This document shows positions 1 through 25,258 of a DNA stretch of 25,258 nucleotides, one piece after another. Numbering within the stretch: the first letter of the stretch is position 1; every line of letters starts with the position of its first letter. The notes beneath the pieces were generated by a model that saw only the letters and a list, made by a program, of their open reading frames with translations, was not told the DNA's origin and ran no database searches. This DNA is from a virus. Position numbers and translations under genes: made by a program. The DNA is taken from IMG/VR virus record IMGVR_UViG_3300028283_000333, positions 1 to 25,258 of that record, one strand, 5' to 3'.

Positions 1-446
1 TAACAGTGGCACAGGTGGCTGCAACTGGTAGCGTACTTGGTGGGATTAAAGTTGGTGCGGGCTTGACAATTAACAGTGGAGTTTTGAGTGCAGGAGTTGC
101 CACATTCACCAGAGTCAACCACACCCAAGCCGTGAGTCCTGTCACCATGACCGGCGCTGACTGCTCTGGATTTAATGTATATACAAACACCGGAGCAACC
201 ACCGAAGTTGTAATGATTCTCCCTGCCGGTGCGGACGGATACCGAGTTCCTGCTATTATCACCGCCGCGTACGATTACACTTTTATCGCAAACGGAAGTG
301 AGACAATCCGGTATCTATCAACAGTAAGCAAAGCCGGTGGGAGCATTAAATCAGCGTCGATAGGAGATGAGCTGCAATTGGATTGGAACGGTACGCAGTG
401 GGTGGCGAGTGTTTTGGGTACATCATGGCAATTAGAGACATCATAA
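1..446 (+). CDS. Tail fibre-type protein, C-terminal part (5' end outside window)
   Basis: The frame is open from base 3 with no stop before position 446, so this is probably the end of a longer gene cut by the window edge. A GTG at position 6 is available but has no visible ribosome site. The visible ~147 residues begin with Gly/Val-rich text (SVLGGIKVGAGLTINSGVLS), which resembles the repeated stalk and hinge segments of phage tail fibres. They continue with a beta-rich tail containing ADGYRVPAI and DWNGTQWVASV. The gene ends 9 bp before the variable tail protein at 456, so both probably belong to the same tail operon. The role as a receptor-contacting or base-plate fibre is inferred from composition and position; no catalytic motif is visible. 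Confidence 0.6.
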   Translation, partial: TVAQVAATGSVLGGIKVGAGLTINSGVLSAGVATFTRVNHTQAVSPVTMTGADCSGFNVYTNTGATTEVVMILPAGADGYRVPAIITAAYDYTFIANGSETIRYLSTVSKAGGSIKSASIGDELQLDWNGTQWVASVLGTSWQLETS

Positions 447-455
447 GGAGTAAAT

Positions 456-2045
456 ATGGCTTTTACAAGTATAAATTCGGAGAAAGCACCAAATATACTG
501 TCTGGCTACACATCAGGAGCCGGAACGGTAGCCTCATCTGATTCGGTTCTCCAAGCTATCCAAAAGTTAAATGGTAACTTTGACGTTGGTCGTCTCTCAC
601 TCACTTATGGAGTCAAGTGGGTTACTGCTAACAGCTCCCCGATACTAACAAAAGGGATTGTAATCTGTGGGGGATTTTGGGTTGAGACTGGATACATATC
701 ATTACCAGTGCAGGAGCAGATGAAACGCTGCGTGCTGAACACCAGCAGTGTCAAAATTTATGACCTTGACCCTGCCGATTCTATCAACAAACTCAACGTA
801 GCACCTACAATCACTGGTACAGCTACGTCAACGACAACAAACAAGTTAATAGCAAGCGCTGAGACATTTGCAACGAAAGGTGTGGTGGCGGGCCAGTGGG
901 TGAAAAATGTTACAACTGGAAAAAGGTCGATGATAACCGCCGTTGACAGCAACACTGCACTATCCGTCAATGATAACATTTTCGTTTCAGGGGATGCGTA
1001 TTCAGTTGGAACCGCTAACCCAAAAGTCGATGGCGCAGTATTCACCGAAGTCCCTGCTTTCCACTATGTTTGGACTGAGGACGGAACAAACACTTACATT
1101 ATAATCAGTCAGTCACCATTTGTTTTTCGAAAACCATCTGCTGGCACACTGGTTGAAAGTGTGGTTCACCCTTGGTTTAACGAAGGCGGTGTTTATTCTA
1201 CAAATAAATACTTCTCGGCGTTTGAATCAATCTGGTATGACACATCCGCCTCTGCATATTTAAGCCACGATGGAGCGACTATCTGTGCATCAGATGATAA
1301 GGCTGTATCGCTCCCTGGATACACGCCATTAACTTGTCAATATCGTGGCACTACCAACCCGAATTATAGGACGCTTCATACCAATTTCGGAGCCAATTTT
1401 CACAGCAATGGGTTTTATGCTTACGAGGCGATCTGGATTTTAATGACGACTGAGTTCGCGTCCCTGGACGGTCAAACATATCTCCCTGGGTTCACGGCAG
1501 CAAGTGGGTGGTCATATGCCTATTGCAGAAAAACAGGCCGGACGATGGGGCTTGGAAATGCCAGTGGTAGTGTAGTTGTTGATTTAGCCGGGTTGGACTC
1601 TGTTTTATCCGGGATTTTGACAGCCGGTCTATATGTTGCCAATTCCTACCGTGGGATCGAGAATATTTATGGGCATATCTGGAAATGGGTTGATGGGATA
1701 AATATCAATTGGGGCAGTACCGGACAGGTATATTTATCTAACACTCCAGCGCAATGGGCAGAAGACACAGCTACAAATTACGGAAGTAGTGTTGCACTAC
1801 CAGCGTCAGATGGATATATATCAGCGTTATTTCCTGGCAGATTGCTACCAAAATTAGTTGCAGGAAGTTCATCTACATATCTCTGTGATTATTTTTACCA
1901 ACCTGGCGCGTCGGCGGGTTGGCGGGGTTTGCTTTCGGGCAGCGATCTGCCTGCTGGCGTGCGTGCGGGTCCCGCGTATCTGCGTGCGCATAGTTCGGGG
2001 TCCGGGTATCGCAATGCGAATTTCGGCGGGCGGGCTGCTGCTTAG
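456..2045 (+). CDS. DGR variable protein: tail fibre/adhesin with C-type-lectin-like C-terminus
   Basis: This 529-residue protein starts at ATG after an AAGGAG site. The N-terminus (SDSVLQAIQKLNGN, about 28-41) is typical of phage tail-fibre attachment segments. Residues ~110-190 look like a beta-sandwich spacer. From ~300 the text resembles the formylglycine-generating-enzyme/C-type-lectin fold used by DGR targets (GLGNASG, YRGIENIYGHIWKWVDGI). The last 46 residues (484-529) are encoded by the variable repeat. Compared with the template translation, 18 of those 46 residues differ, including nine template Asn codons (AAY) now encoding Asp, Pro, Ala, Arg, Tyr, His or Ser. The stop TAG overlaps the last repeat base, so the diversified surface is the extreme C-terminus. 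By analogy with Mtd of phage BPP-1 it should be the receptor-binding tip; that role is inferred. Confidence 0.9.
   Translation: MAFTSINSEKAPNILSGYTSGAGTVASSDSVLQAIQKLNGNFDVGRLSLTYGVKWVTANSSPILTKGIVICGGFWVETGYISLPVQEQMKRCVLNTSSVKIYDLDPADSINKLNVAPTITGTATSTTTNKLIASAETFATKGVVAGQWVKNVTTGKRSMITAVDSNTALSVNDNIFVSGDAYSVGTANPKVDGAVFTEVPAFHYVWTEDGTNTYIIISQSPFVFRKPSAGTLVESVVHPWFNEGGVYSTNKYFSAFESIWYDTSASAYLSHDGATICASDDKAVSLPGYTPLTCQYRGTTNPNYRTLHTNFGANFHSNGFYAYEAIWILMTTEFASLDGQTYLPGFTAASGWSYAYCRKTGRTMGLGNASGSVVVDLAGLDSVLSGILTAGLYVANSYRGIENIYGHIWKWVDGININWGSTGQVYLSNTPAQWAEDTATNYGSSVALPASDGYISALFPGRLLPKLVAGSSSTYLCDYFYQPGASAGWRGLLSGSDLPAGVRAGPAYLRAHSSGSGYRNANFGGRAAA
1904..2043 (+). repeat. DGR variable repeat (VR)
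   Basis: This 140-bp stretch aligns without gaps to the template repeat 194 bp downstream. There are 26 mismatches and all 26 fall on TR adenines (14 A to G, 8 A to C, 4 A to T); all 104 non-adenine TR positions are identical. Ten of 36 TR adenines are unchanged. The last seven bases (GCTGCTT) are identical in both copies and divergence starts immediately after, so an initiation-of-mutagenic-homing site, if present, is short. Confidence 0.96.
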
Positions 2046-2073
2046 AACCAGTAGATACATTATAAATATGATT

Positions 2074-2272
2074 TAGGGTTGATGTTGCGATGCTGTGTGG
2101 CGCGTCGGCGGGTTGGCAGAGTTTGATTTCAGGCAGCAATCTGAATAATGGCGTGAATGCAGGTCCCACGAATCTGAATGCGAATAATTCAGAGTCCGGG
2201 AATCGCAATGCGAATATCGGCAGGCAGGAAGCTGCTTTAAAAATTATAACTGTCAACACAACATCAACCTTG
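2074..2272 (+). ncRNA. Putative TR RNA domain closed by inverted repeat
   Basis: GGTTGATGTTG (2077-2087) and its exact complement CAACATCAACC (2259-2269) flank the template repeat. Adding flanking G-U and A-U pairs gives up to 14 pairs (2074-2087 with 2259-2272). In RNA this would close the whole TR into one domain of about 200 nt. A second small hairpin (TTGCC, loop tctc, GGCAA; 2270-2283) overlaps its 3' edge. DGRs are known to need structured sequence around TR; that this stem is that element is inference. Confidence 0.55.
2098..2237 (+). repeat. DGR template repeat (TR)
   Basis: This is the donor copy for mutagenic retrohoming and lies between the variable gene and the reverse transcriptase. 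It keeps the reading frame of the VR (GASAGWQSLISGSNL when translated), with AAT/AAC codons at the diversified positions; these can change to many residues without producing stops. It overlaps an 89-codon open frame at 2090-2359, which I take as a by-product of the repeat rather than a gene. Confidence 0.96.
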
Positions 2273-2362
2273 CCTCTCGGCAAAACAGGCTTATTTGGTT
2301 CATGCGGATTAGTACGGAGTCCGAACGTTCGCGACCATAAGCAGCAGTGGATTAAATAGAAA

Positions 2363-3400
2363 ATGAAACGACACAACGGAATATACACAGGCATTTACGC
2401 AATGCCAAACATTAGGTTAGCGCACACAAACGCAAGAAGAGGCAAAGGCCATTATTCAGAGGTTAAAATGGTAGATGCCGATCCAGAAAAATATTTCCAA
2501 GAAATCCATGAATTGTTAAAAAATAAGTCATTTATCAATTCACCGTATGAAATATTTTCACGGAACGAAACGGGGAAAACCCGAGAGATTTATAAACTCC
2601 CGTATTACCCGGATCGCATTATCCATCATTGCATCATGCAGATATTAGAGCCTATTTGGATGAACGTATTTATCAGAGATACCTACGCTTCGATGAAAAA
2701 CAGGGGTATTCATGACGGTGTTCGCCGGATGAAAACGTTTTTGAAAGATACTCATGGAACGGAATATTGTCTCAAGATGGATGTCCGAAAATTCTATCCA
2801 TCCATCGACCATGACATTTTAAAGGCGGTTATCCGGCGCAAAATTAAATGCAAGGACACGTTGTGGTTACTGGATGTTATCATAGACAGCGCTCCGGGTG
2901 TTCCAATCGGGAATTATCTCAGTCAATATATGGCCAACCTTTATTTGGCATATTTTGATCACTGGGTCAAAAGCGAATTGGGCATTAAATATTATTCCCG
3001 GTACTGTGACGATATTGTGGTACTCCATCATGACAAGTCGTTTCTGAGACGTGCATTTTACAAAATGCAGGAATATCTACACAATAATCTCAACCTGGAT
3101 ATAAAATCAAACTGGCAGATATTTCCAACGTCAGTCCGAGGCATAGATTTTCTTGGATATAGATTTTTTGGACACAAAACGATTATTCGCAAATCAATTG
3201 TGAAAGAGTTTCTCAAGAAAATAGACAAATTAAAGCCGAAGAATGTATCCCCAGGTGATGTCAATTCCACTATGAGTTATTATGGTTGGTTTGTGCATGG
3301 TAATGCTAATGGTTTGTGGCTAAAGAAAATAACCACAGATGTTAAATTGATGCTAATTGGCGCATGTCGATACAGTATCCCAAAACCAATAAGGATATAA
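2363..3400 (+). CDS. DGR reverse transcriptase
   Basis: This 345-residue protein has the full RT core. The catalytic-strand motif MDVRKFYPSID lies at 139-149, IGNYLSQ at 182-188, the active-site YCDD at 214-217, and the following GIDFLGYRF block at 260-268. The [V/I]GxxxSQ form of motif 4, in place of QGxxxSP, is a hallmark of the DGR clade. The protein copies the TR RNA with adenine-specific errors, and the cDNA replaces the VR. The ATG at 2363 has only a weak upstream site (AAATAGAAA), so expression may be low or depend on upstream transcription. It sits 126 bp after the TR, in the same orientation as the target gene. No Avd-type four-helix protein is encoded between target and RT. Confidence 0.96.
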   Translation: MKRHNGIYTGIYAMPNIRLAHTNARRGKGHYSEVKMVDADPEKYFQEIHELLKNKSFINSPYEIFSRNETGKTREIYKLPYYPDRIIHHCIMQILEPIWMNVFIRDTYASMKNRGIHDGVRRMKTFLKDTHGTEYCLKMDVRKFYPSIDHDILKAVIRRKIKCKDTLWLLDVIIDSAPGVPIGNYLSQYMANLYLAYFDHWVKSELGIKYYSRYCDDIVVLHHDKSFLRRAFYKMQEYLHNNLNLDIKSNWQIFPTSVRGIDFLGYRFFGHKTIIRKSIVKEFLKKIDKLKPKNVSPGDVNSTMSYYGWFVHGNANGLWLKKITTDVKLMLIGACRYSIPKPIRI

Positions 3401-3403
3401 AAA

Positions 3404-3820
3404 ATGATCTCACATAGCAATAACTACCCCATTGTAACCCAATACGATGATAGTCACATCGCCGTGCCTTTTGGCATTGTGGCTGTCGAGACAGGTGATC
3501 CTCCACAACCAGGATACGAATACAACCTGATTATTGTGCCTTCATCAGACATGATGAGCCAGTGCGCTTACATCAACTCAGTACAGTCAGTGCTTGATGT
3601 CACCGCACAAACCAGAGGATATGACGGCATCTTATCTGCTTGCACCTATGCCACATCCAACAATGTAACATTTGCAGCAGAGGGGCAGGCATGTGTTTCT
3701 TGGCGTGATGCAGTGTGGTCTAAATGCTACGAAATCCTGGCGGAGATACAATCAGGGATAAGACAGCCTCCAACAATCACAGAGCTGTTAAGCGAAATCC
3801 CTGTAGTAACATGGCCATAA
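3404..3820 (+). CDS. Phage tail-associated protein of unknown function
   Basis: This 138-residue protein starts at ATG after AAGGA. The second half carries a recognisable phage pattern: TRGYDGILSACTYATS, then FAAEGQACVSWRDAVW, then PPTITELLSEIP near the end. Proteins of this layout are common next to tail fibres and resemble DUF4376-type fibre or chaperone accessory proteins. It follows the reverse transcriptase by 3 bp, and its stop overlaps the ATG of the next gene by 10 bp, so the genes are probably co-translated. It does not look like Avd, being neither highly basic nor a four-helix bundle. The function is unknown; a role in fibre assembly is the most plausible guess. Confidence 0.75.
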   Translation: MISHSNNYPIVTQYDDSHIAVPFGIVAVETGDPPQPGYEYNLIIVPSSDMMSQCAYINSVQSVLDVTAQTRGYDGILSACTYATSNNVTFAAEGQACVSWRDAVWSKCYEILAEIQSGIRQPPTITELLSEIPVVTWP

Positions 3821-4137
3821 AACGTTTTGCTGAGTTTTCCGATGAACCAATTGGACTGGACGGAGATAAAATCCAACTGGACAGAGTATTGAATTCTGAA
3901 ATCTTAATAACCGGATACCGAATATTAACGAGCAAATATCCGGACAAGAACAAATCAGGAAAAGCATTGCAATTACAGTTCAAAATTTTAAAACATGGAA
4001 CAGATGACAATGACATCAGGCCGAATGTGCTATTTACAGGGTCAGATGTTTTAATAGACCAGATCACTAAATATTCTGAACATATCCCGTTTTATGCTCA
4101 GATCATTAAAATCAATAGGTATTATTCATTTAGGTAA
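3811..4137 (+). CDS. Small conserved-looking protein, possible DGR accessory factor
   Basis: This 108-residue protein begins at the ATG that overlaps the preceding stop (MAIKRFAEFSDE); a longer frame from 3724 would lie inside the upstream gene. The body alternates short hydrophobic strands with basic patches: ILITGYRILTSKYPDKN, then LQLQFKIL, then VLFTGSDVLIDQI, ending in IPFYAQIIKINRYYSF. This looks like a small beta-barrel (OB-like) nucleic-acid-binding fold, but I cannot name the family with certainty. It lies two genes after the reverse transcriptase in a cassette with no avd gene, which makes it a candidate accessory protein. That role is inference from position and fold impression only. 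Confidence 0.7.
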   Translation: MAIKRFAEFSDEPIGLDGDKIQLDRVLNSEILITGYRILTSKYPDKNKSGKALQLQFKILKHGTDDNDIRPNVLFTGSDVLIDQITKYSEHIPFYAQIIKINRYYSFR

Positions 4138-4143
4138 TAATCA

Positions 4144-4368
4144 ATGCAGGATAATAGATGTACAGGATTTCCAAACGGAAACTGGCTTGAGTGCTGCCAG
4201 TCGCATGACTACTCTGTTGCTGATGCTGAGTGTCAAAAGTCTTCTCCCATGCGTCTGAAAGCCGATCAAGAACTCAGACGGTGTGTATCTGCAAAGGGAC
4301 ATCCTTGTATAGCGTTACTGATGTATGCTGCTATCCGTGTTTATGTAAACATCAAGGGAGGCTTTTGA
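4144..4368 (+). CDS. Phospholipase A2-like small protein
   Basis: This 74-residue cysteine-rich protein contains CTGFPNGNWLECCQSHDYS. The CCxxHD core matches the active-site helix of secreted phospholipase A2, where His is catalytic and Asp/Cys positions are conserved. A second conserved-looking segment (LRRCVSAKGHPCIALLMYAAIR) follows. The usual upstream calcium loop is short or absent, and the protein is at the small end of the family. It sits between tail genes and lysis genes. Possible roles are damage to the membrane during entry or exit; neither can be decided here. Start ATG 4144 has a weak ribosome site. Confidence 0.6.
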   Translation: MQDNRCTGFPNGNWLECCQSHDYSVADAECQKSSPMRLKADQELRRCVSAKGHPCIALLMYAAIRVYVNIKGGF

Positions 4369-4369
4369 A

Positions 4370-4723
4370 TTGAAATTAGAAAGACTTAGAGAAATGCTTA
4401 AAACACAGAATCCTTTCATTTTTGAGGGTGAATGTATGGATTGTCGATCATCAGTGATTGTCACTGCAACTCAGGACGATGAAGATACCATTATAGTTGG
4501 TGGCGCAGTATTTCAGCCACCGGCAGACTGGCATTCGCAGACTGAATATCTGATGAAGTGCGACGGCTGCTATGAAAAGTCTCCGGTGTTTAACCCAAAA
4601 ACCGAGATTTATAGTAGAATTGTCGGGTACTTACGGCCAGTAGAGAACTGGCATGTTAGCAAAAAAGCTGAATGGAAAAGCAGGAAAACCTTTGCAGTCG
4701 AATCTATGAACGTCTATCCATAA
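4370..4723 (+). CDS. Zinc protein resembling the C-terminus of anaerobic ribonucleotide reductase (NrdD)
   Basis: The start is TTG at 4370, eight bases after GGGAGG. The 117-residue product has two CxxC pairs (C22/C25 and C64/C67) that could hold one zinc ion. Residues ~80-108 read IYSRIVGYLRPVENW then WKSRKTF. This closely recalls the C-terminal end of class III ribonucleotide reductase, where a similar YSRxxGYxRPVxxWN segment follows the zinc site and precedes the glycyl-radical loop. The glycyl-radical motif itself and the whole catalytic barrel are missing, so it cannot be a reductase. It may be a captured domain or an independent small protein that shares the module. Function unknown. 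Confidence 0.6.
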   Translation: MKLERLREMLKTQNPFIFEGECMDCRSSVIVTATQDDEDTIIVGGAVFQPPADWHSQTEYLMKCDGCYEKSPVFNPKTEIYSRIVGYLRPVENWHVSKKAEWKSRKTFAVESMNVYP

Positions 4724-4735
4724 GGAAAAAACCTA

Positions 4736-5290
4736 ATGAACATCTTCGACCACATTGATATTCTAATCCCGTTAATCACATTTTCATTTGCCTTTGGTGG
4801 CGCTGCATTTGTATTCAAAAATAATATCCGAGTTCTCGACGAACTCCGGAAAGTCATTGAAAAACTTGAAGCGAAAGTCGAGAGCATGGAAAGTTACTAT
4901 ATCAAGGACATGAAGCATGTCATGACAAAATCAATGTGCGAAGAAGAAACAGCACACTGTACTAAAAGCAGAGATAAAGTCCGTGATTCATTAGAAAAGA
5001 AAATTGATTCGCTACAAGCATCGCTTAATACTCAGGATTATAAACGACATGAAACTAACAACAAAACGCACGCATATTGGCTTGAAATCCATGAGAAACT
5101 CGCTACAATTATGGCTAACCAAGAATCAAATAAAACTATGTTCAGTATTCATGATTTGGTTTTACGAGAACGATCGGATCATACAGAAAGAATTAATGAG
5201 TTGGAAAAGGCATTTAAATTACGAGTAAACAGTGCAATAGTTTCTATGCCGTTTGGTAGGCGTGCATCAGATCAAAAGGAAGAGGCATGA
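4736..5290 (+). CDS. Membrane-anchored coiled-coil protein
   Basis: This 184-residue protein starts at ATG after AAGGA. One hydrophobic segment near the N-terminus (about 8-28, ILIPLITFSFAFGGAAFVF) would anchor it in the inner membrane. It is followed by a long charged helical region (VIEKLEAKVESMESYY, then repeated K/E/D heptad-like text) predicted to be coiled coil. The architecture fits a phage inner-membrane protein of the lysis or superinfection type, but there is no lipobox partner that would prove a spanin pair. Its stop is 1 bp from the next ATG. Confidence 0.7.
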   Translation: MNIFDHIDILIPLITFSFAFGGAAFVFKNNIRVLDELRKVIEKLEAKVESMESYYIKDMKHVMTKSMCEEETAHCTKSRDKVRDSLEKKIDSLQASLNTQDYKRHETNNKTHAYWLEIHEKLATIMANQESNKTMFSIHDLVLRERSDHTERINELEKAFKLRVNSAIVSMPFGRRASDQKEEA

Positions 5291-5291
5291 T

Positions 5292-5516
5292 ATGTTAGAT
5301 GCATCGTCTCTTCATGAAACCGCTCGCAAGGTACTTTCTGACGAATTCATAAGTTCCCAACTAATAGCTAAACAACTCAAACTTGCAGCTTCGGAAATCG
5401 AATCTCTCAGGGAATTGTGTAATTGGCTGGTGGACAGCGGATACAATACAAAACAGCATGAACACTTTATCCTTGAAAGAAATAGATTGTTGACAAAAGG
5501 TAAATTATATGATTGA
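5292..5516 (+). CDS. Small helical phage protein, unknown
   Basis: This 74-residue protein starts at the ATG preceded by AAGGAAGAGG; a longer version from 5253 would overlap the gene before it. The sequence is largely helical and charged (LAASEIESLRELCNWLVDSGYN), with no recognised motif. It overlaps the following hydrolase gene by 8 bp, suggesting co-translation in the lysis and late operon. Confidence 0.6.
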   Translation: MLDASSLHETARKVLSDEFISSQLIAKQLKLAASEIESLRELCNWLVDSGYNTKQHEHFILERNRLLTKGKLYD

Positions 5517-5946
5517 TTTTGAAATATTGACACACGAAGCAACGGACAAGGTTTTTCTTGCTCTGGTTGTCTGGCGTGAGGCACGCGGGGAATCATACGA
5601 AGGAAAGGTGGCGGTGGCGTCAAGTATCATGAACCGTGTGGCCAGACCATCATGGTGGGGTAATGACTTGCTTTCGGTTGTCTTCAAGAAATGGCAGTAT
5701 TCATCTATGACAGATCCGAAGGATAAACAACTTACGACTTGGCCACGAAAAACCGCAGTTGATTGGCTTGAGTGTTTACTGGTTGCAAGCAATGCGGTTG
5801 ATGGGATAGTGGAAAACCCGGTTCCGGGCGCGGATGGGTATTACGACATATCCATATCTCCGCCGAAATGGGCAACGGCTGAGACGTTTGTTAAGCAGAT
5901 AGGGAAACTGAGATTTCATAATTTGGATCGGGATGTTGAAAAATGA
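5509..5946 (+). CDS. Cell wall hydrolase, SleB (Hydrolase_2) family
   Basis: This 145-residue protein carries the family signature: WREARGESYEGKVAVASSIMNRV at about 22-44, with E24 in the place of the catalytic glutamate, WQYSSMTD near 64, and ADGYYDISISPPKWA followed by FVKQIGKLRFH near the end. The family cleaves peptidoglycan glycan strands (SleB, CwlJ and phage relatives). No signal peptide is visible, so export would need a holin, or the protein acts from the virion. It could be an endolysin beside the transglycosylase at 8070. Its stop overlaps the next ATG (ATGA). Confidence 0.88.
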   Translation: MIDFEILTHEATDKVFLALVVWREARGESYEGKVAVASSIMNRVARPSWWGNDLLSVVFKKWQYSSMTDPKDKQLTTWPRKTAVDWLECLLVASNAVDGIVENPVPGADGYYDISISPPKWATAETFVKQIGKLRFHNLDRDVEK

Positions 5947-6158
5947 TACTGAAGCCAATTAAAACGAATGATACTTGCGTGGAATATTTTGAAGATAACT
6001 CGACCTGTCCATATGAATTGTCGTATCCCATAGGATACTATACGACAAGTTACCCTTCTGTTGAGACATGTGAACAGCCTGTCAGACGTAGATATGTTAA
6101 TACAAGTTATCCTGATAGTGTCGTTAAATTGCGACTATCTCCGAGGGAAATGAGATGA
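5943..6158 (+). CDS. Small cysteine/tyrosine-rich protein with duplicated C-terminal module
   Basis: This 71-residue protein starts inside the stop of the hydrolase gene (ATGA overlap). The middle is rich in Tyr, Ser, Pro and Cys (DNSTCPYELSYPIGYYTTSY). The last ~25 residues (RRRYVNTSY, then VVKLRLSPREM) recur at the end of the protein at 6534-6836. The shared DNA block is about 40 bp (6120-6159 and 6798-6837). Function unknown. Confidence 0.55.
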   Translation: MILKPIKTNDTCVEYFEDNSTCPYELSYPIGYYTTSYPSVETCEQPVRRRYVNTSYPDSVVKLRLSPREMR

Positions 6159-6176
6159 TATTTGGATTGGTAAAGT

Positions 6177-6368
6177 ATGCCCCGCTATGAAATAACATCA
6201 GGAATAGATTCTTTTTCTTACAAGCATAACGAGGATGCTGTTACGATAAGCATAAATCCTGATAATAGTTATTACACTTATTCGCGGGCGTTTGTTAAAG
6301 TCGAAGAGTTTAAGTTTGTTGAAAAGAAGTCAAAGCCACATCATATACGGAAACTAAAGGGATGGTAA
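6177..6368 (+). CDS. Hypothetical phage protein
   Basis: This 63-residue protein starts at ATG 6177, with GGATTGGTAAAG just upstream. It is rich in Tyr, Ser and Lys with a basic tail (KKSKPHHIRKLKGW). There are no membrane segments or cysteines and I recognise no family. It is tightly packed between two small genes of the same strand. Confidence 0.5.
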   Translation: MPRYEITSGIDSFSYKHNEDAVTISINPDNSYYTYSRAFVKVEEFKFVEKKSKPHHIRKLKGW

Positions 6369-6370
6369 AG

Positions 6371-6553
6371 ATGATCACAATTCGAGAAGACATTATTTGT
6401 CCTGTGTCCTGCGGTTCCTGTTGTATAGATTGTGAGAATCTCACAAAAGACGGCTGTGGAATAAAGGACAGAACAAAACGGCCTATGGCTTGTAATGCGT
6501 ATATGTGTGGAGAAGACTCAGAGGAAATATTTTATGGTAAGAATGCTCAATGA
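6371..6553 (+). CDS. Small YkgJ-like cysteine cluster protein
   Basis: This 60-residue protein starts at the second ATG (6371), which has AAAGGG nine bases upstream; the ATG at 6362 is only 1 bp from that site. The cysteine pattern CPVSCGSCCIDCENL, then GCGIKDR, then KRPMACNAYMC fits the YkgJ-type (UPF0153) zinc/iron-chelating cluster domain in a very short form, with about eight cysteines. Such proteins are thought to bind a metal or Fe-S cluster, but the role in a phage is unknown. The next gene starts 20 bp before its stop. Confidence 0.6.
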   Translation: MITIREDIICPVSCGSCCIDCENLTKDGCGIKDRTKRPMACNAYMCGEDSEEIFYGKNAQ

Positions 6554-6836
6554 TTCATCAAATGAAAATTATCCTGCCCTAACGATAAGGATTGCAAGAA
6601 ACATAAAAGATATATATTCCCCAAAGTTTGCAATAAACATTCCTAAAATGCTACAAGAAGAAGCAAATTTAATAGCGAATAAAAACCTTTCAAGAGAAAA
6701 TATATGTACTGTTTCTATAAGAAATGAGATTGATGAAACAACCACTTTGTGGGATCGCCCAAAGAGAAGATTTGTTTCCACAAACCGAACTGAGGGAGTC
6801 GTTAAACTCAGACTATCTCCAAGGGAAATGACATGA
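6534..6836 (+). CDS. Small phage protein sharing the VVKLRLSPREM C-terminus
   Basis: This 100-residue protein starts at the ATG (6534) that has GAGG nine bases upstream, inside the end of the cysteine-cluster gene. The N-terminal three-quarters is a mixed charged sequence unlike its neighbours. The last part (PKRRFVSTNRTEGVVKLRLSPREM) matches the C-terminus of the protein at 5943-6158, in protein and in DNA. This suggests a duplicated terminal segment attached to two different bodies. Function unknown. Confidence 0.5.
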   Translation: MVRMLNDSSNENYPALTIRIARNIKDIYSPKFAINIPKMLQEEANLIANKNLSRENICTVSIRNEIDETTTLWDRPKRRFVSTNRTEGVVKLRLSPREMT

Positions 6837-7045
6837 TGAAACCTGAAATTGTGAGGATTAATATAATGAATACTGAAATTATAAGAATCATCAGAGCAGC
6901 GTTAGATGGGGATAAGAAAACTGTTATTGATTTTGCTCTGCTGCTCGCTAAAAATGCAAAAGGGGTGAATGATTCGTTGTCCAATAGAATTATCAGGGAA
7001 TTGAGCGGAACTCCGACTGAAGATACACTTGAGGAATTTGAATGA
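6833..7045 (+). CDS. Small helical phage protein, unknown
   Basis: This protein has up to 70 residues. ATG 6833 overlaps the preceding stop. An internal ATG at 6866, with GAGG about ten bases upstream, would give 59 residues (MNTEIIRIIRAALDG) and is equally likely. The sequence is helical with an acidic end (TEDTLEEFE). The stop overlaps the next ATG (ATGA). No family recognised. Confidence 0.55.
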   Translation: MMKPEIVRINIMNTEIIRIIRAALDGDKKTVIDFALLLAKNAKGVNDSLSNRIIRELSGTPTEDTLEEFE

Positions 7046-7278
7046 TTAACACAAACGCAATAATCATAGAGTTTTTCGGGCAGAACTGGATAGGCATTAT
7101 GGTTGCAGTAAATCTGTTGAAAATCATTGCAGTCTTAACCCCATCAAATACTGACGATTCGGCGGTAAAATTACTGTCAGATACTTTCGACATGATTAAA
7201 AGCATGGGCAGTACAATGGGGAACATTGCAAAGTTACCATTTAAAAAGCAGGACGATAAAATTAATGAAAACAAGTGA
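7042..7278 (+). CDS. Small membrane-associated phage protein
   Basis: This 78-residue protein is coupled to the preceding gene by ATGA overlap, with GAGGAA upstream. A hydrophobic N-terminal half (IGIMVAVNLLKIIAVLTPSNTDD) is followed by an amphipathic, basic C-terminus. The LLKIIAVLTPSxTDD text recurs in small phage proteins coded near holins. A lysis-associated role is a guess from position. Confidence 0.55.
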   Translation: MINTNAIIIEFFGQNWIGIMVAVNLLKIIAVLTPSNTDDSAVKLLSDTFDMIKSMGSTMGNIAKLPFKKQDDKINENK

Positions 7279-7420
7279 CAAACCTCCACCTGAATCATAC
7301 TACGACAACTATAGAGTTGCCTACCATCTATACAAAAACTCTGATATCGCGCGTGATATTGCACGGCTGGTAAAGCCGAAGGAAGAACAGAATGTCGATG
7401 AACCGAGACGAGCCCCCTGA
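7265..7420 (+). CDS. Very small hydrophilic protein, unknown
   Basis: This 51-residue product starts at ATG 7265, overlapping the end of the previous gene. The composition is polar and charged (PPPESYYDNYRVAYHLYKN, then IARLVKPKEEQ). An AGGA lies eleven bases upstream, which is rather far. It could be a real linked gene or a chance frame. Confidence 0.4.
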   Translation: MKTSDKPPPESYYDNYRVAYHLYKNSDIARDIARLVKPKEEQNVDEPRRAP

Positions 7421-7607
7421 TACCCGTCTATTCACAATCTCAAAAACATTTGAGTTTGATTGGGATATCTGGTTATCAAATTTATTCAGGAGAAAAAAAC
7501 ATGATCAAAATCCAATTCATAATGAGCCAGATGTGGGAGTTTCTGAAACCATTTATCATGGTGCTGATGAGCAAAATAGGGCCGGTACTGATGGAAGCTG
7601 CAATTGA
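7392..7607 (+). CDS. Possible small protein overlapping holin-like gene
   Basis: A 71-codon frame starts at ATG 7392 with GAAGGAAG upstream. It covers the otherwise empty 80 bp before the holin-like gene but then runs 107 bp into that gene in another frame. The first ~35 residues (FTISKTFEFDWDIWLSNLFRRKK) look protein-like; the rest is probably overprinting. Low certainty. Confidence 0.25.
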   Translation: MSMNRDEPPDTRLFTISKTFEFDWDIWLSNLFRRKKHDQNPIHNEPDVGVSETIYHGADEQNRAGTDGSCN

Positions 7608-7773
7608 TGCGGTGACTGCGGCTGCGGCAAGCGCTCTTGATAACAACGAGAAGCGCTCGTATGCTTTTGATATTATCGTTGACGATTTAAAACAGCAAGG
7701 CATCGAAATAGGTGCATCAGTAATCAACCTGGCGATTGAAGCTGCGGTAGCAAAAGTGAGAAAGAGTTTATGA
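7501..7773 (+). CDS. Holin-like membrane/amphipathic protein
   Basis: The start is ATG 7501, directly after AGGAGAAAAAAAC, a strong site. The 90-residue product has a hydrophobic N-terminal segment (WEFLKPFIMVLMSKIGPVLM), an alanine-rich helix (AAIDAVTAAAASAL), and a C-terminal helix ending SVINLAIEAAVAKVRKSL. The layout recalls the LL-H-type phage holin family, where a short membrane helix precedes a cytoplasmic helical region with an IExAV-like end. It lies just before another membrane protein and the lytic transglycosylase, fitting a lysis cassette. Family assignment is tentative. Confidence 0.55.
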   Translation: MIKIQFIMSQMWEFLKPFIMVLMSKIGPVLMEAAIDAVTAAAASALDNNEKRSYAFDIIVDDLKQQGIEIGASVINLAIEAAVAKVRKSL

Positions 7774-7997
7774 TTTTTGACAACCCGTTAATTACCAAAG
7801 CGCTGATTGCCCTATACGGCGGCTGGATCGCAATATTTTTCATGGTCGTTGGATACCGGCTGCTCGCCGGAATGATGGCATTTGACATCAGTCGTGAGTT
7901 GCTTGAGAAAAATCCTGCTGTCGGGATGGTGGTGTTGGGGATGTTTATCGGCCTGGGGCTTGCGGTTGGCCTTGTTGTCGGTTTATCTCTCTATTGA
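7770..7997 (+). CDS. DUF350-like two-helix membrane protein
   Basis: This 75-residue protein overlaps the previous stop (ATGA). Two membrane helices (about 8-32 and 49-73) are separated by FDISRELLEKNPAVGMVVLGMF. The pattern of an acidic EL followed by EKNPAVG and a Gly-rich helix resembles one DUF350 module. DUF350 proteins are usually longer, so this would be a single-module version. In this place it could act as a holin or antiholin partner of 7501-7773. Confidence 0.5.
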   Translation: MIFDNPLITKALIALYGGWIAIFFMVVGYRLLAGMMAFDISRELLEKNPAVGMVVLGMFIGLGLAVGLVVGLSLY

Positions 7998-8007
7998 TAC
8001 TGTTTTG

Positions 8008-8073
8008 ATGCTGCCCATAGTATTCGTTTTCATTTTAAATGCCGTGGCGGGCATTACAGGAGGTACGCCTTGA
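8008..8073 (+). CDS. Possible 21-residue membrane peptide
   Basis: The frame ATG 8008 to TGA 8073 encodes a hydrophobic peptide (MLPIVFVFILNAVAGITGG). Its stop overlaps the TTG start of the transglycosylase. There is no clear ribosome site of its own. It may be a coupling peptide or a chance frame. Confidence 0.3.
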   Translation: MLPIVFVFILNAVAGITGGTP

Positions 8074-8591
8074 AGATCGTGACTACAGTTGACTCTGTGG
8101 CGTTTACAACAGAATACGATAAGCTTTTCCGTAAATATTCCGAGAAACACTTTGGGGCATCGTTTGATTGGCGATGGTTTAAAGCCCAGGGGATCGCTGA
8201 ATCCATGCTGGACCCGGATGCTGAATCATGGTGTGGAGCCAAGGGCATTATGCAGATAATGCCGGGCACGTTCAAAGACATTCGGCGTGAAAACTCATGG
8301 ATAAAATCAATTGACGATCCGGAACAAAACATTGCAGCCGGGATATATTATGACCAAAAATTATATCTTATGTGGTCGGGGCCACGCCCCGAGGTTGACC
8401 GGATAGCGTTTATGCTCGGGGCATATAATGCCGGGGCAGGGAACATCCTTAAAGCGCAAAAATTATGCGGTGCAGATCCCAACCTGTGGGCGAGTATTAC
8501 CGCTGTCTCTAAAAAAGTTGTCGGCTGGAAAAGCGGCGAAACAATAGGCTATGTGTCCAAGATTATGCGATTGATGTCGGTTGCAATATAA
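8070..8591 (+). CDS. Lytic transglycosylase (SLT domain)
   Basis: The start is TTG at 8070, six bases after a perfect AGGAGG (8058-8063); no ATG start fits better. The 173-residue protein has the soluble lytic transglycosylase layout: AQGIAESMLDPDA with the likely catalytic E44, GIMQIMPGTF at about 59-68, and AFMLGAYNAGAGNI near 112-125. Such enzymes cut the MurNAc-GlcNAc bond of peptidoglycan to form 1,6-anhydro ends. No signal peptide is visible, so it is either an endolysin released by a holin or a virion-associated enzyme. Holin-like genes lie just upstream. Confidence 0.92.
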   Translation: MKIVTTVDSVAFTTEYDKLFRKYSEKHFGASFDWRWFKAQGIAESMLDPDAESWCGAKGIMQIMPGTFKDIRRENSWIKSIDDPEQNIAAGIYYDQKLYLMWSGPRPEVDRIAFMLGAYNAGAGNILKAQKLCGADPNLWASITAVSKKVVGWKSGETIGYVSKIMRLMSVAI

Positions 8592-8609
8592 CGAAAGGCG
8601 GAAAATAAC

Positions 8610-8933
8610 ATGAAACGAATAATATTGATTATGCTGTTTGTGCTGATGATGTCAGTCCCCGCGCTTGCTGCTGAGGCAGATACAGGGGTGTGCGGAAAAT
8701 CGTATATGCTGACGATCGACCACGATTTATATCTGATGAAATTCTCATCGGCATCGTTTGGGCCAGATTGCTCTGGGAATGCTGTGTTTCTGTGGGGGGA
8801 TCAGAAAAAAACTTATCCCTTCATGACAACCGAAATATATTTTATAAAAGTGACAGGGTTGGGCGAGTTTGTGCTGCGAAATAATGAGCTGATTTTTCTG
8901 GATCCTGGGGGGATACGGTTAACTGAATATTAA
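8610..8933 (+). CDS. Small secreted/periplasmic protein
   Basis: This 107-residue protein starts at ATG after AAAGGCGG. Residues 1-21 form a clear signal peptide (basic MKR, hydrophobic core, then PALAAEA for signal peptidase I). The mature part has two cysteines (VCGKSY and DCSGN) that could form a disulfide and is otherwise beta-like. It is the last gene before the terminator. It could be a periplasmic lysis partner or a lysogenic conversion factor; I recognise no family. Confidence 0.65.
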   Translation: MKRIILIMLFVLMMSVPALAAEADTGVCGKSYMLTIDHDLYLMKFSSASFGPDCSGNAVFLWGDQKKTYPFMTTEIYFIKVTGLGEFVLRNNELIFLDPGGIRLTEY

Positions 8934-8961
8934 ATAATATAACAAGATTTATATTAAATGC

Positions 8962-9008
8962 AAAAAGGCAGAACAAACGTTAATCTGTTTGTCCTGCCTT
9001 TTTTTTAT
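8962..9008. terminator. Rho-independent terminator of the late operon
   Basis: A 17-bp stem (AAAAAGGCAGAACAAAC at 8962-8978 with GTTTGTCCTGCCTTTTT at 8987-9003, one A-C mismatch) has an 8-nt loop and a T run to 9006. The A run on the left arm means it can also stop the opposing integrase transcript, so it is bidirectional. Confidence 0.9.
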
Positions 9009-9093
9009 AAGCAGGGGCCACCGAAGCAGCCCCGCGCCCTGGGTCGAAACCATATGGGGTATATTCTGTAAATACCACAAATTATTGAAACAG

Positions 9094-10305
9094 TCACCCG
9101 ATTTTCCGTATAGGTATGACATTCGATAGATTCATTTTTTCCATATCTTTAATCGCGCTCCGCAGCCTATCCGCAGTGATATGGCTGTAGCGTTCAGTAG
9201 TGGTAACGCTTGCATGGCCCAGCAGTTCCTTTACGCGATAAATATCAGCACCAGATTCAAGAAGCCTGCTTGCGTGCGTATGCCTCAAAGAATGGAATAC
9301 GCACTTCAATCTGTTATCATTAATCCCTGTATTCAGCCCCAGAGTATCTACGACATCATCAAAGGTTTTACTGATATGTTTAATCTGGTTCCCGTTTCTA
9401 TCGGGGAATATCAGCGCATCAGGCCCGGTTTTTGGCATCCCGGAAAACAAGTCCTTGATTCGCTCGGTCATGTAAACAGTTCGGTTTTTACCGCTTTTGG
9501 TATCCATGAGTGCCAAAGTCTCCCGCACACAATCGACGTTTTGCCATTGCAGCCCTGCAATTTCCGAAAATCTTGTTCCGGCATCCAGGGAAATAAGCGC
9601 CATTTGATAGGTTGTTACTGAATGTTTTTTCAATTCTTCAAGCAGTCTGTCACATTCATCCGGCGTCAAATACCTTTGCCGCTTGTTATCAAACTTTGGG
9701 ATTTTGACATCCCTGGTGGGTGGATCTACTGCTACAATACCGGCACGGCGTGCATGGTTCCAGACCTGCCGGATTGTGGCGAAACAATATTGAATCATTC
9801 TCGGTGATCTTCCAGCATCAAGCAGATTTTTCTTGATTCGCTCGATGTGAAAACTTGATATGTCTTTCATCGGAATGTTACCGACAACAGGAAAAATCCA
9901 AACGATTCCGTGTTGCTCTTCTTTAACCCAAGTCTCCCGGTCTTTGTGCGTTTTTTGTATCGGCAAATATTCATTTTCAAAAAAAGTTTTGAATGTGATG
10001 TTTACAGCTTCAATTCGTGCCTTTTCAATATTCAAAGCCAGTTTTGCAGCATTTACTACTTTTCTTTTATCTGACAGGGTTTTTTCACCTTCTCCGGTTC
10101 TGGCGTTTCTTTTAAGTTCAGCCAGGGTATCTCTCGCTTTTGTGATCGCCCAACCTTGAGAAGCCCATCCTAAGCCTTCCTCTTTTTCCTTACCATCAAC
10201 TCTGTATCTGATAGAAAAATACCGATCAAGTTGTAATCCATGTTTACGGCTGGCATGTTCCTTATAGCGTACACCTTGTGCTTTTGCTTTAACCCATTTC
10301 GACAC
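9094..10305 (-). CDS. int: Tyrosine-family phage integrase
   Basis: This 403-residue protein starts at GTG preceded by GGGGGTAAG. It has an N-terminal arm-binding segment (FSIRYRVDGKEKEEGLGW), a core-binding domain (about 100-200) and a catalytic domain. Catalytic residues are visible: R245 in DAGTRFSEIAG, H338 and R341 in HSLRHTH, H364 in LLGHAS, and the nucleophile Y373 in TERYSH. It cuts and joins attP and attB by site-specific recombination. The gene is read towards the late-operon terminator, and its 5' end faces the attP core and arm repeats at 10322-10599, the usual int-att arrangement. Confidence 0.97.
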   Translation of the reverse strand: MSKWVKAKAQGVRYKEHASRKHGLQLDRYFSIRYRVDGKEKEEGLGWASQGWAITKARDTLAELKRNARTGEGEKTLSDKRKVVNAAKLALNIEKARIEAVNITFKTFFENEYLPIQKTHKDRETWVKEEQHGIVWIFPVVGNIPMKDISSFHIERIKKNLLDAGRSPRMIQYCFATIRQVWNHARRAGIVAVDPPTRDVKIPKFDNKRQRYLTPDECDRLLEELKKHSVTTYQMALISLDAGTRFSEIAGLQWQNVDCVRETLALMDTKSGKNRTVYMTERIKDLFSGMPKTGPDALIFPDRNGNQIKHISKTFDDVVDTLGLNTGINDNRLKCVFHSLRHTHASRLLESGADIYRVKELLGHASVTTTERYSHITADRLRSAIKDMEKMNLSNVIPIRKIG

Positions 10306-10321
10306 CTTACCCCCATAAAAG

Positions 10322-10599
10322 TTATCCCGTATCTATCCCGTATTTTTTATTGGAAATTAATGATTTATAAGGAAACTTTAGGATGGATATAACACCACAT
10401 CATTTGTAATGTCAATTATTTATTGCTGGTTTAGGAAAGTATGGGAAGTGTCAGGAAATGACATATAAGAGACTGAAAATCCCCGTGTGGGCGGTTCGAT
10501 TCCGTCCCTCGGCACTTGAAAAATCAAGGGGTTACAGCGAAAAGCTGTAACCCCTTTTTTATTGTGACAGATTTTATCCCGTATCTGTCCCGTGTTTTT
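10322..10599. other. Phage attachment site attP with tRNA-Phe 3' core and arm repeats
   Basis: The core 10471-10514 reads as the 3' part of a tRNA-Phe gene: anticodon loop CTGAAAA, stem TCCCC, variable GTGTG, T-arm GGCGG-TTCGATT-CCGTC, acceptor CCTCGGC plus A. The 5' half is absent, and CTT replaces CCA after the A. Outside the core are two copies of a paired repeat, TTATCCCGTATCT[A/G]TCCCGT (10322-10348 and 10574-10599). Each contains two 9-bp units 11 bp apart, as expected for integrase arm sites. A small dyad (TGTCA-ggaaa-TGACA, 10449-10463) borders the core. Because phage genes lie on both sides, this is attP rather than attL or attR. Confidence 0.8.
10526..10560. terminator. Terminator after the tRNA-Phe fragment
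   Basis: A perfect 13-bp stem (AAGGGGTTACAGC at 10526-10538, GCTGTAACCCCTT at 10544-10556) has loop GAAAA and a T tract to 10560. It follows the tRNA fragment as the native terminator of a host tRNA gene would, so it may have been captured with the core. It would also insulate integrase from leftward early transcription. Confidence 0.85.
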
Positions 10600-10629
10600 C
10601 ATCCAATGGGTAAAATATCCAAGGTATCG

Positions 10630-10878
10630 TTATTTGTTTTTTTTACGTGCTGCCCATGAACTTGACGATCTGGACTTCAACCATTCGATCAAGCCCGTCA
10701 CTGGATAACAGACATGCCCACCGATTAATATTTTCCCGACAGGCCCTCTCTGGGCACAATCTTCATTCGCAAGAAATTTTGGTGAATATACTCCACCAGT
10801 AAACTCACTGATTGCTCCCCGAGCGCAAATCGTTGACGGCCATTTATCCGCCATTGCATCTATACAATTTATTTCCAT
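10630..10878 (-). CDS. Excisionase-like helix-turn-helix protein
   Basis: This 82-residue protein contains FTGGVYSPKFLANEDCAQRGP followed by KILIGGHVCYPVTGLIEWLKSR. This is the winged-helix text typical of small AlpA/excisionase-like (HTH_17-type) proteins. The tail is basic (SSSSWAARKKNK). It lies immediately beyond attP and is read towards it, the usual place for the directionality factor that assists integrase in excision. The excisionase role is inferred from fold and position. Confidence 0.7.
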   Translation of the reverse strand: MEINCIDAMADKWPSTICARGAISEFTGGVYSPKFLANEDCAQRGPVGKILIGGHVCYPVTGLIEWLKSRSSSSWAARKKNK

Positions 10879-10890
10879 GGTGCCTCGCTT

Positions 10891-11562
10891 TTAATCAACA
10901 TGTTTCGATAATATAAAAAGTATTTGCATTGCTGGTGTCCTGAACTCACGTTTTGCGGCGTCTAAAACCGATTTCAACATGTCTGGATGATACGAAAAAT
11001 CTAACGTTACCGAATGATCATAATCACAGATAAAATCTTTTGTGAGCGGAAAGTCGTCACTCCCATAAACCGGATTTATTGAAACACCAGGCGGCAGTCC
11101 AGCCGGCAATCTCGGTGGCTCAGCTTTAATCTTTACCGTTGATATTTTCGCTTCGGATTTCTTTGATTCTGCTGTTATTCTTTTTCTCACTGCCTGACAT
11201 TTTTTACACGTCCGTTCCCTGCCTCCAATGCAATCAATACTTTTATAAAAATCTTCCATTGGTAATACTTCTTTGCAGATACGGCAGACTCTTGTCGTTT
11301 CATTCTCATTAACTGTGATCGTTTCAATCTCTTCTGTAAACATTTTGACTCCTTTTTTTACTTGTTGGCAGTTTCCGCATGTATCAGAGTACTGCGCACG
11401 GTATTGGTTTACGCCGTTGTATTTTGCCAGTTCTTGACGACGTTCGCAGGCAGAACGTAACATCTTGCAATGATATATATTACAAAACCAGTCGTAATTT
11501 ATGGCTGGCAATGCTGTTTTATGCAAATCTTGCATCATTTCTAACTCCATATTTGGTTCCAT
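10891..11562 (-). CDS. Zinc-binding protein of unknown function
   Basis: This 223-residue protein has two parts with cysteines. An N-terminal region holds single cysteines (WFCNIYHCKML, SACERRQ, CGNCQQV). A clearer zinc ribbon at about 90-125 reads CRICKEVLPMEDFYKS, then CIGGRERTCKKCQAVRKR, a layout seen in phage and HNH-linked zinc ribbons. The C-terminal 80 residues have no motif that I recognise. It overlaps the upstream gene by 22 bp. DNA or RNA binding is likely; no catalytic residues are evident. Confidence 0.6.
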   Translation of the reverse strand: MEPNMELEMMQDLHKTALPAINYDWFCNIYHCKMLRSACERRQELAKYNGVNQYRAQYSDTCGNCQQVKKGVKMFTEEIETITVNENETTRVCRICKEVLPMEDFYKSIDCIGGRERTCKKCQAVRKRITAESKKSEAKISTVKIKAEPPRLPAGLPPGVSINPVYGSDDFPLTKDFICDYDHSVTLDFSYHPDMLKSVLDAAKREFRTPAMQILFILSKHVD

Positions 11563-12011
11563 ATATCAGCGGCCTTCATCCCCTCAATAGCGCACTCAGG
11601 ATATTCCCCCAAATCAGAAAACCGTTCATAAATATCAACTTCTGTTGCAATTAATCTCTCTATCGCTTCAATCTTCCGGGTATCGGCGTTGTGCGCCACA
11701 AGTTCACTCCTTACACATTCGAGTTGTTCGGTAGAAAAAATTAAATAGTTGTGGATGTGTAGATTTTTATGATCCCAACCCATTTCATCACAGAATAGAG
11801 TTATTTTTTTCTGGACAAGAGCAATTTCCTTTTGGTTTAAATCCCCAGGGAATGCAGCAAGCGCGGCCATTGCAGCAGTATCCATACTTGCATACAACCC
11901 TGCTGCGATAACGTCATCTGCCGAGGCTTCTATGGCTTTTTCTGCTATAGCTGAGGCTATTGCTATTTTAGATATAATTTTTATAAGTGCTCTCACTTTC
12001 AAACCCCTCAC
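11541..12011 (-). CDS. Hypothetical helical protein
   Basis: This 156-residue protein starts at GTG 12011 overlapping the preceding stop (GTGA), so it is probably translationally coupled. The N-terminus is strikingly Ala/Ile-rich (KIAIASAIAEKAIEASADD) and the rest is helical with scattered charges. Two-thirds through, CDEMGWDHKNLHIHNY has clustered His/Asp residues, but no family pattern is clear. Confidence 0.6.
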   Translation of the reverse strand: MRGLKVRALIKIISKIAIASAIAEKAIEASADDVIAAGLYASMDTAAMAALAAFPGDLNQKEIALVQKKITLFCDEMGWDHKNLHIHNYLIFSTEQLECVRSELVAHNADTRKIEAIERLIATEVDIYERFSDLGEYPECAIEGMKAADIWNQIWS

Positions 12012-12658
12012 GCATAGACTTCGTTACTACCCCAGATTTCGCTTTGGATGTTGTAACTGTGTTGGTTGCAGGCATTACAGAATATCCGAGGCATTCCCCG
12101 ACCGCCCCATGCTGGTGCGTATCTCCGTTGGTATATTATGCTACATCTCGGGCATTTTGTTAAAATGACCTCTTTCGAGATTTCCTGTTCTTGTCCAGTT
12201 TCGATGGCACGTCGAGACTTTTGTAGCGTTATGTGGTGGTTTTTTAGACATTTTATATCCTGGCATATTTGGGATCTGCTATTTTTAGGGGCAAACATTT
12301 TTCCACAATAGATACATGGCCTGTCATCAAATTCATTTATCCTCGTTTTACTCGCACACCTATCCGAACAATATTTATTCCTGAATTTTGTTGTTATTTC
12401 GATTCCACAAATCAAACATTTTTTATATTTCAACACCGGAACATGGATGGCTTTACATCCCGGTCTTCCGCAGGCAACAGAATTAGACTGCTTCGGCGTA
12501 AACATTTTTCCGCAGTTTTTACAGGGTATCGCTTCATAAGCTACAATCGGTTTTCTGTGCCGATTATTCCTATCTTTGCACGAACATGCGTCAGAACAGA
12601 ACCTTGTCCTTGCGCTTGCTTCTGGTATTTCTGTTTCACAAAAAAGACATTTCTTCAT
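12008..12658 (-). CDS. Multi-zinc-finger protein
   Basis: This 216-residue protein starts at ATG 12658 after AAAGGA; the frame extends further upstream but into the previous gene. It carries repeated short zinc knuckles: CLFCETEIP with FCSDACSCKDR, PCKNCGKMFTPK with ACGRPGCK, CLICGIEI with YCSDRCASKTR, PCIYCGKMFAPK with ICQDIKCLK, and a last CPRCS with FCNACN. The alternating CxxCGKxFxP and CSDxC units look like internal duplication of a two-finger unit. The role is probably nucleic-acid or protein binding; no catalytic domain is seen. Confidence 0.65.
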   Translation of the reverse strand: MKKCLFCETEIPEASARTRFCSDACSCKDRNNRHRKPIVAYEAIPCKNCGKMFTPKQSNSVACGRPGCKAIHVPVLKYKKCLICGIEITTKFRNKYCSDRCASKTRINEFDDRPCIYCGKMFAPKNSRSQICQDIKCLKNHHITLQKSRRAIETGQEQEISKEVILTKCPRCSIIYQRRYAPAWGGRGMPRIFCNACNQHSYNIQSEIWGSNEVYA

Positions 12659-12669
12659 TTTCAATTCCT

Positions 12670-13041
12670 TTAAAAACACCGTTGAGTATATGACCAACCA
12701 GCATGAACTCCCCACTGCGAAGCCATAGCATCAGCTATCCCTGCGTATGCCCTTGATCTATTTTTCCATCTGTCTGGCGAAGGCGGTTCAAAATAATTTT
12801 TTTGTTCTCTTCCTGATACTATATTCGTTGGCTTTAATTTCACCAAACCTTTTAACCAAAGACACGTTGCCTTTTGATATGGATCACCAAATTGATATGG
12901 CTGGATTATCTGATCTGGTTTCCTGATTGCGGTAGAAATTATACTGACAGGATTTTCGATAGCAATTCTGTCAATAGGTGCATTAAATAACATTTTCACA
13001 AAATCAAGAGCCGCCGCTTGTCTGCCGTCTTTCCTTAATAA
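12670..13041 (-). pseudogene. C-terminal remnant of a phage DNA-methyltransferase-like gene
   Basis: An ATG at 12999 would give 109 residues. Homology-like text continues upstream of it in frame (KDGRQAAALDFVKM) until a TAA at 13056-13054. The visible part (APIDRIAIENPVSIIST, then RKPDQIIQPYQFGDP, KATCLWLKGLVKL, GIADAMASQWG) matches the C-terminal portion of phage proteins usually annotated as cytosine-methyltransferase-like. The N-terminal SAM-binding half is missing. Its 5' side is fused to the broken DUF1566 copy (13004-13210) at about 13040, showing a deletion junction. A short product could still be made but is unlikely to be an active enzyme. Confidence 0.6.
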
Positions 13042-13210
13042 TGCTATTTAATTCAGTCAGCAATGGTAGCCGCCAGTCGGTATAACCTGCGAGTTGTAGT
13101 TTTTCGCAATATGACAAAGCATCCTTCCAAGACATAAACATTGCTGTTTCTTACTGCCACATCAGACTGGTGGTTTCGTCGGTTACAGTACCGTTGCCGT
13201 TGTCGATCAT
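13004..13210 (-). pseudogene. Third DUF1566 copy, broken by in-frame stop and truncated
   Basis: The ATG at 13210 overlaps the stop of the upstream copy. Translation gives MIDNGNGTVTDETTSLMWQ, then TAA (13153-13151), where the intact copies have CAA (Gln). The frame then continues ETAMFMSWKDALSYCEKLQL and AGYTDWRLPLLTELN. Similarity ends near 13040, where the methyltransferase remnant begins, so the C-terminal half of the domain is gone. It is a nonsense-mutated, 3'-truncated paralogue of the two genes upstream. Confidence 0.75.
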
Positions 13211-13581
13211 TGTTTTCCTCCCCGAATAGCGCGGACATAATAACTGTATTTTTTGGTTTCCAGGCCGTCATGGCCATATTCGAAGTTCACTCCCCACGCA
13301 TAATCCTCATTGAGTGCAGCGGTAGTAGAAGACCAATAAAATGACGACTTCGCATCCAGAAAGTACTTTGTATTGATTGCCGGATTATAGCGGCTGTAGT
13401 CCACCAGACTTAGTAATTCCTTGATGGTAGGCAGCCGCCAGTCTGTATGGCCGCCAAGATTCAGCCTCTCACAATAAGATAGTGCCTGTCTCCATGACAT
13501 CATGTTGTTTTGTATCGTTTCTTGTTGCCACATAAGACCGGTGGCTTCATCGGTTACAGTACCGTTGCCATTATCAATCAT
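13207..13581 (-). CDS. DUF1566 (Lcl-type C-type-lectin-like) protein, copy 2
   Basis: This 124-residue protein consists of one DUF1566 domain: DEATGLMWQQE, SWRQALSYCERLNLGGHTDWRLPTIKELLSLVDYS, SSFYWSSTTAALNEDYAWGVNF and YYVRAIRGG. The domain shares the C-type-lectin-like/FGE fold and is usually found in secreted or surface proteins, but no signal peptide is seen here. Its start and stop overlap the flanking copies by ATGA, so the three are one translational unit. It is closely similar to copy 1 and the pair arose by tandem duplication. Function in the phage is unknown. Confidence 0.85.
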   Translation of the reverse strand: MIDNGNGTVTDEATGLMWQQETIQNNMMSWRQALSYCERLNLGGHTDWRLPTIKELLSLVDYSRYNPAINTKYFLDAKSSFYWSSTTAALNEDYAWGVNFEYGHDGLETKKYSYYVRAIRGGKQ

Positions 13582-13955
13582 TTTTCCTCCCCTCGAACAG
13601 CGCGGACATACAAACTGACGTTCTTATAGTTCATGTAGTCGTGGCCGTTGTAGAAATACACGCTCCAAGCAAGGAGCGTATCGCTTGCGTAGGTAGTAGA
13701 AGACCAATAAAGGGACGAAACAACCGCAGTTAGAAAGTAAGCCGTATCAATCGCTGGATTATGTCGCCTGTAATCCACCAGGCTTATTAATTCTTTAATG
13801 GTAGGTAGCCGCCAGTCAGTATGGCCTCCAAGATTCAGCCTCTCACAATAAGATAGTGCCTGTATCCATGACATCGTGTTGTTTGGTATCGTTTCCTGCT
13901 GCCACATCAGACCGGTGGATTCGTCGGTTACTGTACCATTGTCGTTATCAATCAT
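13578..13955 (-). CDS. DUF1566 (Lcl-type C-type-lectin-like) protein, copy 1
   Basis: The start is taken at ATG 13955 (MIDNDNGTVTDE), which aligns with the other copies and has GAAAGGG upstream; a longer frame from 13976 lies in the previous gene. The 125-residue product has the same blocks as copy 2 (TGLMWQQETI, SYCERLNLGGHTDWRLPTIK, SLYWSSTTYASDTLLAW, LYVRAVRGEE). It diverges most in the segment between YWSSTT and YVRA, the ligand-side loops of the fold. Confidence 0.85.
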   Translation of the reverse strand: MIDNDNGTVTDESTGLMWQQETIPNNTMSWIQALSYCERLNLGGHTDWRLPTIKELISLVDYRRHNPAIDTAYFLTAVVSSLYWSSTTYASDTLLAWSVYFYNGHDYMNYKNVSLYVRAVRGEEK

Positions 13956-14122
13956 GGTTTCCCTTTCAGTTTGCATGTTGCCGACTTAAAAAATGCCAGT
14001 CTATCGTTCTTAATTTTCCATGAACTATCCAAAGATGTCAGTATTGCATCAACGATAGACTGATTGTCTGTTTTTTGGTATTCGCCGTCCAATTCCAGTT
14101 CGATTTCAACGATTGCTCTCAT
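13952..14122 (-). CDS. Small protein upstream of DUF1566 array
   Basis: This 56-residue frame has a strong CCAGGAG site before ATG 14122. It ends in ATGA overlap with DUF1566 copy 1, so it probably leads that translational unit. The sequence (MRAIVEIELELDGEYQKTDN, then SSWKIKNDRLAFFKSATCK) suggests a short beta-alpha protein. No family recognised. Confidence 0.55.
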   Translation of the reverse strand: MRAIVEIELELDGEYQKTDNQSIVDAILTSLDSSWKIKNDRLAFFKSATCKLKGKP

Positions 14123-14124
14123 TA

Positions 14125-14301
14125 TTAACTCCTGGAGTTTTTAACACCATTTCGATAACCATCAATTTCTTCCTTTCTACATACCACCATCAGATCAGCA
14201 GTCCATTGGTGACAGACTTTAAGAGCTTCTTCTATAGTTGTTTTCGTTTTCACCTTTTTCTACAAATCATTTAATGCGCTTGTTATTCTTGATCGCGTCA
14301 T
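14125..14301 (-). pseudogene. Small gene interrupted by in-frame amber codon
   Basis: ATG 14301, overlapping the nuclease stop and preceded by GAGGGGGAG, opens MTRSRITSALNDL then TAG (14262-14260). The same frame continues for 45 further codons (KKVKTKTTIEEALKVCHQW, TADLMVVCRKEEIDGY) to TAA at 14125. A GTG at 14253 could restart translation and give 42 residues, but its ribosome site is weak. It is either a nonsense-damaged gene of about 58 codons or a short leader plus a restart gene. Confidence 0.45.
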
Positions 14302-15125
14302 AGCTCCCCCTCGATATTTTTTAAAATAAAATCACCACAGACTCCTATCCGTTGCTTGATTTCATACGGATGATCTTTATGTAGACAGCTCCGCACAAGT
14401 CCAATCCATTTTAAATACTCACACGTCATACAATCCCGCAGTGTTTGGATCGCCTCTGATGGCATCCAGCAAGTTACCCTGTGATCGCACCAACCACACG
14501 TCTGAGAATCTTCTGTGAAAGATTGCGGCGCCGGATCGTTCGCCGTTATAATCTGGTACGCCTTTTGTTTGAGTGCTTCAAACACTTCAGAATCAAAATA
14601 TACTCTCTCAGTGTAGATTTCAGAATTGTTTTTGTTCTGTATGACGAACAAAGCACGTTCGAGGCCGGCATATCCGCAGTAACAGATAGCTTGATCGTAA
14701 TATACCTGGTATGTTTTCTGTATGCCGTATTGCTGAAACGCTTTGAATTTATTTGCGTTGCAGCTTTTAATCTCTAAAATATGTTGGCGTCTGGTAACTC
14801 CGTGAATGATTCCGTCACAATGTCCTTTGAACCAACCGTCATGATCTGAAAAAGATTCCTGTTGGCCTTCTACACTGTATCCGGCGAGGCGCAGGTGGTA
14901 AATGATTTCCTCTTCCACCCGGTCGCCAAACCTGAACAACATTAAGATACGGCCATCAAGTGGAAGCGGCGTGTATCCACGGAAAGATAACCATAGCTTT
15001 CTTGCACAGGGATCACCAATTGCAGACATCCCCAAGTATGATCGGCGCGTCTGGTTGTCTCGTGAACGTGCGGCGGCTTCATACATCTCATTTGCAATTT
15101 TATCGAATGGTGGCATCTTGCTCAA
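14298..15125 (-). CDS. Cas4/RecB-like PD-(D/E)XK exonuclease with Fe-S cluster motif
   Basis: This 275-residue protein starts at TTG 15125 (TTGA overlap with the preceding stop); ATG 15116 is an alternative. Nuclease motifs are FKGHCDGIIHG (D104) and HILEIKSCNANKFKAFQ (E118-x-K120), followed by a helix QVYYDQAICYCGYAG with the Q/Y typical of RecB nucleases. C40 (GDPCARKLWLSF) and the C-terminal C210, C213 and C219 (TCGWCDHRVTCW) form the four-cysteine pattern that holds a 4Fe-4S cluster in Cas4 and AddB. It probably produces 3' single strands for recombination with the neighbouring Sak4-like ATPase and helicase. Confidence 0.88.
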   Translation of the reverse strand: MSKMPPFDKIANEMYEAAARSRDNQTRRSYLGMSAIGDPCARKLWLSFRGYTPLPLDGRILMLFRFGDRVEEEIIYHLRLAGYSVEGQQESFSDHDGWFKGHCDGIIHGVTRRQHILEIKSCNANKFKAFQQYGIQKTYQVYYDQAICYCGYAGLERALFVIQNKNNSEIYTERVYFDSEVFEALKQKAYQIITANDPAPQSFTEDSQTCGWCDHRVTCWMPSEAIQTLRDCMTCEYLKWIGLVRSCLHKDHPYEIKQRIGVCGDFILKNIEGEL

Positions 15126-15226
15126 AATATCACCTTGACGTGGCTAATTCTTCCGTCTGCTATTGCCTTAATAATGGCTTTTGCCATCGTAACGCCATGA
15201 TGTACGCCATCAGAATCAGTCAACAC
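15122..15226 (-). CDS. 34-residue protein between helicase and nuclease
   Basis: GTG 15226 follows AGGAGG by six bases (AAAGGAGGTGTAAAGTG), a strong start. The product reads MLTDSDGVHHGVTMAKAIIK then AIADGRISHVKVIF. The stop overlaps the TTG of the nuclease. The excellent ribosome site and coupling suggest that it is real and feeds ribosomes to the nuclease gene. Function unknown. Confidence 0.5.
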   Translation of the reverse strand: MLTDSDGVHHGVTMAKAIIKAIADGRISHVKVIF

Positions 15227-15239
15227 TTTACACCTCCTT

Positions 15240-16946
15240 TCAGAATGGTATTTGATCTTCACCTAAAGGTGCTTCTGTTACTTCTTGAACTGGCATTAAG
15301 CAATTATCTGGTTCTGGCACACACCATTTTTCTATTTTCATAAATTTATTTTCTTCACAAATAGAAACCCAGCCATTTTTTCCCAATGCTCTCTCGAATT
15401 CCTCTTTTCTTTCTATAGCCTCCTGAGCGCTGGTTGGAGGATCCTCTCCAGTAACTTTACGCCAGGCAGCTCGACTGCGGGAAATAGCGTAAGGATGCCC
15501 GCCGTCACCCATGATCATAAAGTGATTTATAAAATGTGGGTTGATACTACCTGGCACCCAAGCGGTTATCACGGCCTTAACCATCAACCCCCCTGCTTTA
15601 CTGACATATTTACTCATTTCTATATCGCTTATTTCTGCAACCATCGAAGCTGATTTCTGCTTCTCAAACCGATAATCTGTTAGCACTACCGGATCGTTAC
15701 GTTCGGTTACAAACTCCCAACCGCACACCATGCAAATCATTGCTCTCGGTTCAACAATTTCAGAACAGTTGGGACAGGTTTTAATTTTCTTTTCTTCAAC
15801 CAAAATCACCTTCTTCTTCGATCTCCCTGGTATCTCTACTTTTGGGTTATTTGGGTCTCCATGAGTTTTACAATTCTCAGCCAAGTCCAAGATCAATACA
15901 TCCTGTTTGTCTGGATGAGGACGCAGGCCACGGCCTGTCATCTGAATGAAAAGTCCGGGTGACATGGTTGGACGGCACATGATAATACAGTCCACAGCAG
16001 GTGAATCGAAGCCTTCAGAAAGTATTGTTACATTCACAATTATCCTGATTTTCCCTGATTCAAAATCAGAAAGCGCCTGATACCTGGCATTATCATTCAA
16101 TTCAGAATGAATAATTGTTGCTTGTTCACCAAACGCTTCCCGAAGTTTTTCAGCGTGAGCAATGGTTACAGCAAACACAATTACATGACGCCGGTCTGCT
16201 GCATGTTCGTTAAGTGCTGCTACGGCGCTGCCGACATGCTGTTGTTTGCTCATCACTATTGACAGATCGCCCACATTATAATCGCCTGTTTTTCGGACAG
16301 TAGCTAATTCTGATGAAATATCTACTGTTGCCTTCGCTCGGTATCCGCACAAATATCCATCTTTTTGTAAGTCGCTGATGCTGATTCTATAATGCAAATC
16401 GGGGAACAGGTTGATATTGCCTGGTTTACAGGCGGTCCCATAAATATATCCCTGAGAAAGTCTAAATGGTGTCGCAGTCATACCCAATATTCTTGTTTTT
16501 GGATTGTAACGGATCATGGTTTCAATCCATGTTTTGTACTGCGAATTGATATTCATGCCTGGTATTTTGTGTGCTTCATCGACTATTACTAAATCAAATG
16601 GTGCGGTTGTTCCTGTGCGCCTGGATAGTGTTTGGATGCTCCCGATTACCACAGGTTTATCAGTGTCAATTTCATTTGATACTGAGGCGCAGGCAATGCC
16701 GATAGTTGCTTCTGTCCATACCTTCAGTAGCTTGTCCTGCGCTTGCGTAATAAGTTCCCGGCGATGCGCCAGTATGCCGATTCTAATATTAGGCCATTGC
16801 GTTAAAAGACGTTTGATCAATTCAGAGAAAATCAAAGTTTTCCCGGCGCCGGTTGCCGCTTGAACCAGTATAAATTGATCAGTTGGGATTGCATCCCATA
16901 TTACTTTCAATGCCTCTTCCTGGTATGGCCTTAACGTGTAATCCAT
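15240..16946 (-). CDS. SF2 DEAD/DEAH-box helicase with zinc ribbon
   Basis: This 568-residue protein has the SF2 motifs in order: TGAGKT at 32-37, VDEAH at 122-126, TATP at 157-160, and QMTGRGLRP at 335-343 (motif VI). This is the Rad3/RecQ-like phage helicase type found next to DUF669 and Sak4 genes. A zinc ribbon follows (CPNCSEIVEPRAMICMVCGW, 391-410), then a DNA-binding-like domain ending in QEVTEAPLGEDQIPF. That last acidic-IPF tip resembles the single-stranded-DNA-binding-protein tail that recruits repair enzymes. It probably unwinds DNA in phage replication or recombination. ATG 16946 has AGGA upstream. Confidence 0.93.
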   Translation of the reverse strand: MDYTLRPYQEEALKVIWDAIPTDQFILVQAATGAGKTLIFSELIKRLLTQWPNIRIGILAHRRELITQAQDKLLKVWTEATIGIACASVSNEIDTDKPVVIGSIQTLSRRTGTTAPFDLVIVDEAHKIPGMNINSQYKTWIETMIRYNPKTRILGMTATPFRLSQGYIYGTACKPGNINLFPDLHYRISISDLQKDGYLCGYRAKATVDISSELATVRKTGDYNVGDLSIVMSKQQHVGSAVAALNEHAADRRHVIVFAVTIAHAEKLREAFGEQATIIHSELNDNARYQALSDFESGKIRIIVNVTILSEGFDSPAVDCIIMCRPTMSPGLFIQMTGRGLRPHPDKQDVLILDLAENCKTHGDPNNPKVEIPGRSKKKVILVEEKKIKTCPNCSEIVEPRAMICMVCGWEFVTERNDPVVLTDYRFEKQKSASMVAEISDIEMSKYVSKAGGLMVKAVITAWVPGSINPHFINHFMIMGDGGHPYAISRSRAAWRKVTGEDPPTSAQEAIERKEEFERALGKNGWVSICEENKFMKIEKWCVPEPDNCLMPVQEVTEAPLGEDQIPF

Positions 16947-16961
16947 CTTTTATCCTAAACC

Positions 16962-16982
16962 CCCCTGGGTATCCCCCAGGGG
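16962..16982 (-). promoter_or_regulatory. Intercistronic hairpin between DUF669 and helicase genes
   Basis: A perfect 8-bp stem (CCCCTGGG 16962-16969, CCCAGGGG 16975-16982) with a 5-nt loop lies in the 46-bp gap on the leftward transcript. No T tract follows in either direction, so it is more likely an RNA-stability or translation element than a terminator. Confidence 0.5.
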
Positions 16983-16992
16983 TTCAATGTCT

Positions 16993-17463
16993 TTAAACCT
17001 GCCACGGCATTTTTGTATCTGCCGGAATAGCAGCCATCGCCGCAGCCGCGACGTGCGCCGGAGGAATGTTATTGACTGCCACCTTTGCGCCGTCCAGTGG
17101 TTTATATCCCGAAATCTCATTCTTCGGCTCGTAATCACCGTTCTCATCGGTTTTGATCTTCACCTTGATCTGACACCGTTTGCCGTGCAGTTCTTCTGTG
17201 TCTGCAATGTAGTTCGGGTTCCGGTGACCGCAACAAGTGGCCATCGTTTTGAGAATCTTCATCGAGATTTCGTTCCCCAAACTTGTAATCATCCAGATGT
17301 GATTCGGTTTTCCAATTACCTGAAAAGTCCAGTTGATGTAAGGACCTTTCTTCCCTTCTTTGATCTCCGAGTTGATGATCTCCGCCGAGTACCAACCTGG
17401 CGGAAGGAGATCAAAAGAATCCTGTGCTTCGTACTGCGTTAAATCTACTGAAATTTGAGCCAT
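16993..17463 (-). CDS. DUF669 protein of phage recombination module
   Basis: This 156-residue protein begins VDLTQYEAQDSFDLLPPGWYSAEI, the typical opening of DUF669 proteins. EGKKGPYINWTFQVIG and LGNEISMKILKTMATCCG follow, with a Pro/Ala-rich C-terminus (PPAHVAAAAMAAIPADTKMP). DUF669 genes are regularly found beside Sak4-type ATPases, and a single-strand-binding role has been proposed for them. The start lies 3 bp after the upstream ATPase stop, so both are co-translated. Confidence 0.85.
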   Translation of the reverse strand: MAQISVDLTQYEAQDSFDLLPPGWYSAEIINSEIKEGKKGPYINWTFQVIGKPNHIWMITSLGNEISMKILKTMATCCGHRNPNYIADTEELHGKRCQIKVKIKTDENGDYEPKNEISGYKPLDGAKVAVNNIPPAHVAAAAMAAIPADTKMPWQV

Positions 17464-17465
17464 AA

Positions 17466-18167
17466 TTAAATTCCTCCTGCTAAAATTTTGTTTCGTAAAT
17501 AACCTAAATCAGGTTTTTCGATCTGTGATAGACGACCACTGCGATCCTTACCAGGATATCTGTCACTTGGAGAAGTGATAAAGACACGATGTTCAGTACC
17601 ATCTTCGTCCTCTTTGTTAATCATATAAAGAACCAAGTCAAAATAACTTGGCAATCTTTCTTGGAGTTGTTTCCCAGACACAGCACACCCGACATATCGA
17701 CGGTTTAAATCGTCAAGTTGCGTAGCAGGTAGGCATGTCATGACAACAGAGTATGCGGTAAGATCACGAAATGCCTTAATAATATGAGTCAAATTATCAG
17801 AGAACTCTCCCCACATTTTGAAAGTATCCTCTGATTTCACATACTTAGCCTTTAAGCTCTCGAGGCATTTACCAGAAACCTCTGTCAATGAATCTAAGAA
17901 CACCCACTTGTAACGGGTTTTAAAATCAGGAGTTAAAAGCATTTGGTATGCTTCTTTAAGGTCTGCAAATGATCCTATTTCAAAACCTTCAATCAGTCCA
18001 TTTTCAATCAAATCACGCACAGCCAGCAATCCACCTTCGCAACTCAGCACCAGTGTTTTTTCATCTTCTGGGATTGTACGGAGTAAACTGGTTTTCCCCA
18101 AACCGGCGTTTCCGATCACCAAACAATTTAATCTATTGGCTGTTTCCCTGGTTATTGGTTTTAACAT
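17466..18167 (-). CDS. Sak4-like RecA-core ATPase (single-strand annealing protein type)
   Basis: This 233-residue protein starts at ATG after AAGGAG. Walker A is GNAGLGKTS (19-27) and Walker B is KWVFLDSLTE (87-96). TLVLSCEGGLLAVRDL after strand 2 and GCAVSGKQLQERLPSYFDLVLYM in the second half are typical of the short phage Sak4/AAA_24 ATPases. These proteins work with single-strand binding partners in phage homologous recombination. The order Sak4-DUF669-helicase-nuclease forms a coherent recombination and replication cassette. Confidence 0.88.
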   Translation of the reverse strand: MLKPITRETANRLNCLVIGNAGLGKTSLLRTIPEDEKTLVLSCEGGLLAVRDLIENGLIEGFEIGSFADLKEAYQMLLTPDFKTRYKWVFLDSLTEVSGKCLESLKAKYVKSEDTFKMWGEFSDNLTHIIKAFRDLTAYSVVMTCLPATQLDDLNRRYVGCAVSGKQLQERLPSYFDLVLYMINKEDEDGTEHRVFITSPSDRYPGKDRSGRLSQIEKPDLGYLRNKILAGGI

Positions 18168-18191
18168 TGGTTTATCTCCTTGTTTATTGTT

Positions 18192-18599
18192 TCAAAACGG
18201 GATTTCGCACTCATCCTCAATCTTCTCGAACACCACCTGCGGTGCGCCTTGCTTAATTTCCCTGCTCCAGGCGATTGCCTTTGCAAATTCAGCGTTATCC
18301 TTCATGGCCGTTTCGAGTGCTTTGGACGAAGCCGGTTTAAACTCATAGATGAAAGTGTCGTTAAACACATCAGGAAGCAGGGTTTTCACCTGCGCCAGCC
18401 TGTCTTGATTCCATTTAATATTTTCCTTCATCTGGACGGTAACCTTGATACCTGCCTCAAGCAGGTGGCCTGTTTTGCTTCCGTTGCGGTACTCCGCGGC
18501 TCTTGACAGTTCAAGGTTGATACCGCGTAATTCCTCTGTCATTGCGTTGATCTGAATTTTCAATTCAGAACCACGGACTACTAATTCTTTTGTGTCCAT
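18192..18599 (-). CDS. Phage recombination-module protein with SSB-like C-terminal tip
   Basis: This 135-residue protein starts at ATG 18599 with AAAGGGATCGAG upstream and overlaps the previous gene by 19 bp. The first half is a charged helix (VVRGSELKIQINAMTEELRGIN), and the middle is mixed with no nuclease or ATPase motif. It ends FEKIEDECEIPF. This acidic-IPF end resembles the D-D-D-I-P-F tip of bacterial single-stranded DNA binding protein, which docks recombination enzymes. The same ending occurs on the helicase at 15240-16946. Function otherwise unknown. Confidence 0.65.
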   Translation of the reverse strand: MDTKELVVRGSELKIQINAMTEELRGINLELSRAAEYRNGSKTGHLLEAGIKVTVQMKENIKWNQDRLAQVKTLLPDVFNDTFIYEFKPASSKALETAMKDNAEFAKAIAWSREIKQGAPQVVFEKIEDECEIPF

Positions 18600-18802
18600 A
18601 ATCTCGATCCCTTTCTTGGATATTTATTGAATTCGCCTTCTGCTACCCTTCCGTTGGGGAACACCGTCACATCAGTGTAATCCGGGTAAATACAGTTTCT
18701 CTCTCTATCCCTTTTATACAGATGAACGAATCCGTCCCCTCTTACTGTATCCAGTTCCCAACCGCTCTGACGCATGTCATGCACAACTTCTGATTGATTC
18801 AT
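18581..18802 (-). CDS. Small phage protein, unknown
   Basis: This 73-residue protein starts at ATG 18802 after AAGGAG (MNQSEVVHDMRQSGWELDTV). It is polar with aromatic and basic residues (GDGFVHLYKRDRERN, YPDYTDVTVFPNGR), like a compact beta protein. A perfect hairpin (18823-18848) lies just upstream of its ribosome site. Confidence 0.6.
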   Translation of the reverse strand: MNQSEVVHDMRQSGWELDTVRGDGFVHLYKRDRERNCIYPDYTDVTVFPNGRVAEGEFNKYPRKGSRLWTQKN

Positions 18803-18822
18803 AGGTTTTCTCCTTTGAAGTT

Positions 18823-18848
18823 GCCTCCGTATCTTTCCATACGGAGGC
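18823..18848. promoter_or_regulatory. Perfect inverted repeat upstream of 18802 gene
   Basis: GCCTCCGTAT (18823-18832) and ATACGGAGGC (18839-18848) form a 10-bp perfect stem with loop ctttcc. It is 9 bp before the AAGGAG site on the leftward transcript and has no T tract. A protein-binding site or an RNA hairpin controlling the next gene are both possible. Confidence 0.55.
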
Positions 18849-18957
18849 ATTAATGGATACTTACAGCCTAATTTTGTTGACTCGGTTTTGGGATTGCTCG
18901 CTGTTGTTACGAGCGGATTATCAATTACCGTTTGTTTGCTCCCGGCTTCCTCCCTTT

Positions 18958-19266
18958 CTATCCCTGTGCGGCCCCGTGCCGCGCTATAACAACATCATCA
19001 CTGCGTCCATCGTTGTATTTCACCTCTGAAAAAGCGTGAACCACGGCATGGAAAACAACCAGATATAACCACACGGCCATGGGGCCGGTGAGGGTTACAG
19101 AATCCCGATCCGACCGTGGTACTGTAGCAAGCATATTGCCGATATTTGTTCCGACGATTTCAATCGACTGGGACACAGGTGTCACCAGGTTAAACCTGCC
19201 TGCCACCAACTCAACCTCACAGCCTGCGTACAAGTCGTTATTTGTCAAACTCAAGTCGATTATCAT
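18958..19266 (-). CDS. Csx3-like protein, candidate anti-type III CRISPR ring nuclease
   Basis: The start is ATG 19266, seven bases after GGGAG and overlapping the preceding stop (ATGA), giving 102 residues, the usual Csx3 size. The C-terminal half (SVTLTGPMAVWLYLVVFHAV, then SEVKYNDGRSDDVVIARHG) follows the Csx3/Crn3 layout: a strand ending in S/T-G, the WLY turn (66-68), a helix with His (H73, H77), then an acidic turn (D86) and a VVxAxH strand. Csx3 degrades cyclic tetra-adenylate, the messenger of type III CRISPR defence. The N-terminal half is less typical. The family assignment is from pattern only, and the anti-CRISPR role is inferred from the phage context. Confidence 0.55.
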   Translation of the reverse strand: MIIDLSLTNNDLYAGCEVELVAGRFNLVTPVSQSIEIVGTNIGNMLATVPRSDRDSVTLTGPMAVWLYLVVFHAVVHAFSEVKYNDGRSDDVVIARHGAAQG

Positions 19267-19406
19267 GATAATTCTCCCATTCTCATTTCGAGTTCGTAAC
19301 GAGCATCCGGTGAGTGTCCGGTTACCCATTCAGTAAACAGTATCCACCTGCTTCTAAAATCGCTGAATCTGGTTGCCAACCACATAAATTTCTTCGTTCT
19401 TGTCAT
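19263..19406 (-). CDS. 47-residue basic/aromatic protein coupled to Csx3-like gene
   Basis: ATG 19406 follows AAGGAG. The product reads MTRTKKFMWLATRFSDFRSR then WILFTEWVTGHSPDARYELE, rich in Arg, Trp and Phe. Its stop overlaps the ATG of the Csx3-like gene, so the two are probably translated together. No family recognised; a longer frame from 19472 crosses the tRNA-like element. Confidence 0.5.
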   Translation of the reverse strand: MTRTKKFMWLATRFSDFRSRWILFTEWVTGHSPDARYELEMRMGELS

Positions 19407-19428
19407 GTTGATTCTCCTTGTTAATTGT

Positions 19429-19517
19429 TGGATAGCAGACCGGGAATTGAACCCGAACCAGCAGGGTTTCACTGCACCCGCGTTTCAAGGTGGACTTGAA
19501 CCACCATATCCCTGCTG
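19429..19517 (-). other. tRNA-like element
   Basis: On the minus strand an 89-nt segment can pair CAGCAGG (19517-19511) with TCTGCTA (19439-19433; six of seven pairs) and ends TCCA. It holds a consensus T-arm TCGGG-TTCAATT-CCCGG (19456-19440). A second perfect T-arm-like hairpin GGTGG-TTCAAGT-CCACC (19505-19489) lies where the D-arm should be, with a central hairpin GCAG-tgaaacc-CTGC between them. A canonical D-arm and anticodon arm are not evident. It may be a degenerate tRNA, two overlapping tRNA remnants or a tRNA mimic. Confidence 0.35.
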
Positions 19518-19591
19518 TGTTTATGACCGCTGCACCCGCTGCGGGTTACTGCCAGAAAAAAAAACCGACCTTGTCCGCTTTCTGAACCAAT

Positions 19592-19608
19592 AACAGGTAC
19601 AACCTGTT
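19592..19608. promoter_or_regulatory. Palindromic site
   Basis: AACAGGT (19592-19598) and ACCTGTT (19602-19608) form a perfect 7-bp dyad with a 3-bp centre in the noncoding gap between 19518 and 19677. An operator-type site is possible; apart from this dyad I see nothing else in the gap. Confidence 0.35.
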
Positions 19609-19677
19609 GCCCGATATATGAGCGGGATTTGTTTACTGCGCGTGATCGGGACGCGCTTGGAGATCCGGGCTGTGATG

Positions 19678-19917
19678 TTAACTGCGTGATTGTTTATAGG
19701 CCCCGTGCGCCCTGAATTGTCCCCGGTCGCTGGACTCTATGCCTGCCGTTCGGTAGCATCTGAGGCATGTCCTTGAAAGATACTGCCCGCTGCCCAGGAC
19801 ATACCCGGCAATTGACCGGGTGTTGCAGATTTGACAGATGCCTGTGTCAGCGGCGGGCGCGGGTGTTGGCCGGGTGGTGGCCGATGGTGGTTTTAGTTTG
19901 TGGAATTTCATTGTCAC
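19678..19917 (-). CDS. Small zinc-finger protein
   Basis: GTG 19917 has AAAGGA eight bases upstream and overlaps the preceding stop; ATG 19911 is an alternative. The 79-residue product has a Pro/Ala/Thr-rich N-terminal stretch, then GICQICNTRSIAGYVLGS and SRTCLRCYRTAG. The two CxxC pairs could hold one zinc ion. Function unknown. Confidence 0.6.
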   Translation of the reverse strand: MTMKFHKLKPPSATTRPTPAPAADTGICQICNTRSIAGYVLGSGQYLSRTCLRCYRTAGIESSDRGQFRAHGAYKQSRS

Positions 19918-20066
19918 ACCAAAAATCCTTTAATTGCGAAGAAAATTGCAACTCCGCACAGCGTATATGCGTATGGTTTACTGACAGGAATCACTATAAA
20001 AGCCGCTATCAAATATAGTGCTACTAATACTTGGTGCTGCATTTTCAATATTTCAATTTCAATCAT
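19914..20066 (-). CDS. 50-residue two-helix membrane protein
   Basis: ATG 20066 overlaps the stop of the upstream gene (ATGA). Two hydrophobic helices (VLVALYLIAAFIVIPV and LCGVAIFFAIKGFLV) are joined by a short SKPYAYT turn. The stop overlaps the GTG of the next gene. A small inner-membrane protein expressed early could be a superinfection-exclusion or host-modifying factor; this is a guess. Confidence 0.55.
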   Translation of the reverse strand: MIEIEILKMQHQVLVALYLIAAFIVIPVSKPYAYTLCGVAIFFAIKGFLV

Positions 20067-20269
20067 GGTTTCTTCTCCAGTATCCTGCTACACTCTTCAC
20101 ACAGGGGGCCTGTGTCTTCAAAATAAATTGCGTCTTCTTCACACTGTCCTGTCGGTTCTTCGCACATTACGCAAAGTTGCAATGTTCCAGGGTAGTGTTC
20201 TGCATTCCAACTTTAGTGTTCATCCTGATCCATTGCGTGTTTTATCCCACCTGGCCAAGTATTATTCAT
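20063..20269 (-). pseudogene. Small zinc-binding protein gene with in-frame TAA
   Basis: ATG 20269 follows AAGGAG. It reads MNNTWPGGIKHAMDQDEH, then TAA (20215-20213), and continues in frame for 49 codons: SWNAEHYPGTLQLCVMCEEP, then TGQCEEDAIYFEDTGPLCEEC. The second part is a typical phage treble-clef-like protein (YPGTxQLC, CEEDxxY, GPLCxxC), and the stop falls in its usual N-terminal helix. The reading frame stays intact to a coupled stop at 20063, so a single nonsense change, perhaps GAA to TAA, is the simplest explanation. Confidence 0.65.
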
Positions 20270-20293
20270 GATTATCTCCTTGTTTACTGATAT

Positions 20294-20347
20294 TTAGTTT
20301 AGTAAAGCTGCCCAGGACGTAACTTTGTCTTCAATCTGTCGTTTCAT
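20294..20347 (-). CDS. Possible 17-residue peptide
   Basis: The frame ATG 20347 to TAA 20294 (MKRQIEDKVTSWAALLN) starts inside the stop of the upstream gene by ATGA overlap. It is very short and may only be a coupling leader for 20063-20269. Confidence 0.3.
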   Translation of the reverse strand: MKRQIEDKVTSWAALLN

Positions 20348-20505
20348 GGTTGCTCCAGCTTCATTATCGACCTATTGATCAATTGCATCACCACCAGGTT
20401 AAGCTCCCTGGCATCCAGCTTCTCAAACCTGGATAAAATCTCATGCAGATCAAGAACACTGACTCCCATTTTCTTTGCAATCGCCATATCGTCTTTTCCG
20501 TTCAT
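20344..20505 (-). CDS. First gene of leftward operon, small helical protein
   Basis: ATG 20505 follows AGGAGG, giving 53 residues (MNGKDDMAIAKKMGVSVLDL, then HEILSRFEKLDARELN). The helical text AIAKKMGVSVLDLHEILSRF resembles a helix-turn-helix start but is too short to assign. It is the first strong start about 160 bp downstream of the leftward promoter. Confidence 0.55.
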   Translation of the reverse strand: MNGKDDMAIAKKMGVSVLDLHEILSRFEKLDARELNLVVMQLINRSIMKLEQP

Positions 20506-20658
20506 ACTGCCTCCTATCGTTCTTTGCGCTTCCCGATCCGCCGATCCTCTCCCCTGCCTACGTGCAAACACGATCTGGTTCAGAGAACACATCTTCCGTC
20601 TGCGCGCTCAATCAAGAGTGCTCAAGATTTTGTGTTGGGGTGTTGTTATGTTGGGTTT

Positions 20659-20688
20659 ATATTAAACTAAATATGTTTACACTGTCAA
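20659..20688 (-). promoter_or_regulatory. Leftward early promoter (pL-like)
   Basis: On the minus strand, -35 TTGACA (20688-20683) and -10 TTAATA (20665-20660, 17-bp spacer; or TAATAT with 18) form a near-consensus sigma-70 promoter facing the long leftward operon. A degenerate copy of the regulator palindrome (20661-20681) fills the spacer, so the repressor probably controls it. The rest of 20506-20856 holds the leader and the terminator at 20774-20811; I see no gene there. Confidence 0.75.
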
Positions 20689-20773
20689 CAACAATAACCA
20701 ACTCTTGTTTATTATTTTTTTTAACAGAATAAATTAAGATATTGATGGTAAAGGCAGAGATAAAAATTTGAAT

Positions 20774-20811
20774 AAAAAAAAAGACCCGCATGACCTAAGT
20801 CACGCGAGCCT
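20774..20811 (-). terminator. Terminator of the repressor gene
   Basis: On the minus strand GGCTCGCGTGAC pairs with GTCATGCGGGTC (with G-U pairs) around loop TTAG, followed by nine T residues. It lies 46 bp after the regulator stop at 20857. Confidence 0.8.
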
Positions 20812-20856
20812 CTTATAATAAGGTGAGTTTAAAACAAAGTCTGCGTCCGTTACTGT

Positions 20857-21327
20857 TTATTTCCCTCCATTTACGATCATCAGTCCATCCGGACGCTTCA
20901 TGGGGGAAGAAACCAGCACGTTCATGGATTGTAATGATTTGTCTTTTTTTACATCTTCAATTTCTTTTCGTATCAGTTCACCGAATGATCTGAATCTTTC
21001 ATACTGTGCACCAGTACCATATTTTATAACATACGTCGCTATACCTAAAAGCGACCGTTCATCTGGAATATCTGTTTGTTTTTTGTTTTCTTGCAATTCT
21101 GTTTGATCTTCAACATGCAGTCCTTTATAAAATTCGATTTCTTCAACACCTAATGCCACAGCTATCTTCAATACAGCTTTATCTGAAAGACCTTTTTCTT
21201 CATTCAAAAGATTATTAATATACTGCGGCTTTGTTTTTATCCTGCGAGCCAACTCGGTTTTTTCTATTCCGCATTCATCAATTAATCTTTTCAGGTTTTT
21301 TCGTCTTATTTCATTGACATTTATCAT
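20857..21327 (-). CDS. HTH transcriptional regulator (candidate lysogeny repressor)
   Basis: The start is taken at ATG 21327 (AAAGG eight bases upstream), giving 156 residues; the frame is open to 21360 but that part overlaps the promoter. Residues ~5-62 form an XRE/Cro-type helix-turn-helix: LIDECGIEKTELARRIKTKP, QYINNLLNEEKGLSDKAVLK, IAVALGV. The C-terminal half is helical with no LexA-type peptidase Ser/Lys pair, so it would not be an autocleaving repressor. It is divergent from the Cro-like gene at 21391 and shares its operator region, the standard immunity-switch layout. Confidence 0.8.
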   Translation of the reverse strand: MINVNEIRRKNLKRLIDECGIEKTELARRIKTKPQYINNLLNEEKGLSDKAVLKIAVALGVEEIEFYKGLHVEDQTELQENKKQTDIPDERSLLGIATYVIKYGTGAQYERFRSFGELIRKEIEDVKKDKSLQSMNVLVSSPMKRPDGLMIVNGGK

Positions 21328-21330
21328 AAC

Positions 21331-21381
21331 ATCAAACCTTTTTAATTTAATCATTGACACATTAAACCGTCATGGTTTAAT
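21331..21381. promoter_or_regulatory. Immunity-region operators and rightward promoter
   Basis: The rightward promoter has -35 TTGACA (21354-21359) and -10 TTAATA (21377-21382, 17-bp spacer). Between them lies a perfect 8-5-8 palindrome, ATTAAACC (21361-21368) and GGTTTAAT (21374-21381). A second, degenerate copy with the same geometry, ATCAAACC (21331-21338) and AATTTAAT (21344-21351), has its centre 30 bp away, about three DNA turns. The expected transcription start is near 21390, next to the ATG at 21391. Confidence 0.75.
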
Positions 21382-21390
21382 ATAGCAAAT

Positions 21391-21630
21391 ATGATAATCA
21401 ATAATAAACTCAAAGATTATTTAAATGGCAAATCACGTCTTGAATTTGCCTTGAAAATCGGTACGACCAAGCCGTATGTTGATCGGTTGTTGTATTTTGC
21501 CAAGCCATCGCCCCGCCTCGCTCTTCGTATTGAACAAGCTACCGGTGGACAAGTCACACGCGATATGATGCTTTACCCCGAACTGTACGCCACCACCGAT
21601 ACCCAAAAAACAAACAACCTAACCGAATAA
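21391..21630 (+). CDS. Cro/YdaS-like DNA-binding protein, probably leaderless
   Basis: This 79-residue protein contains FALKIGTTKPYVDRLLYFAK, PSPRLALRIEQATGGQVTRD and MMLYPELY, the layout of small Cro/YdaS-type helix-turn-helix regulators. No ribosome site precedes ATG 21391 and the -10 box ends about 8 bp before it, so the mRNA is probably leaderless, as for lambda cI made from pRM. It would act as the lytic-side partner of the repressor at 20857 and bind the shared palindromes. Confidence 0.82.
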   Translation: MIINNKLKDYLNGKSRLEFALKIGTTKPYVDRLLYFAKPSPRLALRIEQATGGQVTRDMMLYPELYATTDTQKTNNLTE

Positions 21631-21660
21631 CACTCAGGAAAATATCCGTCAATAACGAAC

Positions 21661-21879
21661 ATGCCATCAGCAGACAAACAAATCAGTTTTAAAATGACCA
21701 GCTCCCTGGCTGAGGAATTATCAAAATTGTCATATAAAATGGATGTCAACATGAGCAAGATGGTTCGAGGCTGCTTGTTGCTCGGTATGCCAGTGTTTGA
21801 GAAAAATCCCATGTTGCTTGACGTGATTGACACCATCAATTCTTATCGTAAATACAGGAGTTCTGATGATGAAATTTGA
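21661..21879 (+). CDS. Ribbon-helix-helix-like small protein, copy A
   Basis: This 72-residue protein reads KQISFKMTSSLAEELSKLSY, then NMSKMVRGCLLLGMPVFEKN. A strand followed by two helices with S-x-x-x-R fits a ribbon-helix-helix fold. It resembles the next protein in layout (SxxxRxC, then P-x-x-E near the end), suggesting tandem paralogues. The ribosome site is weak, so the exact start is uncertain. Confidence 0.55.
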   Translation: MPSADKQISFKMTSSLAEELSKLSYKMDVNMSKMVRGCLLLGMPVFEKNPMLLDVIDTINSYRKYRSSDDEI

Positions 21880-22069
21880 CAATGCCGTTAACATCAAAAT
21901 TGATGAGAAAATGGCACGTTATCTTGGCAAAGCCATAATCGCGATCGACTGTACACAGTCAGAATTTATCCGCACCTGCATCCACCTCGCCGGTCCACAG
22001 ATCGAAAGACATCCCTACCTGATACAGTTATTGCCACACTCACAGGATTCCTTGATACAGCAGTCGTAA
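21869..22069 (+). CDS. Ribbon-helix-helix-like small protein, copy B
   Basis: This protein has 66 residues from ATG 21869 (CAGGAG eight bases upstream); ATG 21866 is equally usable. The text NAVNIKIDEKMARYLGKAII, then TQSEFIRTCIHLAGPQIERH, parallels copy A. It overlaps the end of copy A by 11 bp. It may be a second DNA-binding regulator acting before replication genes; inference only. Confidence 0.55.
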   Translation: MKFDNAVNIKIDEKMARYLGKAIIAIDCTQSEFIRTCIHLAGPQIERHPYLIQLLPHSQDSLIQQS

Positions 22070-22087
22070 AGCAAAGGATTTACACCA

Positions 22088-22747
22088 ATGGCAAAAAGTT
22101 ATGTGGTGAATTGCGAGCATTTCAAAACCAAATCGGCTTTAACTGATAAGGTTCGCGATATCCTTTATGCGTATGAATTTGAACAAGGTTTGAATGACAT
22201 CAATCTCAAATTCATAAAAGCAATACTTGCCATGCACCCCTCTGCTGATGTCAAAATTGGTTGTGGTGTTTCAACCATATTCGTCCGGCAAAATCCAGTT
22301 CACAAAAGAAACCGTGGGTTCTGGATTAAACGCACCGATGGCACCGAAACAGATTTCAGTTTTCTTGAATGCCTCAAACCAACCGATCCCCTGAGAAAGT
22401 TTAAAAACGCCTGCCGCCAAGCAATTTCAGGTGATGTATTTGTTTTTAGAGTGAACAACCTCGACGGTGATTCTGTGTGTCCGATAACCGGCATTGCATT
22501 AAATATTCACAATGTTCACGTTGATCATTCTCCACCAAACACGTTTAATAAGATCGTAACTGATTTTATTACTACCAATTCAATCAATCCTGAACACGTC
22601 ATTTTAAACAGTTCTGATGCTGAAATAGGTGATAGTTTTAATGATACTGTTTTGGCTGAAAACTTTGTCACCTTTCATAATGAAAGAGCTGTTTTACGTC
22701 TTGTTTCAGCACGCGCAAACCTAAGTGAAATAAAACATCAATGCTGA
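22088..22747 (+). CDS. DUF3223/DCL-like protein with HNH-like motif
   Basis: This 219-residue protein has an N-terminal part that follows the DCL/DUF3223 pattern: ALTDKVRDILYAYEFEQGLN, then GVSTIFVRQNPVHKRNRGFW and DFSFLECLKP. The C-terminal part has VCPITGIALNIHNVHVDHSP, then TFNKIVTDF, where C-P-I-T-G and V-D-H-x-P-P suggest an HNH-related zinc or catalytic site. It could be a nuclease or nucleic-acid-binding protein. Its stop overlaps the primase ATG. Confidence 0.7.
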   Translation: MAKSYVVNCEHFKTKSALTDKVRDILYAYEFEQGLNDINLKFIKAILAMHPSADVKIGCGVSTIFVRQNPVHKRNRGFWIKRTDGTETDFSFLECLKPTDPLRKFKNACRQAISGDVFVFRVNNLDGDSVCPITGIALNIHNVHVDHSPPNTFNKIVTDFITTNSINPEHVILNSSDAEIGDSFNDTVLAENFVTFHNERAVLRLVSARANLSEIKHQC

Positions 22748-24930
22748 ATTTATCTAACATAACATCCGCCATGATACAGGCCGGACAAACACCTCCAAAA
22801 TCCATCATTGCAGATGGTATTATTCATCGGTATCCAGTCGAAAACGGCACTGGCAGGGTGCATGGGAAATCTGGTTGGTATTGTTTTCATACTGACGGCC
22901 CTGTACCAGTTGGATTTTTCGGGGATTGGAGGAAGGGAACAAGCGTCAAGTGGGTATCTGATGAATATTCAAATCTTGGATACCTGGATCAAATGCAGGC
23001 CACGGCATTTATGGCGCAGGCTGAGATAAACAGGAAAAATCAACAGGATGCTGAATATGCAAGAGCTGCCGAATCAGCGAAAGAAATTTATGCAGCTTCT
23101 AAAACACCTTCTGAACATGCGTACCTTATTAAGAAGAATATTACAGCGTATCCTGGCGTTAAACAGGCCGGTAATTCGCTGGTAATCCCGGTTCTATCAG
23201 AATCTTTTCAAGTCCAGTCTTTACAATACATCAGGCCATCAGGTGATAAAAAAAACCTACCCAAAGGTAAAATGAAAGGTGGCTTTTTTATCATCCAAGG
23301 CAGTTCAACCATTTTAATCTGTGAAGGCTATGCAACCGGCGCAACTCTTCATAGGTGTACAGGCCATTCCGTTTATTGCGCGTTCTCGGCAGGAAACATC
23401 CTTGCAGTTGCTCAGTTTGTTAAATCCAAAAACCTTGAGTCAACCATCATTATCTGTGGCGATAATGACATTAAAAAGCATGATAACATTGGCGCATCAA
23501 AGGCCACTATTGCCGGAGAAGTTATTAGTGCAAAAGTGTTTTTGCCTGAAACATCCGGATCTGATTTTAATGATTTAGCGAATGAATTCGGTGATAATGC
23601 TGTTTTGAAAATATTTGTTGAGCCAAAAAAACAAACCATCATTCATCCAAAAACCGATAAAATACCGGAACATCTGTTAAATCCTGGTGGACTTATCCAA
23701 GACATGATGATTAGTATTGAGAAATGTTCCGCCGCATCAGTACCGTTTTTTTCCCTGGGTGCAGCATTCGCAACAATAGGATCTGTTTTAGGTCAAAAGG
23801 TTATGACAGAAACAGGACTTAGAACAAATTTTTATATTATGTCTCTTGGATATTCCGGCACTGGTAAATCAGGTGTCATGTCCTATCTCCAAAATATGAT
23901 CTCGCTGTCTCATGCCTCAAAAATATTGGCTCCATCAGAATTCACCAGCCCAACCGCAATACTTCAATCACTCGTCGCTTCTCCAGTATCAATATTTTAT
24001 GTAGATGAAGTTGGCGCTGTACTGGCCGGATTGAAAAACCCATCAAGCCCCGAAGCTGGTATTCCCCGCATGATGACAAAACTTTTTACATCGACAGATC
24101 GTGCAGAATCAAAGGGATACGCCAACACTCAAAATAATATCATGCTACCATATCATCACATGAGTTTTTACGGTGCCAGTCCCCCAGAGGCATTTTGGGA
24201 CGCCATGAGTAATGGCCAGGTATCCAGTGGGTTTCTCGCAAGGCAAATCATATTTGAGGATCAAACAGACGCACCGTTGCCACATTATAAAAAAGACTTT
24301 TCACATCCAGTAGAAATAATTGCAGCAATAAATGCACTGTGTGCAATAGAGCCTAAAATTGATAGATCATCTGGTGACAATCCACAATTTTACAAACCAA
24401 TCCCATATATTATTCCTAAAACAAAACAAGCTCAGTCTTTTTTCGATGGTTGGGCGCTCGAATACCACAATTTAAAAAACAAACACAAACGAAACACAAC
24501 AGGCATTTCGTCCATTTATGCCAGAGCCGCTGAACACGCATCAAAAACATCATTGGTTAAAGCTTTTTCCGATGGAGGCCCAAACACTCACGAGGTTCCA
24601 CTGCCAGTCGTTGAATATTGTTGTTCAATGATGGATTTTATTATTTCAAATGTCATTAGGCAGGTGGAAGATAACGTTTCTGATTCTGATGTATCCAGAT
24701 ACAAAAACAAAATCCTTAAAGGCATTAAAGCATATTCAGAAAAGAATATAAAAAAATATGGAGTTCAAGGCGCAACTATCCGGGACATCCAGCGAGGCCC
24801 TGGACAAGGCTTAGTTTCAAAAAACCTGAAAGATATTCTCGATTCTATGGTGGTTGCCGAAAGAATTATGTTCAAACCATTCACAACCACATCAGGCCAA
24901 GTCACAGGATTTTATTATGTTCCAGAGTAA
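22741..24930 (+). CDS. Toprim primase and DUF3987 helicase fusion
   Basis: This 729-residue protein has an N-terminal domain (RYPVENGTGRVHGKSGWYCF, FFGDWRKG) of the phage primase-like type. A Toprim domain follows, with ILICEGYATGATLH (about 190-203) and IIICGDND (about 236-243). A DUF3987/SF3-like ATPase comes next, with Walker A GYSGTGKS (about 370-377), Walker B SIFYVDEVGAVL (about 416-427) and a later FYGASPPEAFWDAM sensor-like region. It probably primes and unwinds DNA at the phage origin. It is the largest early rightward gene, with the iteron-like block directly after it. Confidence 0.9.
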   Translation: MLNLSNITSAMIQAGQTPPKSIIADGIIHRYPVENGTGRVHGKSGWYCFHTDGPVPVGFFGDWRKGTSVKWVSDEYSNLGYLDQMQATAFMAQAEINRKNQQDAEYARAAESAKEIYAASKTPSEHAYLIKKNITAYPGVKQAGNSLVIPVLSESFQVQSLQYIRPSGDKKNLPKGKMKGGFFIIQGSSTILICEGYATGATLHRCTGHSVYCAFSAGNILAVAQFVKSKNLESTIIICGDNDIKKHDNIGASKATIAGEVISAKVFLPETSGSDFNDLANEFGDNAVLKIFVEPKKQTIIHPKTDKIPEHLLNPGGLIQDMMISIEKCSAASVPFFSLGAAFATIGSVLGQKVMTETGLRTNFYIMSLGYSGTGKSGVMSYLQNMISLSHASKILAPSEFTSPTAILQSLVASPVSIFYVDEVGAVLAGLKNPSSPEAGIPRMMTKLFTSTDRAESKGYANTQNNIMLPYHHMSFYGASPPEAFWDAMSNGQVSSGFLARQIIFEDQTDAPLPHYKKDFSHPVEIIAAINALCAIEPKIDRSSGDNPQFYKPIPYIIPKTKQAQSFFDGWALEYHNLKNKHKRNTTGISSIYARAAEHASKTSLVKAFSDGGPNTHEVPLPVVEYCCSMMDFIISNVIRQVEDNVSDSDVSRYKNKILKGIKAYSEKNIKKYGVQGATIRDIQRGPGQGLVSKNLKDILDSMVVAERIMFKPFTTTSGQVTGFYYVPE

Positions 24931-24940
24931 AAAAATAGAA

Positions 24941-25248
24941 GGTGTCATAAATAACCGCATGACAGTTTCTGGGAATAATATCTCGTTAAATCAACAAGTT
25001 ATTTCAATGGTGTCATGGTGTCATAATTCATATATGACATCTATTTTTAAAAATTGATAAATAAAACAGATAGTTATTATGAAGGTGTCATAAAAAGTAG
25101 TGGGGTGGGAGGCAAACCTATAATAATGCTTTGCCCCCCACCCCCCCCTATAATATGACATCTTATATATATATTATTGATATATATATAGATAATTAAA
25201 AAGAGGTGTCATAATTTTTATATGACATGTCATATTTTATATGACACC
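24941..25248. repeat. Iteron cluster, probable replication origin
   Basis: The 9-bp word GGTGTCATA recurs in forward orientation at 24941, 25009 (last base G), 25017, 25084, 25205 and 25226 (first base C). It recurs in reverse at 25033, 25154, 25221 and 25240 (TATGACATC or TATGACACC). Runs of A/T lie between (for example 25164-25200). A GC-rich hairpin sits in the middle: arms 25102-25116 and 25130-25144, 15 bp with one mismatch. No gene is visible in 24931-25258. Repeats plus AT-rich DNA next to a primase-helicase gene are the usual features of an iteron origin. The block may continue beyond the window. Confidence 0.7.
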
Positions 25249-25258
25249 CTCAAATTTG

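Follow-up and report, generated by a model that had tools for sequence, protein, structure and literature searches.

In the diversity-generating retroelement (DGR) of BPP-1, the accessory protein Avd, an all-helical bundle, is essential. DGRs differ in this respect: about a quarter of those described come without a known accessory gene (PMC7290462). The described accessory types are Avd, HRDC and MSL and, according to PMC10053308, one more was proposed by Wu et al. 2018 without Pfam or CDD attribution. DGRs without avd are known from crAss-like phages, and their reverse transcriptases (RTs) are reported in PMC7290462 to belong to 'lineage 3' of Wu et al. 2018. The BPP-1 system has been rebuilt in laboratory E. 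coli with a repair reporter (PMC12875486). The DGR of the hankyphage is active and diversifies a tail-fibre gene in culture (PMC12135933).

The window analysed here is the whole stretch of 25,258 nucleotides at positions 1 to 25,258 of the IMG/VR virus record IMGVR_UViG_3300028283_000333. It contains a genuine DGR, an ordinary instance of the established type, that is probably working or was until recently, with an OB-like protein encoded at 3811-4137 most likely filling the role of Avd. The target gene (456..2045, + strand) encodes a tail protein of 529 aa (phrog_5302, 'tail protein', E 4.8e-51), the final 46 codons of which are the variable repeat (VR; 1904..2043, + strand), followed by the template repeat (TR; 2098..2237, + strand). 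Both repeats are 140 bp long and, as recomputed from the sequence, are spaced by 194 bp. They differ at 26 sites, all of which face TR adenines (14 A>G, 8 A>C and 4 A>T; hypergeometric P = 1.9e-20); 10 of the 36 TR adenines are unaltered in the VR, and there are no changes at the 104 non-A positions. The initial 20 bases of the TR contain no adenine. On recomputation, we reproduced the repeat lengths, the restriction of all differences to adenines, the 14/8/4 split and the unchanged non-A positions as given in a preliminary description of this DNA, and likewise confirmed its assignment of the VR to the last 46 residues of the target (residues 484-529), 18 of which are altered relative to the TR. 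In the target frame, the TR adenines are distributed 17/15/4 over codon positions 1, 2 and 3, and A>N changes could create no stop codons, against 6 and 7 in the other two frames; about 10^18.9 protein variants are reachable through such changes. The contig contains no further VR copies besides the single VR/TR pair, and no near-identical copies with other VRs turned up when viral contigs were searched for exact DNA patterns. The tandem Lcl_C genes at 13.2-14.0 kb were considered as a second TR/VR-like system and rejected, given 83 differences with no A bias.

The RT (2363..3400, + strand; 345 aa) is of the DGR type (PF00078, E 2.5e-18; phrog_1423, E 2e-113) and carries the DGR signature, (I/V/L)GxxxSQ plus YxDD, in the form of the previously noted motifs IGNYLSQ and YCDD. 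The best solved relative of the RT profile, far ahead of group II intron and retron RTs, is 8ub7 (E 7e-64), the length of which, 328 aa, equals that of BPP-1 bRT. The DGR had been called complete within 1904-3400; the target, VR, TR and RT are indeed all present, but no Avd was found, and the cassette runs past 3400, to about 4137, so that the probable accessory lies outside these limits. Next to the RT is a gene for a 138-aa protein (3404..3820, + strand) with no family match, which, by its resemblance to similar sequences, we take to be probably a tail-fibre assembly or chaperone-like protein; in Bacteroides-type loci, a different conserved gene of equal length occupies this position. The candidate DGR accessory (3811..4137, + strand; 108 aa, OB-like predicted fold) shares 10 bp with the gene before it, a tail-type gene that stands between the RT and the accessory in the window.

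Pfam scans of the ORFs neighbouring the RT in the window, and of 78 ORFs flanking related RTs, showed no Avd, and the 3811-4137 protein has no Pfam S23/Avd match. When the 25,304 ORFs of all loci were searched with BPP-1 Avd, the sole match was in Vibrio phage VP58.5, which is without the accessory family. Within the loci examined, this distribution is suggestive of Avd and the OB-like family being alternatives.

The first matches to the accessory came from two loci (L008 and L012; E 1.9e-15), where it aligned with the final 100 residues of the RT ORF. Across the family, G, P and F are conserved at certain positions, and an FT/FS motif is common to the members. No Pfam or NCBIfam model matches the family, and its relatives in PHROGs are listed as being of unknown function. 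Two of these, phrog_19665 and phrog_29953, match both accessory family members and RT C-terminal domains, but have no assigned function and are out of reach for the copy in the window. The AlphaFold2 model of the accessory (pLDDT 81) has the element order b-b-b-a-b-b, which is the OB order, with a helix between the third and fourth of five strands, and not an all-helical bundle, so the predicted fold does not match that of Avd. Among the matches of the model to solved structures, OB proteins (SSB, Rim1, PriB) lead with moderate Z scores of 5-6 (best 6.1), and Foldseek against the PDB gave no match below E 0.97. Among predicted viral structures, there were two significant matches, both to viral RTs (TM 0.65 and 0.63), and the weaker matches included a crAss-like RT and several ssDNA-binding proteins. 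Based on the predicted model, the OB assignment is of moderate confidence. Many members of the family are close to neutral in charge, and nucleic-acid binding by the accessory is therefore not obvious.

The accessory family shows strict genomic linkage to the RT. A profile of the family detected it in 35 of the 47 initial RT loci, in different arrangements: downstream of the RT in the window, its sister phage (L003) and Bacteroides-type phages; fused to the RT C-terminus (L007, L008, L009 and L012); upstream, between target and RT (L011); and on both sides of the RT (L004 and L005). When viral contigs were searched with the accessory only, 35 loci were found, 34 of them with an adjoining RT (31 of 32 newly fetched loci, where L058 ends at the contig end, and the three refetched loci L028, L031 and L033); most of these came from contigs already hit by the RT search, so this test is just partly independent. 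When genome contigs were scanned for the RT first, 80 loci were obtained, almost all of them from Bacteroidota; 75 of the 80 carry the accessory (63 downstream, 7 upstream and 5 fused). Among the five misses, one locus lacks sequence past the RT (L121), and the other four (L092, L094, L114 and L120) start no more than 160 bp upstream of the RT; the RTs of these four cluster with upstream-type loci on the RT tree. An A-biased TR/VR pair is present at 71 of the 80 loci, and the accessory at 70 of these 71.

Whole-genome scans point in the same direction. In six genomes scanned throughout, there is at most one accessory copy each. We sampled 295 genomes from the class to which a Flavobacterium genome belongs: 6 have the accessory and 10 have the RT, each of the 6 accessories lies beside one of these RTs or is fused to it, and the 285 genomes that lack such an RT are all free of the accessory. 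With the index genome excluded, the 5 accessory genomes all fall within the 9 RT genomes of 294 (P ~7e-9, hand calculation). One sampled genome with a close RT (G240, locus L170) has no detected accessory copy within ~2.4 kb downstream.

On the RT tree, at least 13 changes of arrangement were traced, with fusions in separate branches; the fused domain is also found in hankyphage p00 and Bacteroides phage BS-TP4, beyond the fusions on this tree. A C-terminal extension of the L010 and L013 RTs was examined as a further copy of the domain, without support from hhalign. The linkage has been kept through many rearrangements, which argues for a function together with the RT rather than shared operon inheritance. 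The most serious competing explanation, which we nevertheless regard as unlikely, is that the DGR is genuine and the 3811-4137 protein is a passenger, or a tail or lysis gene that plays no part in retrohoming. Such an explanation would fit the position of the gene behind a probable tail-assembly gene in the window and behind another conserved gene in Bacteroides phage loci, as well as the existence of related RTs without a detectable accessory. Indeed, the accessory is not universal across the wider RT clade: crAss-like phages with related RTs, Perkons and L006 have none detectable by sequence, and in recoded crAss-like phages, reading TAG as Q restored the RT, and a sequence search did not find the accessory. 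A passenger, however, would hardly be expected to become fused to the RT in several branches, to occur on either side of it, also beside RTs in bacterial genome contigs, and to be found, in whole-genome scans, solely adjacent to such RTs.

The history of the element can be followed by comparison of the window with its sister phage L003 (IMGVR 3300021069_000022), which shares the whole cassette at 89% DNA identity (92% aa identity for the RT) but has other VR residues and two C>T changes in its VR. The L003 TR and VR differ from each other at 31 positions, 29 of them at A. When the VRs of the two phages are compared with each other, 16 of the 33 shared TR-A sites are different, against 2 of the 96 shared non-A sites. 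Four non-A differences separate the two TRs (1929, 2006, 2012 and 2015), and each of the four is mirrored in the phage's own VR, so homing went on after the two lineages split. Judging from the sequences, copying from TR to VR has taken place since then in at least one lineage, and probably in both. This is evidence of mutagenic retrohoming over evolutionary time, rather than of present-day activity, and one assembled VR cannot reveal whether the element is active now. The missing Avd could likewise be taken to mean that the element is a relic, with VR mutagenesis in the past and none today. We consider this improbable: the RT and target frames are intact, VR and TR match at all 104 non-A positions, and TR changes that arose after the split from L003 are found again in the VR. 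Furthermore, purifying selection acts on the RT (window-L003 dN/dS 0.134) and strongly on the accessory (0.014), which no other cassette gene equals in constraint in this comparison; the corresponding values are 0.106 (138-aa gene) and 0.082 (target without its VR). That the repeats are an ordinary duplication changed by another mutator or by sequencing error can be practically dismissed: a deaminase, for example, could on its own yield adenine-focused change, but here A is replaced by all three other bases next to a DGR-type RT, and the pattern recurs in L003 and at 71 of the 80 related genome loci.

Not all of the adenine differences appear to record mutagenesis. At the 3' end of the VR, the probable IMH (2024..2043, + strand; CGGCGGGCGGGCTGCTGCTT) is a G/C-rich segment, the TR counterpart of which (2218-2237) is the probable IMH*. 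All four A-sites in this segment (2028, 2032, 2035 and 2036) have the identical non-A base in the window and L003 VRs, and a change at the 3' end of the L003 VR, at 2041, does not track L003's own TR. These final four A-sites are probably a fixed IMH/IMH* difference, in a segment that would be left out of the transfer, a reading drawn from two lineages only, and therefore provide no evidence for mutagenesis there. Without them, 22 sites make up the mutagenesis record, some of which (for example, 1932 and 1937) are common to both VRs. The preliminary description read all 26 sites as past adenine mutagenesis; the A-only differences and the comparison with the L003 VR bear this out, except for the 4 of 26 sites that are better explained by IMH/IMH*. 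A hairpin 3' of the VR is known from a subset of DGRs only; in the window, this location holds a weak inverted repeat with a 5-bp stem, TAAAT-ATG-ATTTA (2063..2076, + strand), that is kept in L003. The TR-RT spacer (2238..2362, + strand) is foldable, at about -27 kcal/mol in both the window and L003, and is a candidate for an RT-recruiting part of the RNA, a role proposed by analogy with BPP-1; an Rfam search of the window, including this spacer, gave no match.

The placement of the DGR in the tail operon of a temperate phage, as originally suggested, is supported by the tail-protein target and by a tyrosine integrase (9094-10305) on the phage contig, which also encodes lysis-type genes, namely, a transglycosylase-like SLT protein and a cell-wall hydrolase. 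The relatives of the target are annotated tail or target proteins of crAss-like phages; in L003, the target is a single long ORF with a start further upstream. There is no Pfam match for the target protein. A C-type lectin link was sought by hhalign of the target against Mtd, with no match, and the C-terminal region has no sequence relatives in the PDB. Modelling of residues 484-529 on Mtd/TvpA structures had been recommended; when this region was modelled with AlphaFold2, the mean pLDDT was 30, with no reliable fold. Given the tail-protein nature of the target, VR replacement could change the host range.

Taken as a working or recently working DGR with an OB-like subunit, the locus would operate as follows. 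The RT would copy the TR RNA, which includes the structured spacer, making errors at adenines, and the resulting cDNA would replace the part of the VR that precedes the IMH, in the 3' end of the tail gene, altering up to 46 C-terminal residues and with them the tail tip and, probably, receptor binding. The OB-like protein would join the RT in a complex and handle the template RNA or cDNA, as single strands, at the stage of priming, synthesis or homing, and homing may require it. Beyond the window, we see an even chance that, in a large DGR clade represented mainly in Bacteroidota and their phages, a previously unrecognised OB-fold subunit or RT domain replaces Avd and alternates between separate and fused forms, the window having the separate form, displaced by a tail gene.

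In the literature searched, which did not extend to the survey of Wu et al. 2018, we found no description of an OB-like DGR accessory or of its fusion to the RT. It may be that the unnamed protein of Wu et al. 2018 already represents this family. A small protein that is exclusive to these RTs and repeatedly fused to them offers a direct, testable answer to how DGRs without Avd work, and one copy is already contained within the RT of an experimentally active DGR, that of the hankyphage. The accessory could also aid in moving gut-phage DGRs to laboratory hosts as tools for protein diversification.

Compared with the described systems, the window shares with BPP-1 (mtd-avd-TR-brt) the order of target with VR, TR and RT, a tail-protein target and the A-to-N pattern, and the two RTs are 36% identical over 290 aligned positions. 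In BPP-1, however, Avd is located between the target and the TR, and none of the cassette proteins is a member of the OB-like family, whereas in the window an OB-like gene lies two places 3' of the RT. The crAss-like DGRs without avd, such as that of crAssphage LMMB, have the same target-VR-TR-RT order and a tail target, and the window RT reaches 52% identity with RTs of crAss-like phages; unlike the window, those tested are without a sequence-detectable OB-like gene within 6 kb, with a weak structural match in the cr7_1 RT. In the Bacteroides hankyphage p00, the DGR is also aimed at a tail-fibre gene and, although its RT is more distant, this RT carries the same OB-like domain, in this case, fused to the C-terminus; a different, separate small ORF was marked as Avd-like by those who described this phage (PMC6199706).

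The TR starts with 20 bases (2098-2117) that contain no adenine, which would leave the upstream homology arm unaltered during homing. The TR of L003, a sister phage contig with the same cassette, likewise lacks adenine in its first 20 bases.

Elsewhere in the window, a 117-aa protein encoded on the plus strand (4370-4723) matches PF13597 (E = 2e-8), with the match confined to the C-terminal end of the anaerobic ribonucleotide reductase NRDD; this is perhaps a stray zinc-binding module. Adjoining the integrase gene (9094-10305, minus strand) is a partial tRNA, limited to the 3' half, which appears to be tRNA-Phe (GACTGAAAATCCCCGTGTGGGCGGTTCGATTCCGTCCCTCGGCAC; about 10470-10515, plus strand) and is a likely phage attachment site. 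ARAGORN reported no whole tRNA. On the minus strand, two tandem Lcl_C (DUF1566) genes (13207-13581 and 13578-13976), a duplicated lectin-like pair, differ at 83 nucleotides, without adenine bias.

Among the related RT loci, those of the crAss-like phages L039, L040, L043, L044, and L048 have an open RT frame only if TAG encodes an amino acid, so standard-code annotation splits these genes. Locus L004 carries two diverged copies of the candidate accessory gene (3838-4221 and 5882-6193), which flank the RT on either side. In Bacteroides-type loci, the RT is followed by a conserved gene that encodes about 140 aa (e.g., 6995-7438 in L016) and has the signature YNHNIKEV...KLxNEYNSAxLG, and then by the accessory gene. 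The 138-aa gene of the window (3404-3820) shows no detectable similarity to this gene but occupies the equivalent position, between the RT and the accessory gene.
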